Shown here in pieces: positions 1 through 64,000 of a stretch of 64,000 nucleotides of DNA. This stretch comes from Rhodobacter sp. (GTDB taxonomy: Bacteria > Pseudomonadota > Alphaproteobacteria > Rhodobacterales > Rhodobacteraceae): positions 1 through 64,000 of the forward strand of contig JAIXXB010000003.1 in the NCBI GenBank assembly GCA_027490955.1, in the 5' to 3' direction. A program made the position numbers and the translations under genes. The notes below the pieces were generated by a model. It saw only the letters and a program-made list of their open reading frames with translations, did no database searches and had not been told where the DNA came from. How positions within the stretch are numbered: position 1 is the first letter of the stretch; each line of letters begins with the position of its first letter.

Positions 1-118
1 GGCGCATCAAGGATTGGCGTAGGGTCGCCATGCGGTTCGACCGACGCCCAGAAATCTTCCTGTCCGCCTGCGCACTTGCCGCAATCGTATTGTTCTGGCT
101 ATGAGTCCTGAGCCTAGA
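1..118 (+). mobile_element. 3' end of an IS5-family insertion sequence (window-truncated)
   Basis: The window opens inside an insertion sequence. It holds the last codons of a transposase (3-104), followed by GAGTCCTGAGCCTAG at about 104-118, which looks like the terminal inverted repeat of IS427-type IS5 elements. The left end is outside the window, so the repeat cannot be matched to its partner and no target duplication can be shown. The element lies about 100 bp beyond the atp operon terminator, a common harmless landing site. Confidence 0.65.
3..104 (+). CDS. IS5-family transposase, C-terminal fragment
   Basis: An open frame runs in from the window edge and ends at TGA 102-104. Its 33 visible residues include RIKDWRRVAMRFDRRP followed by FLSACALAAIVLFWL. 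This is the characteristic C-terminus of IS5/IS427-group DDE transposases, whose family pattern is roughly KDWRRIATRYD followed by a short hydrophobic tail ending in FWL. Only the tail is present, so the catalytic DDE residues cannot be assessed, nor whether the element is intact. The assignment rests on my recognition of this tail. Confidence 0.75.
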   Translation, partial: RIKDWRRVAMRFDRRPEIFLSACALAAIVLFWL

Positions 119-222
119 TTATCGCCGCTGATCCGATTCATAACGTGACACTCGTCGAAAACATGAAAGATTCGGTTAACCAACAAACTTGGCAGAATTT
201 TGTCAAAGGCGGTTGCCGAAAT

Positions 223-250
223 AAAAAACCCCGCCAAAGCGGGGTTTTTT
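223..250 (-). terminator. Rho-independent terminator of the atp operon
   Basis: Perfect stem CCCCGC/GCGGGG with a four-base loop, flanked by A6 on one side and T6 on the other, so it can work in both directions. It lies 20 bp past the atpC stop and ends the atpHAGDC transcript. It would also stop transcription coming from the IS element. Confidence 0.9.
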
Positions 251-270
251 AGGGGAATATCACGGCTGGC

Positions 271-663
271 TTAGAAACCAGCGGCCGCTTTTACGGCCAT
301 GATATCGGCCACGGCCTTATCCGCCACGTCTTTTTGCGACGAAACTGCTGCCGCTTCGCAGGCATCTGCCACCAAGGCATCCATGATCGCAGGGGTCAAA
401 TCCTCTAGTGCGATGGCGCGCTCGGCCAGAACCGATACGGATTTGGCCGAAATTTCTGCAAAACCGCCCGTTACGACAAAGCTTTTCACACCATCTGCGC
501 CTGTGGCCCGCAAAATACCTGGACGCAGGCCCGTGATGGTGGGGGCATGCCCCTCCATCGCGGTCATATCGCCATCCGCTGCGGGAATGCCCACATCGCT
601 GGCTGCAAAGCTGGCAAGCCGCCGTTCGGGCGACACCAGTTCAAACTGCACGTTGCCTGCCAT
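271..663 (-). CDS. atpC: ATP synthase F1 epsilon subunit
   Basis: Subunit of the F1 central stalk; with gamma it couples rotation to catalysis and can inhibit ATP hydrolysis. The 130-residue product begins MAGNVQFELVSPERRLAS and carries the motif IPAADGDMTAMEGHAP, typical of the N-terminal beta-sandwich. The C-terminal helical part (about residues 90-130) is short, as is usual in alphaproteobacteria. It is the last gene of the atpHAGDC operon, 9 bp after atpD, and is followed by a strong terminator. The start ATG follows a GGGGGCGAT stretch. Confidence 0.96.
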   Translation of the reverse strand: MAGNVQFELVSPERRLASFAASDVGIPAADGDMTAMEGHAPTITGLRPGILRATGADGVKSFVVTGGFAEISAKSVSVLAERAIALEDLTPAIMDALVADACEAAAVSSQKDVADKAVADIMAVKAAAGF

Positions 664-672
664 ATCGCCCCC

Positions 673-2133
<1,461 letters not shown>

Positions 2134-3003
2134 TCAGAGCGCTTCCGCGCCCGAAATGATTTCAATCAGCTCTTTGGTGATCGCAGCTTGGCGCGAGCGG
2201 TTGTAGATGGTCGTGTATTTGGTGATCATCTCGCCTGCGTTGCGCGTCGCATTGTCCATAGCCGACATGCGCGCGCCCTGTTCGGATGCTGCGTTTTCCA
2301 AAAGCGCGGTGAAGATTTGCGTGGCTACACCGCGTGGCAGCAAATCGGCCAAGATGGCCTCTTCGCTGGGTTCATAGTCATAGATCGCATCTGGTGCAGC
2401 GCCGCCTTCAAACTTGGCAGGGATCACTTGCTGTGCGGTCGGAATCTGCGCAATGACCGATTGGAAGCGGTTGTAGAAAATCGTCACCACATCACATTCG
2501 CCATGTTCAAACCGCGCCAGCACATCGCGTGCGATGTTCTGCGCATCCATATAGCCAAGGCGTTTGACCGCGCTCATATCCACATGGCCCACCATATTGG
2601 CGGCAAAATCGCGGCGCAATTGTTCGCGCCCCTTTTTGCCGACAGTCAAAATGCGCACAGTCTTTCCAGCGGCCATCAATTCGATGGCCTTGGCACGGGC
2701 CAAGCGCACGATGTTGGTGTTAAAACCACCGCAGAGGCCGCGTTCCGATGTCATCACCACCAAAAGCTGCACTTGATCGCTGCCCGTGCCTGCCAGCAGG
2801 CGCGGGGCCGATGCCGACCCAGCCGCCGCCCGCGCAAGACCTGCCATCACGGCAGTCATGCGCGCAGCATAGGGACGGGCCGCTTCGGCAGCATCTTGCG
2901 CGCGGCGCAGTTTTGCCGCCGAAACCATCTGCATGGCTTTGGTGATCTTGCGGGTGTTCTTCACACTCGCAATCTTGTTTTTAAGGTCCTTTAGGCTGGG
3001 CAT
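2134..3003 (-). CDS. atpG: ATP synthase F1 gamma subunit
   Basis: Central rotor shaft of F1. The 289 residues start [20 protein letters not shown], the classic N-terminal coiled-coil helix, and end with [21 protein letters not shown], the conserved C-terminal helix. The central Rossmann-like part includes [13 protein letters not shown]. Length is standard for the family. It lies third in atpHAGDC, 22 bp after atpA and 18 bp before atpD. Confidence 0.97.
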
Positions 3004-3025
3004 CCGTTATCTCCCTGCCCCGCCG

Positions 3026-4564
3026 TTAGGCGAAGTCTTTCGCAAAAGCTTCGATTTGGGCGCGGATCGCTTTTTCCAGATCGCCCGCAACTTTGCGGTC
3101 ATTCTGGGTGATATCGTCCAGCAACGCACGGCCCGCGCCGCGCAGATGCTTTAGTAGGCCTGCCTCGAAACGGCCCACATCCTTGACGGCGACCTTGTCC
3201 AGATACCCTGCCGTGCCTGCGAAAATCACGCAGACAATCTCGGCATTGGTCATGGGCGAGTATTGGTTTTGCTTCATCAATTCGGTCAGGCGCGCGCCGC
3301 GGTTCAGCAGCGCTTGGGTCGATGCGTCCAGATCAGAGCCGAACTGCGCAAAGGCCGCCATTTCGCGGTATTGCGCCAGCTCTAGTTTCACCTTACCTGC
3401 GACCGATTTCATTGCATTGGTTTGCGCCGACGAGCCCACGCGCGACACCGACAGACCCGTGTTCACCGCAGGGCGAATGCCTTGGTAGAACAATTCGGTT
3501 TCAAGGAAAATCTGCCCATCGGTGATCGAAATCACGTTGGTTGGAATAAAGGCCGAAACGTCACCGCCTTGGGTTTCGATGATCGGCAGCGCTGTCAGCG
3601 AACCTGCACCAAAATCTTCGTTCAGTTTCGACGAGCGTTCCAGCAAACGGCTGTGCAGATAGAACACGTCCCCTGGATAGGCTTCACGCCCTGGTGGGCG
3701 GCGCAGCAGCAGCGACATTTGGCGATACGCCACGGCCTGCTTGGACAAATCATCATAGATGATCAGCGCATGGCGGCCATTGTCGCGGAAATATTCCGCC
3801 ATCGAGGTGGCCGCATAGGGGGCCAAGAACTGCATTGGCGCAGGGTCAGATGCGGTGGCTGCAACCACGATCGTATAGGCAATCGCGCCCGTTTCTTCCA
3901 GCTTTTTCACCAATTGCGCCACGGTCGAGCGTTTCTGCCCGATAGCAACATAAACGCAATACAGTTTTTTGTATTCGTCATCGCCAGCCGCTTCATTATA
4001 CGATTTTTGATTCAAAATCGTATCCAGCGCCACGGCGGTTTTGCCTGTTTGGCGGTCGCCAATGATCAATTCGCGCTGACCGCGCCCCACGGGGATCATC
4101 GCGTCCACAGCCTTTAGGCCCGTCGCCATAGGCTCGTGCACCGATTTGCGCGGGATGATGCCCGGGGCCTTCACATCGGCCACAGACCGCTTGGTTGCCT
4201 TGATTGGGCCCTTGCCATCAATCGGGTTGCCAAGACCATCCACAACGCGGCCCAGCAGGCCATCGCCCACAGGCACGTCCACGATCGACTTGGTGCGCTT
4301 AACAGTGTCGCCTTCTTTGATGTCTTGGTCAGAACCAAAGATAACCACACCGACGTTGTCCACTTCGAGGTTCAGCGCCATGCCGCGAATTCCGCCAGGG
4401 AATTCGACCATCTCGCCTGCCTGAACATTGTCCAAACCATGCACGCGGGCAATGCCGTCACCCACCGACAAAACGCGGCCCACTTCGGCCACATCAGCAT
4501 CTTTACCAAAATTCTTGATCTGGTCTTTGAGGATTGCAGAAATTTCTGCTGCCTGAATTGCCAT
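3026..4564 (-). CDS. atpA: ATP synthase F1 alpha subunit
   Basis: Non-catalytic nucleotide-binding subunit of F1, alternating with beta in the hexamer. The P-loop GDRQTGKT lies at about residues 169-176 of the 512-residue product, with downstream [17 protein letters not shown] and [11 protein letters not shown] motifs. I place the start at ATG 4564, giving [15 protein letters not shown] as in relatives; the GTG one codon upstream is also possible. The ATG shares its A with the atpH stop (TGATG), indicating translational coupling. Confidence 0.97.
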
Positions 4565-5124
4565 CACCCAACCTCTTTCATTGCATTTTGCAGAGCTGCG
4601 AGCCGCGCCTTGACCGACGTGTCGATCATGGTCGAGCCCAGCTTAACGATCAAACCGCCGATGAGGCTTTCATCCACGGTGGTGTTCAATTTGACATCTT
4701 TTCCAACCTTGGCCTTCAGCGAGGCAGCAAGCGATTTGGCCTGCGCCGCCGTCAGGGCCACGGCAGATGTGATATCTGCGGTCACTTCACCCTTTTCCGC
4801 CGCGATGCGCGCGCGCAGGGCCGATACCAATTGCGGCACAACGAACAGGCGGCGGTTTTGCGCCATCAGCGCCAGCGTATGGGCCATCATCGGGGCTAGG
4901 CCCATTTTGGCGGCAATCGCGCCAATGGCTGCACCCTGTTCGCTGCGGCTGACCACGGGGGATGCGATCATGGCGGCCAATTCGGGGCTGGCAGCCAAGG
5001 CGGCAGCCAAGCTTTCGGTATCAGACTCTAGCACAGCCAGCGCCTTTTCCTCTTTCGCAATCTCGAACACGGCTTGCGCATAGCGCGCAGCGATAGAGAG
5101 GGACATTGAAACTGGTTCGGACAC
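4564..5124 (-). CDS. atpH: ATP synthase F1 delta subunit
   Basis: Peripheral-stalk subunit (OSCP type) linking F1 to the b subunits of Fo. The 186-residue protein begins with a short lead ([20 protein letters not shown]) and contains [10 protein letters not shown] near the N-terminus and the C-terminal motif [21 protein letters not shown], both hallmarks of the family. It is the first gene of the F1 operon; the Fo genes (atpB, E, F) are elsewhere, as is normal in Rhodobacterales. A second ATG at codon 7 could be the real start. Its stop overlaps the atpA start. Confidence 0.96.
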
Positions 5125-5464
5125 GGTTTCCCCTTTGCCTTGTCACACCGCTGCGCCCCTTTGCCCCCTGCCCCTTGGGCAGACCACAACCGCGGCGCAT
5201 AAATGTATGCGTCTGTCGATTTTGCGCGTCTCTAACAGAGGCACTTGCATCCCGCAACAGGGCAAAGGGCCAATTCTTGCCTTTTCTGGGCCAAATTTTG
5301 CGCCCTGCGCTGCCCCGATGCTGCACCTGCTAGGCGGGGGCGAATTCCTGCCCCACAGCGCTGCGGCAACTTGGCGCAGGGGCAAGGCGCAGCGCGGCGA
5401 TGCGCGGCTTTAAATCAGCGCGCCGAATCAAACCGCCGCCACTGCGCGCGCGCTGCGGGCGCGA
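5125..5464. other. Intergenic region upstream of atpH; likely atp promoter
   Basis: 340 bp without a convincing gene, between the atpH start and the end of the methyltransferase gene. The atp promoter must lie here on the minus strand. One weak sigma-70-like candidate is TTGCGG (5257-5252) and TAGAGA (5234-5229) with 17 bp spacing, leaving an untranslated leader of about 100 bases. No terminator or RNA structure is obvious. The part near 5400-5464 is GC-rich and contains only overlapping shadow frames. Confidence 0.35.
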
Positions 5465-6262
5465 TCATGCACCCGCACTGAAAGGCGGGGTTTTGGGGCC
5501 TGCCTGTTTGGGTGAAGGCAAGTTCGGGCTGGGAACGGGCGCGCCCACCCCTTCTAAGGCGCGCAAAGGACGGCGCACCACAGCGCCCAGACCGCCGCGC
5601 GTGGGGGCATAGACCTGTTTGCTGGCTTCGATCATCAGCACCCCCCCCGCAAGCCACGGCAGCGCGCGGCCAAAGCCTTCCCAAAAGGCAGCCGTTTGCA
5701 GCCAGAATTTTCCCTCGCTGGGCGGGGCGAAAAGGGTGGTTTGGCTGGTCTCAGGCGTAAAGCCGTGGCGCTTGAGCTGGGCTTCCAACTGGCGTCCCGA
5801 ATAGGGCCGCCCATGGCCGAAGGGCGTGCTATCGCCCCGTGTCCACAGCCCCGCGCGGTTGGGCACAATCGCCAAAAGCCGCCCGCCGGGGCCAAGGGTG
5901 CGATGCGCTTCGTCCAGCACCGCTTCGGGATTGGTAGAGGTTTCCAGCCCATGCATCAGCACCAACCGGTCAACAAACCCCGTGGCAATGGGCCAGCGCG
6001 CCTCCTCGCACAGCACCGAGACATTCGCCATTCCCGCAGGCCATGGCATCACCCCTTGCGGGCCGGGCATCAGCGCAATAACCCGCCGCGCCTCGGCCAG
6101 ATAGGGCCGCAGCAATGGGGCGGCAAAGCCATAGCCCACCACCGCCTGCCCCGCCATCGGGGGCCACAACCGCGCGACCTGATCGCGGATCGCGCGCTGC
6201 GCAACACGGCCCAGTTGCGTGCGATAATAAAAATTTCGCAGATCCAGCACATCAAGATGCAT
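5465..6262 (-). CDS. Class I SAM-dependent methyltransferase (YafS-like context)
   Basis: A 265-residue protein with the pattern of a small-molecule class I methyltransferase: an N-terminal helical lead ([19 protein letters not shown]), a degenerate motif I ([15 protein letters not shown]), [10 protein letters not shown] at about 98-107, and the post-motif [14 protein letters not shown]. The glycine loop is less canonical than usual, so substrate and activity are uncertain. It is divergent from gloB, the arrangement also seen for yafS and gloB in E. coli, which suggests a conserved but undefined link to glyoxalase metabolism. The C-terminal 50 residues are Pro-rich and probably disordered. 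Confidence 0.8.
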
Positions 6263-6381
6263 TGCAGCGCGCGCCTTTTGCCGTCAAACTCTTTGCCTCG
6301 GCCCCGTGATATACGAAAATCGGCAGGCTGTGCTATGCATTTATGTATATCTGCCGCCCCATACCGCCCAAAGGACACCCG

Positions 6382-7170
6382 ATGCCGCTGATTTTGGAAA
6401 CCATCCCCTGCCTTGCCGACAATTACGCCTATCTGATCCATGACCCCGCCACGGGCGAGACTGCCCTGATCGACGCGCCTGAAGCAGCGCCCATTCTAGC
6501 ACGGCTGCGCGAAAAGGGCTGGACGCTGCAGCAGATCCTGATCACGCACCACCACGCCGACCATATCGACGGCGTGGCCGATTTGGTTGCCGCAACTGGC
6601 GCGGCCGTTTTGGGTGGGGCAGATGACGCCCACCGCCTGCCCCCCCTCAGCCGCGCGCTGCGCGAAGGGGATACAGTATCGGTCGGCGGGCATCAGGGGC
6701 GGGTGCTGGATGTGTCTGGCCATACGATTGGTCACATTGCCTTTGTCTTTGATGGCGCGGGCGAGCAGGGCGAGACGCTGGCCTTTACCGCCGACAGTCT
6801 GATGGCGGCAGGCTGCGGTCGGTTGTTTGAAGGCACGCCCGATCAGATGTGGGCCAGTTTGCAAAAACTCAGCGCCCTGCCAGACGAGACTTGGGTCTGT
6901 TCGGGTCATGAATATACCACCAGCAATCTGGCCTTTGCCGCGCATGTCGACGCTGGCAACCCCGCGCTGCATGCCCGCTTTGAAAAGGTGAAAAAGGCCC
7001 GCGCCGAGGGGCGCGCCACTGTGCCATCGCACCTGTCGGGCGAGCGCGCCACCAACCCTTTCCTGCGATCGGGCGAGGCGGCGCTAAAAGCATTTCTGGG
7101 CCAACCACAGGCCACAGATGCGCAAAGCTTTGCCGCCCTGCGCGCCCTAAAGGACAATTTCAAGGCCTAA
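6382..7170 (+). CDS. gloB: Hydroxyacylglutathione hydrolase (glyoxalase II)
   Basis: Hydrolyses S-lactoylglutathione to D-lactate and glutathione, the second step of methylglyoxal detoxification. The 262-residue product has the metallo-beta-lactamase signature HxHxDH as HHHADH (H56, H58, D60, H61), a second metal-binding region at SGHTIGHIAF and FTADSL, and SGHEYT, typical of glyoxalase II. The C-terminal segment with NPFLR matches the glutathione-binding helical domain. I chose ATG 6382 (MPLILETIPCLADNY) because it matches family N-termini; an in-frame ATG 13 codons upstream is less likely. Confidence 0.95.
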   Translation: MPLILETIPCLADNYAYLIHDPATGETALIDAPEAAPILARLREKGWTLQQILITHHHADHIDGVADLVAATGAAVLGGADDAHRLPPLSRALREGDTVSVGGHQGRVLDVSGHTIGHIAFVFDGAGEQGETLAFTADSLMAAGCGRLFEGTPDQMWASLQKLSALPDETWVCSGHEYTTSNLAFAAHVDAGNPALHARFEKVKKARAEGRATVPSHLSGERATNPFLRSGEAALKAFLGQPQATDAQSFAALRALKDNFKA

Positions 7171-7335
7171 GCCCCCCTGCTTTCCCGATTGTTAACAAAA
7201 AAAACGCAAGGCAACGCAAAATAGCACTTGAAGTGGGCAAAATAAAAACGATCCTTAACCTTACGGGGCCATGATCAAATTAAGCGATCTTCGCGGGCCT
7301 CCCGTCCGCGCGATCCGCAGCAAAGGAGCACGAAG

Positions 7336-9654
7336 GTGCCATCATTTTCGACCACTTTGGAACAGGCTATTCACGCGGCTTTGGCACTGGCCAATGCGCG
7401 CAAACACGAACTGGCAACGCTAGAGCATCTGCTGCTGGCCCTGATTGACGAGCCAGAGGCGGCGCGGGTGATGCAGGCCTGCTCGGTAGATCTGGCAGGG
7501 CTGCGCAAAACGCTGGTCGAGTTTATCGATGACGATTTGGCCACGCTGATCACCGAAGTCGAGGGCAGCGAGGCCGTGCCAACCGCCGCCTTCCAGCGCG
7601 TGATCCAGCGCGCAGCGATCCATGTGCAGTCATCGGGCCGCAGCGAAGTGACGGGGGCCAATGTTTTGGTCGCGATTTTTGCCGAACGCGAAAGCAATGC
7701 GGCCTATTTCCTGCAAGAACAGGATATGACGCGCTATGATGCGGTGAACTTCATCGCCCATGGCGTGGCCAAAGACCCCTCTTTTGGCGAGGCGCGCCCC
7801 GTTGTTGGGGCCGAGGATGACACAGAAACCCCCAAGGCCGAGGCGGGCGAGGCCAAGGAATCGGCGCTGTCGAAATACTGCGTCGATCTGAATGTTAAGG
7901 CCCTGAAAGGCGATGTAGACCCGCTGATTGGCCGCGAGGCCGAGGTCGAGCGTTGCATTCAGGTTCTGTGCCGCCGCCGCAAGAATAACCCGCTGCTGGT
8001 GGGCGATCCGGGCGTGGGCAAAACCGCCATTGCCGAAGGTTTGGCGCGCAAAATCATCCAAGGCGAAACGCCCGAGATTCTGTCGAAAGCCACGATTTAT
8101 TCGCTGGACATGGGCGCGCTTTTGGCAGGCACCCGCTATCGCGGCGATTTCGAAGAACGGCTAAAGGCGGTGATGAAAGAAATGGAAGATCATCCTGATG
8201 CCATTCTTTTCATTGACGAAATTCACACTGTTATCGGCGCGGGGGCGACATCGGGCGGGGCGATGGATGCATCGAACCTGCTCAAGCCCGCACTTCAGGG
8301 CGGCAAACTGCGCTGCATGGGATCGACCACCTACAAGGAATTCCGCCAGCATTTTGAAAAGGATCGCGCCCTGTCGCGCCGTTTCCAAAAAATTGACGTG
8401 AACGAGCCTTCGGTGCCTGATGCCATCAAGATTCTGATGGGCCTGAAATCGGCGTTCGAGGATCACCACGCGCTGAAATACACCAATGATGCGATCAAGG
8501 GCGCGGTGGAACTGGCCGCGCGCTATATCAATGACCGTAAATTGCCTGACTCGGCTATTGACGTGATTGACGAGGCGGGCGCGGCCCAGCATTTGCTGAC
8601 CGAAAGCAAGCGTCGCCGCACGATTGGGATCAAAGAGATTGAGGCCGTGGTTGCCAAAATCGCCCGTATTCCTGCCAAATCGGTATCGAAAGACGATGCC
8701 GAAACCCTGCGCGATTTGGAAAAAACGCTCAAGCGTGTGGTCTTTGGGCAGGACAAAGCCGTCGAGGCGCTGTGCGCGGCGATCAAACTGGCCCGCGCGG
8801 GCCTGCGCGAGCCTGAAAAGCCCATTGGCAACTATCTGTTTGCGGGCCCCACGGGCGTTGGCAAAACCGAAGTGGCCAAGCAACTCGCCTCTAGCCTGTC
8901 AATCGAACTCTTGCGCTTTGATATGTCAGAATATATGGAAAAACATGCGGTTAGCCGCCTGATTGGCGCGCCTCCGGGTTATGTCGGCTTTGACCAAGGC
9001 GGCATGTTGACCGATGGGGTGGATCAGCACCCGCATTGCGTGCTGCTGCTGGACGAGATGGAAAAGGCCCATCCCGATGTGTATAACATCCTGCTGCAAG
9101 TGATGGATCACGGCAAGCTGACCGATCATAACGGGCGCACAGTGGATTTCCGCAATGTGATCTTGATTATGACATCGAATGCGGGCGCGACCGAGCAGGC
9201 CAAAGAGGCGATCGGCTTTGGCCGCGAACGCCGCACGGGCGAAGATACTGCCGCGATTGAACGCACCTTTACCCCCGAATTCCGCAATCGTCTGGATGCG
9301 GTGATTTCTTTTGCGCCTTTGGGCAAAGAGGTGATCCATCAAGTGGTCACAAAATTTGTGCTGCAACTGGAAGCCCAGCTTTTGGACCGCAATGTGCATA
9401 TTGACCTGACACCCGAGGCGGCCGATTGGCTGGGCGATAAGGGCTATGATGATAAAATGGGTGCGCGCCCCTTGGGCCGCGTTATCCAAGAATATATCAA
9501 AAAGCCGCTGGCGGAAGAATTGCTGTTTGGCAAACTGACCAAGGGCGGCACAGTGCATGTTGGGGTCAAAGATGGCGCGCTGCATCTGACCTATGAAGAA
9601 CCCGCCAAACCACGCCTGACGGGGCAAAAACCGCCCCTGCTTACGGCGGAGTGA
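7336..9654 (+). CDS. clpA: ATP-dependent Clp protease ATP-binding subunit ClpA
   Basis: AAA+ unfoldase that feeds substrates to ClpP. The 772-residue protein starts at GTG 7336 after AAAGGAG. Domains: N-terminal Clp-N repeats (1-145), D1 with Walker A GDPGVGKT at about 223-230 and Walker [10 protein letters not shown], and D2 with GPTGVGKT at about 504-511 and [11 protein letters not shown]. The ClpP-contact loop appears as EAIGFG rather than the E. coli IGL form. No clpS gene lies directly upstream, although clpS-clpA pairs are common. The stop overlaps the next gene by 4 bp. Confidence 0.97.
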
Positions 9655-10628
9655 CCCGCTTGCGGCTGATATCTACCTTAACCCGCGCCTTATGTGGCGC
9701 GGGTTTTGCCTTGCCCGCATGGGCCTTGGATTTGGCCCTGCCTGTTGACTGCACTTTGGGCGAAACCTGCTATATCCAGCAGTATTTCGACCATGATCCC
9801 AGCGCGGCATGGGGTGATTTCACCTGCGGCACGCTCGCCTATGATGGGCATGATGGCACAGATTTTGCCGTGCCCACCCGCGCGGCGATGGAAAGCGGCG
9901 TGGCTGTGCTGGCTTCGGCGGCGGGAACGGTTGCGGGTATCCGCGATGGGGTGGAAGATTTCGCGCCAAAGGTCGATGGCAAGGAATGCGGCAATGGCGT
10001 GGTGATTGACCATGGCGGTGGCTGGCAGACGCAGTATTGCCATATGCGCATGGGTTCGGTGCGCGTCAAAGTGGGCGATGCCGTGGATCAGGGCACGCCC
10101 TTGGGGCTGATCGGGCAATCGGGCATGGCGGAATTTCCCCATGTGCATTTGGCGGTGCGCAAAGATGGCGTCGAAGTTGACCCCTTTGCCCCAAGCACCA
10201 GCAACACCTGCGATATGTCCCGCGCCGATGTCGCACGCGATGATCTGTGGGGGCCGCAGATCACCTATCAGGCGGGCGGCATTATTGGTGCAGGATTCGC
10301 CACTGCTGTCCCCGAATTTGAGGCGATAAAATCAGGGCTAAGCAGCCCCGCCAGCCTGCCTGCGGCCAGCCCTGCCTTGGTGCTGTGGGTCTATCTGTTT
10401 GGCGCAAAGGCAGGCGATGCGATGGTGTTTGAAATATCTGGCCCCGCAGGGCGCATCATGGCCGAACGCGTGGTGATCGAAAAGAACCAAGCGCTGCTTT
10501 TTCGCGCGGTGGGTCGCAAAATGCGCGCCACTGGCTGGCCCGAGGGGGCCTATGCAGGCACGGCGCGGCTGATGCGCGGGGCGAGCGAGTTGGGCAGCAC
10601 TGCAGTGACCTTGACCATCACACCCTAG
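9651..10628 (+). CDS. M23-family (LytM-type) metallopeptidase, exported
   Basis: Probable periplasmic peptidoglycan endopeptidase. The GTG start overlaps the clpA stop (GTGA), giving 325 residues with a signal peptide ending near AWA at 23-25. Zinc ligands of the M23 fold are visible: H67 and D71 in GHDGTDF, and H164 and H166 in HVHLAV, with the usual GxVVIDHGGGWQTQYCH strand between them. The last 110 residues form a beta-rich C-terminal domain without a recognised family. All four metal residues are present, so it is likely active, unlike degenerate EnvC/NlpD-type homologues. Co-transcription with clpA is likely. Confidence 0.88.
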   Translation: MTRLRLISTLTRALCGAGFALPAWALDLALPVDCTLGETCYIQQYFDHDPSAAWGDFTCGTLAYDGHDGTDFAVPTRAAMESGVAVLASAAGTVAGIRDGVEDFAPKVDGKECGNGVVIDHGGGWQTQYCHMRMGSVRVKVGDAVDQGTPLGLIGQSGMAEFPHVHLAVRKDGVEVDPFAPSTSNTCDMSRADVARDDLWGPQITYQAGGIIGAGFATAVPEFEAIKSGLSSPASLPAASPALVLWVYLFGAKAGDAMVFEISGPAGRIMAERVVIEKNQALLFRAVGRKMRATGWPEGAYAGTARLMRGASELGSTAVTLTITP

Positions 10629-10687
10629 CCCTGCACCGCCCTAGCCCTGCACCGCAATAGCCTTGCGCCGCAATAGCTTTGCGTCAG
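10624..10687. repeat. Four tandem copies of a 16-bp unit
   Basis: Copies at 10624-10639, 10640-10655, 10656-10671 and 10672-10687. The first two are identical (CCTAGCCCTGCACCGC); the third and fourth diverge (AATAGCCTTGCGCCGC, AATAGCTTTGCGTCAG). The stop codon TAG of the M23 peptidase gene is inside the first copy. The array fills most of the 88 bp between two convergent genes. Confidence 0.85.
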
Positions 10688-10716
10688 CGCTTCCTGCTCG
10701 CTCGCCTGCAGATGCG

Positions 10717-12270
10717 CTAGCGTTCGGTCAGTTTCAACTCGATCCGCCGATTTTGCGCGCGCCCTTCGGGGGTGGATTGGTCAGCCACGGGGCGGTATTC
10801 GCCAAAACCTGTGGCCGCAAGGCGGGATGGATCAAAGCCAAGCTGATCTTGCATATAGCGCACCACCGACAGCGCCCGCGCTTGGGACAATTCCCAATTG
10901 TCGCGAATTGGGCCTGTGCCTGTCAGCGGCACGTTATCGGTATGGCCATCCACACGGATGATCCAATCGATACTGGGGGGGATTTGGCTGGAAATCTCGT
11001 TCAAAATCTCGACCACACCTGCAATTTGCGCTTGGCCTTCGGGGGCCAAATCGGCCGAACCTGCGGTGAACAAAACCTCGGAGGAAAAGACAAAGCGGTC
11101 ACCGACCACGCGCACGCCTTCGCGGCCCGCCAAAAGCGTGGAAAGCTGGCCAAAGAATTCCGACCGAAAGCGCGACAGGTTTTGATTTTCCGCCTCAAGA
11201 CGCTTGCGTTCTGCCTCTTCCAGTTCGGCGCGGCGTTTCTGTTCGCCCGCCACGCGCGCAAGGGCGGCATTCAGCTGGCTGCCCAGCGCCTCAATCTGTA
11301 CCTTTTTGTCGGCATCGGCCTGCGCAGACACATCCAGCATGGCCTGCAACTGGGTCAGTTGGCTGCGCAGCGCGGTGATTTGCTGGTTCAAAAGGGCCAG
11401 CTTACGTTCGGCCGCAAGGGCGCGAGACTGCTCGGCCGACAGCGCAGTTTCTGCAGCGGCCAGCAGGGCCTTTTTGCGTTCTTCCTCGGTTGGCAGTTTG
11501 GCCGCATCCGTCGCGGCAGCGGCCAGCAGGGTTAGGGTCTCCTCGGCGCGTTTGCGTTCCTCTTCCAAGCTCAGCGTCATCGCCGTGATTTCGTCATCGG
11601 CATTTTTCAACTTGTCGCGCAGCGCCTGCAAAGCGGCCGCATCGGCAAGGCGCGCGGCCTCGCTATCGTCTACCGCCACCTCACCTGCCGATGATTTCAA
11701 ATCATTCAGCAGCGCCTCCAGCGCCTCGCGCCGCGCGGCGGCAAGGCGGGCTTGTTCCTGTGCTGCGTCCACCTCTTGGCGCGCCTGCGCCAAGGCCAAA
11801 TCCAGCGCCTCTTTTTCAGAAAGCTGCTCTTTCAGGCTGTCCACTTGCGCCAAGGCCGTATCGCGCTGCGACAGCAAGGACGCCAGTTGCGATTCAAATG
11901 AGGTGATCTTGGTCTGCGCCTCGGCAAGGGCGGCTTCACGCTCGCCCAAAGTGGTGTTCAGCGTGGCAATCAATTCCGATTGCTGGGCATCGCGCGCCTT
12001 TGCTGCATCCAGATCGGCAGTCAGGCCTGTCACCTGCGCGCCCAATTCTTCGGCCCGTTTCTTTTCCAACCCCAGCGCATTTGCCAAATCGGCCACCTGC
12101 GCAGTCAGGGAAGAAAGCTCGTTATCTTGGGTGGTGATCGTGTCGCGCAGCACCGATTGCATCACGGTGAAAATGGTCAGCACGAACATCAGCACCATCA
12201 GCAAAACAGTCACGGCATCCACAAAGCCGGGCCATATCATGGCGCTGTCGCGTTTTGGGCGCAGAGCCAT
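10717..12270 (-). CDS. MotB/OmpA-like peptidoglycan-binding protein with long coiled coil
   Basis: A 517-residue partner of the MotA-like protein encoded 4 bp upstream. One membrane helix (about 12-36) carries a buried acidic residue, D18 in WPGFVDAVTV, the position used for proton translocation in MotB, TolR and ExbD. Residues about 42-345 are Glu/Lys/Ala-rich with heptad character, indicating a long coiled coil. Residues about 375-515 form an OmpA-type domain with GHTDNVP, NWELSQARA and EGRAQNRRIELKL, which binds peptidoglycan. The role is unknown; no flagellar, tol or exb genes are nearby. Confidence 0.85.
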   Translation of the reverse strand: MALRPKRDSAMIWPGFVDAVTVLLMVLMFVLTIFTVMQSVLRDTITTQDNELSSLTAQVADLANALGLEKKRAEELGAQVTGLTADLDAAKARDAQQSELIATLNTTLGEREAALAEAQTKITSFESQLASLLSQRDTALAQVDSLKEQLSEKEALDLALAQARQEVDAAQEQARLAAARREALEALLNDLKSSAGEVAVDDSEAARLADAAALQALRDKLKNADDEITAMTLSLEEERKRAEETLTLLAAAATDAAKLPTEEERKKALLAAAETALSAEQSRALAAERKLALLNQQITALRSQLTQLQAMLDVSAQADADKKVQIEALGSQLNAALARVAGEQKRRAELEEAERKRLEAENQNLSRFRSEFFGQLSTLLAGREGVRVVGDRFVFSSEVLFTAGSADLAPEGQAQIAGVVEILNEISSQIPPSIDWIIRVDGHTDNVPLTGTGPIRDNWELSQARALSVVRYMQDQLGFDPSRLAATGFGEYRPVADQSTPEGRAQNRRIELKLTER

Positions 12271-12274
12271 TGCC

Positions 12275-13306
12275 TTATGCCTTTCCGCCTGTATCGCGCG
12301 CGCGCAGCGCCGCCGTGATCGACGCCGCCAGCGCAGCGGTCGATTCCTGCCGCCCCGCTGACATTTCCTCGAGTATCTTCAAAAGCTGCACATCGATCGA
12401 CCGCAGGCGCATCCGCGCCTCGGCATCAAGGCCATTGTCCAGCCCTGCCTCGGCCTTGGCAGAAGTTTTGGCAAGCCCGTCAACCGCGCGGGTCAGTTTT
12501 GTCATGGTTTGCGACAACTCGGCCAACATGGCCACCACGGGGCTGGCATCGCCGTCTGCCTCATTTGACGTGCCTGCAATGCCGACATGGGTGATGGTGG
12601 ACAGCCATTCTTCCAATTCGCGGTAAAAGCGGTTTTGGCCATGGCCTGCGAACAATTCCAACAGGCCAATGACCAGCGATCCCGCCAATCCCAAAAGCGA
12701 GGAGGAAAAGGCCGTGCCCATGCCGCCAAGCTGGCTTTCCAGCCCGCCCATCAGTTTGGTGAATACATCCAGACCCGACTCGCCCTCTTGCGGGGTCAGC
12801 GCGCGGATGGTGTCAACCACGGCGGGTACAGTGGTGGCAAGCCCGTAAAACGTGCCCAAAAGGCCAAGAAAAACCAATAGGTTGGTCAGATAGCGCGTGA
12901 TATCGCGCGCCTCATCAATGCGCGAGGCGACCGATTCCAAAATGCTGCGTGACGACGCCGCCGAGATTTGCATCACCTCGGCCCGCCCGCGCAAAAGCTG
13001 GGCCAAAGGGGCCAAAAGCTGGGGCGGGATATCGTCTTGGCTGCCCTCGGCACCTTGGGCAAAGCGTTCGATCCAGCGCACGGAACGGCCCAAGGTGAAG
13101 GCCTGCCAGAAACAGGTGACCACACCGATGACGAATACCAGCGCGATGGCCCCGTTCAACCAAAGGCTGGATTTGGCCAGCGCCAAGACCGTGTCATGAA
13201 TAAGCCAACCCCCTGCCGCGACCAGCCCAAGCGCCAGCAGCATGAAGGTGATTTGCCGAATGGGTTGGCTGAAATAGGTGATCTGCTTTTGCGGCGTGTC
13301 GGTCAT
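12275..13306 (-). CDS. MotA/TolQ/ExbB-like proton channel subunit
   Basis: A 343-residue inner-membrane protein with four likely membrane helices at about 20-40, 48-70, 141-162 and 197-220. The last two carry the MotA/TolQ/ExbB signatures LGLLGTFYGLATTV and GTAFSSSLLGLAGS. A cytoplasmic segment (about 72-138) sits between helices 2 and 3, and the C-terminal 120 residues look helical and cytoplasmic. It is encoded 4 bp before the MotB-like gene, so the two probably form a proton-driven stator complex acting on the cell wall. The specific function is not known. Confidence 0.85.
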   Translation of the reverse strand: MTDTPQKQITYFSQPIRQITFMLLALGLVAAGGWLIHDTVLALAKSSLWLNGAIALVFVIGVVTCFWQAFTLGRSVRWIERFAQGAEGSQDDIPPQLLAPLAQLLRGRAEVMQISAASSRSILESVASRIDEARDITRYLTNLLVFLGLLGTFYGLATTVPAVVDTIRALTPQEGESGLDVFTKLMGGLESQLGGMGTAFSSSLLGLAGSLVIGLLELFAGHGQNRFYRELEEWLSTITHVGIAGTSNEADGDASPVVAMLAELSQTMTKLTRAVDGLAKTSAKAEAGLDNGLDAEARMRLRSIDVQLLKILEEMSAGRQESTAALAASITAALRARDTGGKA

Positions 13307-13414
13307 AATCTGCCCTTACTGTGCCTTGGCCAATGCACGGATGGTCTGTCTTGCCAAAGCATAGCAAATCGGCGCGCCCTGCCAAGCGAAACCCGCATCA
13401 TGCGCCAAAGGGCG

Positions 13415-14572
13415 CTAGCGGCAATAAGGCCCCGCGCGATAGCTTGCCGTGTCAAAATGCAAATGGTTTTCGTGATACCCGTCTGATCCGGGCCCAAGCG
13501 TGGTGCCAAAAATACCGCAGGCCCCTTGATGGGCTTTGCGGATTTGCTTGTTGTAATCGCGCGCGATTGTCCATTCGGTGCCATCGTCAAAGATAAAGCC
13601 CGAAATATCCAAAGCCTTGCCTTTGCCATGTTCGGAAATGCGCGCGCCGCGTTTGTTGTTGCGCCCGCGGCAGGCGTAATGGGCGGCGATGCGCAACTGC
13701 ACCACGTCGCGCTTGCCAAAGGCGGGGCGCATGGCGCGGTCGATCCATTCCTTCAGCGCGATGACTGTGTCGCATTCCACTGTCACCGCTTGGCTGAGTT
13801 TGATCCCAGCCACTTCGGTGACGCGGACAGGATCGGCCACGCCGCAGCCTTTGACCGACGATGTGATCGGCTTGATCTTTTCGCCTCGAATGGCGCGATC
13901 ACCGCAGACCGAGCCTTTGCGCGGCGCATTGGTGGTGGGGACAGAAGGGGCTGGCGCGGCGCTGGCCAATTCTTCGCCCGCCTCGCCCTTTGGCAGTTTT
14001 GCACCGGGCGCTGCGCCAAACAGCAATTGGATCAGGTTGGGCTTGGGCGCGGCGGGGCTGGCATCTTCTTGGCTTTGTGCGGGGGCAAGGCTGGCTGCGG
14101 CCACCGCCGCGACCAGCGCTGCGGGGCGCGGCGCGGGAAATGGGCTGCGCGCAAGGCCAGCGGGTGACGGCGCGGCAGCCTGTGCGCTTTGCACGGCGGG
14201 CGCGCCAGCGCTGGGCAGATCAGCGGGCCGCGCCTTGGGGCGCGGAGTTGCGGGGCTGAGCGCGCTGGGTGCAGGCGCAGCAAGGCTGCTGGGCGAAAGG
14301 GTTGGCCCAATGGTTTGCGGGCGCGGCAGGGGTTTGACGCTGGCCAAGGCTGCATCTGCAGTTGCAGGGGCAGGCGCGGGTTCGGTGGAGGGTTTAGGGG
14401 CGGGCGCGGCAAGGGTGCTGGGCCGAGGCAGGGGCTTGACCACTGGCACAGGCACCTGCGGCACGGCAACAAAGGGGCGCGGCATTGGACGCTGCGTGAT
14501 ATCTTGCCCCTGCACGGGCATGGGGGCGGCTAAGGCTGCGATGACCAGCCAGTTGCGCGCGCGCGCGATCAT
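13415..14572 (-). CDS. Extensin-family (LAS-type) peptidase-like protein, exported
   Basis: The 385-residue product has a signal peptide (MIARARNWLVIAALAAPMPVQG), then about 200 residues rich in Pro and Ala, and a C-terminal extensin-like domain from about residue 240. That domain has SEHGKGKALDISGF and HENHLHFD, which resemble the His/Asp zinc ligands of LAS metallopeptidases, and several cysteines. The name extensin is historical; a cell-wall peptidase or binding role is more likely. I chose the start at 14572 because the ATG overlaps the upstream gene's TGA (ATGA). The longer frame lacks a signal peptide. Confidence 0.85.
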   Translation of the reverse strand: MIARARNWLVIAALAAPMPVQGQDITQRPMPRPFVAVPQVPVPVVKPLPRPSTLAAPAPKPSTEPAPAPATADAALASVKPLPRPQTIGPTLSPSSLAAPAPSALSPATPRPKARPADLPSAGAPAVQSAQAAAPSPAGLARSPFPAPRPAALVAAVAAASLAPAQSQEDASPAAPKPNLIQLLFGAAPGAKLPKGEAGEELASAAPAPSVPTTNAPRKGSVCGDRAIRGEKIKPITSSVKGCGVADPVRVTEVAGIKLSQAVTVECDTVIALKEWIDRAMRPAFGKRDVVQLRIAAHYACRGRNNKRGARISEHGKGKALDISGFIFDDGTEWTIARDYNKQIRKAHQGACGIFGTTLGPGSDGYHENHLHFDTASYRAGPYCR

Positions 14573-15528
14573 GCGGTGCCTTGGTCGGGGGCCTGCACAT
14601 TTTCGGGTGCAGACACGGGTGCGCGGCCAAAATCGGGGGCAGCCGTATCTTGGCCAGCCTCGATGATGCTGCGGCGAATGGCGCGGGTATGGGTGAAATA
14701 CTCGTGCAACATCGGCCCATCGCCCATACGAATGGCGCGCTGCAGGGCAAAAAGCTCTTCGGTAAAGCGGCCCAAAATATCCAGCACCGCATCTTTGTTG
14801 GTCAGGAACACATCGCGCCACATGGTCGGATCGCTGGCCGCAATACGGGTGAAATCACGAAAGCCCGATGCCGAATACTGGATCACTTCGCTGTTGGACA
14901 CTTGCTCTAGATGATCGGCCACGCCGACCATTGTATAGGCAATAAGATGCGGGGTATGGCTGACCACGGCCAGCACCAAATCATGGCGCTGGGCGTCCAT
15001 CGTATCAATCTTTGCGCCCATGCCCGCCAGCAGGGATGACAGCCGCGCCACCGCCTGCGGATCGCTGCCCTCGTGGGGGGTAAGCAGCCACCAGCGGTTT
15101 TCAAACAGGCTGGCAAAACCTGCGCGGGGGCCAGAATATTCCGTGCCTGCCAAAGGATGACCTGGAATCAGATGCACCCCTGCGGGCATATGCGGGGCAA
15201 CTGCCGCGACAACTGCCGCCTTCACAGAGCCTACGTCGGTGATTGTGGCCCCTGCCATCAGATGCGGGCCAATTTCAGCCGCAATCGCACCCATTGCACC
15301 CACGGGGACAGCCAGCACCACCAAATCTGCACCGCGCACCGCCTCGGCCGCTGTCTCGGTCACGCGGTCGCAGAACAACTCGCGCGCTGTGGCGCGGGTT
15401 TGGGATGTTTTGGCAAAGCCCACGATCTCGCCCGCAAGGCCCTGCGCGCGCATCGCATGGGCCATGGATGATGCAATCAGCCCCAGACCAATCAACGCAA
15501 CGCGGTTGTAGATTGGGGCTGGGGACAT
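14569..15528 (-). CDS. Prephenate/arogenate dehydrogenase
   Basis: NAD(P)-dependent dehydrogenase of tyrosine synthesis. The 319-residue protein has the Rossmann motif GLGLIASSMAHAM at about 14-26, VLAVPVGAMGAIAAEI, TDVGSVKAAVV, and PGHPLAGTEYSGP, which contains the catalytic His and the substrate-binding region of the TyrA family. No chorismate mutase or ACT domain is fused, so it is the short TyrC/TyrA form. It follows hisC with no gap (hisC stop at 15529), a linkage common in alphaproteobacteria. Preference for prephenate or arogenate cannot be read from the sequence. Confidence 0.92.
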   Translation of the reverse strand: MSPAPIYNRVALIGLGLIASSMAHAMRAQGLAGEIVGFAKTSQTRATARELFCDRVTETAAEAVRGADLVVLAVPVGAMGAIAAEIGPHLMAGATITDVGSVKAAVVAAVAPHMPAGVHLIPGHPLAGTEYSGPRAGFASLFENRWWLLTPHEGSDPQAVARLSSLLAGMGAKIDTMDAQRHDLVLAVVSHTPHLIAYTMVGVADHLEQVSNSEVIQYSASGFRDFTRIAASDPTMWRDVFLTNKDAVLDILGRFTEELFALQRAIRMGDGPMLHEYFTHTRAIRRSIIEAGQDTAAPDFGRAPVSAPENVQAPDQGTA

Positions 15529-16614
15529 TTACTTAAGACCTTTAAATTGACCAATGGCAAAGGCAACGCGGCGGCAGGCAGCCTCGTCCCCAATGGTGAT
15601 GCGCAGGGCATGGGCCAGCCCATAATTTGCCACATGGCGCACGATGATGCCAACAGATTGCAAATGCGCGTCAACAGCGCGCGCCTCCTCCTCGCCCGCA
15701 AAGCGGGCCAGCACAAAATTGGCATGGCTTTCATCCACGCCAATACCCATCTTGACCAACTCGCCCTGCAACCAAGCCCTGCCGCGCGCAGTGTCGGCGA
15801 CAGTTTGGGCGATGAAACCTTGGTCGCGCACTGCCGCCTCGGCCACATCCAGCGCCACATTCGATAGGTTGAACGGGCCGCGCACGCGGTTGAGCACATC
15901 GATAATCGCGCGCGGGCCATAGGCCCAGCCCACGCGCATCCCGCCAAGACCATAGGCTTTGGAAAAGGTGCGCAGCATGACAACATTGTCGCGCTCGCTG
16001 GCTAGGGATGCGCCACCATCATAGCCTGCCGCAAATTCGGCATAGGCCCCATCCAGCACCAAGATAACATGGGCAGGCAGACCATCGGCCAGTTTGCGCA
16101 GGGCGGGTATCGGCAGCATCGTGCCCGTGGGATTGGCAGGGTTGGCGATAAAGACCAAGCGGGTCTTGTCATCGACCGCCGCTAAAATCGCCGCAGGATC
16201 AACAGTGCGGTTGGTTTCGGCCACCTCAACAGGTGTCGCACCCGAAGCCAGCGCGGAAATGCGATACATCAAAAACCCGTGCTGGGTGTGGATCACGGCC
16301 GTGCGCGGCCCGCCATAGGCTTGGCACAGAAAATGGATGATCTCGTCGCTGCCCACCCCGCAAATGATGCGGCCCGCCTCTAGCCCATGCACATCGGCAA
16401 TGGCCGCGCGCAGCGCAGCATGGTCGGTCGATGGGTAAAGATGCAGCTTTTGCACCGCGCGGGACAAAGCCTCGCGCGCAGCATCAGAGGGGCCAGAGAG
16501 GTTTTCGTTCGACGACAGTTTCAACGGGTTTGCCACGCCAGCAATGGCGGACTTACCCCCTTGATAAAGGTCAATCTTCATTATGCCCGAACGCGGACGC
16601 ACAGCACTGGCCAT
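15529..16614 (-). CDS. hisC: Histidinol-phosphate aminotransferase
   Basis: PLP enzyme converting imidazole-acetol phosphate to histidinol phosphate; in this genomic context it may also act on aromatic amino acids. The 361-residue product has [12 protein letters not shown] near the N-terminus, NPANPTGT, and the PLP lysine K219 in [15 protein letters not shown] chose ATG 16614 ([20 protein letters not shown]) because homologues begin with a similar RP.PGI segment. The gene runs directly into tyrA/tyrC. Confidence 0.94.
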
Positions 16615-16704
16615 GTATTTCCCCAACCTACCTTCACATCTTTTAGCCGCGCCAGCCCCGTTGTGCCAGTGCCTTTTGACCGCGAGGTCATGGTTTAGCA
16701 AAAG

Positions 16705-18129
16705 TTAAACCGCCAGAAAGTTGACGAATTGCCACGGATCGGTTGCATCACCCTCTTCGGCAAAGCGGTTGATGCGATGGGACAGGGGTGTCCAATCGGT
16801 ATAATAGGCCTCAATACGGCCCAAATAGGGGCGCTGCACGGCCAAGCAGCGGGCGTGATCCATTTCATCAGCCTCGACAAAGCCTGCCTTGGGGTTTTCA
16901 ATGGCCCAGACAATCGCCGCCAAAACGGCAGATGTCACCTGCATCCCCGTGGCGTTTTGATAAGGCGCCAGCGCGCGGGCCTGCGCGATCGACAGGCGCG
17001 ATCCGTACCACAGCGCGCCCTTGGCATGGCCATAAATCAGCACGCCCAAATCATCACCGCCTGCGACAATTTCATCAGCCGTAAGGATATGCTTTTCGCG
17101 CGGCAATTGGCCCGCACCGTTGATTTCATGCAGCGACAAAATCGCGTCGGGGCATGGGTGATAGGCATAATGGCAGGTCGGGCGAAAGACGGGACGATCC
17201 CCCTGCCACACAGTGTAATAATCTGAAATCGACAGCGCCTCGTTATGGGTGACGACATAGCCAAACTGCGGGCCAACATCGGGGCACCAACTGCGCACAC
17301 GGGTATCGGCACCGGGGCGGTCGATCCAAATGGCATAGCCCGCGCCATCCTTAAAGGCATGGCCATGGGGCGGCAGGCGCCTTTCATGCGTGCCCCAGCC
17401 CAGTTCGGCGGGCTGATAGCCTTCGGACAACAGACCATCGACTGACCATGTGTTGACAAACACGCCAGCGGGGCGCGGGCGGGCGGAAATTTGCGTGTCG
17501 CGTTCGGCCACATGCACGCCCTTGATGCCAAGGCTTTGCATCAACTTGGCCCAGCCCTCGCGCGTATCGGGGGCATCGCAGGGCTGGCCCAAATCGGCAG
17601 CAAGGCGCAGCATCGCCTCTTTCAGCAGCCACGACACCATCCCCGGATTGGCCCCACAACAGGAAATCGACGTTGGCCCGCCGATGTAATCTTGGCCAAG
17701 GCGGCGGACTTTTTCGCGCAGCGGGTAGTTGGTGCGATCTTTGTTCGGCAATGGGCTGCCAAAGTAAAACCCCGGCCAAGGTTCAATCACCGTATCCAGA
17801 TACATCACGCCAAGGCGCTGACACAGCAGCATAATTTCAATGCTATCGACATCCACCGACAGATTAACCACCATCCCGCGCCCATGTGGAAACAACGCGC
17901 TAAGCGTGGGTTCCAGATTTTCGGGGGTCAGGGCCAGCGGCAGATGGGCAATTCCATGATCTGCCAGAATTGGGGCGAAATCCGACATCGGCTCGATCAC
18001 AGTGATCTGCGCAGGATCAATGGCGATATGGCGCAAGATCAACGGCAAAGTGCCCCGCCCAATCGAGCCAAAGCCAATCATCACCATCGGCCCATCATAA
18101 CGGGCATGTATCTGCGCAGGCGTTGTCAT
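16705..18129 (-). CDS. hss: Homospermidine synthase
   Basis: Makes sym-homospermidine from putrescine (or putrescine and spermidine) using NAD as cofactor; this polyamine is typical of alphaproteobacteria. The 474-residue protein begins with a Rossmann segment (MVMIGFGSIGRGTLPLILRH) and contains SCCGANPGMVSWLLKEA, STHGV-type loops replaced by family-specific GWGTHERRLP, and AGYAIWIDRPGAD. Length agrees with the bacterial family. The start overlaps the upstream TGA by ATGA. The saccharopine dehydrogenase-like fold is inferred from these motifs. Confidence 0.93.
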   Translation of the reverse strand: MTTPAQIHARYDGPMVMIGFGSIGRGTLPLILRHIAIDPAQITVIEPMSDFAPILADHGIAHLPLALTPENLEPTLSALFPHGRGMVVNLSVDVDSIEIMLLCQRLGVMYLDTVIEPWPGFYFGSPLPNKDRTNYPLREKVRRLGQDYIGGPTSISCCGANPGMVSWLLKEAMLRLAADLGQPCDAPDTREGWAKLMQSLGIKGVHVAERDTQISARPRPAGVFVNTWSVDGLLSEGYQPAELGWGTHERRLPPHGHAFKDGAGYAIWIDRPGADTRVRSWCPDVGPQFGYVVTHNEALSISDYYTVWQGDRPVFRPTCHYAYHPCPDAILSLHEINGAGQLPREKHILTADEIVAGGDDLGVLIYGHAKGALWYGSRLSIAQARALAPYQNATGMQVTSAVLAAIVWAIENPKAGFVEADEMDHARCLAVQRPYLGRIEAYYTDWTPLSHRINRFAEEGDATDPWQFVNFLAV

Positions 18130-18662
18130 TTTAGCTTGCCCGTGCGCGCAGACAGCCAATCCATCGCCGCCAAAAGCACCCCCGAAATCACAAAGGTCAG
18201 GTGAATAACCACCATCCAATACAGCGTGCTTTCATCAATCGCACTGCTGCCAGGCTTGCCCAAGGACATAAAGGTTTTCAGCAGATGAATCCCCGAAATC
18301 GCCACAATGCTGGCGATCAGTTTCATCTTCAGGCCCGAAAAATCGACCTTGCCCATCCAATCGGGGCGGTCACGGGTTTCGGGAATATCCAGTTTCGAGA
18401 CAAAGTTTTCATAGCCCGAAAACAACACAATCAGCAAAAGATTGGCCGCCAGCGACAGATCAATCAGCGTCAAAATCGCCAAAATCCCTTGGTCGGCGGT
18501 CATGGTCATCACTTTGCCCGCATAATAATACAACTCTTTCAAGAAGATAACCATCAACATGCCAAGGCTGACCACAAGGCCCAGATACATCGGGGCCATC
18601 AGCCAGCGGCTGGCAAAAAGCCCACGTTCAAACTGGCTTTCAATATTGGGTTTTTCCGACAT
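18126..18662 (-). CDS. UPF0114 (YqhA-type) membrane protein
   Basis: A 178-residue integral membrane protein with about four hydrophobic segments: residues 21-42, 60-82, 112-130 and 148-170. It matches the TIGR00645/YqhA family, recognisable from FERGLFASRWLMAPMY near the N-terminus and LFSGYENFVSK after the second helix. The biochemical role of the family is not established. It is the first gene of a two-gene unit with homospermidine synthase (4-bp overlap), so a link to polyamine physiology is possible but only inferred from position. Confidence 0.88.
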   Translation of the reverse strand: MSEKPNIESQFERGLFASRWLMAPMYLGLVVSLGMLMVIFLKELYYYAGKVMTMTADQGILAILTLIDLSLAANLLLIVLFSGYENFVSKLDIPETRDRPDWMGKVDFSGLKMKLIASIVAISGIHLLKTFMSLGKPGSSAIDESTLYWMVVIHLTFVISGVLLAAMDWLSARTGKLK

Positions 18663-18679
18663 CGGCGCGACCTTTCTTT

Positions 18680-18709
18680 GAAAAAGAAAGGCCCGCCGAA
18701 TGGCGGGCC
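18680..18709 (-). terminator. Rho-independent terminator of rpsD
   Basis: Perfect 8-bp stem GGCCCGCC/GGCGGGCC with loop GAAT (18690-18709), followed on the minus strand by CTTTCTTTTT. It lies about 27 bp past the rpsD stop and separates rpsD from the UPF0114 gene. Confidence 0.88.
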
Positions 18710-18735
18710 CCCTGAACTGCCAGCGGGGGCAGAAA

Positions 18736-19356
18736 TTAGTTTTTGGCGTAGTATTCGACGATCAAGTTGGGTTCCATTTGCACAGGATATGGAACATCCG
18801 ACAGGGTTGGCGTGCGCACAAAAGTAGCGCCCATTTTCTGGCGGTCAAATTCGATGTAATCGGGCACGTCGCGCTCGGCCAAATCCAAGGCTTCGATCAC
18901 AACGGCCAGTTGACGCGACTTTTCGCGCACTGCGATCACGTCACCCTCTTTGACGCGATACGACGCGATGTTCACGCGCGCGCCATTCACAGTCACATGG
19001 CCGTGGTTGACAAATTGGCGGGCGGCAAAAATGGTTGGTACGAATTTGGCGCGATAGACAACCGCATCCAAACGACGCTCCAACAGGCCCACCAGCATCT
19101 CGCCCGTATCGCCGCGCACACGCTCGGCCTCGGCATAGATTTTGCGGAACTGCTTTTCGGTCAAATCGCCGTAATAGCCCTTCAGCTTTTGCTTGGCGCG
19201 CAACTGCGTGCCGAAGTCCGACAATTTGTTCTTGCGGCGCTGGCCGTGCTGGCCTGGGCCATATTCGCGCTTGTTCACAGGCGATTTGGGGCGGCCCCAA
19301 ATGTTTTCGCCCATACGGCGGTCGATCTTATACTTGGCAGACGTGCGTTTGGTCAC
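18736..19356 (-). CDS. rpsD: 30S ribosomal protein S4
   Basis: Primary 16S rRNA-binding protein of the small subunit. The product is 206 residues, exactly the usual length in Rhodobacteraceae, with [17 protein letters not shown] after a basic N-terminus and an S4 RNA-binding domain from about residue 95 ([11 protein letters not shown]...NHGHVTVNG). I chose the GTG at 19356 ([14 protein letters not shown]) because it matches relatives and has AAGGAG seven bases upstream; the longer frame adds an unsupported 11 residues. The gene is monocistronic here, with its own terminator. Confidence 0.96.
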
Positions 19357-19480
19357 GGCTGATCTCCTTCGATTTGGGGCGCGGGCCAAGCGTTTACCAC
19401 GGGGCCTTTGCCGATGAAGGGCGTTGTCCTTTGGGCGCTAACCCCGACAGGCTACCCCTTGCGGGGGCCACCAACACCAA

Positions 19481-19506
19481 TAAAAAGACCCAGAGTAGCC
19501 TCTGGG
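19481..19506 (-). terminator. Rho-independent terminator downstream of the Hint-protein gene
   Basis: Stem CCCAGAG/CTCTGGG with loop TAGC (19489-19506), followed on the minus strand by TCTTTTTA. It lies about 140 bp past the Hint gene stop and about 125 bp before the rpsD start, insulating the two genes. Confidence 0.75.
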
Positions 19507-19644
19507 CCAGCTTTTCCTTACGGAATGGCGCGCTTATACAACCCAAACCACCAGAGTCAACACCCGCCCCTGTCACATGGGCACAAATATCCACGCGGCG
19601 CGCGCGCAGCGCGGGGGCAGTCGCCCCCCTTTTGCACTAGGGGG

Positions 19645-20727
19645 TCAATGGCGCATTTCGTGGCGCAAAATCGCGGCCTCGGCGGCGCTGACATTGCGGC
19701 GGGCGTAATCGCCATAGGCATGGGGGTTTTGCGCGATTTCAGGCAAAATCTGCAAAAGCCCTGCGCGCTGATCCTCGGCCACTGTATCAAGGGCTGTGTT
19801 GGATGGATGAAAGCTTTCTGTTTCCAGCCCATTGGCCCAAACGATATTGTGCTGCGGCAACAAGATATGCACATAAGTGACTTCGCGCGCGGTATGATCG
19901 ACCATGATCGTGCGGTCATTGACCAAATCTTGCGCCGCCACCAGCACCTCTGGCGTGTTGAACAGCGCCAATGCCGCCTGCCCTTTGATCAACATGCGAT
20001 GCTGGGGCGAGACGAGCAATTCTTGATCGGGGCGGCCAAAGCCCAGCGCGCCCGTGGCGAAACGGATTGGGCGCAGATGCGGCATCACATGCAAACGCGC
20101 ACCACTCATGCGGCGGTGACCGCGCCACAGAATTTCTTGCGGGCCATTGTCGCGGGTCAAGATATGATCGCCCACGTTCAAATCGGCAATGGCGCGCGGG
20201 CCTGTTTCGGTGGCGATCAGCGTATCGGGGGTAAAGCAAATCACCCCGCCCGCCACTTCGGCACCCGCACCCGAATGGGTCAAATCCAGCGCGGCGCGCA
20301 CCACCCACAGATCTTGGTCAGACGGGGGCATCGCGCCCAAAACCATCAGCAATTTCGCGCCTGTATCTGGCACGGGTATAAGGGTCAGGGAATAGCTATG
20401 CAGCCCATCGGTGACGATGAAAGATTGCTCTGGCGTCTCGTGCGCCTCTTCCTGCGCGTCGTCTTGCAACTGCGCATCGCCCATGCGGCCCGAAATCGCC
20501 GCGCCCACAAGGCGGCGCACAGTGCGCGCGGCGCGTTTGCGCATATCTGCCGCGCCATCAGCCCCCTGCAACACCAACATATCTTGGGGGCGGTCCACAC
20601 GCACCACTGGTCCGCTATATCGCCATGTCGCGCCCACATTCAGCAACGACAGCGGCGCAGAATGCACGCCATCAATTTCGGTTTGTGACCAAGAAATGAC
20701 GAACGTGCCCAAAGAGCCCGTGTTCAT
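19645..20727 (-). CDS. Hint-domain protein (Hedgehog/intein fold)
   Basis: A 360-residue protein of the Hint family that is abundant in Rhodobacteraceae. The Hint domain spans about 165-310: it opens with CFTPDTLIATETGPRAI, continues with DLNVGDHILTRDNG and WRGHRRM, and has SPQHRMLI and WANGLETESFHP later. The start Cys and the PQHRM His are the residues used for autoprocessing in Hint domains. The N-terminal 165 residues have no recognised family and no clear signal peptide. In this family the Hint segment often tags large secreted proteins; here it stands with a short N-terminal part, and its target is unknown. Confidence 0.82.
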   Translation of the reverse strand: MNTGSLGTFVISWSQTEIDGVHSAPLSLLNVGATWRYSGPVVRVDRPQDMLVLQGADGAADMRKRAARTVRRLVGAAISGRMGDAQLQDDAQEEAHETPEQSFIVTDGLHSYSLTLIPVPDTGAKLLMVLGAMPPSDQDLWVVRAALDLTHSGAGAEVAGGVICFTPDTLIATETGPRAIADLNVGDHILTRDNGPQEILWRGHRRMSGARLHVMPHLRPIRFATGALGFGRPDQELLVSPQHRMLIKGQAALALFNTPEVLVAAQDLVNDRTIMVDHTAREVTYVHILLPQHNIVWANGLETESFHPSNTALDTVAEDQRAGLLQILPEIAQNPHAYGDYARRNVSAAEAAILRHEMRH

Positions 20728-20838
20728 TTTGTTTGCCTGCTCGTTTTTATAGTTTCTTATATCGAAACATTAACAAACAGATTGCGGCGGAAATGTGGCA
20801 AACCCATCCCTTAGGCGGAAATTCTTATGCTTTCAGCA

Positions 20839-21852
20839 CTAGAACCGCACCAAAAGGCTAAGCGAGCCGATGGTTTGGCCTTCGCGCTGTTCTTCAAATT
20901 CGGGTGACAGATAGGTCGCGCCCAAAAACACAAAAGAGTTTTCGCCCTGCCAGTTCAGCCCCGCCCGCAGGCGCGCGCGGGTGGGCGAGGCTGTTACGCT
21001 GCCCCCATCGGGCAGCAAAACGCTAGAGGCGACGCGCGCCACATCGCCGCCAACTGTCAGGCTTAGGCCACGGCCCAAAGGCCCTTGCACGGCGCTATAG
21101 CGCTGGCCTGTGTTGACATCGCGCAGCATCAGCCCGTCTTTGGCCAAATTGCCCAAGGTCACATCCACCCCCGCCCGCGCCATGGTTTCAAAGCCAACTT
21201 GCCCTTCGACAAAGGGGCGCAGCGTAAGGCGATTGCCAAGGGGAATCTGGCGGCCCAATTCGGCCGTGCCCGACAGATGGGTGGCATTGGCAAATTGCGC
21301 ATTATAGCTGGGCGCGCCATCGGGCAGGCCAAGGAAATCATGCACAGTGTCTTGAAACGCGCTGAGCCCCGTTTGCGGGCCAATCAGCACCAGATCTGTG
21401 CCAATCGACAACTCGTTTTCGCGCCATTTGGAATGGCTGTGATAGCCAAAGGACATCACCCCCGCATAGCGGCGATCTTGGGCGGCAGGGGCTGCAAGGT
21501 CTTCGGGCGTGACATTTTCGGCGCGAAAGCGGAACTCTAGCACTTGGCCAATGCGATTGGGCAGGCTGCCCGTCCATTCAGGGCCACGCAGGCGCGAGAT
21601 GGTGTAAGAAGACGAATGCCAGCGGTCTTTGCGATCACCGATGTAATCATTGTTGAAAAAGCGGCCCCAGCCGATGGTTTCGCGGGCGGGCTGCTGGATT
21701 GTTTGCTCTGCGGTCTGGTTGGGGCCAGGTGGGCTGATGGCAGGTTGACTGCGGGCTGCATCCTGCGCCCATGCCCCACCACAGGCAACGAAGGTGGCGG
21801 CAAAACTGGCCAAAGCCGCAGTGAAAACATAGCCAAACATACGACGCGCCAT
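20839..21852 (-). CDS. LpxR-type lipid A 3-O-deacylase (DUF2219), outer membrane
   Basis: Predicted outer-membrane beta-barrel that removes 3-O acyl chains from lipid A. The 337-residue product has a signal peptide ending near AWAQ (about residue 30). The family signature FFNNDYIGDRKDRWHSSSY follows at about 65-83, with the Asn/Asp pair and Ser used in the LpxR active site. A later His-containing strand, SFGYHSHSKW, may supply the catalytic His. The protein ends in Phe (SLLVRF), as outer-membrane barrels do. Whether it acts on this organism's own lipid A or is silent cannot be told. Confidence 0.82.
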   Translation of the reverse strand: MARRMFGYVFTAALASFAATFVACGGAWAQDAARSQPAISPPGPNQTAEQTIQQPARETIGWGRFFNNDYIGDRKDRWHSSSYTISRLRGPEWTGSLPNRIGQVLEFRFRAENVTPEDLAAPAAQDRRYAGVMSFGYHSHSKWRENELSIGTDLVLIGPQTGLSAFQDTVHDFLGLPDGAPSYNAQFANATHLSGTAELGRQIPLGNRLTLRPFVEGQVGFETMARAGVDVTLGNLAKDGLMLRDVNTGQRYSAVQGPLGRGLSLTVGGDVARVASSVLLPDGGSVTASPTRARLRAGLNWQGENSFVFLGATYLSPEFEEQREGQTIGSLSLLVRF

Positions 21853-21979
21853 TGACCCAGCCCTTTACTCGAATTGCCACGTGGATGTTTGTGCTGCGCA
21901 GAATCACCCCATGCCACATTGGTGTCACAACCCCAAAGTGCATAAGCGGGCAGAAAAATCGAGTCAAACTTCGCAGCGA

Positions 21980-22990
21980 TTAGGAATTTTTGCCCATCCG
22001 CAAGGCCACGTCCAACATGCGGTTTGAAAAGCCCCATTCATTATCATACCAGCCGAAAACCCGCAAAAGCTGGCCCTGAGGGGTTAGCACCAGATGCGTC
22101 TCGGGCAGGGCCATGATGATGCTTTCGCGCCTTGCGCGCAGGTCAGTGGACACCAGCGCGCGGTCTGTCCAGCCGATCACCCCGCCTGCAGCCTGCAACG
22201 CTGCGTTGACCGATTGCACTGTGGCAGGGCGCGCCAGCAGCACCGCCAAATCTACCGCCGAAACACTGGCCGTGGGCACGCGCACGGCCGCACCAATGAT
22301 ACGGCCTGCAATCTGGGGCAGCACCACATCCAACAACCGCTGGGCAGAGGTGGTGGTTGGCACCATCGACAAGGCCGCCGCGCGCGAGCGGGCAAAATCG
22401 GCCGCAGGCGCATCGACTGTGGGCTGACTGCCTGTGTAGCAGTGAATGGTGGTCATCGTGCCAGCAAAGATGCCGAAACTATCATCCAAAAGCCGCGCCA
22501 ACGGGGCCAGTGCATTCGTGGTGCAAGAGGCGTTCGAGACAATGCTTTGCCCCATCAGCGCCGCGTCATTCGCGCCCAGTACAATCGTGACATCGGCCGT
22601 GTCCGAAGGGCCAGAAATCAGCACGCGCTTTGCCCCCGCCGCAAGGCCGCGGGCTGCGATATCGCGTGCCCCCGCGCGGCCTGTGCATTCCATCACCACG
22701 TCAACGTCCGTCAGGTCTAACTGCGAGATGTCAGAGGTTTGGTGCAAGGGGATGGCGCGCCCATCAATCACCAAGGCGGCAGGATCACTCGCCAGCGCGA
22801 CTGTGCCGCGCCACGGGCCAAAGACGCTATCATATTCAAACAGATAGGCGCAAATCTCGGCCCCCGCGATATCGTTGATCCCGACGATGTCCAGCCCTGA
22901 AAACAGCGTGCCGCCCGCGGCAAGATCGCCCGCATAGGCGCGCAGCACAGATCGCCCTATCCGCCCAAATCCGTTGATAAAGACCCGCAT
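21980..22990 (-). CDS. gap: Glyceraldehyde-3-phosphate dehydrogenase (divergent paralogue)
   Basis: Oxidises glyceraldehyde 3-phosphate to 1,3-bisphosphoglycerate. The 336-residue product starts MRVFINGFGRIGRSVLR (ATG 22990). It has the catalytic Cys156 in SNASCTTN, the following MTTIHCYTGSQPTVD, and the C-terminal YDNEWGFSNRMLD. Several positions deviate from housekeeping GAPDH (SGPSDTADVTIV, VPTTTSAQRLLDVVLP). It may therefore be a second, gluconeogenic copy or an erythrose-4-phosphate-active relative. No other Calvin or glycolysis genes are adjacent. Confidence 0.88.
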   Translation of the reverse strand: MRVFINGFGRIGRSVLRAYAGDLAAGGTLFSGLDIVGINDIAGAEICAYLFEYDSVFGPWRGTVALASDPAALVIDGRAIPLHQTSDISQLDLTDVDVVMECTGRAGARDIAARGLAAGAKRVLISGPSDTADVTIVLGANDAALMGQSIVSNASCTTNALAPLARLLDDSFGIFAGTMTTIHCYTGSQPTVDAPAADFARSRAAALSMVPTTTSAQRLLDVVLPQIAGRIIGAAVRVPTASVSAVDLAVLLARPATVQSVNAALQAAGGVIGWTDRALVSTDLRARRESIIMALPETHLVLTPQGQLLRVFGWYDNEWGFSNRMLDVALRMGKNS

Positions 22991-23124
22991 GATCGCCCCC
23001 AATGTGGTTGACGCTGTGGCGCATAACAACCATGCCATCCGCGCCCCCGCAAGGGCGGGGATGCGCTGGACTTATGGGCGGCGATTTTGGCAGGCCATGT
23101 TTGCGCAGGCCAATCGGTGGGGCT

Positions 23125-23871
23125 TTAGGCCAGAGCGCCCGCTTTGGCGTGCAAATGCTCAACCAAGCCTGCATCAAGGTTCAGCCGCGCGGCCAGCATG
23201 GCCAGATAGCCCTTTTCGGCAGGCGCTTCGGGATCGACGACCAAAAGTGAAGCTGCGTAGATTTCGGCAGCCTCCTCTTCGGTATGGGCAAGGGCCGCGA
23301 TGCGGTTCACGTCAAAAGGCGCGTCGATTTCGGCGGCAATCAGGGCCTGCGCCTCATCGCCAAGGCCAAGGTTGGGAAGTTGGCTCATGATGCGGTTGCG
23401 CTCGGCGGTGGTGACGCGGCCATCGGCCTTGGTTGCGGCAACCATCGCTTGGACAAGGCGCAGCGCCAAATCTTCCTGCGCCTCGGCAGAGGCGGGCAGG
23501 AAATTGGGGCTGGGCGGGGCAAGTGCCGCTTGTTGGGCAGGGGCCTCGGCCGTGGCGGATTTGCCTGCCTTCCAATCGCTATAGGCGCGAAAGGCCAGCG
23601 CACCCACCAGTGCCGCGCCGCCCACTTGAACGCCCGTGCCCACCAGTTTGCGCGCATTGCCCGACAGCAAAACGCCCAGCAAGCCGCCTGCAATAGCGCC
23701 TTTGGTCAAGGTGGACTGGCTGTCCCATGCGCCCTTGGCTTGCGAGGCAATGCCGCCCAACCCGCCAGAAAGCCCGCGTGATAGCCCAACACCCGTGCCG
23801 CCAGCGCTGCTGGCGCCTTTCGTCATGTCTTGGACACCTGCCAGCAGGGAATCGATCAAAGATTTGGCCAT
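23125..23871 (-). CDS. TerB-like/DUF533 protein
   Basis: A 248-residue protein. The N-terminal third is Gly/Ser-rich (SSAGGTGVGLSRGLSGGLGG) and includes two short hydrophobic stretches near 57-70 and 80-95 that could be membrane-associated. Residues about 130-245 form a helical TerB-like (DUF533) domain with ATKADGRVTTAERNRIM, which resembles the acidic metal-binding helix pair of TerB, and AERNRIMSQL. The best-known relative is YebE of E. coli, of unknown function. It is monocistronic, and divergent from the beta-helix gene. Confidence 0.8.
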   Translation of the reverse strand: MAKSLIDSLLAGVQDMTKGASSAGGTGVGLSRGLSGGLGGIASQAKGAWDSQSTLTKGAIAGGLLGVLLSGNARKLVGTGVQVGGAALVGALAFRAYSDWKAGKSATAEAPAQQAALAPPSPNFLPASAEAQEDLALRLVQAMVAATKADGRVTTAERNRIMSQLPNLGLGDEAQALIAAEIDAPFDVNRIAALAHTEEEAAEIYAASLLVVDPEAPAEKGYLAMLAARLNLDAGLVEHLHAKAGALA

Positions 23872-24040
23872 TGGGAACGCCTTTCGCGGTTTGCTTTACC
23901 CGCAGATAGGAAGCCGCAGCGTTGCTTTCAAGCGTCGGGCGGCGCGCGCCGTACTGGGGGAAAGTTAATTGCGCTTTGGCAGGTTGCCGAAAGCTGCGCG
24001 CAAAGGCTGCGCCAAGGTCAACAGAGATAAGGGACATGCG

Positions 24041-26326
24041 ATGAACAAGGCAATTACCCAAGGGCTGGTGCTGATGCCGCCTGCGTTTTCGGCAGGGCTG
24101 AACCTGTGGTCGCGCGAAGATGGCCGCGCGGGGCAAGGCAGCTATCTGGGGCAGGCCAATGCCGCCTTTGTGCCCAATGACCAAGATTTTGCAGGCTGCC
24201 TTGAATTGCAAAAAACCTCATCGGTGCAGAAATTGCGCTGTTTTCAACAAATCCCGTTTCAACCCGGCCTTTATTTGCGCGTCACTGCGCGCGTCAAGGC
24301 GATCAGCGGCGCGCTGCCCTCGGTGCGGATTGCGGGCTTTGCGGCAAACAGCGCGGGGGTCAATGTGGCCAGCGCCGTGCAAGTGGGGCCATCGGTGGCG
24401 CTGACCAGTTATGGCGAGGTGAAAACCATCACCGCAATCATCGGGTCGGGCAACCGCCAAGGGGTGGATATGGTCTGGGGCATTGCCCCTGCCTATGGCC
24501 ATCTGGGGCTGGATTTGACGGGGGCATCGGGCGGGGTGGTGCGCATTGATGACATCACCATCGAAGATGTCACGGCGGTTTTCCATGCCGATATGTTCGA
24601 CTGGGTCGATGTGCGCGATTACGGCGCGGTGGGTGATGGGGTGACCAATGATGTTGCCGCATTCGAGGCCGCCGATACCGCGGCGGCGGGCAAAACGGTT
24701 GTCGTCTCGCCCGGCACATATTTTCTGGGCAGTCATATGACCTTTGACAACCCTGTCAGCTTTCAAGGCACAGTGATTATGCCCGCAAATCAGCGCCTTG
24801 CCTGCACGCGCGACTATAATCTGGAAACCTATGCGGCCGCTTTTGGCGGCGAGCAAGAGGGCTTTCGCCGCGCGCTGCAAGCGCTGTTTTTCTTTACCGA
24901 CCATGTCGAGTTGGATTTGAAAGGCCGCCGCGTGGAATTGACCGCACCCATCGACATTGCCGCGCTGACAGGGCTGACCATATTCGAGCAGCGCCGCGTG
25001 ATCAGCAATGGGCAGATCATTGCGGTTGCAGGGCCTGCGTGGAACACAGTCACAGTGACATCGGTTGCAACCTTTAACGCCGCCCAGCCGCTGCAACTGT
25101 CGGGCGTGGCCAATATTGCAGCCGTGCCCGTGGGCGCGCGGATTTCTGGCACAGGCGTGGGGCGAGAGGTATATGTCACCTCGAAAAACATCGCCGCTGG
25201 CACAATCGAGCTGTCGCGCCCCCTGTTTCAAACGGGCACGCGCACGCTGACCTTTTCGCGGTTCCAATATATGCTGGATTTTTCGGGCTTTGCCAAAAAC
25301 TCGAAGTTCGAGCTGAATAACATTGAATTTCTATGCGCCGCGGTGGCCAGTTGCATCAATTTGGCCATTGAAGGTTCGGTATTTCGGCTGACCAATTGCA
25401 CCATCAATCGCCCCAATGACAAAGGCATCACATCTATCGGGCGGGCCTGCCAAGATTTGCACATCGACAACTGTCAGTTCTTTTCCAAGGAAATGGACGA
25501 ACGTTGGCAAGATCGCACCACTTGGGTGTTTAACGCCAATGCCAATGATGTGAAAATCCGCAACAACCGCGTCTCGCGCTTTCGCGGCTTTGGGGTGTTT
25601 GCAGGGGCGGGCGGTGTGTTTATTGGCAATCATTTCTTTGGCGGTGATGGCGAAGCCAATGGCATTCGCGGGCCAGGTTTGGTGTTTACCCTACCCAATT
25701 CGAAAAGCTTTCTGACGGGCAATTACATCGACAATTGCTTTATCGAATTGACCAATGAACATGACCAATCGCCTGCCTTTGCATCCGAATTCACCTTTGG
25801 CGGGCTGACGATTTCCAACAATGTCTTTACGGCCGCATCGGTGGCGCCGTCGATGCGCTTTATCGTGATTACGCCGCGCGGGACGGGCCATTCCATTGCG
25901 GGCATGGTCGTGTCGGGCAATGTGTTTCGCACGCTGGAAGGCCCCATTGACAGGGTCGAGGCGGTAAACACCAGCTTTGCAAGTTTTGCGGTGGGCAGTT
26001 ACCGCAATGTCGTGTTCGAAGGGAACGCCTTTAACGGGGTGAACCAAGTCACCACCAGCCCGCTGATTATTGAACATAACCAAGGGTCGGAATCGGCCAC
26101 TTGGGTGGTGAACGGCGCGGGCTATCTGCCTTTTGACGGGCGCGCGCGCAATGTAACTGCGATGGTCGCCGAAGGGCCGATCACCAATTCAACTGGCAGC
26201 GCGCAATATGCCATGCCCTATGTTTTGGTGGAACAGGGCGCAGGGGGGCAACAGGCGCATCTGAAATGGCCCACGGCGGTCAAAGGGCGGATGCAGGTGA
26301 CCATCCGCTGCGATAACCCGCTATAG
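24041..26326 (+). CDS. Right-handed beta-helix protein with pectate-lyase-superfamily motif
   Basis: A 761-residue protein. After an N-terminal beta-sandwich-like region (about 1-185) comes DVRDYGAVGDGVTNDVAAF (about 191-209), the hallmark of the pectate-lyase superfamily domain (PF12708, GH28-related). The remainder shows the repeating strand-turn pattern of a beta helix, with many Asn-rich turns such as NCTINRPNDKGI and IGNHFFGGDGEANG. No signal peptide is visible, so export by Sec is unlikely. It resembles phage tailspike or polysaccharide-modifying beta helices; the substrate is unknown. ATG 24041 was chosen after the AGAGATAAGGGA leader. Confidence 0.75.
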   Translation: MNKAITQGLVLMPPAFSAGLNLWSREDGRAGQGSYLGQANAAFVPNDQDFAGCLELQKTSSVQKLRCFQQIPFQPGLYLRVTARVKAISGALPSVRIAGFAANSAGVNVASAVQVGPSVALTSYGEVKTITAIIGSGNRQGVDMVWGIAPAYGHLGLDLTGASGGVVRIDDITIEDVTAVFHADMFDWVDVRDYGAVGDGVTNDVAAFEAADTAAAGKTVVVSPGTYFLGSHMTFDNPVSFQGTVIMPANQRLACTRDYNLETYAAAFGGEQEGFRRALQALFFFTDHVELDLKGRRVELTAPIDIAALTGLTIFEQRRVISNGQIIAVAGPAWNTVTVTSVATFNAAQPLQLSGVANIAAVPVGARISGTGVGREVYVTSKNIAAGTIELSRPLFQTGTRTLTFSRFQYMLDFSGFAKNSKFELNNIEFLCAAVASCINLAIEGSVFRLTNCTINRPNDKGITSIGRACQDLHIDNCQFFSKEMDERWQDRTTWVFNANANDVKIRNNRVSRFRGFGVFAGAGGVFIGNHFFGGDGEANGIRGPGLVFTLPNSKSFLTGNYIDNCFIELTNEHDQSPAFASEFTFGGLTISNNVFTAASVAPSMRFIVITPRGTGHSIAGMVVSGNVFRTLEGPIDRVEAVNTSFASFAVGSYRNVVFEGNAFNGVNQVTTSPLIIEHNQGSESATWVVNGAGYLPFDGRARNVTAMVAEGPITNSTGSAQYAMPYVLVEQGAGGQQAHLKWPTAVKGRMQVTIRCDNPL

Positions 26327-26396
26327 GCTGTGCGCGATGACTGCTTGACAGGGGCCTGCCTGCGGATGCTGAATTGCGCCCAAAGGCAGGCTTGTA

Positions 26397-27653
26397 TTGC
26401 AAAAAGCATCGTCGCAATTTACCCCCAAACTGATCTCGCGCCTTGCCGAAGGCTATGGGCTGGATGATCTGCGCGCCGATGCGCTGGCAGGGCTGACAGT
26501 GGCGATTGTGGCGCTGCCCCTGTCGATGGCCATTGCCATTGCCAGCGGGGTCGGGCCAGAGCGCGGGCTATATACGGCCATTGTCGGCGGATTTTTGGTG
26601 TCGATGCTGGGCGGCTCGCGCTATCAGATCGGCGGGCCTGCGGGGGCATTTATTGTTTTGGTGTCGGCCTGTGTGGGGCAAATTGGGCTGGATGGGCTGA
26701 TCTTGGCCACAATGCTGTCGGGTGGGATGTTGGCGCTGCTTGGGGTTTTGCGGGCGGGCACGCTTGTGCGCTATATCCCGCAGGCGGTGACCTTGGGCTT
26801 TAGCGCGGGCATTGCCATGATTATTTTTGTAAGCCAAATCAAAGATTTGGGCGGCATAACCTTGGCGCAGGATGCCCCCGCGGTGGCCGATAAGCTGGCG
26901 CTGCTTTGGGCTGCGCGCGGCACAATTTCGCCCGCCGCGCTGGCCCTTTCTGGGGCGGTGATTGGCGCGATTGTGCTGCTGCGCAGGGTTGCCCCGCGCG
27001 CGCCCAGCCTGCTGATTGCGGTGGCGGCGGCCAGCCTTGCGGCAGCGGCGCTGCACCTGCCCGTGCAGACCATTTATGACCGCTTTGGCGATTTGCCGCG
27101 CACGCCCTTGGCCCCTGCCCTGCCGATGATGTCTGCGGCAGGGCTGGCGGCCGCCCTGCCTTGGGCGCTGCAATTTACCCTGCTGGGGGCAATTGAATCG
27201 CTGTTGTCGGCGATGGTGGCCGATACGATGACATTGCGCCAGCACCGCCCCAATGCCGAACTTATCGCCCAAGGCGTGGCCAATATCGGATCGGCCTTGT
27301 TTGGCGGCTTTTGCGTTACAGGCACGATCGCGCGCACGGCAACCAATGTGCGCGCAGGCGCGCGCAGCCCCGTGGCAGGGATGCTGCACGCGCTGTTTGT
27401 GCTGCTGTTTTTGCTGCTTGCCGCCCCAATTGCAGGTTATATTCCCCTTGCGGCCTTGGCAGGGGTTTTGGCCGTTGTGGCGTGGAACATGGCCGAAAAA
27501 GGCGAAATCTGGCACGTGATGCAGCACAATCGCCCGCAGGCGGCGGTGATTTTGCTGACCTTTCTGGTGGTGGTGCTGCAGGACTTGTCGCTGGGCATTC
27601 TGGCGGGCTGCGCGCTGCAGGTTGTCGTGCATCTTTGGGCCAAAAAGCCCTGA
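26397..27653 (+). CDS. SulP-family anion transporter without STAS domain
   Basis: An inner-membrane transporter of 418 residues, starting at TTG 26397 after AAAGGCAGG. It has the SulP core: DALAGLTVAIVALPLSMAIA near the N-terminus, GGPAGAFIVLV (about 81-91), and the later IESLLSAMVADTM and GGFCVTGTIARTATNV motifs around 288-315. About ten to twelve hydrophobic helices follow in sequence. Family members usually continue with a cytoplasmic STAS domain of about 100 residues; this one stops right after the last helix (VVHLWAKKP). Substrate (sulfate, bicarbonate or an organic anion) is not predictable. Confidence 0.88.
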   Translation: MQKASSQFTPKLISRLAEGYGLDDLRADALAGLTVAIVALPLSMAIAIASGVGPERGLYTAIVGGFLVSMLGGSRYQIGGPAGAFIVLVSACVGQIGLDGLILATMLSGGMLALLGVLRAGTLVRYIPQAVTLGFSAGIAMIIFVSQIKDLGGITLAQDAPAVADKLALLWAARGTISPAALALSGAVIGAIVLLRRVAPRAPSLLIAVAAASLAAAALHLPVQTIYDRFGDLPRTPLAPALPMMSAAGLAAALPWALQFTLLGAIESLLSAMVADTMTLRQHRPNAELIAQGVANIGSALFGGFCVTGTIARTATNVRAGARSPVAGMLHALFVLLFLLLAAPIAGYIPLAALAGVLAVVAWNMAEKGEIWHVMQHNRPQAAVILLTFLVVVLQDLSLGILAGCALQVVVHLWAKKP

Positions 27654-27853
27654 CCCGCACCCATGATCCGCGTCCGTGATTCGCGCCTATTCTGCGCCAG
27701 CACTGCTGCAATGCGGCGCAAACCCCGATCCCCGCACTGGGGTTTTTCCCCCAAATCTTTATTCAGAATTTTCGCCATATTTACAAAGTTAACCTAATTT
27801 TCTGTCAAAATATTTACAATTTAATCCAACAAAAAATAATCTTTAACTTGTGT

Positions 27854-27881
27854 TTTACATTTCTGAAACATCGGCTATACC
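27854..27881 (+). promoter_or_regulatory. Candidate sigma-70 promoter of acs
   Basis: TTTACA at 27854-27859 and TATACC at 27876-27881, 16 bp apart, about 60 bp before the acs start. The upstream 70 bases are unusually AT-rich for this genome, which would fit an UP-type element. Inferred from sequence only. Confidence 0.4.
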
Positions 27882-27943
27882 TAGGCTTGGGAAAAGCTGT
27901 GCCTCACGGCCCGATGGCGCAGTTGTTAGGGGGAATACGATCT

Positions 27944-29908
27944 ATGTCAGGCGACGCAGCCACAAGCAGCCTTTATGCGGCAAGCAAAGAATTCACGGCA
28001 AAGGCCCATGTCACGCCAGAAAGCTATCGGCGCGATTATGCGGCATCCATCACCGACACCGATGGGTTTTGGCGCGCGCAGGGGCAGCGGATTGATTGGA
28101 TTCGCGATTATACGACTGTCAAGAACACCACGTTCAAGCGCGGCGAAGTGTCGATCAAATGGTATGAGGACGGCTCGCTGAACGTCTCGGCCAATTGCAT
28201 TGACCGCCATATGGCCAAACGCGCGGGTCAAACCGCGATTATCTGGGAACCAGATGATCCAAAGACCCCCGCCCAGCACATCACCTATGCCCAGCTTTTA
28301 GAGCAAACCTCGCGCATGGCGAATGTGCTCAAAAGCCACGGCGTGCAAAAAGGCGACCGCGTGGTGATTTATCTGCCGATGATTCCCGAAGCCGCCTATG
28401 CCATGCTGGCCTGCGCGCGTATCGGGGCGATTCATTCGATTGTCTTTGCGGGCTTTTCGCCCGATGCGCTGGCCAACCGCATCAATGATTCCGAAGCAAA
28501 GCTGCTGATCACGGCAGATTTTGCCCCGCGCGGTGGCAAGAAAACCGCGCTGAAGGCGAACGCAGATCAGGCGCTTTTACATTGCAAAGACCATGTGAAA
28601 TGCCTTGTCGTCAAACACACCGGCGATCAAACCACATGGACAGATGGGCGCGATTTTGACGCCCGCGCGGAAATGGCCGCGGCCAAGCCCTATTGCGCCT
28701 ATGTCGAAATGGGCGCTGAGGATCCTTTGTTTATCCTGTACACATCCGGCTCTACGGGCAAGCCGAAGGGCGTTGTGCATACATCGGGTGGCTATCTGGT
28801 TTATGCGTCGATGACGCATCAGATGACCTTTGATTACCATGATGGCGATGTGTTCTGGTGCACCGCCGATGTGGGCTGGGTCACGGGGCATAGCTATATC
28901 ATTTATGGCCCGCTGGCCAATGGCGCGACCACGCTGATGTTTGAAGGCGTGCCAACCTATCCCGATGCTGGGCGGTTCTGGGAGGTTTGCGCCAAGCATC
29001 GGGTCAACCAATTCTACACGGCCCCAACGGCCATTCGCAGCCTGATGGGCCTTGGCCCCGAATGGCCTGCCAAGCATGACCTATCCAGCCTAAAGCTGCT
29101 GGGTTCGGTGGGCGAGCCGATTAACCCCGAAGCGTGGAATTGGTATAACGTGAATGTGGGCCGTGGCCGCTGCCCCATTGTCGACACGTTCTGGCAAACC
29201 GAAACGGGCGGGCATCTGATCACCCCGCTGCCAGGGGCAATTGCGCAAAAACCAGGCTCTGCCACGCTGCCCTTCTTTGGGGTGAAACCTGTCATTCTGG
29301 ATCCAGCCACGGGCAAAGAGCAGACCGCCGTCGAGACGGATGGCGTTTTGTGCATTGCCGATAGCTGGCCGGGACAAATGCGCACGCTTTGGGGCGATCA
29401 TGCCCGTTTTGAAGAGGCGTATTTTGCCCAATACCCCGGATACTATTTCACGGGTGACGGGTGCCGGCGCGATGCAGACGGCTATTACTGGATCACGGGG
29501 CGTGTGGACGATGTGATCAACGTCTCGGGCCACCGCATGGGCACGGCCGAGGTTGAATCGGCATTGGTCGCCCATCCCAAAGTCGCCGAAAGCGCCGTGG
29601 TGGGTTACCCGCACGAGATTAAGGGCCAAGGCATTTATGCCTATGTCACCTTGATGAAGGGCGAAGAGCCGACCGAAGCCCTGCGCAAAGAGCTAGAGGC
29701 ATGGGTGCGCAGCGAAATTGGCCCCATCGCCAAGCCAGACCTTATTCAATGGGCCCCGGGCCTGCCGAAAACCCGTTCGGGCAAAATCATGCGCCGCATC
29801 CTGCGCAAGATTGCCGAGAATGATTTTGGCAGCCTTGGCGATACATCGACACTCGCCGATCCGTCGGTGGTCGAGGATTTGATCAACAACCGCATGAACA
29901 GGGGTTGA
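27944..29908 (+). CDS. acs: Acetyl-CoA synthetase
   Basis: Activates acetate to acetyl-CoA via acetyl-AMP. The 654-residue protein has the adenylate-forming motifs [37 protein letters not shown] and [18 protein letters not shown]. The C-terminal [16 protein letters not shown] contains the lysine (about residue 614) that is acetylated in homologues to switch the enzyme off. The start at 27944 ([11 protein letters not shown]) follows AGGGGG; the ORF upstream of it has no family similarity. The MHS transporter gene downstream may supply its substrate. Confidence 0.96.
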
Positions 29909-29916
29909 TGTTCTTT

Positions 29917-29940
29917 GGGCGGCGCGCCAATGCGCCGCCC
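29917..29940. terminator. GC hairpin after acs
   Basis: Perfect 9-bp stem GGGCGGCGC/GCGCCGCCC with loop GCCAAT, 8 bp after the acs stop. It lacks a U-tract on either strand, so termination is uncertain; it may protect the 3' end of the acs message. Confidence 0.4.
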
Positions 29941-30097
29941 CTACCAGATCAGATTGCGCCAAGCTGGGAGGCGGCGCGCCATCTGATATACCTGCCGCGC
30001 CATGGCCATAGGTCAAGATATGCGGTGATGTCGAAGGCTGCGGCATATGCAGCCACATGAGGGGCCAGCACCAAGCTGGATGAAAAGGGAGGCCACA

Positions 30098-32098
30098 ATG
30101 GCAAATGTAGCAGATGCGAGCACCCGCTCGCGTCCCATGACTGCCGAAGAGCGCAAGGTTATCATTGCGTCCTCGGCGGGCACCATTTTTGAATGGTATG
30201 ACTTCTATCTTTACGGCTCGCTGGCGGCAATCATCGGCGCGCAGTTCTTTACCCCCTTCCCAGAAGCCACGCGCAACGTGTTTGCGCTGCTGGCCTTTGC
30301 GGCAGGTTTTGTGGTGCGCCCCTTTGGCGCGCTGGTGTTTGGCGCATTGGGCGATATCGTTGGGCGCAAATACACCTTCTTGATGACCATCTTGATTATG
30401 GGTGTGTCGACCTTCCTCGTGGGTCTGCTGCCAAACTACTATTCTTGGGGCATCTCCGCGCCGATCATCCTGATCGCGCTGCGCATGTTGCAAGGCTTGG
30501 CTTTGGGCGGCGAATATGGCGGTGCTGCGGTCTATGTGGCCGAACACGCCCCAGCCAACCAGCGCGGCTATTTCACCGCCTTCATCCAGACAACGGCAAC
30601 CTTGGGTCTGCTGCTGTCGCTGGTGGTTATTTTGTCGGTGCAGGGCTATGTGAATGGCAACTTCCCTGAACAGCCTGTTCTGGACGCTGCTGGCGCGGCC
30701 ATGATGAATGCCGACGGCACCCCACAAATGATGAAAGCCTTCAATGCTTGGGGCTGGCGCATTCCGTTCCTTGGCTCGATCATCTTGCTGTTGATCTCGC
30801 TGTATATTCGTTTGCAAATGAACGAATCCCCTGCCTTCAAGAAAATGAAGGAAGAGGGCGCAGCCTCGAAGGCACCTTTGTCCGAAGCATTCGGGCCAGG
30901 TCGCAACGCGATGGTTCTGCTGATTGCCCCTGTGCTGCTGATCTTGCTGGCAGTGACGGGCAACCTGACGGGCACGCTGTTTAGCTATATCGGCATCGGT
31001 TTTGTCATCATCGCTGTCATCTGGGGCTGGCTGAATGCCAAGATCGCCCTGATCGCGCTGCTGGGTCTGGTGGCTGGTCAAGCGGTGGTGTGGTACACGG
31101 GCCAATTCTATGCCCTGTTCTTCCTGCAAAACGTGATCAAGGTTGACAGCTTCTCGGCCAACGTTTTTGTGGCATGGTCGCTGATCATCGGCACGCCGTT
31201 CTTCTTGGTGTTCGGTGCGCTGTCCGACCGTATCGGCCGCAAGCCCATCATCTTGGCTGGCTGCTTGATCGCTGCGCTGACCTATAAGTTCGTGTTCCCG
31301 CTGCTGACGCAAACGGCGAACCCTGTGCTTTATGCAGCGCATCAGACCGTTGTGACTGTGACGGCTGATCCTGCGGATTGCTCGTTCCAGTTCAACCCTG
31401 TTGGCACGGCCAAGTTCACCAATTCTTGCGACATTGCCAAGGCTGCTTTGGCGCGCGCATCGGTGAACTATGAAACCGTTCCTGCCGAGGCTGGCGCTGT
31501 GGCAATGGTCAAAGTGGGCGATGTCGAAGTGCCCTCTTATGTCGGCTCGGTGAATGCTGCAAAGGTCAAGGAATTGACCGCTGCGCTGGAAACCGCAAAC
31601 GCTGGCACCGACCAAGCAGCAAAAGACGCAGCGAAAGCCGCGCTTGATGCAGAAAAGGGCGTTCCTGCGGCCTTTACCAAATCGCTGAACGAAGCCTTGA
31701 CCGCTGCGGGCTATCCGCTGGTGGCCAAAGACAACACTTCGGTCGCGGTTGCGCAAAACTTCGTCGACATCTTCACTGGCCAAAAGCTGATGATTATCGC
31801 CATCCTGACCTATCTGATCATTCTGGTGACGATGGTTTATGCGCCAATCGCAGCAATGCTGGTGGAATTGTTCCCAACCCGTATCCGCTATTCGGGTCTG
31901 TCGCTGCCTTACCACATCGGTAACGGCTGGTTTGGCGGCCTGATGCCAGCCACTGCCTTTGCCATCTCGGCACAGTCGGGGTCGGTTTATGGCGGCCTGT
32001 GGTATCCGATTGTCATCGCTTTGGTGACTGTGGTGATCGGGGCGCTGCTGGTGCCAAACGGCACGCATAAGAAAGACATCTTCTCGGACGCAAAGTAA
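30098..32098 (+). CDS. MHS-family MFS transporter with extra helices and periplasmic insert
   Basis: Inner-membrane metabolite:proton symporter (MHS branch of the MFS). The start ATG follows GGGAGG. Characteristic motifs: FEWYDFYLYGSLAAI (helix 1), GDIVGRKYTF after helix 2, RMLQGLALGGEYGGAAVYVAEH (helix 4), and GQAVVWYTGQFYALFFLQ (helix 7 of the family). At 666 residues it is about 100 longer than usual. Two hydrophobic segments (about 268-312) precede the canonical helix 7, and residues about 401-554 form a large hydrophilic insert with two cysteines. The acs neighbour suggests a small carboxylate as substrate. Confidence 0.88.
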   Translation: MANVADASTRSRPMTAEERKVIIASSAGTIFEWYDFYLYGSLAAIIGAQFFTPFPEATRNVFALLAFAAGFVVRPFGALVFGALGDIVGRKYTFLMTILIMGVSTFLVGLLPNYYSWGISAPIILIALRMLQGLALGGEYGGAAVYVAEHAPANQRGYFTAFIQTTATLGLLLSLVVILSVQGYVNGNFPEQPVLDAAGAAMMNADGTPQMMKAFNAWGWRIPFLGSIILLLISLYIRLQMNESPAFKKMKEEGAASKAPLSEAFGPGRNAMVLLIAPVLLILLAVTGNLTGTLFSYIGIGFVIIAVIWGWLNAKIALIALLGLVAGQAVVWYTGQFYALFFLQNVIKVDSFSANVFVAWSLIIGTPFFLVFGALSDRIGRKPIILAGCLIAALTYKFVFPLLTQTANPVLYAAHQTVVTVTADPADCSFQFNPVGTAKFTNSCDIAKAALARASVNYETVPAEAGAVAMVKVGDVEVPSYVGSVNAAKVKELTAALETANAGTDQAAKDAAKAALDAEKGVPAAFTKSLNEALTAAGYPLVAKDNTSVAVAQNFVDIFTGQKLMIIAILTYLIILVTMVYAPIAAMLVELFPTRIRYSGLSLPYHIGNGWFGGLMPATAFAISAQSGSVYGGLWYPIVIALVTVVIGALLVPNGTHKKDIFSDAK

Positions 32099-32120
32099 CT
32101 TAGCGCCGATCAGATAAGAA

Positions 32121-32150
32121 ACGGGCCAAGGGAAACCTTGGCCCGTTTTC
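32121..32150 (+). terminator. Rho-independent terminator of the MHS transporter gene
   Basis: Perfect 11-bp stem ACGGGCCAAGG/CCTTGGCCCGT with loop GAAA, then TTTTC. It lies 22 bp past the stop codon. Confidence 0.92.
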
Positions 32151-32185
32151 ATTTGCCCTGTTGTCTGGCGGTATCTTTGCTGGGC

Positions 32186-32458
32186 TTATCTGCGCGTCGC
32201 GCGCTCGTATACCAGATACAGGCCGTGGATCACCGCCAGCACAATCACATTGGCAAGCACCCCCACAGCAAGGCGCGGCACAAACGGGTCTGCCGAAGGC
32301 ATGGTTGCGGCAATAATCACCGACACCGCCACCGCGCCCAGCGCCAAGGGCACATAGGTGCCCGTGGCCGCGCGCGTGCGCAGCATGGTGATATACAGCC
32401 CGATCAGCAGCACAATGCGAAACGGGTCGGCAAGCTGGGCGTTCAGAATCTCGGTCAT
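32186..32458 (-). CDS. Small hypothetical membrane protein
   Basis: A 90-residue product with about three hydrophobic segments: residues 12-27, 36-52 and 64-82. The N-terminus is MTEILNAQLADPFRIVLLIG and the C-terminus is basic (YERATRR). I do not recognise a family. The gene begins 10 bp after the VOC-cupin stop, so the two are probably co-transcribed and the membrane protein may work with or anchor that pathway; this is position-based inference. Confidence 0.65.
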   Translation of the reverse strand: MTEILNAQLADPFRIVLLIGLYITMLRTRAATGTYVPLALGAVAVSVIIAATMPSADPFVPRLAVGVLANVIVLAVIHGLYLVYERATRR

Positions 32459-32468
32459 ATGTCCTCGC

Positions 32469-33560
32469 TTAGATATCCAAAATCTCTGTCACAGGATTGG
32501 CAGGCAGGGCCACTTCCAAAATCTGCAAATCATCGCTGGGCGCGCTATAGCGCGTGGCCATGTCAGGCGGGATGACAAAGGCATCGCCCGCAGTCAGCCT
32601 GTAGGGGTCTTTGCCCTGCCCTTCCAAAACCATCTCTCCCGACATCACAAAGGAAAACAGAATATCGCCCTGATGTTTTGTCCAAGGGCTTGGCCCCGCG
32701 CCGCCCACAGGCCGCGCCACAACCACCCCCGCAACCCCGCGCGTATTGGCCGCGATTGTGGTATCGCGCGCCTCAAATCCCGCAATGCGGTGAGGCGCAA
32801 AAACCCCGTCTTTCGCCAATGAATGGACAAAGCGCTGCCCCTCCCATTCGCGGTCTGGCCGCAGGTGCGGCGTGGGCAGGGCCATTTCATGGTCAATCTC
32901 GGTGACATGCTCGGCTGGCACGCCAATTTCCACCACCTGCACCCCTTCGGAATGCAGCACTTTATGCCGAATCCCCGGCGGTTGGATAAAGCAATCGCCC
33001 GCCTCGATGCGCAAAATCCCGCCCTGATCTTCGTAGAGGACATCCACCCAGCCCGCCACGCAGAATATCAGCTGAAAGCCAACGCGGTGGAAATGCACCA
33101 TATCGGGCACTGGCCCATCTGGCACACGGATGTGGCTGGCGATCATCGCCCCGCCAAGGCGCGACGGGATCAAATCGCGGTATTCCATCCCCGCGCGGCC
33201 AATCACCCAAGGGGCCTGATCGGCAAGGCGGCGCACCACAAAGGCATGCTGCGTGGCAGGCAGCACCAAGGGCGGGTTCAATTCGTCAATCTCAATGCGC
33301 GTGCCATTGGGCGCTGTCAGCACCCGCGCACCACCCGCCACGCCATCTGGATCATCGGTCAGAATACGCAGGCATCCCGCCGCCTCTTGCGCGCCCTTCA
33401 CAATGCGAATGCGCAGCCCATGGCCCGACAAAACCGCCACCTCGGGATCATCGGCAGGATAGATCATATCCAGCCGCATCCCCAAAACCCGCGTGTAAAA
33501 CGGCAAATCATCGCGCAGCTCTTGGGTGGGCAATCGTATTTCTGCGCGGATTTCGGCCAT
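32469..33560 (-). CDS. VOC (glyoxalase-like) plus double-cupin fusion protein
   Basis: A 363-residue cytoplasmic protein with three domains. Residues 1-105 look like half of a VOC/glyoxalase fold (RLPTQELRDDLPFYTRVLGM, GLRIRIVKG). Residues about 150-235 form a cupin with metal-type histidines in VHFHRVGFQLIF and GIRHKVL. Residues about 275-355 form a second cupin (KHQGDILFSFVMSGEMVL, AGDAFVIPPDM) whose final His is replaced (ATRYS). It is likely a dioxygenase or small-molecule sensor, but the substrate is unknown. ATG 33560 was chosen for its AAGGGA site. Confidence 0.75.
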   Translation of the reverse strand: MAEIRAEIRLPTQELRDDLPFYTRVLGMRLDMIYPADDPEVAVLSGHGLRIRIVKGAQEAAGCLRILTDDPDGVAGGARVLTAPNGTRIEIDELNPPLVLPATQHAFVVRRLADQAPWVIGRAGMEYRDLIPSRLGGAMIASHIRVPDGPVPDMVHFHRVGFQLIFCVAGWVDVLYEDQGGILRIEAGDCFIQPPGIRHKVLHSEGVQVVEIGVPAEHVTEIDHEMALPTPHLRPDREWEGQRFVHSLAKDGVFAPHRIAGFEARDTTIAANTRGVAGVVVARPVGGAGPSPWTKHQGDILFSFVMSGEMVLEGQGKDPYRLTAGDAFVIPPDMATRYSAPSDDLQILEVALPANPVTEILDI

Positions 33561-33701
33561 AATATTCCCTTTCAAATTGCCCCTAATCTGCCCCCCCCAC
33601 GCGCCACATGCAAGCGGGGGCGCGGGCAGGCGCAGAAATACCTATCTTGCAGCCCCGAAAATATGCGTTAGGCATACAGGCGGCCCACAGGAGTAGATGT
33701 C

Positions 33702-35981
33702 ATGGACGAGACACGGTCAGATAACGCCCGACAGGCGGCGCTGGATTATCACGAATTCCCAAAACCCGGAAAACTGGAAATCCGCGCGACCAAGCCCTTG
33801 GCCAATGGCCGTGATCTGGCCCGTGCCTATTCTCCGGGTGTGGCCGAAGCCTGCCTTGAAATCAAAGCCGACCCATCCACCGCGCGCCGCTATACCGCGC
33901 GCGGCAATCTGGTGGCGGTGGTCTCCAACGGCACAGCGGTGCTGGGGCTGGGCAATATCGGCCCCTTGGCATCCAAGCCCGTGATGGAAGGTAAGGCCGT
34001 TCTGTTCAAAAAATTCGCCAATATCGATTGTTTTGATATCGAACTCAACGAACCCGATCCGCACAAACTCGCCGATATCGTCTGCGCGCTGGAACCCACT
34101 TTTGGCGCGATCAATCTGGAAGATATCAAAGCCCCCGATTGCTTTATCGTCGAGGAAATCTGCCGCGCGCGCATGAATATTCCCGTCTTTCACGATGACC
34201 AACACGGCACGGCGATTGTGGTGGGCGCGGCGATGGCCAACGCGCTGCATGTGTCGGGCAAGCGGTTTGAAGATATCAAAATCGTCTCTACAGGCGGCGG
34301 GGCGGCGGGCATTGCCTGTTTGAATATGCTGCTGAAACTGGGCGTGCGGCGCGAGAATATCTGGCTCTGTGATCTGGCGGGCCTTGTCTATAATGGGCGC
34401 AACGACCAGATGACGGCGCAAAAACTGGCCTATGCCCAAGGGACAACCGAGGCGACGCTGGCCGATGTCATCGGTGGGGCGGATGTGTTTTTGGGCCTGT
34501 CTGGGCCAGGGGTTCTTACGCCAGAAATGGTCGCCAAAATGGCCCCGCGCCCGATCATCTTTGCCCTTGCCAACCCCACGCCCGAGATTTTGCCCGATGC
34601 CGTGCGCGCCGTGGCCCCCGATGCGGTTATCGCCACAGGCCGCAGTGATTTTCCCAATCAGGTCAATAATGTGCTGTGTTTCCCGTTTATCTTTCGCGGG
34701 GCGCTGGATGTGGGGGCCAGCCAGATCAATGACGCGATGCAACTGGCCTGCATCGAAGGGATCGCCCAATTGGCCCGCGCCACCACCAGCGCCGAGGCTG
34801 CCGCCGCCTATAGCGGCGAAAAGCTGACCTTTGGGCCAGATTACCTGATCCCCAAACCTTTCGATCCGCGCCTAATGGGTGTGGTCGCCTCTGCCGTGGC
34901 GCGCGCTGCGATGGAAACAGGCGTTGCCACCCGCCCTATCGCCGATTTGGACGCTTACAAAGAATCGCTCGACAGTTCGGTGTTCAAATCCGCCCTTGTC
35001 ATGCGCCCCGTGTTCGAGGCGGCGGCAACGGCCAACCGCCGCATCATCTTTGCCGAAGGCGAGGATGAGCGCGTCTTGCGCGCCGCCAATGCGATGCTAG
35101 AGGAAACCACCCACCGCCCCATCCTGATTGGCCGCCCCGATGTGATCGCCGCGCGGTGCGAGCGCGCGGGCCTGCCGATCTTGCCCGAGCGCGATTTCGA
35201 AATCATCAACCCGCAAAGCGACAGCCGCTACCGCGATTATTGGAGCAGCTATCACGAACTTTTGGCGCGGCAGGGGGTGACCCCCGACACCGCCCGCGCC
35301 ATCATGCGCACCAATACCACCGCAATTGGCGCCATTGCCGTGCATCGCGGCGATGCCGATAGCCTGATCTGCGGCTCGGTCGGGCAATATTTGTGGCATT
35401 TGGGCTATGTCAACAAAGTGCTAGGCCGCGCAGGCCACGCCCCCCAAGGCGCGCTGTCTTTGATGATTTTGGAAGATGGCCCGCTGTTTATTGCCGACAC
35501 GCAGGTCAACCCCGTGCCAACCCCAGATCAAATCGCGCTGACCGCCATAGGCGCAGCCCGCCACGCCCGCCGCTTTGGCATCACGCCCAAGGTCGCGCTC
35601 TGCTCGGCCTCGAACTTTGGCAACCTTGACAGCGATTCAGGCAGGCGGATGCGCGCCGCAATGGACATTCTGCGCGCCCGCGATCTGGATTTTGAATATG
35701 AGGGCGAGATGAACATCGACGCCGCCCTAGACCCAGAGCTGCGCGCGCGCATGTTCCCCGATGCGCGCCTGACGGGGGCTGCAAATGTGCTGATCTTCGC
35801 CTTCACCGATGCCGCATCGACCGCCCGCAACATCCTGAAAATGAAATCTGGCGGGCTGGAAGTTGGCCCCATCTTGATGGGCATGGGCAACCGCGCCCAT
35901 ATCGTCACCCCCTCGATCACAGCGCGCGGCCTTTTGAACATCGCCGCCCTCGCAGGAACGCCCGTTGCGCATTACGGCTAG
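33702..35981 (+). CDS. maeB: NADP-dependent malic enzyme, fused to phosphotransacetylase-like domain
   Basis: Decarboxylates malate to pyruvate with NADP. The 759-residue protein has the malic-enzyme part at about 1-430 ([34 protein letters not shown], and a Rossmann core around [12 protein letters not shown]) and a C-terminal phosphotransacetylase-like part at about 435-759, where [20 protein letters not shown] is the typical entry. In this family the second half is usually catalytically silent and regulatory, often as an acetyl-CoA sensor. It stands between VOC-cupin (divergent) and prpE. Confidence 0.95.
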
Positions 35982-36294
35982 GGCGGCACGCTCCGCGGGG
36001 GATATTTGGGCCAAAGTGAAAGCGCATTCATCTTGGCCCAAACATCCGCGCCGAAGGTATCTGTCGGCCCTGCGGGGCGCGCGCTTTGCATGGGGTGCGC
36101 GCTTTGCATCTGGGCGCAGGGTTTGCAAACAGCGCCCAATGTCGCCAGTTCTTTTAAGAAACTCAGCGGGTTTGCAAATGTTTGCGGCGCAATTGCGCAT
36201 GGGTTTGCAAAGAATCTTTTCGCGCGCGCGCCTAAACCTTGCGCGACAGGTTGCAAGGGGCGTAAACCTTTGCCAGCTTTGAGGGAGGCATACC
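35982..36294 (+). other. Intergenic region maeB-prpE
   Basis: 313 bp with no credible gene. It holds three copies of the palindromic octamer TTTGCAAA and several partial copies upstream of prpE (listed separately), plus GC-rich sequence near 36000-36080. A GGGAGGC site precedes the prpE ATG. No terminator for maeB is obvious. Confidence 0.6.
36085..36211 (+). promoter_or_regulatory. Cluster of TTTGCAAA octamers upstream of prpE (candidate ScfR/PccR-type sites)
   Basis: Exact TTTGCAAA at 36122-36129, 36171-36178 and 36204-36211. Partial copies TTTGCA occur at 36085-36090 and 36103-36108, and TTTGCG at 36181-36186. Pairs of this octamer are the reported binding element of PccR, a short-chain acyl-CoA regulator of propionate genes in Rhodobacter sphaeroides (from memory). 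Their position before propionyl-CoA synthetase fits such control. No member of that regulator family is encoded in this window, so the link is inferred. Confidence 0.6.
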
Positions 36295-38187
36295 ATGGGA
36301 TACCGCGCGGTCTATGACGGCTGGAAGGCCGATCCAGAGGGATTTTGGATGCAGGCGGCGCAGGGGATTTCTTGGGCCAAGCCCCCATCGCGCGCGCTGA
36401 ACGACAGCCGCGCGCCGCTGTATGAATGGTTCACTGATGGGCTGGTCAACACCTGCTACAACGCCGTTGACCGCCATGTCGAGGCGGGCTTTGGGGGCCG
36501 CGTCGCCATTATCCACGACAGCCCCGTCACCCATTCCAAACGCGAAATCACCTATGGCGAATTGCAAACCCGCGTGGCCAGCCTTGCGGGTGCGCTGCGG
36601 GCGCGCGGCGTGCAAAAGGGCGACCGCGTGATCATATATATGCCCATGGTGCCCGAGGCGCTGGAGGCGATGCTGGCCTGCGCGCGGCTTGGGGCGATTC
36701 ACTCGGTTGTCTTCGGTGGATTTGCTGCCGCGGAACTGGCGGTGCGGATTGATGATTGCAAACCGCGCGCCGTGATTGCGGCCAGTTGCGGGATTGAGCC
36801 CACCCGCGTTGTCCATTACAAACCGCTGTTGGATGCCGCCATCGATATGGCCGCGCATAAGCCCGATTTTTGCGTGATCTTGCAGCGCGAGCAAGAGGTG
36901 GCCGCCCTTGTCGAAGGCCGCGATCTGGCATGGCACAGCTTTCAATATGGCGTCGAGCCTGCCGAATGCGTGCCAGTTTCGGGCGATCATCCCGCCTATA
37001 TTCTGTATACGTCAGGCACCACGGGCGCGCCCAAGGGCGTGGTGCGCCCCACGGCGGGCCATTTGGTTGCCCTCAATTGGACGATGCGCGCGATTTACGA
37101 TTGCGGCGGCGGCGATGTGTTTTGGGCGGCATCAGATGTGGGCTGGGTCGTGGGCCATTCCTATATCTGCTACGCGCCGCTGATTGCGGGCTGCACGACA
37201 GTTGTGTTCGAAGGCAAGCCCGTGGGCACCCCCGATGCAGGCACTTTCTGGCGCGTGATTGCTGAACACAAGGTGCGCGCGTTTTTCACCGCCCCCACCG
37301 CCCTGCGCGCGATCAAGCGCGAGGATCCGCAAGGAAAGCTGCCGCAAACCTATGATCTGTCGCGCCTAAACGCGCTGTATTTGGCGGGCGAGCGCGCCGA
37401 TCCTGACACTGTGATCTGGGCGCAAACCCATATCAAAGTGCCCGTGGTCGATCATTGGTGGCAGACTGAAACAGGCTATGCCATTGCCGCCAACCCGCTG
37501 GGAATTGAACCCCTGCCGATCAAAATTGGCAGCCCCACTGTGGCTATGCCTGGCTATGACGTGCAGGTTTTGGACGAGGGCGGCCACCCTGTCGCTGCAG
37601 GCCAGTTGGGCGCGATTGCCATCAAGCTGCCCTTACCACCTGGAACCTTGCCCACGCTGTGGGGCGCGGAAGATCGCTTTGTGAAAAGCTATCTGTCGCA
37701 TTTTCCCGGATATTACGAAACGGGGGACGCGGGCTATATCGACGAAGATGGCTATCTCTACATCATGGCGCGCACGGATGATGTGATCAATGTCGCGGGC
37801 CACCGCCTATCCACTGGCGCGATGGAGGAGGTTTTGGCGGGTCATCGCGACGTGGCCGAATGTTGCGTGGTTGGCGTGGCCGATGATCTAAAGGGGCAAA
37901 CCCCCATCGGATTTTTATGCCTGAACAAAGGTGCAGGCCGCGCGGCTGGCGATGTGGTGGCCGAATGTGTCGCCCTAATGCGCGAGAAAATCGGCCCCGT
38001 GGCCGATTTCAAACGCGCCGTGGTGGTCGATCGGCTGCCCAAAACGCGGTCAGGCAAAATTCTGCGCGGCACGATTGTGAAAATCGCCGATGGAACCAGT
38101 TGGAAAATGCCCGCCACCATCGATGATCCTACCATTTTGGACGAGATTACCGCAGCGCTGCGCACATTGGGCTACGCCAAAGCCTAA
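36295..38187 (+). CDS. prpE: Propionyl-CoA synthetase
   Basis: Activates propionate to propionyl-CoA. The 630-residue protein has the adenylate-forming motifs YTSGTTGAPKGVVRPTAGH, DHWWQTETGYAIA, YYETGDAGYIDEDGYLY and RTDDVINVAGHRLSTGAMEE, and the C-terminal [12 protein letters not shown] with the regulatory lysine near residue 588. It differs from acs by the shorter N-terminus and by VDHWWQTETG, typical of PrpE. A strong Shine-Dalgarno (GGGAGG) precedes the ATG. The octamer cluster upstream suggests acyl-CoA-responsive control. Confidence 0.95.
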   Translation: MGYRAVYDGWKADPEGFWMQAAQGISWAKPPSRALNDSRAPLYEWFTDGLVNTCYNAVDRHVEAGFGGRVAIIHDSPVTHSKREITYGELQTRVASLAGALRARGVQKGDRVIIYMPMVPEALEAMLACARLGAIHSVVFGGFAAAELAVRIDDCKPRAVIAASCGIEPTRVVHYKPLLDAAIDMAAHKPDFCVILQREQEVAALVEGRDLAWHSFQYGVEPAECVPVSGDHPAYILYTSGTTGAPKGVVRPTAGHLVALNWTMRAIYDCGGGDVFWAASDVGWVVGHSYICYAPLIAGCTTVVFEGKPVGTPDAGTFWRVIAEHKVRAFFTAPTALRAIKREDPQGKLPQTYDLSRLNALYLAGERADPDTVIWAQTHIKVPVVDHWWQTETGYAIAANPLGIEPLPIKIGSPTVAMPGYDVQVLDEGGHPVAAGQLGAIAIKLPLPPGTLPTLWGAEDRFVKSYLSHFPGYYETGDAGYIDEDGYLYIMARTDDVINVAGHRLSTGAMEEVLAGHRDVAECCVVGVADDLKGQTPIGFLCLNKGAGRAAGDVVAECVALMREKIGPVADFKRAVVVDRLPKTRSGKILRGTIVKIADGTSWKMPATIDDPTILDEITAALRTLGYAKA

Positions 38188-38266
38188 AGCAGCAAGGAAA
38201 CTGGCGCGGCTTTGATGTCAGGCGCGAATGCCCGCGCCCATCCAGCCCAGCGCCATAGTTGCCGCG

Positions 38267-38578
38267 TCAGCTTGGGCTGGCCATATCTGAAATCATCGTC
38301 AGATGGCGAATGTCCACGGGCTTGGCCAAAAGTCGCTCCAGCTGCGAGAACAGCGGCGCAAGATGGGGCATTTGCAAATGCGCGTCCAAATCGGCTTGGC
38401 TGCGCCAGTTTTCATAAAAGACAAAACAGCACGGATCGCGCGCATCAACATGATAGTCATAGTTGATGCAGCCAGATTCGGCGCGCGTTGGCACCACCTG
38501 CGCGGCCAGCAATCTGTGCAGCTCGTCGCGCGTTTCGGGTTTTGCTGTGACTGTGCCGATGATTGTTACATGTGCCAT
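38267..38578 (-). CDS. ABM-domain (putative quinol) monooxygenase
   Basis: A 103-residue protein of the antibiotic-biosynthesis-monooxygenase (ABM, dimeric ferredoxin-like) fold. It begins MAHVTIIGTVTAKPETRDEL and has the family pattern TRAESGCINYDYHVD and FVFYENWRSQADLDAHLQMPHL, like YgiN. Relatives act on quinols or as small oxygenases without cofactor, but substrates vary. The ATG (38578) lies 4 bp after the permease stop, so it is the last gene of the sugar operon and is probably translationally coupled; why a monooxygenase belongs there is unclear. Confidence 0.82.
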   Translation of the reverse strand: MAHVTIIGTVTAKPETRDELHRLLAAQVVPTRAESGCINYDYHVDARDPCCFVFYENWRSQADLDAHLQMPHLAPLFSQLERLLAKPVDIRHLTMISDMASPS

Positions 38579-38582
38579 CACA

Positions 38583-39536
38583 TCACCGCTTTTGGCTTAG
38601 GGCGACGGCAAGGATGATGATCCCGCCCCGCGCAATCAGTTGCTGGCTAAACTCTAGCCCGAACAAAATCAACCCATTGTTGATAAGACCAATCATCATG
38701 GCCCCAACAATCGTGCCAATCACAGTGCCTTTGCCGCCAAACAGGCTGGTGCCGCCCAGCACAGCCGCCGCGATGACAGACAGCTCGTCGCCTTCGCCCA
38801 ATTGAAAACGGCCCGATTGCAAGCGCCCCGCATAGAGCATCCCCGCAAGTGCCGCCGCACAAGAGGACAGAACCAAAACCTTCATCTTGATATTGGCGGT
38901 ATCTATCCCCGAATAGCGCGCCGCCGTCTCGCCGCCGCCCGTTGCCAAAACCCTGCGCCCAAACCCCGTGCGGCGCAGCACGATATGCCCCACCCCGCCC
39001 AGTGCCGCCACCCAGAACAAAAGAACAGGAATAGGCCCAACCGAGCCGCCCCCAAACAGCCACGAATAGCCCGGTGATAGGATCGGCACCGCCGCCGTAT
39101 CCGATATCCACATGGCAAGTCCCTTGGCGATGCCCATCATCGCCAATGTGGTCAGAAAAGAGGGAATCCCAATTCTGGTGGTCAGCCAGCCGTTAAAAAT
39201 TCCAACAGCAAGGCCCGTGGCAAGCCCCGCGCAGACGCCTGCAAAGGGGCCTGCCGCCTCGATTGCCATGGCAACTGTCACTGTCGCCAATCCCGCCACA
39301 GCGCCAACCGATAGGTCAATCTCGCCTGCGGCAAGAACGAAGGTGATCGCAATGGCCATCACCGCAATCATCGCGGTCTGGCGCACAATGTTCAAAAGGT
39401 TATTTGGGTTCAAAAAACCCTTGTCGTTCAGGGTGATGGCAAAGACCACAAAAATCGCGACAAAGCCGATATAGATGATGTTCTGCCGCCAATTGGCAAG
39501 CAAGGCCCCCTTTGGGGCAGTAAGTGGCTTAGCCAT
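38583..39536 (-). CDS. Sugar ABC transporter permease (RbsC type)
   Basis: A 317-residue inner-membrane permease of the ribose/xylose/inositol class. It shows about nine hydrophobic helices, with the family signature AAGEIDLSVGAVAGL (about 69-83), IPSFLTTLAMMGIAKGLAMW, and LGGTSLFGGKGTVIGTIVGAMMIGLINNGL near the C-terminus. Only one permease gene is present, so it should work as a homodimer. It overlaps the ATPase gene by 8 bp and is followed closely by the ABM gene. Confidence 0.92.
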   Translation of the reverse strand: MAKPLTAPKGALLANWRQNIIYIGFVAIFVVFAITLNDKGFLNPNNLLNIVRQTAMIAVMAIAITFVLAAGEIDLSVGAVAGLATVTVAMAIEAAGPFAGVCAGLATGLAVGIFNGWLTTRIGIPSFLTTLAMMGIAKGLAMWISDTAAVPILSPGYSWLFGGGSVGPIPVLLFWVAALGGVGHIVLRRTGFGRRVLATGGGETAARYSGIDTANIKMKVLVLSSCAAALAGMLYAGRLQSGRFQLGEGDELSVIAAAVLGGTSLFGGKGTVIGTIVGAMMIGLINNGLILFGLEFSQQLIARGGIIILAVALSQKR

Positions 39537-41118
39537 GGATGGCCTCCTTTGCAGTCAGGGCTTTCTGAATCTCGATTTGCAGGCGGCGTTCGGCGGCTTG
39601 CAATGCATGGTCGGGGTCGGTTTCACTGGCATCGTCCAACTCGGCGCGCTGCAGCATCTGATGCGCGCGCCCATCGGCGATCACCAAAATGCGATCGCAC
39701 GCTGTCAGCAGTTCAGAAAGCTCGGATGAAATCACCAAAACTGCTTTGCCTGCTGCGGCAAGGTCACGCACCAGGCGGATGATTTCGGATTTCGATCCAA
39801 TATCGATACCAGCCGTGGGTTCATCCAGAATCAGAATATCGGGGTCTGTGGCCAGCCATTTGCCGATGACAACCTTTTGCTGATTGCCCCCCGACAGGGT
39901 CGAGACAGCATGATCGCGGCTGGCAGTCTTGACCGAGAGGCGTGCGATCATGTCATCGGTGATAGCCGCTGCGCGTGCGCGGTCGAGCAAACCACCTTTG
40001 GTGATGCGCCCCAGAACGGCCATGACCATGTTTTCAGCCACGCTATGGGCGGTGATGATGCCCTGCGTCGCGCGGGCCTCTGGCACAAGGGCAATGCCTT
40101 GGGCAATCGCATCGCTGGGCTGGCTGATATGCACCAATTTCCCCTTGATCCATATCTCGCCCGCCACGGCAGGTTCGATCCCTGCGATAACCCGTGCCAG
40201 CGCCGAGCGGCCAGAGCCGAGCAGCCCCGCAAGGCCCAGCACTTCGCCTTGATGCAGGGTAAAGCTGACATGGTCGGGCTTGTGCGACCCGCAAAGATCT
40301 TTGACCTCTAGCAAGGCCACGCCGCGCCGCGCCGCGCCGCGCGCCACATCGGCCAAGCCTTTTGACTTTTTGCCAACGATATGTTCGATCATCGTATCAA
40401 TGGGCAAATCGGCCGTCGGCGCGGTAATCACATGGCGCCCATCGCGCAAAATCGTGGCGCGGTCGGCAATGCGGGCAATTTCGTCCATGCGGTGGCTGAC
40501 ATAGATAATCGCCACGCCCTTGGCGGCTAGTTTGCGCAAGAACACAAACAGCCGCTCGACATCCGATACGGCAAGGGCGGTGGAAGGTTCGTCCAGTATC
40601 AGCACCCGCGCATCCTGACTGATGGCCTTGGCAATTTCTGTCAATTGCTTTTGCCCTGCGCCCAGATCGCCGACCAAGGCGCGCGGGTTCACCTCGACTT
40701 GCAGCATTTGGAAAATCGCCTCGGCGCGGCGGATCGAATCTTCGTCGTCGATCATACCGCGCCCATCGCGCGCTTCTCGGGTGAGAAACACGTTTTGCGC
40801 CACAGTCAGCGTGGGGATCAGCGACATTTCTTGAAAATTCATCGCCACACCCGCCCTGCGGGCTGCGTCGGGTGTCAGCGCATCCAGCCTTTGACCCGCC
40901 ACTTCGACAGTGCCTGTATCGGGAATATGCACCCCGTTCAGCACCTTTAGGATGGTGGATTTGCCTGCGCCATTGCCGCCCAGCAGGGCATGCACCTCGC
41001 CCGGCAAGACGTCAAAATCCACCCCGTCCAGCGCCCGCACGCCGCCGAAGGATTTGGAAATCCCCCGCATGCGGACGGCGGGAACAGCGCCCAAAGGGGC
41101 CGAGGCGGCGGCGATCAT
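39529..41118 (-). CDS. Sugar ABC transporter ATP-binding protein (RbsA type)
   Basis: A 529-residue tandem ATPase. The first half has Walker A GGNGAGKST and LGAGQKQLTEIAKAI before LILDEPSTAL. The second half has a degenerate P-loop (LLGSGRSALA), as is normal for RbsA proteins, then LSGGNQQKVVIGKWL and LILDEPTAGID. I take ATG 41118, which overlaps the oxidoreductase stop (ATGA); a start five codons upstream (41133) is possible. The gene energises uptake with the permease and the periplasmic binding protein of this operon. Confidence 0.93.
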   Translation of the reverse strand: MIAAASAPLGAVPAVRMRGISKSFGGVRALDGVDFDVLPGEVHALLGGNGAGKSTILKVLNGVHIPDTGTVEVAGQRLDALTPDAARRAGVAMNFQEMSLIPTLTVAQNVFLTREARDGRGMIDDEDSIRRAEAIFQMLQVEVNPRALVGDLGAGQKQLTEIAKAISQDARVLILDEPSTALAVSDVERLFVFLRKLAAKGVAIIYVSHRMDEIARIADRATILRDGRHVITAPTADLPIDTMIEHIVGKKSKGLADVARGAARRGVALLEVKDLCGSHKPDHVSFTLHQGEVLGLAGLLGSGRSALARVIAGIEPAVAGEIWIKGKLVHISQPSDAIAQGIALVPEARATQGIITAHSVAENMVMAVLGRITKGGLLDRARAAAITDDMIARLSVKTASRDHAVSTLSGGNQQKVVIGKWLATDPDILILDEPTAGIDIGSKSEIIRLVRDLAAAGKAVLVISSELSELLTACDRILVIADGRAHQMLQRAELDDASETDPDHALQAAERRLQIEIQKALTAKEAIHG

Positions 41119-42281
41119 CCGACTGTTTCCCATTTGCCCGTCTCGCCCGACCGCAGCATAGCATCAGCCACCAATTCTGTTTGCAATCCATCTGCAAAAT
41201 TTGGGCTGGGCTGCTTGCCCGATGCAATGGCGCTGAAAAAGTCGTAACATTCCACGATCTTCGTTTCAGAATAGCCAATGCCCAAACCTGGAATGGGCCA
41301 CAGCCCGCCCCCATAAGGATGCGCGGGCCCCGTATAAATTGTGCGAAAGCCGCGCAATTCAGCAGGATCATCGGCCAGCATCACCTGCAACTCGTCGCGC
41401 CGTTCATAATTGAAATGGATCGAACCTTTGGTGCCGTGGATTTCTAGCGTGATGTAATTGTTGCGCCCCCATGCGTTGCGCGTCGCCTCAAGGCTGCCAA
41501 CAGCACCGCCTGCAAAGCGCAGCATCGAGATCACCTCATCATCCACATCGACGGCCGCGCGCTCGCCCCCTGCAGATTTTTCCGATGCCCCCAGTTTGTC
41601 AACGCCGCCTTGCTGCATGGGACGGGTTTTCACATAGGTGTGGGTCATAGCGATCACTTCGGCAATGGGGCCAACCAGATAATGGGCCAAATCCACCACA
41701 TGGGTGCCGATATCGCCCACAGTGCCAGACCCTGCGATGCTTTTCTGAAAGCGCCACGACAGCGGGCCATTTTCATCGGCAGACCAGTCTTGCAGATAGG
41801 TGCCGCGAAAGTTCAAAATCTTGCCAATGCGGCCATCGTCGATCAGCTTTTTGGCCAGCGCCACAGCGGGCGTGCGGCGATAGTTAAAGGCGACCATATG
41901 GATAATGCCTGCCGCTGTGGCGGCCTCGGTCATGGCGCGGGCCTCTTCAACAGTGCGCGCCAGCGGCTTTTCGCAAATGATATGTTTGCCTGCCCGCGCC
42001 GCAGCAATGGCGATTTCTGCATGCACATTGTTGGGGGTGCAGATATCGACCACGTCGATATCGGGGCGGTTGATCACCGAACGCCAATCGCTGCTGGCTT
42101 CGTCAAAACCGAAACGGCGGCGGGCCTCTTCGGCGGCTGCATCGGTGATATCAACCACCACCTTGCGGTGCGGGATGGCCGGTGCGGGCCAGAAAAACAT
42201 CGGCATTGACGCATAGGCCATGGCATGTGCCTTACCCATAAACCCGCCGCCAATCATCGCGACATTCATCACTTTGGTCAT
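41115..42281 (-). CDS. Gfo/Idh/MocA-family dehydrogenase
   Basis: A 388-residue NAD(P)-dependent sugar or inositol dehydrogenase. The Rossmann motif is MIGGGFMGKAHAMAY at the N-terminus, followed by DVVDICTPNNVHAEIAIAA, HIICEKPLARTVEEA (catalytic Lys of the EKP motif) and GTVGDIGTHVVDLAHYLVG with the conserved Asp and His. The C-terminal half is the beta-sheet substrate domain. It probably oxidises the sugar brought in by the linked ABC transporter. ATG 42281 (MTKVMNVAMIGG) has a GGAGA site. Confidence 0.92.
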   Translation of the reverse strand: MTKVMNVAMIGGGFMGKAHAMAYASMPMFFWPAPAIPHRKVVVDITDAAAEEARRRFGFDEASSDWRSVINRPDIDVVDICTPNNVHAEIAIAAARAGKHIICEKPLARTVEEARAMTEAATAAGIIHMVAFNYRRTPAVALAKKLIDDGRIGKILNFRGTYLQDWSADENGPLSWRFQKSIAGSGTVGDIGTHVVDLAHYLVGPIAEVIAMTHTYVKTRPMQQGGVDKLGASEKSAGGERAAVDVDDEVISMLRFAGGAVGSLEATRNAWGRNNYITLEIHGTKGSIHFNYERRDELQVMLADDPAELRGFRTIYTGPAHPYGGGLWPIPGLGIGYSETKIVECYDFFSAIASGKQPSPNFADGLQTELVADAMLRSGETGKWETVG

Positions 42282-42355
42282 GTTCGGTCTCCGAAAAAAT
42301 TGGGGTGCACCTTGGGGCGGGGCAAAGGGCATTGCGCCCGCCCAAAGGCTTTGGC

Positions 42356-42382
42356 GCTGCGCGAGGGGCCACCTCGCGCAGC
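42356..42382 (-). other. Intercistronic stem-loop after the binding-protein gene
   Basis: Perfect 11-bp inverted repeat GCTGCGCGAGG/CCTCGCGCAGC with a five-base loop, just past the binding-protein stop and before the dehydrogenase. No U-tract follows. Stem-loops at this place often stabilise the upstream message so that the binding protein is made in excess of the membrane parts. Confidence 0.6.
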
Positions 42383-42387
42383 AGGTT

Positions 42388-43509
42388 TTATTGCATCGAA
42401 GATTTGATGTTTTCGGTCACTTCGGTCGAATAGACCTGCTTCCAAGCGTCGATCAAATTGTCCTGCGAGACGGGCAAGGCAGGCAGAGCGACAAAGGCAG
42501 GTGCCTCTTTGCCCAAAAGGGCATATCCTGCCAACTTGGCCTCGACCACGCCTGCATCATAGGGGCGCTGCGCGCCAAGGCCCTTGATGAAACCGCCCTG
42601 CGCCATGCTGATGGCCACGTTTTCGCCAAGGTCAACTGTGGTGATGATCAGATCATCGCGGCCATTGGCACGCGCGGCCGCCATCACACCTTCGGCAGGC
42701 ACGTCCCAAACAGCCCAGATTCCCTTGATCGAAGGGTTGGATGTCAGCATTGCGCCTGCGGCCTTTTCGGCATCACCCGAAAAATCTGGCCCGCCAATGC
42801 CCTGCTCGTCAACGATCTTGATATTGGGATAATCGCTGGCGATGGTCGCCTTAAAGGCGTCATAGCGCTGCTTGGTCACAAAGAAATCGGCCGCGTGAAA
42901 GACAAGGCCGATGTCGCCGCCGTCTGGCCCAAGAGCTTTGGCCATCAAATGCGCAGCCGCCACGCCATTGCCATAGTTGTCAGCCGAGACAACCGATACG
43001 AAATCTTTACCTGCCACAAAGCCTGCAGGCACGTTATCCATAAACACCAGCTTGGCCCCAGCCTCGCCCGCCGCACGATAGGCAGCGGCAGTGGCGGTTG
43101 GGTCAGTTGGGATCGACACGATAATGTCGGGGGACTGTGCCATGATGGTTTCCAGATCGCTGACCTGCTTTTCAGGCTTAAAGCCCGCATCGGTCACAGC
43201 AATCACTTCGATTCCCATAGCGGTGAATTGGGTCTGCAACCCGTTGATCTGGGCGCGCGACCAGTCATTGCCGCCGTAATGCATGACAATGGCTGCGGTC
43301 GCCGACATCTCTTTGATCTTGGCCAATTCTTCGTCGGTCAGCACAACTGTCGATGGTGCCGTTGGCTCTTCGCCATTGGGGCCTTTGGACAGCACAGTTT
43401 CCTGCAAGGCGGCAAGCGCCGCATCAGGATCAGCAAAGACAGGGCCAGCTAGGCCCAAGACCAGTGCAAATGCAGTGGCCGAACCCAAAAGGGTGCGTTT
43501 GGTCATCAT
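42388..43509 (-). CDS. Periplasmic sugar-binding protein of the ABC transporter
   Basis: A 373-residue protein with a clear signal peptide (MMTKRTLLGSATAFALVLGLAGPVFA, cleaved after about residue 26). The mature part is a type I periplasmic binding fold: IVMHYGGNDWSRAQINGL, PDIIVSIPTDPTAT, VFMDNVPAGFVAG, GIWAVWDVPAEGVMAAAR and TVDLGENVAISMAQGG. It delivers a sugar to the RbsC/RbsA-type transporter encoded downstream. A second, signal-less copy is encoded at 45974-46978. The sugar is not identifiable; linkage to a MocA-type dehydrogenase and an isomerase suggests a polyol, inositol or rare sugar. Confidence 0.93.
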   Translation of the reverse strand: MMTKRTLLGSATAFALVLGLAGPVFADPDAALAALQETVLSKGPNGEEPTAPSTVVLTDEELAKIKEMSATAAIVMHYGGNDWSRAQINGLQTQFTAMGIEVIAVTDAGFKPEKQVSDLETIMAQSPDIIVSIPTDPTATAAAYRAAGEAGAKLVFMDNVPAGFVAGKDFVSVVSADNYGNGVAAAHLMAKALGPDGGDIGLVFHAADFFVTKQRYDAFKATIASDYPNIKIVDEQGIGGPDFSGDAEKAAGAMLTSNPSIKGIWAVWDVPAEGVMAAARANGRDDLIITTVDLGENVAISMAQGGFIKGLGAQRPYDAGVVEAKLAGYALLGKEAPAFVALPALPVSQDNLIDAWKQVYSTEVTENIKSSMQ

Positions 43510-43562
43510 TTTTCTTCCTCCCGAAGAAGATAAGGGGTCGCCCCCGTTAATGGGCCTGCGGT

Positions 43563-44384
43563 TCAGACCGCTTTGGCCCGGTTTAGATACTCCCAGCTGA
43601 TCCGAGCCCCTTCGAATGGGTCGGCCCAGCTATCCAGCTCGGCACAAACCCAGCCAGCAAAACCCACCTCTGTCATTGCTTGCAAAATGGGGTCAGTAGG
43701 CACATCGCCCCGATCAAGCGGGGTGAAGGCGAAAGGCTCTTTCTGAAACCCTTTCAGATGCACATACGAAATGCGCTGCGCGTGATCGCGGATCAATTGC
43801 GCAGGATCGCCGCCGGCTGCGGCCAAATGGGCCGTGTCGGGGCAAAAATCTATCTCGGTCAACTCGAAAATCTTGGCGACTTCGGCTGGCCCTTCGACAA
43901 TGGTGGACAGATGCGGGTGATAATGCGCGCGCAGCGAACGGGCATCGGCAAGCGCCTTGATCCGGTCCAGCGCTGCGCCAAGCTTGTGATAGTCGGTCTC
44001 GCGCACCCCATCAAATCGCTTGGCCCCGCCGCCCACCACCAAATGCGGCGCGTCCAATTCGGCGGCGCGGTCGGCGGCGCGGGTCACGCGGGCCAATTCT
44101 TCGGGCAAAACTTCGTCAAAGATGAAATTTCCGCCCGCATAGGCCGCAACCAGTTCCAGCCCATTATCGGCCAAAAGGCGGCGCATCGCGGCGGCGCTAT
44201 AGTCCAGCAAATTGCCATCAAACACTTCGACGCCCGCATAGCCCGCGGCTGCGATATCGGCAAAAGCGCGATCCATCGCCCCAAATGTCCGATAGCTGAG
44301 TTGAGTGATCGAGGTGACGCCCACGGCATTGCCGCCAAGCTCTCCCCAGCAATTGGCGTGATACGCCAGCTTCCACGCTGCCAT
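43563..44384 (-). CDS. Sugar phosphate isomerase/epimerase (AP-endonuclease-2-like TIM barrel)
   Basis: A 273-residue cytoplasmic TIM-barrel enzyme of the xylose-isomerase-like family, close to IolE and related epimerases. Signatures: AYHANCWGE at the N-terminus, GYAGVEVFDGNLL, the metal-binding HYHPHLSTIVE, and DFCPDTAHLAAAGGDP with Asp/His ligands, then SYVHLKGFQKE. It is the first gene of the minus-strand sugar operon, with GGAGGATTAGGG upstream of its ATG. It probably isomerises or dehydrates the product of the linked dehydrogenase. Confidence 0.85.
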   Translation of the reverse strand: MAAWKLAYHANCWGELGGNAVGVTSITQLSYRTFGAMDRAFADIAAAGYAGVEVFDGNLLDYSAAAMRRLLADNGLELVAAYAGGNFIFDEVLPEELARVTRAADRAAELDAPHLVVGGGAKRFDGVRETDYHKLGAALDRIKALADARSLRAHYHPHLSTIVEGPAEVAKIFELTEIDFCPDTAHLAAAGGDPAQLIRDHAQRISYVHLKGFQKEPFAFTPLDRGDVPTDPILQAMTEVGFAGWVCAELDSWADPFEGARISWEYLNRAKAV

Positions 44385-44603
44385 CCCTAATCCTCCGCTT
44401 TGGGCCTTGGCGGTGCAGCCGCCAGACCCCTCCCTCGCACGACCTCCTCAAGCCGCGAGACTGTGATTACGCCGAGAATCGGTACAGGTCAAGTATATTT
44501 CTGCTTATCTATGCCATCTTATGTTTTTTTTCGACAAAAGTATTTACTTGAACGACCAAACTACCGCAGGTATAAGTGCTAATATCTTGAATAGGAGCCA
44601 GTT
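44385..44603. promoter_or_regulatory. Divergent regulatory region of the sugar locus
   Basis: 219 bp between the isomerase and ROK genes, AT-rich in its centre (44490-44580). It contains the inverted repeat AAGTA-TT-TACTT at 44538-44549. A longer pair also occurs: TCAAGTATAT at 44489-44498 and ATTTACTTGA at 44542-44551, which match in opposite orientation at nine of ten positions, about 53 bp apart centre to centre. These are candidate operators for the ROK-type regulator, controlling both directions. Sites were found by eye only. Confidence 0.5.
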
Positions 44604-45959
44604 TTGCCGCTGTCCGCTGAGAAAGCCGCCGAGGTGACCAGTATCCGCAAAAAGGGTCGTCCGCGCACCAGCGAGACGGCAGCGCCATCGCTTGTCGAGA
44701 TTTTGAACCTGATCCGCAGCGAACGGGCGACCACGCGGCAGGCGTTGGAACGTGAAAGCGAGTTGGGGCGCGCCGTGGTGGCAGATCGGCTGCAACTGCT
44801 CTCGGATCTGGGCCTTGTGGATGAAAGCGAGCTGGGCCATGCCAATGGCGGGCGCGCGCCGCGTCTGGTGCGCTTTGCGGAACGGCGCGGGCTGGTGTTG
44901 GTGGCCACGTTGGATCAAACCGCGATTGGCGTGGGCGTATCCGATTTATCGGGCAATCTGTTGACCGAACACCACGAAGCCGCCGATTTGACCGCCCCCG
45001 CCGCGCAATTGGCCAGCAGGCTATCGACCCTGTTCCAATGGTGTTTGGAACGGCAAAGCACCCCGACTGCGCCTTGGGGCATTTCGCTGTCTGTGCCCGG
45101 CACTGTGCCAACCCTGCGCGATGATCCGTTCATGACAGCGACCCCGCCCGTCCTGCCTGCATGGGAAGATTTTCCGCTGGTTGAAACCCTGACGCGCCAG
45201 TTTGGCGTGCCTGTTTGGATGCGCTCCAGCGTGGAAACCATGACGATGGGAGAGTTGCATGCAGGGTCAGGCCATGGCCTGCGGTCGATGCTGTTCATCA
45301 AAGTTGGGCGTCGCATTGGCGCGGGCATCGTATGTGACGGGCAGTTTTATCGCGGCGCGCAGGGGGCGGCAGGGCTGATCGGCGCGCTGCCTGTGCAGTC
45401 AGACGGGGTCACAGGCACGCTTGATGCTATGGCAGGGTCAGACATGATCCAACGCGAAGGGCGGGCTGCCGCAGAGACGGGCCGCAGTTCGGTTCTGGCC
45501 GATCTTTTGCGGCGCGGCACCGAAATCACCCCTATCGAAGTGTCTCAGGCCGCGCAAATCGGTGATCCAGCCTCGGTGGCGATTTTGTCCAAATCGGGGC
45601 ATTTGATTGGGCAGGTTGTTGCGACATTGGCCAATGCGCTGAACCCTGATTTGATTGTCATGGCTGGCACATTGGCCCAGACCAATGACATTTTGCTGGC
45701 TGGTATCCGCGAGGCGGTCTATGGCGCGTCGCACCCGCTTGTGACACGCGATTTGCGCATCATCCGCTCGCAGATGGGCAGTTCGGCTGGGCTCGTGGGC
45801 GCTGCGCGTGTGGCATCCGAAGCTATCTTTGCGCCCAGTTTTCTGAAAGACTGGATCATTCAGGGCAAGCCCATCTTGCACCCTGATTTCGCCGCGTTTT
45901 GCGCGCGGGTGCAACAGGCCAAAGCCCCGCCCGCAATCGCAGCGCCGCCGTCTGTGTAA
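44604..45959 (+). CDS. ROK-family transcriptional regulator with degenerate sugar-binding site
   Basis: A 451-residue regulator beginning at TTG 44604 after AGGAG. Residues about 28-95 are a winged helix-turn-helix (SLVEILNLIRSERATTRQAL, LGLVDESELGHANGGRAPRL). From about 97 follows a ROK fold (VATLDQTAIGVGVSDLSGNL, WGISLSVPGTVP). Key residues differ from normal NagC/XylR-type ROK proteins: the ND of the NDANAAALGE motif is absent (RSSVETMTMGEL, near 208), GEIGH reads GLIGA (near 255), and no CxCGxxGC zinc motif follows. Kinase activity and classical sugar binding are therefore unlikely. Confidence 0.85.
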   Translation: MPLSAEKAAEVTSIRKKGRPRTSETAAPSLVEILNLIRSERATTRQALERESELGRAVVADRLQLLSDLGLVDESELGHANGGRAPRLVRFAERRGLVLVATLDQTAIGVGVSDLSGNLLTEHHEAADLTAPAAQLASRLSTLFQWCLERQSTPTAPWGISLSVPGTVPTLRDDPFMTATPPVLPAWEDFPLVETLTRQFGVPVWMRSSVETMTMGELHAGSGHGLRSMLFIKVGRRIGAGIVCDGQFYRGAQGAAGLIGALPVQSDGVTGTLDAMAGSDMIQREGRAAAETGRSSVLADLLRRGTEITPIEVSQAAQIGDPASVAILSKSGHLIGQVVATLANALNPDLIVMAGTLAQTNDILLAGIREAVYGASHPLVTRDLRIIRSQMGSSAGLVGAARVASEAIFAPSFLKDWIIQGKPILHPDFAAFCARVQQAKAPPAIAAPPSV

Positions 45960-45973
45960 GAGAGGATCGCACC

Positions 45974-46978
45974 ATGACGATTTCCGGACTTGGCCCCCAT
46001 GGCGAACGCGCAGCGCCCCCCGAACGGGTCAGCCTGCTGCCCGAGGATATTGCCGCCGTCAAGGCCGCCTCTCGCAGGGTGGCAATCGTGCTGCATACGC
46101 TGGACGGCGATTGGACGCGGCTGCAGATTTCTGGCATGCTGGGCGTTTTCGGGGATTGCGGCGTTATCGTCACCGAAGTGGTCGATTGCGGATTTTCGGC
46201 AGATCGGCAAGTGGCCGAACTGGATCGGCTGATTGCAGCGCAGCCCGATGCCATCGTGGCCCTGCCCGTTGCAAATGAACAGGTGGCGGCGGCCTTTCGG
46301 CGGGTTTCGGCGGCAGGCATCCGTTTGGTTTTGTTGGAAAATGTGCCAACGGGCCTTTTGCCCGGCTCGCATTACACAGCGCTTGTGTCATCAGATAACT
46401 TCGGCCTTGGCAGAATGGCGGCCGAGGGGCTTGCCCCGCATTTGGCACAGGGCGCGGCAGTGGGCGTGCTGGGATTTGCCACAGATTTTTACGCCACCAA
46501 TGAACGGGAAATTGCCTTTACCAATTGGATGCAGGCCAATCGGCCTGATCTGCGCACCTATGTCATGCGCTTTGCCGCGGTGGACGAGGCGGCCCATTTG
46601 GGCAAGCGGTTGCTGGATGAAAACCCCCAGATTTCTGCCGTTTTCGTGGTGTGGGACACCCCCGCCATGGCAGTGGCAACCCAATTGAACGAGGCTGACC
46701 GTTCTATTGTGATGGCCACAGTCGATCTGGGCGAAGACGTTGCAATTTCCTTGGCGGCGGGAAAGCCCTTTGTCAATGTCGCAGCCCAGCAACCCTTTAA
46801 ACAGGGTGTGGTCGCAGCGCAGACAACGATCCTTGCGCTTTTGGGCGGCACGATCCCCGCATGGATCGCATTGCCAGGTATTCCCGTAACGCGCGACAAT
46901 GTCGCCGACAGCTTTCAAATCATCTGGCGAAAACCCGCCCCCCGCGCGGTTTTGCACTCGCTTGGCCTGACCAAATAA
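45974..46978 (+). CDS. Cytoplasmic sugar-binding-protein paralogue (no signal peptide)
   Basis: A 334-residue protein with the same type I periplasmic-binding fold as the exported binding protein at 42388-43509, aligned along its whole length (for example AIVLHTLDGDWTRLQI against AIVMHYGGNDWSRAQI, and TVDLGEDVAISLAAGKP against TVDLGENVAISMAQGG). It starts MTISGLGPHGERAAPPERV with no hydrophobic signal, so it should stay in the cytoplasm. No DNA-binding domain is fused. The gene starts 14 bp after the ROK regulator. A role as cytoplasmic sugar sensor for that regulator is my inference. Confidence 0.82.
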   Translation: MTISGLGPHGERAAPPERVSLLPEDIAAVKAASRRVAIVLHTLDGDWTRLQISGMLGVFGDCGVIVTEVVDCGFSADRQVAELDRLIAAQPDAIVALPVANEQVAAAFRRVSAAGIRLVLLENVPTGLLPGSHYTALVSSDNFGLGRMAAEGLAPHLAQGAAVGVLGFATDFYATNEREIAFTNWMQANRPDLRTYVMRFAAVDEAAHLGKRLLDENPQISAVFVVWDTPAMAVATQLNEADRSIVMATVDLGEDVAISLAAGKPFVNVAAQQPFKQGVVAAQTTILALLGGTIPAWIALPGIPVTRDNVADSFQIIWRKPAPRAVLHSLGLTK

Positions 46979-47073
46979 TAAGAAGGCCCGCCTGAGCCTG
47001 CCGCCCGCGCCTGCCGCCTAAGCCTGCCCTTTGGCTGAACTGGCGACTCTTCGGGTAGGCATTCTTGTGCGAT

Positions 47074-47826
47074 TTAGGCGAATTGTTCCACAATCAGCCG
47101 TTCTTCCAGCCCATGGCCCGGATCGAACAGGATGCGGTGCGAAATGCTGGGGTCAGATCGCACTTCGACCATGACCACATCATTCACAGGGCGGCTGTCG
47201 GCATCGGCGCGCACGGGGCGTTTGTCTGCTTCCAAAACGTCAAAACGCACTGTTGCCGCATTGGGCAGCAGCGCGCCGCGCCAACGACGAGGGCGAAAAG
47301 CAGCCATCGGGGTAAGGGCCAGAACATCCGCGCCAATAGGCAAAATCGGCCCATGGGCGGAATAGTTATAGGCGGTTGACCCCGCAGGCGTGGCCAAAAG
47401 CGCGCCGTCACAGATCAGTTCGGGCAGGCGTTCACGCCCATCGACCGAAATGCGCAATTTGGCCGCCTGCGGGCCTGCGCGCAGCAAGGACACTTCGTTG
47501 ATCGCCAGCGCATGATGTTCGCGCCCCTCCCGATCAATGGCGCGCATGGCCAGCGGATGGATCACCGCCTCTTCGGCAGCGGCAAGGCGCGCGGGCAAAT
47601 CTGCCTCGTCATATTCATTCATCAAAAAGCCAACAGTGCCGCAATTCATGCCGTAAATCGGCAGCCCATAGGCCTCGTTCAGCGATTGCAGCATGAACCC
47701 GTCGCCGCCCAAGGCCACAATCACCTCGGCTGCCTTGGGCGCGCATTGGCCATGCTTGGCGGTCAAGGCGGCAAGCTCGCCCTGCGCGGCGGGGCTGGCT
47801 AAAAAGGCTATGCGCGGCTGTGTCAC
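47074..47826 (-). CDS. nadK: NAD kinase
   Basis: Phosphorylates NAD to NADP. The 250-residue protein is of the short type, with GGDG at residues 40-43 (ALGGDGFML), [28 protein letters not shown] and [23 protein letters not shown], all family hallmarks. The start is GTG 47826 with GGGGGA eight bases upstream. It is divergent from glyA; both feed cofactor supply for one-carbon metabolism, but the pairing may be accidental. Confidence 0.94.
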
Positions 47827-48009
47827 GGTAAATCCCCCATGCGGGCAGTCTTGCCGCGCTTTGCCGCAAACTCAAGCGCAATCGCGCATGGGCAAAGGCG
47901 TGGCGGCGGGGGCTATGAAAATTCTGTCGTTTCCAGCCTTTCCTACACCCCTCCCTTGCCCTACAACCAATAAAACTTTTGACCAAACCCTTTGCAAAGG
48001 AGATGCCCG

Positions 48010-49302
48010 ATGAGTGCCAGCCGTGACGTAGGCTTTTTCAGCGAAACTCTGGCCAGCCGCGATGCGGAACTGTTTGGGGCCATCACCAAAGAATTGGGCC
48101 GTCAGCGCCATGAGATCGAACTGATCGCATCTGAAAACATCGTCAGCCGCGCCGTGATGGAAGCGCAGGGTTCGGTGATGACGAACAAATATGCCGAAGG
48201 CTATCCGGGCAAGCGGTATTATGGCGGCTGCCAATATGTGGATATCGCCGAAAACTTGGCGATCGAGCGTGCCTGCCAATTGTTCGGCTGCAACTTTGCC
48301 AATGTGCAGCCCAATTCGGGCAGCCAAGCCAACCAAGGCGTGTTTTTGGCATTGCTGCAACCCCATGACACGATTTTGGGCATGTCGCTGGATGCGGGCG
48401 GCCATTTGACCCATGGGGCCGCGCCCAACCAATCGGGCAAGTGGTTCAAGGCCGTGCAATACGGCGTGCGCAAGCAAGATTTGCAACTGGATTATGATCA
48501 GGTGCAGGCACTGGCAAGCGAGCATAAGCCAAAGCTGATCATCGCGGGCGGCAGCGCTATCCCGCGCATTATCGATTTTGCGCGGATGCGCGAAATTGCC
48601 GATTCGGTCGGCGCCTATCTGTTGGTCGATATGGCGCATTTCGCGGGGCTTGTGGCGGCGGGCCTGTATCCCAGCCCCTTCCCCCATGCCCATGTTGCCA
48701 CCACCACCACGCATAAAACCCTGCGCGGCCCGCGCGGCGGCATGATTTTGACCAATGACGAGGCGCTTGCGAAAAAGTTCAATTCGGCGATTTTCCCTGG
48801 CATTCAGGGAGGCCCGCTGATGCATGTGATCGCCGCCAAAGCTGTCGCCTTTGGCGAGGCGCTGCGACCCGAGTTCAAAACCTATCAGGCGCAGGTCATC
48901 AAAAACGCCCAAGCCTTGGCCGATCAATTGATGAAGGGCGGGCTTGGCACTGTGACGTCGGGCACGGATACCCACCTGATGCTGGTCGATCTGCGCCCCA
49001 AAGGCGTGACGGGCAGCGCCACCGAAAAGGCACTGGGCCGCGCCCATATCACCTGCAACAAAAACGGCATTCCCTTTGATACCGAAAAGCCCACCATCAC
49101 CAGCGGCATCCGTCTTGGCACGCCCGCAGGCACCACGCGCGGCTTTGCCGAGGCCGAATTCCGCCTGATTGGCGATTGGATTGTCGAGGTGGTGGACGGG
49201 CTGGCCAAGAACGGCGAAGACGGCAATGGCACCGTGGAAGCATCGGTCAAAGCCCGCGTCGAGGCCCTGTGCGAGCGGTTCCCGATTTATCCAGATTTGT
49301 AA
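48010..49302 (+). CDS. glyA: Serine hydroxymethyltransferase
   Basis: Interconverts serine and glycine with tetrahydrofolate. The 430-residue PLP enzyme has [36 protein letters not shown], and the PLP lysine K236 in [14 protein letters not shown]. The ATG at 48010 follows AAAGGAG. It lies 7 kb from the gcv operon, with which it cooperates in glycine/one-carbon flow. A TTTGCAAA octamer overlaps its ribosome-binding site but is probably fortuitous. Confidence 0.97.
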
Positions 49303-49325
49303 GACTGGGGCGCAGCACCCAAACC

Positions 49326-49575
49326 ATGGAACGCGCGCTGGGCTACTTTGCCCGCGCGCGTTTGCCATTTTGGGCCGTGCATGGTGGATGCCCTTGCCCC
49401 TTGCCGCGCTGCTGGCCAGCCTTGCGCTGTCGAGTGCCGAAAATCTCGGCACATTAACGGGCACTTGGATTTACGCAGGCCAAGCACGGCTGGAATTGGT
49501 GTCGCTGGCCAAAATCGGGGCTTGGTATTTGCTGCTGTTTGCCGCCTTCGTCACCGTAACCATCGTGCTGCGGGG
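49326..49575 (+). pseudogene. Remnant of a DUF817-family membrane protein gene
   Basis: Between glyA and the next gene, a plus-strand frame encodes MPLPLAALLASLALSSAEN, GTLTGTWIYAGQARLELVS and AKIGAWYLLLFAAFVTVTI. This is the C-terminal end of DUF817 proteins, which usually have about 260-290 residues. In another frame just upstream (49326-49386) GYFARARLPFWAVHGG may belong to the preceding segment, which implies a frameshift near 49387. The first two-thirds of the family are missing and glyA ends only 23 bp before, so this is a decayed remnant. Confidence 0.6.
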
Positions 49576-49593
49576 CGCGTTGAACGCAGCCCC

Positions 49594-49959
49594 TCACACA
49601 GCCCCGCGCAGCCACCACAGCGCGAAAAATACCGCCGCGCCAACCACCACGATCAGCGCCGCCCAAGAGGCCGCAACCAGCCACCACGCATGCAGCGTGC
49701 GGCGTTGCACCAGCGGCGTCAGATGCGCAATGCACAGTTTGGCATCGCGGCTCAGGGATGCGCCGTCCAATTGCTTGGCCAGCTTGGGTTGTTGCAGCAT
49801 GGCCTCTGCCTGTGCAAGACGCCCTGCCGCCGCGCGCACACGCCGTGGCAGCAACCGCCCCCCACGGCGCAACTGCTCGGCCAAATCCGCGCCGCGCAGC
49901 CCCAGCCCCGCCTTCAGCATGCGCCCCACATGGGCAATATCGCGCGCCACATCATCCAT
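49594..49959 (-). CDS. Hypothetical protein with C-terminal membrane anchor
   Basis: A 121-residue product, mostly helical and rich in Arg, Leu and Ala, with a single hydrophobic segment near the C-terminus (about 93-117, WWLVAASWAALIVVVGAAVFFALWW). The N-terminal 90 residues (MDDVARDIAHVGRMLKAGLG, AAAGRLAQAEAMLQQPKLAK) would be cytoplasmic in a tail-anchored layout. I do not recognise the family. It is divergent from the esterase gene (54 bp apart). Confidence 0.6.
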   Translation of the reverse strand: MDDVARDIAHVGRMLKAGLGLRGADLAEQLRRGGRLLPRRVRAAAGRLAQAEAMLQQPKLAKQLDGASLSRDAKLCIAHLTPLVQRRTLHAWWLVAASWAALIVVVGAAVFFALWWLRGAV

Positions 49960-50013
49960 AGGCCAAGGCTAACCGCGCCTTGAAGGGCGCGCAAGCCTGC
50001 GCTAGGCTTAACT

Positions 50014-50790
50014 ATGCTTGCCAGCCTTCATCATTCTGCCAGCGGCGCTGTTTCTGCCCCGCCCCTGATCATCGCCCATGGTCTGTTCGGCTCGGCCCGC
50101 AACTGGGGCGTGATCGCGCGCCGCTTGGCCGTGACGCGCGATGTGATCGCGGTTGATATGCGCAACCATGGCAACAGCCCGCATAACGCCGCGCACAGCT
50201 ATCCCGATTTGGCCGCCGATTTGGCCGAAACCATCCGCCACATCGGCGCGCCTGTTGACCTTTTGGGCCATTCCATGGGCGGCAAGGCGGCGATGCAATT
50301 GGCGCTGACCACTGGTGCATTGCTGCGCCGCCTGATCGTGGCCGATATCGCGCCCGTGGCCTATCGCCACGATCAATCCCGCCATATTGACGCGATGCAG
50401 GCGTTGGATTTGGCGGCCCTCTCCTCGCGCGCGCAGGCTGACGCACAGCTTGCCCCCATGGTCACCGACCCCGCGCTGCGGGCATTTTTTCTGCAATCGC
50501 TTGATCTGCGATCCAGCCCCGCCACGTGGAAGCTGAACCTGCCCGCGTTGAAAGATCAGATGGATTTGATCGTGGGCTGGCCCGAAACCGCGGGGCAATT
50601 TTTAGGCCCCACGCTGTTTCTGACGGGGGCCACTTCGCATTATGTCCTGCCCGAATATCGCCCCAAAATCCAAGCCCTGTTTCCCAAAGCGCGCTTTGCC
50701 AAACTGGCAGACGCGGGGCATTGGCTGCATGCCGAAAAGCCCCGCGAATTTGAAGAAACAGCGCGCGCGTTTCTGGATGCTGATTTATAA
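50014..50790 (+). CDS. Alpha/beta hydrolase, YbfF-like esterase
   Basis: A 258-residue serine hydrolase of the alpha/beta fold. The oxyanion region is IIAHGLFGSARNWGVIARRL, the acidic loop is VDMRNHGNSPH, and the nucleophile elbow is GHSMGGKAA with Ser at about residue 88. The catalytic His is in DAGHWLHAEKP near the C-terminus. The pattern matches YbfF of E. coli, an acyl-CoA or short-chain esterase. The natural substrate is unknown. Confidence 0.85.
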   Translation: MLASLHHSASGAVSAPPLIIAHGLFGSARNWGVIARRLAVTRDVIAVDMRNHGNSPHNAAHSYPDLAADLAETIRHIGAPVDLLGHSMGGKAAMQLALTTGALLRRLIVADIAPVAYRHDQSRHIDAMQALDLAALSSRAQADAQLAPMVTDPALRAFFLQSLDLRSSPATWKLNLPALKDQMDLIVGWPETAGQFLGPTLFLTGATSHYVLPEYRPKIQALFPKARFAKLADAGHWLHAEKPREFEETARAFLDADL

Positions 50791-51282
50791 TCAGCCTTGC
50801 GCGCGCCACATCCGCAGCAGCAGCCCATCTTTCTTGATGACCTGATGATAGAGCGCTGCCAAAACATGGACTGCGAGCAGCGCGACGATGACAGGCTTGA
50901 CTGTGCCATGCACTTCGCCCGCCTGCAAAACACCACCATACCATGCGGCCATTCCCGTCAGCGGTGCCCCGATCATAATGGCATAGAAAATCCAATGCAC
51001 CGCCTCGCCCGCGACCACCTGCAGGCGGGGTTGGCCTGCAATCGGCGCAGGCACACCGCGCGCGGCGCGCAGATACAGCCGCCACAGCGCAAAAAGCAAC
51101 ACCGCAACGCCCGCAATGATATGGCCCCAGACCAGCAGGGTCATCTGGGTTGCGCCCGTCTCGGTAAAGGCGTCCCACGCCTCGGCCATCGATTCCCCAA
51201 AGACGATCTGAAACAAAATCAAAACGGCAATACCCCAATGCAGCCAGATTTGCTGGCGTGAATATCCCAGTGGTTTGGCCAT
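50791..51282 (-). CDS. Cytochrome b561 family protein
   Basis: A 163-residue membrane protein with four predicted helices (about 11-31, 47-66, 91-110 and 127-147). Candidate heme-ligating histidines are in WLHWGIAVLIL, VWGHIIAGVAVLL, EAVHWIFYAIMIGAPLTG, and VHVLAALYHQVIKKDG, the usual arrangement of bacterial b561 proteins, which oxidise quinol or move superoxide electrons. The start ATG follows AGGAGAG. It converges on the esterase gene with no intergenic space. Confidence 0.9.
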   Translation of the reverse strand: MAKPLGYSRQQIWLHWGIAVLILFQIVFGESMAEAWDAFTETGATQMTLLVWGHIIAGVAVLLFALWRLYLRAARGVPAPIAGQPRLQVVAGEAVHWIFYAIMIGAPLTGMAAWYGGVLQAGEVHGTVKPVIVALLAVHVLAALYHQVIKKDGLLLRMWRAQG

Positions 51283-51338
51283 AAAACTCTCCTATCGATG
51301 ATGGCAATGGCGCAGCATCTGCCTGCAGCGCGCGGGAT

Positions 51339-51656
51339 TCAAGCCAGCAATGCAAAGCCCGCGCCATAGGCCGAAGCCCCCGCCAAAGTGGCCAAAACCA
51401 CCGAACGGCTGGGCAAATATACCGCCAGAACCGCCGCGCTGCCAATCAGCGCAGGCAAGGTTCGGCCTGCAGCAACCTCGGGCAAGATCGATGCCGCAAA
51501 TAACGTGGCAATGGCCGCAACCCCCGTGGCCGCGAAGAATCGCGCCAACGCGCCGCCTGCGCCTATGCGCGCCAAATCCATCCGCAAAGGCAGCGCGCGC
51601 AAGGCCCAGACACAGGCCCCAACCAGCGCGATCAAGGCAAAAATCTCAACCCGCAT
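51339..51656 (-). CDS. AzlD-family branched-chain amino acid exporter subunit
   Basis: A 105-residue membrane protein with about three to four helices. It has the AzlD pattern ALVGACVWALRALPL at the N-terminus, GVAAIATLFAASILP in the middle, and ends with a hydrophobic tail (GASAYGAGFALLA). It overlaps the AzlC gene by 11 bp. In this family the small AzlD and the larger AzlC act together in export of branched-chain amino acids or analogues. Substrate not determined. Confidence 0.87.
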   Translation of the reverse strand: MRVEIFALIALVGACVWALRALPLRMDLARIGAGGALARFFAATGVAAIATLFAASILPEVAAGRTLPALIGSAAVLAVYLPSRSVVLATLAGASAYGAGFALLA

Positions 51657-52368
51657 TTTGCCCCCGCATCATCGTGCCCAGCGCTGCACCCAAAATCATG
51701 CCCGCCATAATCCCCGCCGTGGGCGACAGTGCCACGCTCGCCAGCGCCGTGCCCGCCAGCGCCGCCGCAATCACGGGCAATTGCGCGCGTTTCAAAATCG
51801 ACAGCAACAGCGCCAAAAACAACGCCGTCAACATAAAGCCAAGCCCTGCATCCAGCGCAGGCCATGCCGCCAGCGCCCCCGCCCCTGCCAAGGCCCCCAG
51901 CGCCGTGCCGCCCACCCATGCCGCATAGGCCACCAGCGCCAGCGCCGCGATAAACCCCGATGTCAGACGCTGCCCACGCGCAATCGCCCCCAAACCCGCG
52001 CCAAACACCTCATCGGTCAGACCAAAGCCCCAGATCATCGCCCCGCGTGGCGGCTGATCCAACCCCGCACTGCGCAAAAGGCTGGGGCCATACAGCACAT
52101 GGCGCAGGCTCATCCCCACCAAAGTGGCCACCATCACCCAAAACCCCGCCCCTGCCGCAATCAGCGCAATGGCCATAAACTGCGCCGCCCCCGAATACAT
52201 CAGCAGCGACATGGCCACCGCCTCAATGGGCGATAGCCCCGCCTTTGTCGCCGCCACGCCAAAAGAAAAGGCAATCGGCAGATAGCCCAGCATGATGGGC
52301 AAACCCACCAGCACACCGCGGCGGATGTCTTGCGCGCGCCCCGCTTGCGCGCCCTCATCTTGCGCCAT
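51646..52368 (-). CDS. AzlC-family branched-chain amino acid exporter subunit
   Basis: A 240-residue membrane protein of the AzlC type. Hallmarks: RRGVLVGLPIMLGYLPIAFS at the N-terminus, MSLLMYSGAAQFMAIALI at about 53-70, and MSLRHVLYGPSLL and TDEVFGAGL in the first half. About seven hydrophobic segments. I chose ATG 52368 (MAQDEGAQAGRAQ) because it gives the family length and has AAAGGG upstream. It forms a two-gene unit with AzlD. Confidence 0.9.
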   Translation of the reverse strand: MAQDEGAQAGRAQDIRRGVLVGLPIMLGYLPIAFSFGVAATKAGLSPIEAVAMSLLMYSGAAQFMAIALIAAGAGFWVMVATLVGMSLRHVLYGPSLLRSAGLDQPPRGAMIWGFGLTDEVFGAGLGAIARGQRLTSGFIAALALVAYAAWVGGTALGALAGAGALAAWPALDAGLGFMLTALFLALLLSILKRAQLPVIAAALAGTALASVALSPTAGIMAGMILGAALGTMMRGQNAG

Positions 52369-52455
52369 CTTGCGCCCTTTCACTTTGGCCCAAATATCCT
52401 TGGGGTGAATGGCCCAAAGGGCCAGAGGGGGCAAGCCCCCTTACCACCCCGCCCG

Positions 52456-55308
52456 CTATTCTGCGGCGGGCAGATATTCCTCTAGGGGCGGGCAGATGCA
52501 AATCAGATTGCGGTCGCCAAAGACATTATCGACACGGCCCACGGGCGGCCAGTATTTGTCAATGCGAAAGGCACCGGGCGGAAAGCAGCCCTGCGCGCGC
52601 GGATAGACGCGCGTCCACTCGGCCACCAAATCCTCGACAGTGTGCGGGGCGTGGCGCAGCGGGCTGTCTTCTGGTGCAATCTCGCCTGCTTCGACTGCTG
52701 CAATCTCGGCGCGGATCGCAAGTAAGGCTGTGACAAAGCGGTCAATCTCGGCCTTGGTCTCGCTCTCGGTGGGTTCGACCATCAGCGTGCCCGCCACGGG
52801 CCAACTCATGGTGGGGGCGTGAAACCCATTGTCAATCAATCGCTTGGCAATATCATCCACAGTCACCCCGCAGGCCGCAAAGGGGCGCGTGTCCAAAATA
52901 CATTCATGCGCCACACGGCCCTTATTGCCCATGAATAAGATAGGATAGGCCCCTTTCAGCTGTGCTGCGATGTAATTGGCATTCAAAATCGCCACCTTTG
53001 TCGCCTGCGTCAGCCCCGCCCCGCCCATCATCAAACAATAGGCCCAAGAGATCAGCAGAATCGAGGCCGAACCATAAGGCGCGGCCGAAACTGCCCCGCC
53101 GCGCGCGTCATCATCCTTTGCATCACGCGGATCGCGCGGCAGGTAGGGGGCCAGATGCGCCTTTACCCCTATCGGCCCCATACCAGGCCCGCCGCCGCCA
53201 TGCGGAATGGCAAAGGTCTTGTGCAGGTTCAAATGGCTGACATCGCTGCCAATCTCGCCGGGTTTAACCAGCCCCACCAGCGCATTCATATTTGCCCCGT
53301 CCAAGTAAACTTGCCCGCCATGCGCATGGGTGATGCGGCAAATCTCGCGCACTGTTTCCTCGAACACGCCATGGGTGCTGGGATAGGTGATCATGCAGGC
53401 GGCCAGCCGATCCCCCGCCTCTGCCGCCTTGGTGGCAAAATCCACCATATCCACATCGCCATTGGGTGCCGACTGCACCACCACCACCTCCATCCCCGCC
53501 ATCTGCGCCGATGCAGGGTTCGTGCCATGTGCCGACATTGGAATCAGGCAAATCTTGCGCTGGCTATCCCCGTTTGCGCGGTGATAGGCGGCAATGGTCA
53601 GCAGCCCCGCATATTCCCCCTGCGCGCCCGAATTGGGCTGCATGGAAAACGCCTCATACCCTGTGATTTCGCACAGCTTTTGCGTCAGATCACCAATCGC
53701 CTCGCTGTAACCTTGCACCTGATCGGCAGGGGCAAAGGGGTGGATGCTGGCAAATTCGGGCCAGGTGATGGGCATCATTTCCGCCGCTGCATTCAGCTTC
53801 ATCGTGCAAGAGCCCAAGGGGATCATCGCGCGATCCAGCGCCAAATCGCGGTCAGACAATCGGCGCATATAGCGCATCATTTCCGATTCTGCGCGGTTCA
53901 TGTGAAATACGGGATGGGTGAGAAATGGCGTATTTCTAAGCATCTGTTCAGGAAAGGCCAATTCCCCCCGATGCGGCGGCACGCCATCGATGCCAAAGGC
54001 GCGCAGCACGCGGGTCAGAATCTCTTCCGTTGTGGTTTCATCCACCGAAATCCCAACATGATCCGCGCCCACCTTGCGAAAGTTCAGCCCCTCGGCCCGC
54101 GCTGCGGCCAAAATACCTGCTTGGCCCACCCCCACCTCGACTGTAATCGTGTCAAAAAACGCATCGGGCGCTACTTTGGCCCCTGCCGCGCGCAGGGCGC
54201 GGGCCAGACGGCTGGCTGAAAAATGCACCCTCTCGGCAATGGCGCGCAGCCCCTTGGGCCCATGAAATACTGCGTAAAATCCTGCCATCACGGCCAGCAA
54301 TGCCTGCGCTGTGCAAACATTCGATGTGGCCTTTTCGCGGCGGATATGCTGCTCGCGGGTTTGCAGGGCAAGGCGCAGGGCGCGGTGGCCACGCGCGTCC
54401 ACCGACACGCCCACAATCCGGCCCGGCATGGCGCGCTTATAGCTCTCGCGGCAGGCGAAAAATGCCGCATGCGGCCCGCCAAAGCCCAAAGGCACGCCAA
54501 AACGCTGGCTTGACCCAATCGCAATATCCGCCCCCATCGCGCCCGCATCTTTCAACAGCACCAAGGCCAGCAGGTCTGTTGCCACAATCCCCAGCGCCCC
54601 CGCGCTGTGCAACGCGCTGATTTCGGGGGTGAAATCGCGGATATGGCCATAACTTCCGGGATATTGGAAAATCGCGCCGAACACCTGTTCAGCAACCAAA
54701 GCTTCGGGCGCGGCGACAGTGACAGCAATGCCCAAAGCCTGCGCGCGGGTTTTGATCACGGCAATGGTTTGCGGATGGCAGCCATGATCCACAAAGAACC
54801 CCAGCGCGGTTGATTTTGCAACGCGCTGCGCCATGGTCATCGCCTCTGCCGCTGCGGTTGCCTCGTCCAGCAGGCTGGCATTGGCCACGGGCAATCCCGT
54901 CAGGTCAGCCACCATGGTTTGATAGTTCAACAGCGCCTCAAGTCGGCCTTGGGCGATTTCGGGCTGATACGGGGTATAGGCCGTATACCACGCGGGATTT
55001 TCCAATATATTCCGTTGGATAGCGGGCGGTGTGACAGTGCCATAATAGCCCTGCCCGATCAGCGATGTCATCACCTTGTTCTTGGCCGCAACGCTGCGCA
55101 TTTTCGCCAAAAGATCGCTTTCAGACAAAGGATGCCATGACAGCGGCGCAGATTGGCGGATGCTGGCGGGCACGGTTTCATCCATCAGCGCCTCTAAACT
55201 GGGCGCGCCGACCACGCGCAGCATGTCGTCCATTTCATCTGGCGATGGGCCGATATGGCGGCGGTTTGCAAAATCGTCGGGGTTATAGGCAATGGGGGTG
55301 AAAGCCAT
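52456..55308 (-). CDS. gcvP: Glycine dehydrogenase (decarboxylating), P protein
   Basis: P protein of the glycine cleavage system: decarboxylates glycine and passes the aminomethyl group to the lipoyl arm of GcvH. The product is a single 950-residue chain, the fused form rather than the two-subunit gcvPA/gcvPB form. The PLP lysine is K697 in [16 protein letters not shown]. The N-terminal half starts with [18 protein letters not shown]. It is last in gcvT-gcvH-gcvP, 37 bp after gcvH, and is controlled by the glycine riboswitch ahead of gcvT. Confidence 0.97.
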
Positions 55309-55345
55309 AGCGGCACCTTTATGAATATACGTTCAGATTTCTGGG

Positions 55346-55705
55346 TCAGCCGATCAAATCGGCATATTCATCTTCGTCCATCAGATCATCCAGAACCGAA
55401 AGATCATCGACCCGCATCTTGAAAAACCACGCCACGCCCGTGGGATCTTCGTTCACAAGTTCTGGATTCTCGACGATTTTTTGGTTCACGGCGACGATTT
55501 CACCATCCAAAGGTGCCAGAATATCCGATGCGGCCTTCACGCTTTCGATCACCACCACATCATCGCCTGCGGTGACCATAGTTTCCACTTCGGGCAGTTC
55601 AACAAACACCACATCGCCCAGTTGCGTGGCCGCATATTCGGTGATGCCAACCACCACCAAATCGCCCTCGACGCGCAGCCATTCGTGGTCTTTCGTGTAT
55701 TTCAT
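55346..55705 (-). CDS. gcvH: Glycine cleavage system H protein
   Basis: Lipoylated shuttle protein of the glycine cleavage system. The 119-residue chain begins MKYTKDHEWLRVEGD and has the lipoylation site K57 in VVIESVKAASDI, with GEIVAVNQKIVENPELVNEDP after it. Length is slightly short of the usual 125-130, but all motifs are present. It lies 8 bp after gcvT and 37 bp before gcvP. Confidence 0.97.
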   Translation of the reverse strand: MKYTKDHEWLRVEGDLVVVGITEYAATQLGDVVFVELPEVETMVTAGDDVVVIESVKAASDILAPLDGEIVAVNQKIVENPELVNEDPTGVAWFFKMRVDDLSVLDDLMDEDEYADLIG

Positions 55706-55713
55706 GATCGCTC

Positions 55714-56877
55714 CTATCGTTTGTAACTTGTGGGGTGAAACGGCACTGCGCAGACGCGCAGCGGTGTCGGTTTTCCGCGCAAATCGCCCGCGATCTGCGT
55801 GCCAATCGTGCCGTAACTGGGCGGCAGATAGCCCATGGCAATCGGGGCGTTCAGGCTGGGGCCAAACCCGCCCGAGGTGATGCGCCCAACCTGCGCCGCC
55901 CCGTCCAGCAGCACAGTGCCTTCGCGCATCGGCGCGCGGCCTTCGGGGCGCAGCCCAACGCGCAAGCGGCTGACGCCATTGGATAATTCATCCAATATCC
56001 GTGCCGCGCCCGCAAATCCGCCCGCCCGCGCCCCGCCCGCGCGCCGCACCTTTTGAATGGCCCAAGCCAGCCCTGCCTCGACGGGCGAGGTGGTTTCATC
56101 AATGTCATGCCCATACAGCGGCATCCCCGCCTCAAGGCGCAGGCTGTCGCGCGCGCCAAGGCCAATGGGGGCCACTGCCTGCATGGCCAGCAGGCGGCTG
56201 GCAAAGGCGGCCACTTGCGGCACAGGGATCGAGATTTCGAACCCATCCTCGCCCGTATAGCCCGACCGCGACACCCAAATATCGCCAAAAATCCGCGCCT
56301 GCATAAAGCGCATATTGGCCGTTTCGGGAATGATCTGCGCCAGCGCCGCCTCGGCCAGCGGCCCTTGCAGCGCCAGCAGCGCCCTATCTGAACACATGGT
56401 CAGCTTGGCGCAGCGAAGATGCGCCTGCAGATGCGCAAAATCCGCCGCTTTGCAGGCGGCATTGACCACAATCAGAAAATGATCCCCGCGATGGGCGATC
56501 ATCAGGTCATCCAAAATCCCGCCTGCGTCATTGGTCAGCATACCATAGCGCTGGTGCCACGGCGCAAGGCCCGCCACATCAATCGGCATCAACCGTTCCA
56601 AATCCAGCGCCAATTCTTCCATCGTTCCAATTGGATAGGCCAGAATCTGCCCCATATGGGATACATCGAACAGCCCCGCCTTGGCGCGCGTGTGCAGATG
56701 TTCGCCCATTACGCCCATTGGATATTGCACAGGCATATCATAGCCCGCAAAGCCCACCATTTTGCCGCCCAATTCCAGATGCACATCATGCAGCGGCAGC
56801 CGCAAAAGCCCAGAGTTTTGATCGCTCACATCCGCCCCCAGCATCGCGTGGCCATAGGCCAGCACCGTTACAGGCAT
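55714..56877 (-). CDS. gcvT: Aminomethyltransferase (glycine cleavage T protein)
   Basis: T protein of the glycine cleavage system; transfers the methylene unit from GcvH to tetrahydrofolate. The 387-residue product has GLFDVSHMGQILAY (about 69-82), SGYTGEDGFEIS and GARDSLRLEAGMPLYGHDID, all characteristic. The start ATG 56877 follows AAGG; a start 11 codons later is possible and would match the shorter N-terminus of some relatives. It is the first gene of the gcv operon, 14 bp after a tandem glycine riboswitch. Confidence 0.95.
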   Translation of the reverse strand: MPVTVLAYGHAMLGADVSDQNSGLLRLPLHDVHLELGGKMVGFAGYDMPVQYPMGVMGEHLHTRAKAGLFDVSHMGQILAYPIGTMEELALDLERLMPIDVAGLAPWHQRYGMLTNDAGGILDDLMIAHRGDHFLIVVNAACKAADFAHLQAHLRCAKLTMCSDRALLALQGPLAEAALAQIIPETANMRFMQARIFGDIWVSRSGYTGEDGFEISIPVPQVAAFASRLLAMQAVAPIGLGARDSLRLEAGMPLYGHDIDETTSPVEAGLAWAIQKVRRAGGARAGGFAGAARILDELSNGVSRLRVGLRPEGRAPMREGTVLLDGAAQVGRITSGGFGPSLNAPIAMGYLPPSYGTIGTQIAGDLRGKPTPLRVCAVPFHPTSYKR

Positions 56878-56890
56878 AACGCCTTATGGT

Positions 56891-57058
56891 GCCCCCTCTG
56901 TCCCTGCCCAGCCAAAAAGCTGGGCGCCTGAGATCGTTATCCCTTCGGCGGGCGCACGCGCCACTCTCCAGAGCTTCGCTGCCAGAACGGTTCATTTGCC
57001 TGAGAGTTTACCGGGGCGGTTGCTCCTTCGGCATTCGACTGAACGAATTCTCCCGATC
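56891..57058 (-). promoter_or_regulatory. Tandem glycine riboswitch upstream of gcvT
   Basis: Two glycine aptamers in series on the minus strand. Aptamer 1 has GGGAGA near 57055-57049, GCCGAAGGAGCAA at 57032-57020 and CTCTCAGGCAAA at 57006-56995. Aptamer 2 has GGAGAG at 56969-56964, GCCGAAGGGATAAC at 56949-56936, and ATCTCAGGC at 56934-56926, closing with GGGACAGAG near 56893-56905. These are the conserved cores of the glycine class. Glycine should turn on gcvTHP expression. The gcvT start follows 14 bases downstream, so control of translation initiation is plausible. Confidence 0.93.
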
Positions 57059-57191
57059 TGACGCCTTATTGGTAGCCAGCCCAGCGCCCAAGGGCAAGGG
57101 CGAAAATCGACCCATTGCCGATTTTTAGCGACAGGGGCAAAGCCCCGCCCAAAGCAGGGGCAGGCCCCCTAGGCCAAAGGGTCAGCAAGGG

Positions 57192-58526
57192 TTAAAGCTG
57201 CGGGCGTTTTTGCAGCAGCGGCAGCACATCGGCCATTTCGGGGCCAGCGTCCAGCCCCGTGATCGCGCGGCGCAGCGGGCGAAACAGCGCGCCGCCCTTG
57301 CGGCCCGTTGCCTCGCGCACCGCCGTTGTCCATTCGCCCCATGTGGCGGGCGTCCATGGCTGCGGCGGCAACATATCGAAGGCGGTTTTGACGAAGTCGC
57401 GGTCTTCTTCGGCGACCAAGGGCGTGGCCCCATCGCGCAGCAGCGTCCACCATTTGGCCAGATCATCCAATACAGTGATATTGGCCTTGGCCACGTTCCA
57501 GAACCCTTCGGCCAACCCGTCTGGCACGCCCAAGGCCCGAATCTTTGCCGCCACAGCGGGCAGGGGCAAAGATTGCACATGCGCGCGGGTCAGGGGGAAC
57601 AAATCTTCGGCATCAAATTTGGTGGGGGCCGCGCCAAAACTGCCCACGTCAAAGCCGTCGATCAAATCTTGCATCGATGTGGCCAGTTCCACGGGTTTGC
57701 TAGACCCCAGCCGCGCCATCAGCGACAGCAGCGCCATCGGCTCTACCCCGCGCGCGCGCAAATCGCGCAAGGACAGCGTGCCAAGGCGTTTTGAAAGCTC
57801 CTCACCCCCCGCGCCCGTCAGCAGCGAGTGGTGGGCGAAACTGGGCGGGGTGCCACCCATCGCCTGCATGATCTGAATTTGCGTGGCGGTATTGGTCACA
57901 TGATCGGCCCCGCGCACGATAAATGTCACCCCCATATCGATATCATCGACGGATGAGGCAAAGGTATACAGCACCTGCCCATCGGCGCGGATCAGCACGG
58001 GGTCAGAGACGGAGGCCGCGTCAATCGAGATGTCGCCCAAAATCCCATCCGCCCATTCGATGCGGTTTTGATTCAGCAGGAAACGCCAGTAGCCCTCGCG
58101 CCCCTCGGCGCGCATGGCCGCGCGTGCCGCCTCGTCCAGACGGAAACTTGCGCGGTCGTAAACAGGCGGCTTGCCCATATTCAACTGTTTCTTGCGCTTC
58201 AAATCCAGCTCGGTCGGGGTTTCAAAACATTCGTAAAACCGCCCCGCAGCGCGCAGGCCATCTGCCGCCTCGCGGTAGCGATCCATGCGCAGCGATTGCT
58301 TTTCCACCCTGTCCCAATGCAGGCCCAGCCAATCCAGATCGGTCATGATCCCGTCGGCATATTCCTGTTTGGAACGCTCTTGATCCGTGTCATCCAGCCG
58401 CAGAATAAACGTGCCACCCGTTTTGCGGGCGATCAGATAATTCATCAAAGCGGTGCGCAGATTACCTACATGGATATAGCCCGTGGGGGATGGCGCAAAG
58501 CGGGTGACGGTTGGGCGGGTTGACAT
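57192..58526 (-). CDS. gltX: Glutamyl-tRNA synthetase
   Basis: Charges tRNA-Glu; class I synthetase. The 444-residue product begins MSTRPTVTRFAPSPTGYIHV, with the HIGH-type signature HVGN (RFAPSPTGYIHVGN), and has the KMSKS-type LSKRLGTLSL in the second half. A short form of about 440 residues is one of two GluRS types often found side by side in alphaproteobacteria, so a second gltX may exist elsewhere. ATG 58526 follows AGGAGCC. The longer frame has no family match. Confidence 0.94.
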   Translation of the reverse strand: MSTRPTVTRFAPSPTGYIHVGNLRTALMNYLIARKTGGTFILRLDDTDQERSKQEYADGIMTDLDWLGLHWDRVEKQSLRMDRYREAADGLRAAGRFYECFETPTELDLKRKKQLNMGKPPVYDRASFRLDEAARAAMRAEGREGYWRFLLNQNRIEWADGILGDISIDAASVSDPVLIRADGQVLYTFASSVDDIDMGVTFIVRGADHVTNTATQIQIMQAMGGTPPSFAHHSLLTGAGGEELSKRLGTLSLRDLRARGVEPMALLSLMARLGSSKPVELATSMQDLIDGFDVGSFGAAPTKFDAEDLFPLTRAHVQSLPLPAVAAKIRALGVPDGLAEGFWNVAKANITVLDDLAKWWTLLRDGATPLVAEEDRDFVKTAFDMLPPQPWTPATWGEWTTAVREATGRKGGALFRPLRRAITGLDAGPEMADVLPLLQKRPQL

Positions 58527-58679
58527 GACGGCTCCTATTTCTTGCGCCTTCCCTGTCATATCGCGGGCGAATTGTCCAATGGGAAAGGGGTGTTTCGTTT
58601 GGGCGGAAAAGGAAACGCATTGCGTTTTCCCGCCCAGATAACCCATCGTCGGCAAGACTCTGGCAGCATTTCAATCAAA

Positions 58680-58804
58680 GGCCAGCGCGCGCCACGGCGG
58701 AAGCGGAGCGCACGCCTGTGGCGTGGCGTGCGCTGGCCGGTGGCTTTGGGCCACCGGCTGGATTGCGGTCAGGGCGTTACATGGCCAAGGCGATGGCCTT
58801 GGCC
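58680..58804. repeat. Three consecutive GC-rich palindromes between gltX and leuA
   Basis: A long imperfect stem from GGCCAGCGCGCGCCAC (58680-58695) to a matching arm ending at about 58738; a perfect 8-bp stem CCGGTGGC/GCCACCGG at 58737-58757; and a near-perfect stem GGCCAAGG/CCTTGGCC at 58783-58804, 7 bp past the leuA stop. The last may act as leuA 3' hairpin, although no U-tract follows. The spacing and GC content resemble REP/BIME-like clusters. Confidence 0.6.
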
Positions 58805-58811
58805 AGCCCCC

Positions 58812-60386
58812 TTACGCATCCTTATAATTCACGCCCTTCACATCGGCATCGGGCGCGGTTTTTTGGCGGCGCACGATCAGGCGGTTTAGCGCGTTCACAT
58901 AGGCCTTCACGCTGGCCACAATCGTATCGGTATCGGCCGATTGCCCCGTGGCAATGCGCCCATCTTCTTCCAGCCGAATAGACACTGTCGCCTGCGCATC
59001 CGTGCCTGCGGTCACCGCATGCACCTGATACAATTGCAAATGCGCCTCGTGCGGGAAAATCGCCCGCACCGCATTAAAGGCGGCATCCACTGGCCCATCG
59101 CCCGTGGCATCGGTGGCATGTTCCACCCCATCGACTGACAAGGTCAGTTCCGCCTCTTGTGGCCCCTCTGTGCCGCAAATCACCCGCAGGCGCTTGACCT
59201 GCAGAAAATCATGCGCGTCTTGCGTGGCCTCATCTGCCACCAGCGCAATCAGATCATCGTCGTAAACCTCTTTCTTGCGGTCAGCCAAGGCCTTGAACCG
59301 CACAAACAAATCATTCAGCTGATTGTCCGCCAGATCAAAGCCAAGCTCGCTCATTTTGCTGCGCAGCGCTGCGCGGCCCGAATGTTTGCCCATGGTCAGG
59401 TTTTTCTGATGCAGGCCAATATCCTCGGGGCGCATGATTTCGAAGGTTTCGACGTTTTTCAAAACCCCGTCTTGGTGAATCCCGCTTTCGTGCAAAAAGG
59501 CGTTCTTGCCGACAATCGCCTTGTTGAACTGCACGGCAAAGCCTGACACCGCCGACACCCGCCGCGACAGGTTCATGATCTTGGTCGTATCAATGCCCGT
59601 GCGATAGGGCATAATGTCATTGCGCACTTTCATCGCCATGACCACCTCTTCCAGCGCGGTATTGCCCGCGCGTTCACCCAGACCATTGATCGTGCATTCA
59701 ATCTGCCGCGCGCCTGCATCCACAGCGGCCAGCGCATTGGCCGTGGCCATGCCCAGATCGTTGTGGCAATGGGTGGCAAAGATCACGCCATCGGCGCCTG
59801 GAACCCGTTCCAGCAGCATACGGATCAAATCGGCCGATTCGCGCGGGGCGGTATAGCCCACAGTGTCGGGAATATTGATCGTGCTGGCCCCTGCCTTGAT
59901 CGCAATTTCCACCACGCGGCACAGGTAATCATGTTCGGTGCGCGTGGCATCCATGGGCGACCATTGCACATTGTCGCACAGATTGCGCGCATGGGTCACT
60001 GTGTCGTGGATACGCTGGGCCATTTCGTCCATCGTCAGGTTTGGAATGGCGCGGTGCAGCGGCGATGTGCCGATAAAGGTATGGATACGGGGGCTGCGCG
60101 CGTGGCGCACTGCCTCCCAGCAGCGGTCGATATCTTTGAAATTGGCCCGCGCCAGACCGCAAATCGTGCTGTTCTTGGACAGTTTGGAAATTTCGGTCAC
60201 GGCGGCAAAATCGCCTTCGGACGCAATGGGAAAGCCTGCTTCGATGATATCAACGCCCATCTCGTCCAAGAGGCTGGCGATCTCCAGCTTTTCCTCATGG
60301 GTCATGGTCGCGCCGGGGCTTTGTTCGCCATCGCGCAAAGTGGTGTCAAAAATCATCACGCGCGGCTGCGCAGATTTGTCGGTCAT
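58812..60386 (-). CDS. leuA: 2-isopropylmalate synthase
   Basis: First committed enzyme of leucine synthesis: condenses acetyl-CoA and 2-oxoisovalerate. The 524-residue protein has FDTTLRDGEQSPGATM at about 13-28, the metal-binding HCHNDLGMATANALAA, and a C-terminal allosteric domain (about 385-510) for leucine feedback. The start at 60386 (MTDKSAQPRVMIFDTTL) matches relatives; the longer frame runs through the leader region. A candidate leader peptide and hairpin precede it. Confidence 0.96.
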   Translation of the reverse strand: MTDKSAQPRVMIFDTTLRDGEQSPGATMTHEEKLEIASLLDEMGVDIIEAGFPIASEGDFAAVTEISKLSKNSTICGLARANFKDIDRCWEAVRHARSPRIHTFIGTSPLHRAIPNLTMDEMAQRIHDTVTHARNLCDNVQWSPMDATRTEHDYLCRVVEIAIKAGASTINIPDTVGYTAPRESADLIRMLLERVPGADGVIFATHCHNDLGMATANALAAVDAGARQIECTINGLGERAGNTALEEVVMAMKVRNDIMPYRTGIDTTKIMNLSRRVSAVSGFAVQFNKAIVGKNAFLHESGIHQDGVLKNVETFEIMRPEDIGLHQKNLTMGKHSGRAALRSKMSELGFDLADNQLNDLFVRFKALADRKKEVYDDDLIALVADEATQDAHDFLQVKRLRVICGTEGPQEAELTLSVDGVEHATDATGDGPVDAAFNAVRAIFPHEAHLQLYQVHAVTAGTDAQATVSIRLEEDGRIATGQSADTDTIVASVKAYVNALNRLIVRRQKTAPDADVKGVNYKDA

Positions 60387-60419
60387 TTTGGGAAATCCTT
60401 CGTCGGGGTTTGCTGCATC

Positions 60420-60454
60420 TTGGGCGCTGTCCCTAGCCGAGCGGTCGCGCCCAA
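60420..60454 (-). promoter_or_regulatory. Hairpin between the leader ORF and leuA
   Basis: Perfect 8-bp stem TTGGGCGC/GCGCCCAA with a 19-base loop, 34 bp before the leuA start. An alternative stem can form between GAGCG near 60460-60465 and CGCTC near 60437-60444, overlapping and excluding the first. Mutually exclusive structures after a Leu-rich ORF are the expected layout of attenuation, but no U-tract is seen, so translational control is also possible. Confidence 0.4.
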
Positions 60455-60462
60455 AGGCACGC

Positions 60463-60561
60463 TCAGCGGCGGGTAAGAAGCAGCAGCGCAGGCGCAGGCT
60501 GACGGGCAAGGCCAGCGGCCAAGCCAAAAGCAGCAAAAGAAAAAAGCGCGAGCGTTGTCAT
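60463..60561 (-). CDS. Candidate leuA leader peptide (Leu-rich)
   Basis: A 32-residue ORF upstream of leuA (ATG 60561, stop TGA), about 75 bases before the leuA start. The sequence begins MTTLALFSFAAFGLAAGLAR and ends ALLLLTRR, with four consecutive Leu codons (CTG CTG CTT CTT) shortly before the stop. Such Leu clusters are the classic sensor of leucyl-tRNA supply in attenuation of leu genes. A hairpin follows at 60420-60454. No strong Shine-Dalgarno precedes the ATG, so this is a candidate only. Confidence 0.4.
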   Translation of the reverse strand: MTTLALFSFAAFGLAAGLARQPAPALLLLTRR

Positions 60562-60874
60562 GGGCGCAACTATACCCGCGCAAAAGGGAAAGAAAAGGGG
60601 GGTGGGCGGAAAAAGTTTGGCCCCCAACCATGCACCGACCAAGCGCTGCACCCATCTGGGAAAGGGGGAGGGCCACGCCCCCCGTTTCTTGAACCAATGG
60701 CAAGCCGAATGGAGAACGCGGCAGCGCTAAAGCGGCGTGATTGCGCGCTTGGCCCTGTTGCCAATGCCCCGCGCTGACCTACCTGCCCCAGAACGCGTTA
60801 CCGCAGCGCCCCTACGCGTGTCGGGACGGATGCCATACGCAAACCATACGCAAAACATACGGGGAACAGACACC
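60562..60874. other. Intergenic region leuA leader to SDR gene
   Basis: 313 bp between divergent genes. It must hold the leuA promoter (minus) and the SDR promoter (plus). I see no convincing gene and no clear promoter pair. Near 60833-60864 there is a short tandem repeat (CCATACGCAAA twice, then ACATACGGGG) just before the SDR ribosome-binding site. Confidence 0.5.
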
Positions 60875-61528
60875 ATGCGCAGCCTTATCATCGGATCATC
60901 GGGCGGGATTGGCGGGGCGCTGCTGGCGGCCTCTGGTGCGCAGGCGGTGGGCCTGTCGCGCAGCCAGCACGGGCTGGATGTTACGGATGAGGCCAGTATT
61001 ATCAATGCTTTAGGTGGGATTGAAGGCCCGTTTGATCGCATCATCATCGCCACTGGCGCGTTGGAATTGAACGGCGCACGCCCCGAAAAATCCCTACGCG
61101 CGCTAGATCCCGCCGCCATGGCCGCCCAATTCGCCCTAAACGCCATGGGGCCGATTCTGGTTGTAAAACATGCACTTAGGCTGATTCCGCGCGACCGCCC
61201 TGCCCAAATTGCCGCGCTTTCGGCCCGCGTGGGCAGTATCGGTGATAACGCTCTTGGCGGCTGGCACAGCTACCGCGCCGCAAAAGCCGCGCTGAACCAA
61301 TATCTGCACACCGCCGCTATCGAAATCGCGCGCACCCACCCCCATGCCTGCGTGGCGCTGATCCATCCGGGCACAGTAGAAACAAAGCTGGGGGCCAATT
61401 ATTCGGGCAATCATCCCACCACTGCGCCAGATGTGGCCGCGCAGAATATCTTGAATGTTCTAAATGGCTTAACTGCCGCAGATACGGGCGGCTTCTTTGA
61501 TTGGCAGGGCAAGGTTATCCCGTGGTGA
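60875..61528 (+). CDS. Short-chain dehydrogenase/reductase
   Basis: A 217-residue SDR. The N-terminal Rossmann motif is LIIGSSGGIGGALLAA; the active site reads GGWHSYRAAKAALNQ, with the YxxxK pair and an upstream Ser in ALSARVGS. The C-terminal part has IHPGTVETKLGANYSGNHP. ATG 60875 (MRSLIIGSSGGIG) was chosen for the GGGGAA site. The stop overlaps the photolyase start (GTGA), so the two are co-translated. An SDR beside an FeS photolyase recurs in this family's neighbourhoods (from general knowledge), but its substrate is unknown. Confidence 0.88.
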   Translation: MRSLIIGSSGGIGGALLAASGAQAVGLSRSQHGLDVTDEASIINALGGIEGPFDRIIIATGALELNGARPEKSLRALDPAAMAAQFALNAMGPILVVKHALRLIPRDRPAQIAALSARVGSIGDNALGGWHSYRAAKAALNQYLHTAAIEIARTHPHACVALIHPGTVETKLGANYSGNHPTTAPDVAAQNILNVLNGLTAADTGGFFDWQGKVIPW

Positions 61529-63045
61529 CGCGCCTGATTTTGGTGTTGGGCGACCAGCTTACCCCCAGCCTATCTGCCCTGCAAGCCGCTGGCAAAGGGG
61601 ATGTGGTGGTCATGGCCGAGGTGGGGGCCGAGGCCAGCTATGCCCCCCACCACCCCCAGAAAATCGCGCTGTTCTTTGCCGCCATGCGCAAATTCGCAGA
61701 TGAAATCCGCGCCTTGGGCTATCGGGTTGCTTATACCGAACTGGATGATCCCGAAAACACCCATACGATCGTGGGCGAAATCATCCGCTACGCGGCCCAA
61801 TATGGCGCGGGCGCGGTGATGTGCACGCAAGCGGGCGATCACCGCCTGCGCGCGCAACTGGATGCCTGCCCCATCCCCGTAACCACTTTGCCAGACACAA
61901 GATTTATCTGCACCGAGCCTGAATTTGCCGCATGGGCGGCGGGCAAAAAGCAGCTTCGGATGGAGTATTTTTACCGCGAGATGCGCCGCAAAACAGGGCT
62001 TTTGATGCAGGGCGATCAGCCCTTTGGCGGGCGCTGGAATTTTGACGCCGAAAACCGCAAGCCCGCAGCCCCAGATATGCTGCGCCCGCGCCCGCCCCGC
62101 TTTGCCCCCGATGCGCAAACGGCGCAAGTAATTGATCTTGTTCGCAATCGGTTCAATCATTTCGGCAGTCTTGACAGTTTTGGCTGGGCCGTTACGCGCA
62201 GCGATGCGCTGGCGGCGCTGGATCATTTCATCACCCATGCCCTGCCCCGCTTTGGTGCCGAGCAAGACGCGATGCTGGCAGGCGATCCCTTTTTGTCGCA
62301 TGCGCTGATTTCACCTTATCTTAATCTTGGCCTGCTATTGCCTTTGGAAGTGTGCCAGCGCGCCGAAGCCGCCTTGCATACAGGGGCCGCCCCGATCGAG
62401 GCGGTCGAAGGGTTTATTCGCCAGATCATCGGCTGGCGCGAATATATGCGCGGGATATATCTGCTGCACGGGCCTGAATACCTTGCGCGCAATGCGCTGG
62501 GGGCCACGGCGGCGCTGCCAGCGGTGTATTGGGGCGGGCCAAGCAAGATGGCCTGTATGGGCGCGGCAGTTGGGCAGACGCAGGCCCATGCCTATGCCCA
62601 CCACATCCAGCGCCTGATGGTGACAGGCAATTTCGCGCTGCTGGCGGGGGTGGCCCCTGATGCGGTGCATGAATGGTATCTGTCGGTCTATATCGATGCT
62701 TTGGAATGGGTCTGCGCGCCCAATGTCTTGGGGATGAGCCAATTTGCCGATGGCGGGGTGATAGCCAGTAAACCTTACATATCTTCAGGGGCTTACATCA
62801 ATCGCATGTCCGATTACTGCCGTGGCTGCACCTATGATGTGGCGGCAAAAACGGGCGAGAGGGCCTGCCCGTTCAACAGCCTTTACTGGCATTTCCTGCA
62901 CCGCCACCGCGACCGCTTTGCGCGCAATGCACGCATGGGGCAGATGTATCGGGTCTGGGATAACATGGCCGCAGATCACCGCGATCAGGTTCTGCGCGAT
63001 GGCGATGCGCTGCTGGCAAAACTTGCGGCGGGAGAGGTGGTTTAG
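61525..63045 (+). CDS. Iron-sulfur bacterial cryptochrome/photolyase (CryB/PhrB type)
   Basis: Flavoprotein of the FeS-BCP class: (6-4) photolyase or photoreceptor. The 506-residue product starts at GTG 61525 (MTRLILVLGDQLTPSLSAL, the class-specific N-terminus). Cysteines C344, C432, C435 and C448 have the same spacing as the four cluster ligands of Agrobacterium PhrB (350, 438, 441, 454). The region HEWYLSVYIDALEWVCAPN and MSQFADGG form part of the FAD site. No light-harvesting lumazine residues were assessed. The SDR upstream overlaps by 4 bp; the MORN gene converges with a 4-bp overlap. Confidence 0.93.
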   Translation: MTRLILVLGDQLTPSLSALQAAGKGDVVVMAEVGAEASYAPHHPQKIALFFAAMRKFADEIRALGYRVAYTELDDPENTHTIVGEIIRYAAQYGAGAVMCTQAGDHRLRAQLDACPIPVTTLPDTRFICTEPEFAAWAAGKKQLRMEYFYREMRRKTGLLMQGDQPFGGRWNFDAENRKPAAPDMLRPRPPRFAPDAQTAQVIDLVRNRFNHFGSLDSFGWAVTRSDALAALDHFITHALPRFGAEQDAMLAGDPFLSHALISPYLNLGLLLPLEVCQRAEAALHTGAAPIEAVEGFIRQIIGWREYMRGIYLLHGPEYLARNALGATAALPAVYWGGPSKMACMGAAVGQTQAHAYAHHIQRLMVTGNFALLAGVAPDAVHEWYLSVYIDALEWVCAPNVLGMSQFADGGVIASKPYISSGAYINRMSDYCRGCTYDVAAKTGERACPFNSLYWHFLHRHRDRFARNARMGQMYRVWDNMAADHRDQVLRDGDALLAKLAAGEVV

Positions 63046-64000
63046 GGCAAGATCTGATCTGGCGCTTTTAGAACATCGGCGCGCCAAATGCCCGATTCGA
63101 CAGTGCCATCCGCGCGGGTCATCACGCCGCGCCCATCACGCAGGCCGTTCAGAAAACCGCCCTCGTAGAGGTCGCCATTGGCATAGCGCGCGGTGCCTTT
63201 GCCGTGCATCAACCCTGCTTGCCAGCGGCCCTCATAGGCAAAGCCATCGCTTGCCACAAGGCTGCCCTGCCCTTCATATAGGCCTTGGCGAAAGCCGCCC
63301 TTATAGGCCAGCCCTGCGTTGCCACCCTTGATTTCGCCAAAGCCATCGCGCTGCCCATCTTTCCATGTGCCAAAGTAAACTTCGCCATCGGGATGGGTCA
63401 TCTTGCCAATGCCATTGGGCTGGCCATTCTCGAAAGTGCCAACAAAACGGCTGCCATCGCTATATACCGCCGCACCTTGGCCATGCTGCACACCGCGCAG
63501 CCATTGCCCATCATAGGAGGTGCCGTCGGCATAGCTGATCGCGCCGCGCCCATGGGGGATGCCGCGCTGCCATTCGCCGTCATATCCTGTGCCATCGGCA
63601 TAGGTGATCTTGCCGCGCCCATGGGGGATGCCATCGAGCAAACCGCCGACATAGGCTGCGCCGTCATAAAAGCGCTGCTTTCCCTCGCCGTTCAGAACAC
63701 CCTTGTTCCAAACCCCCGCCATGACGCGGCCATCTGCGCTGCGAAATGTGCCGCGCCCGTGCCGCTGGCCAGCCTCAAAGCCGCCCATATAGGTATCGCC
63801 ATTGGCATAGATCAAAACGCCGCTGCCATGGCGCTGGCCCGCGCGGAACTGGCCCTGATAGCGTGTGCCGTCCGCTTCGATCAGGCGGCCGCGGCCCGTG
63901 ATCTGCCCTTTTTGCCAATCGCCCGTGTAAAAGGCACCATCTGCCGCTGTCAGCACGCCATGGCCATGGGGCAGGTCATCTAGCATTTGCCCAAGATAGA
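63042..64000 (-). CDS. MORN-repeat protein (5' end outside window)
   Basis: The visible 319 codons run from the window edge to the stop. They consist of about 13 consecutive MORN-type repeats of 22-24 residues with the pattern YxGxWxxGxxHGxGxxxxxDG, for example HGRGKITYADGTGYDGEWQR and HGQGAAVYSDGSRFVGTF. The frame continues upstream of the first internal ATG as YLGQMLDDLPHGHG, which is itself a repeat, so the true start lies beyond 64000. MORN repeats are membrane- or lipid-associated scaffolds in eukaryotes; bacterial roles are mostly unknown. The DNA repeats are strongly similar near 63541-63630. Confidence 0.88.
   Translation of the reverse strand, partial: YLGQMLDDLPHGHGVLTAADGAFYTGDWQKGQITGRGRLIEADGTRYQGQFRAGQRHGSGVLIYANGDTYMGGFEAGQRHGRGTFRSADGRVMAGVWNKGVLNGEGKQRFYDGAAYVGGLLDGIPHGRGKITYADGTGYDGEWQRGIPHGRGAISYADGTSYDGQWLRGVQHGQGAAVYSDGSRFVGTFENGQPNGIGKMTHPDGEVYFGTWKDGQRDGFGEIKGGNAGLAYKGGFRQGLYEGQGSLVASDGFAYEGRWQAGLMHGKGTARYANGDLYEGGFLNGLRDGRGVMTRADGTVESGIWRADVLKAPDQILP

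Follow-up and report, generated by a model that had tools for sequence, protein, structure and literature searches.

The 64,000-nucleotide stretch of Rhodobacter sp. DNA analysed here (the window) probably encodes a two-protein sugar sensor, in which sensing falls to a soluble binding protein that in turn controls a ROK-family regulator no longer able to sense sugar itself. The regulator is encoded at 44604..45959 (+ strand; TTG start, 451 aa; Pfam ROK, E 4.4e-31) and the proposed sensor at 45974..46978 (+ strand; ATG start, 334 aa; Peripla_BP_4, E 1.8e-21). The latter is a paralogue, lacking a signal peptide, of the periplasmic sugar-binding protein encoded in the divergent operon. The proposal is built on features read from sequence, namely the gene pair, the cytoplasmic N-terminus of the second protein, the co-occurrence of the two genes, the loss of the sugar site in the ROK protein, the retention of pocket residues in its partner, and a conserved palindrome.

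The predicted model of the ROK protein (mean pLDDT 84.6; all structure models are of single chains) combines HTH-like helices at residues 23-68 with a ROK fold. Its best Foldseek match, over almost the full length, is 5f7q, an operator-bound ROK repressor, and 1z6r was also matched. ROK domain, fold and N-terminal HTH are thus all present, in agreement with the initial annotation. ROK proteins carry the motifs DxGGT, ND, GEIGH and CxCGxxGC. At these positions the window protein reads LDQTA for DxGGT, S208-S209 for the ND pair and GLIGA for GEIGH, while CxCGxxGC is missing. The losses noticed originally are therefore real, and neither the sugar-contact residues (ND or HD, and the acid and His of GEIGH) nor the zinc motif is found. 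This limits the label "sugar-sensing ROK", but not membership of the ROK family by fold. Mlc and NagC also lack DxGGT and carry HD in place of ND, so that the LDQTA and ND departures alone are ordinary for ROK regulators. What is unusual in the window protein is the additional loss of the Asp and of the GEIGH acid.

The presence or absence of a cytoplasmic partner separates ROK regulators in this respect. The sugar-contact Asp and the GEIGH acid are missing in all 48 paired ROKs of the motif table and retained in 16 of 17 unpaired ones, "unpaired" meaning that the stretch fetched around the ROK contains no signal-less binding-protein homologue. L083 represents the same genome as L035 and was counted once in this table, L119 (a second Mesorhizobium plasmid) stands outside the 48, and L036, where the ROK match is in two pieces, was left out of the ROK tables. 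The comparison lends partial support to the initial suggestion that inducer sensing moved to the soluble protein. The unpaired ROK of L118, re-read separately from the main motif table, is also without Asp and acid, and their loss hence does not need such a partner. Loss of the zinc motif was rejected as a mark of the split, since the motif is missing in all nine unpaired Rhodobacterales ROKs compared and present in 2 of the 48 paired ones. The deep paired ROKs of L078 and L106 have lost Asp and acid and retain the His and the zinc motif. Among the closest unpaired kin of the paired group (100/99) is the ROK of the Arthrobacter agilis levoglucosan operon, which has no cytoplasmic copy beside it and retains ND, GDIGH and CRCGKRGC.

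Change at the former site has not been random: Q105, S209, M213, M215, R237, I238 and L258 do not vary among the 32 paired ROKs that were aligned. Several positions of the former sugar/ATP site are thus fixed with new residues, which gives the protein the look of re-specialisation and not of decay; the description "degenerate" does not quite fit. Invariant residues are also what a new pocket would be expected to leave, and the ROK protein might sense a ligand alone through a remodelled site, for example levoglucosan, which is without a free anomeric hydroxyl. The cytoplasmic copy would then play a different role, for instance to buffer imported sugar or hand it on. This is rather unlikely: the Arthrobacter ROK keeps the usual site, so control of a levoglucosan pathway requires no remodelling, and the pairing, overlapping genes and matched rates described below tie the two proteins together.

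The proposed sensor shares 36% identity with the periplasmic binding protein P0003 (343 alignment columns, E 3e-64). P0003, the transporter subunit, is encoded at 42388..43509 (- strand; Peripla_BP_4, E 1.4e-40) and has a signal peptide at its N-terminus. The model of the second protein (pLDDT 93.4) has RbsB-type proteins as Foldseek matches, and it possesses the RbsB-type (Peripla_BP_4) fold and pocket residues. An export signal is absent, as judged by hydropathy and the upstream open frame and not by a trained signal-peptide predictor. Hydropathy reveals no signal peptide at the ATG of 45974..46978, and no hydrophobic stretch was seen by eye in the in-frame upstream extension to 45899. The full-length, signal-less paralogue described in the initial annotation is thereby borne out.

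The same N-terminal arrangement recurs in the relatives. GLGPHGER lies within a few residues after the start in all 40 cytoplasmic copies (39 loci and the window), and maximal 12-residue hydropathy ranges from 0.55 to 1.57 in these copies versus 1.71 to 2.60 in the periplasmic ones. The upstream open frame is shorter than 15 codons in 19 of the 40, leaving no room for a signal peptide there. For plasmid-borne copies, of which Paracoccus zhejiangensis has one, N-termini were inspected in 5 of 13. Signal-like N-termini were seen in four mid-distance relatives (G766, G885, G948 and G910), which were classed as periplasmic. The arm GPHGE does resemble the one located just after the signal peptide in periplasmic copies and other exported relatives, as it might if the second copy were exported by an unrecognised signal or another route and took part in transport as an additional binding protein with another affinity. 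With the arm at the start codon in 40/40 copies, no signal sequence, and fewer than 15 upstream codons open in nearly half of them, export was ruled out as a working explanation and is regarded as very improbable. The idea that GLGPHGE is a tag for docking found in the cytoplasmic copy alone was weakened, as exported relatives show GPHGEKAAS or GPNGEKAAS at the same place.

The binding pocket is conserved in part. In 13 columns, defined by what we take to be the sugar contacts of RbsB, seven are identical in the cytoplasmic and periplasmic copies versus 50 of 269 columns overall (p 0.0036). The other six are not invariants common to both copies. The D67-equivalent is Asp in 44/44 periplasmic copies and Ala in 43/45 cytoplasmic ones, and at the GIGGPDF loop next to the pocket the cytoplasmic copy shows a gap, with N81 replaced by Ser or Gly. 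Given the loop gap, the N81 change and the six unshared columns, its ligand or affinity may differ.

Co-occurrence of the two genes is consistent in the samples studied. They are adjacent in 39/39 related loci and in all 12 plasmids carrying a ROK of at least 44% identity, and among 292 Rhodobacterales genomes sampled, the 5 that carry one gene also carry the other. Of the conditions named in the initial annotation as refuting it, an export signal and a lack of co-occurrence have thus both failed to appear. The plasmid samples were 14 dehydrogenase plasmids without H62 and three Mesorhizobium plasmids without H12. A 4-base overlap of the two genes is seen in 13 of 38 pairs. The cytoplasmic copies cluster in a single group that spans Rhodobacterales and Rhizobiales, which rules out a recent duplication in the window genome; the pair is old. 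No cytoplasmic copy was seen outside Alphaproteobacteria among 398 genomes of the phylum.

Both genes are under purifying selection (dN/dS 0.04-0.13, seven pairs). The cytoplasmic copy has the largest mean distance of seven genes (0.465), followed by the ROK gene (0.428), with the other five at 0.127-0.251. Such divergence would also suit a functionless residual paralogue carried along by linkage, which is scarcely credible in view of the low dN/dS, the single group across two orders and full-length open frames in 40/40 copies. The partial distance correlation between ROK and cytoplasmic copy is 0.63, the highest of 21 gene pairs (28 of 40 loci, 12 having been removed by a length filter). For the cytoplasmic copy, the corresponding values are 0.43 with the periplasmic protein, 0.33 with the ATPase and 0.16 with the permease. 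A counterpoint is that rapid, matched evolution may be common to regulators at large.

The same correlations bear on a possible role at the transporter. As a paralogue of that transporter's binding protein, encoded near it in 39/39 loci, the cytoplasmic copy might bind imported sugar and inhibit the ABC importer from inside, or it might hand sugar to the dehydrogenase. This is quite unlikely, as its correlation with ROK exceeds those with all three transporter components and it has lost the D67-equivalent. Its gene follows the ROK gene and not the transporter genes, even in L038, the one colinear locus. A search of L078 gave no periplasmic homologue and an ATPase with only 39% identity, though the contig ends soon after.

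The reading of the pair as a split sensor gains a candidate ligand from the divergent operon, which has the composition of a levoglucosan (LGDH) operon: LgdA, an LgdB1-like isomerase and an ABC transporter, all encoded on the - strand. The product of 41115..42332 is levoglucosan dehydrogenase (LgdA; NCBIfam NF052479, 708.6 bits, cut-off 650); this match begins only at residue 20, and the true start may thus be later. A TIM-barrel protein of the sugar isomerase/dehydratase family (AP_endonuc_2 match) is encoded at 43563..44384 and is likely LgdB1-like, since the size and place of the gene fit the LgdB1 cluster, whose members comprise about 275 residues (PMC10066097). The transporter is completed by an ATP-binding protein (39529..41133; ABC_tran, E 4.3e-55, two stretches) and a permease (38583..39536; BPD_transp_2, E 1.4e-36). 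Family and fold searches gave no identity for the ligand further than this context. In Paracoccus an isomerase and an oxidoreductase adjoin the operon; their homologues here lie on another contig. Kaur et al. 2023 (PMC10066097) list ROK as one of the regulator types close to lgdA, and LgdA, the LgdB-type isomerase and the ABC transporter with its binding protein are common to their clusters and the window. The abstract, Results and Discussion of that paper make no mention of a cytoplasmic second binding protein. A Klebsiella plasmid levoglucosan operon has no cytoplasmic copy and a LacI regulator nearby. In Mesorhizobium, the pair occurs with a different dehydrogenase.

Between the divergent genes lies the operator-like palindrome CTTATG-N11-CAAAAG at 44518..44540, to which no strand is assigned. 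It is exact in 33 of 38 intergenic regions and present with at most one mismatch in all 38, against expectations of 0.01 and 0.14, for a motif derived from part of the same region set. L036 and L038 are outside the 38 and were inspected apart. With a further T, the pattern has a single occurrence in its own genome, at this position. Among loci that contain the pair, L079 yielded no palindrome, and the one in L078 has two mismatches. Its conservation suggests a candidate operator bound by the ROK protein. Putative promoters were recognised by eye from the sequence and alignment on either side, for the ROK gene at 44548..44576 (+ strand; TTGAAC, 17 bases, TATAAG) and for the catabolic operon at 44464..44492 (- strand; TTGACC, 17 bases, TAATCA); a consensus promoter scan reported neither.

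In the proposed mechanism, the soluble protein would derive from a binding subunit of the transporter and remain in the cytoplasm through loss of its signal peptide. It would bind levoglucosan or an early product of levoglucosan, and sugar binding would alter whether it is attached to the ROK protein. The latter would retain its DNA-binding part and fold with its own sugar site gone, and the vacated cleft with its new conserved residues may be the docking face. Attachment would set the occupancy of the palindrome between the divergent promoters and thereby control both the uptake and catabolic operon and the ROK gene itself. By analogy with Mlc-EIICB(Glc), the simplest polarity would have the sugar-loaded binding protein remove the repressor from its site; the opposite, with the empty form bound to the regulator as in NasS-NasT, would be equally possible.

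A wider claim has about an even chance of being correct. The pair would add another independent lineage to the split sensors derived from binding proteins, and it would be the first in which the effector is a ROK DNA-binding regulator. The regulator's own sugar site would have been lost in steps, with the acidic residues going before the zinc motif, while sensing passed to a retired transporter subunit. The emptied cleft would be the docking face, and the module would also serve at least one other sugar operon. If true, a one-protein sugar repressor can be seen splitting into effector and sensor with intermediates still alive, namely L078 and Mesorhizobium L106 with their retained zinc motif, and binding-protein sensors would not be limited to ANTAR antiterminators. 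A soluble levoglucosan sensor and its operator could find use in biosensors that detect sugars from biomass burning and cellulose pyrolysis.

In LacI-family repressors such as RbsR, a domain of the periplasmic-binding-protein type senses sugar for a DNA-binding domain. Sensor and DNA-binding part form one polypeptide in that family, whereas the window has two proteins with a ROK as the DNA-binding partner. No description of a ROK regulator with a cytoplasmic binding protein was found in the literature covered, which includes few subscription papers. Mlc, the E. coli ROK repressor, is induced by binding a transporter protein, EIICB(Glc), and not by a small molecule (PMC3901232). It is among the best sequence and fold matches of the window ROK (PDB 3bp8 among the latter). 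Mlc retains HD, EIGH and the zinc motif, unlike the window protein, and its partner is a live membrane transporter read via phosphorylation, whereas the partner here would be a transporter subunit that is soluble, has retired from transport and possesses a sugar pocket itself.

The statement in the initial annotation that no system with this division of labour has been described was too strong. In NasS-NasT of Paracoccus denitrificans nitrate assimilation, a signal-less NrtA-like nitrate-binding protein controls an RNA-binding antiterminator (PMC3795266). The proposed window sensor is likewise a cytoplasmic protein without signal peptide that is related to a transporter binding subunit and encoded beside a nucleic acid-binding partner regulator, although NasS keeps its ligand residues and the window copy does so in part. 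A ligand-sensitive complex has been demonstrated for NasS-NasT, whereas the window pair is known from sequence and single-chain models. AmiC-AmiR of Pseudomonas aeruginosa similarly joins a small-molecule-binding partner and a regulator in a ligand-responsive complex, as proposed here, with amides rather than sugars as ligands (PMC3795266). NasT and AmiR are both ANTAR proteins, and the window pair would work like these systems yet is no member of their kind, because its partner is a ROK DNA-binding protein. The same paper cautioned that sensors of the NasS type could be wrongly annotated as transport proteins (PMC3795266); annotated plasmid records name the cytoplasmic copies "substrate-binding domain-containing protein" and once "sugar ABC transporter substrate-binding protein". 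Such a division of labour therefore has precedents, whereas the use of a cytoplasmic binding-protein sensor on a ROK DNA-binding regulator appears to be new.

The locus comprises two divergent transcription units. The leftward, minus-strand unit encodes a TIM-barrel protein, a periplasmic sugar-binding protein with a signal peptide (42388-43509), a Gfo/Idh/MocA dehydrogenase, an ABC ATPase and a permease. The dehydrogenase scores 708.6 bits against a cut-off of 650 for the curated levoglucosan dehydrogenase family. The rightward unit consists of a ROK regulator gene (44604-45959) and, 14 bases past it, a second binding-protein gene (45974-46978), whose product, the cytoplasmic copy, is 36% identical to the periplasmic copy over 343 columns. 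Behind the permease gene lies a small ORF (38267-38581), and a putative quinol monooxygenase is encoded at the same place in Paracoccus (L105). Homologues of an isomerase (63%) and a Gfo/Idh/MocA oxidoreductase (58%) are located on a separate contig of the same genome (G000:C42:15315-17525); in Paracoccus, these two genes adjoin the levoglucosan operon.

The regulator retains the ROK fold (Pfam ROK, E 4.4e-31), and its model (mean pLDDT 84.6) shows HTH-like helices at the N-terminus. Foldseek ranks the operator-bound ROK repressor 5f7q first, and Mlc and the Mlc/EIIB complex 3bp8 only slightly lower. The sugar site, judged by its motifs, has been lost. The motif comparison covered 48 ROK proteins encoded beside a cytoplasmic copy (paired) versus 17 unpaired ones, a status judged on the fetched stretches: nine from Rhodobacterales, beside related binding proteins, five from plasmids, one from the genome G635, Mlc and NagC. 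The Asp of ND/HD and the acid of GEIGH are each found in 0/48 paired proteins, the His of GEIGH in four and CxCGxxGC in two, whereas Asp and acid are retained in 16 of the 17 unpaired proteins. The sole exception, from an Agrobacterium plasmid (L118, 6046-7287), has lost both and retains the zinc motif; its gene adjoins a different sugar ABC operon. Binding-protein homologues at the unpaired loci, where found, have signal-like starts (maximum hydropathy 1.63-2.60, lowest in L073 and L114). No binding-protein homologue was found in the fetched stretch of L117, and that of L116 encodes a binding protein of another kind, also with a signal-like start.

An informative control is the Arthrobacter agilis plasmid L109. 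Its levoglucosan operon has only one binding protein, which is exported, and a ROK protein 36% identical to that of the window, whose motifs read DNDANLIALGE, GDIGH and CRCGKRGC. In a tree of 30 ROK proteins (midpoint-rooted for drawing only), a single branch (100/99) separates all paired proteins from the rest; their neighbours are L109 and L117, followed by L116, and the site is intact in each of these three. Among the paired proteins, the L078 and L106 branch (94/86) retains His and the zinc motif without Asp and acid, which suggests that Asp and acid were lost before His and the zinc motif. Several vacated positions are not drifting, since Q105, S209, M213, M215, R237, I238 and L258 are invariant in the 32 aligned paired proteins.

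The lack of a signal peptide in the second copy, as claimed in the initial annotation, is borne out. GLGPHGER occurs a few residues from the start in all 40 cytoplasmic copies, N-terminal hydropathy is 0.55-1.57 compared with 1.71-2.60 in periplasmic copies, and 19/40 have fewer than 15 open codons upstream. The model (pLDDT 93.4) matches RbsB-type proteins. In the binding-protein tree, one branch (98/100) sets apart all 25 cytoplasmic copies and another (97/98) all 24 periplasmic copies; the split is thus old, in a tree whose root is uncertain. Taking RbsB of E. coli K-12 as the reference, H41, W47, N123, R178, W227, D251 and Q272 are identical in both copies, so that 7/13 pocket columns are identical versus 50/269 overall (p 0.0036). 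Near the pocket, the cytoplasmic copy has Ser or Gly where the periplasmic copy has N81, and a shortened version of the GIGGPDF loop. The equivalent of RbsB D67, a position with a role in partner contact, is Asp in 44/44 periplasmic and Ala in 43/45 cytoplasmic copies; a D67R mutant of RbsB is among the fold-search matches. Purifying selection acts on both genes of the pair (dN/dS of 0.04-0.13 in seven pairs).

Co-occurrence of the two genes, a check proposed in the initial annotation, is seen in related genomes. Querying with the cytoplasmic copy gave at least 39 loci, not every existing one because the scan used exact peptide patterns, and in all 39 the ROK gene directly precedes the cytoplasmic copy and the five operon genes are present; the arrangement is divergent in 38 and colinear in L038. 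Both genes occur in the same five of 292 genomes of the order. In the class, the levoglucosan dehydrogenase cut-off is passed in three of 385 genomes, each of which also carries the pair. G594, a fourth genome whose match falls short of this cut-off, shows no ROK and no binding protein over the 11.2 kb fetched. The fourth ROK match, in G635, is weaker; it has no partner, and its site is intact. A search of 72,556 plasmids matched the cytoplasmic copy in 55 records at E 1e-30, and 13 of these (at least 44% identity; N-termini read for five) were classed as cytoplasmic. The ROK gene adjoins it in 12 of these; the thirteenth, from Ochrobactrum sp. (L115, 9658-10996), is a rearranged operon remnant with a full-length cytoplasmic copy, only the 3' part of the ROK gene and no transporter genes. 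Fourteen plasmids match the dehydrogenase at E 1e-120; nine carry the pair and five lack it. In the four pair-less plasmids examined, the neighbouring regulators are LuxR-type, LacI, intact ROK and Rrf2-type.

In 13/38 pairs, the end of the ROK gene overlaps the start of the binding-protein gene by four bases. In 28 of 40 loci remaining after length filtering, the two genes are the fastest-evolving of seven, and their distances show a partial correlation of 0.63, the highest of 21 pairs, which stays the highest among those of ROK in 28/28 jackknife rounds. Two-piece matches in a ROK gene (L036, 8646-9916), a periplasmic binding-protein gene (L107, 6268-7277) and a permease gene (L034, 2457-3360) are frameshifts or sequencing errors.

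The pair is also present on three Mesorhizobium plasmids. In the two fetched (L106, 8329-10969, and L119), its operon contains gluconate 2-dehydrogenase subunit 3 and a GMC oxidoreductase in place of levoglucosan dehydrogenase, no close homologue of which was found there; by gene content, the pair is therefore not tied to levoglucosan. The annotated start of the L106 binding protein (10100) is about 33 codons late by homology.

Between the divergent genes lies a candidate operator palindrome (44518-44540). CTTHTG-N11-CAWAAG is exact in 33 of 38 divergent regions and has at most one mismatch in all 38, compared with 0.01 and 0.14 in resampled regions, odds that are overstated because part of the same set served to derive the motif and many loci are related. 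With one more T, the pattern occurs once in the genome, at this site. Outside the 38, it is exact in L036, L081 and L084, has one mismatch in L082, L083 and the colinear L038 (before the catabolic operon) and two in L078, and was not found in L079. Putative promoters with 17-base spacers were read by eye on both sides; a consensus promoter scan listed neither. Situated between two -35 boxes, the candidate site could serve repression or activation. Another half-site-like stretch (44493-44507), beside the leftward -35 box and partly conserved in aligned regions, may be a second ROK contact.

The ROK repressor itself probably cannot sense, and the neighbouring cytoplasmic binding protein probably can. 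The latter would probably bind the imported sugar inside the cytoplasm and then, likewise probably, change the grip of ROK on the palindrome. For this proposed split sensor, we infer ligand, contact and polarity from sequence.

The initial annotation knew of no described system with this division of labour, a statement that goes too far in view of precedents in PMC3795266. Unlike NrtA, NasS has no signal sequence; it retains the nitrate residues of NrtA and lets go of NasT when nitrate or nitrite is sensed. A similar ligand-responsive complex is formed by AmiC with AmiR (PMC3795266). No small molecule induces Mlc, and EIICB(Glc) sequesters it instead (PMC3901232). Kaur et al. name ROK as one of the regulator types near lgdA, and their abstract, Results and Discussion do not mention a cytoplasmic binding protein (PMC10066097). 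The literature search, which reached few subscription papers, listed no ROK regulator with a cytoplasmic binding-protein partner. Thus, the principle of a binding-protein sensor with a partner regulator is already known, while its combination with a ROK regulator seems to be new.
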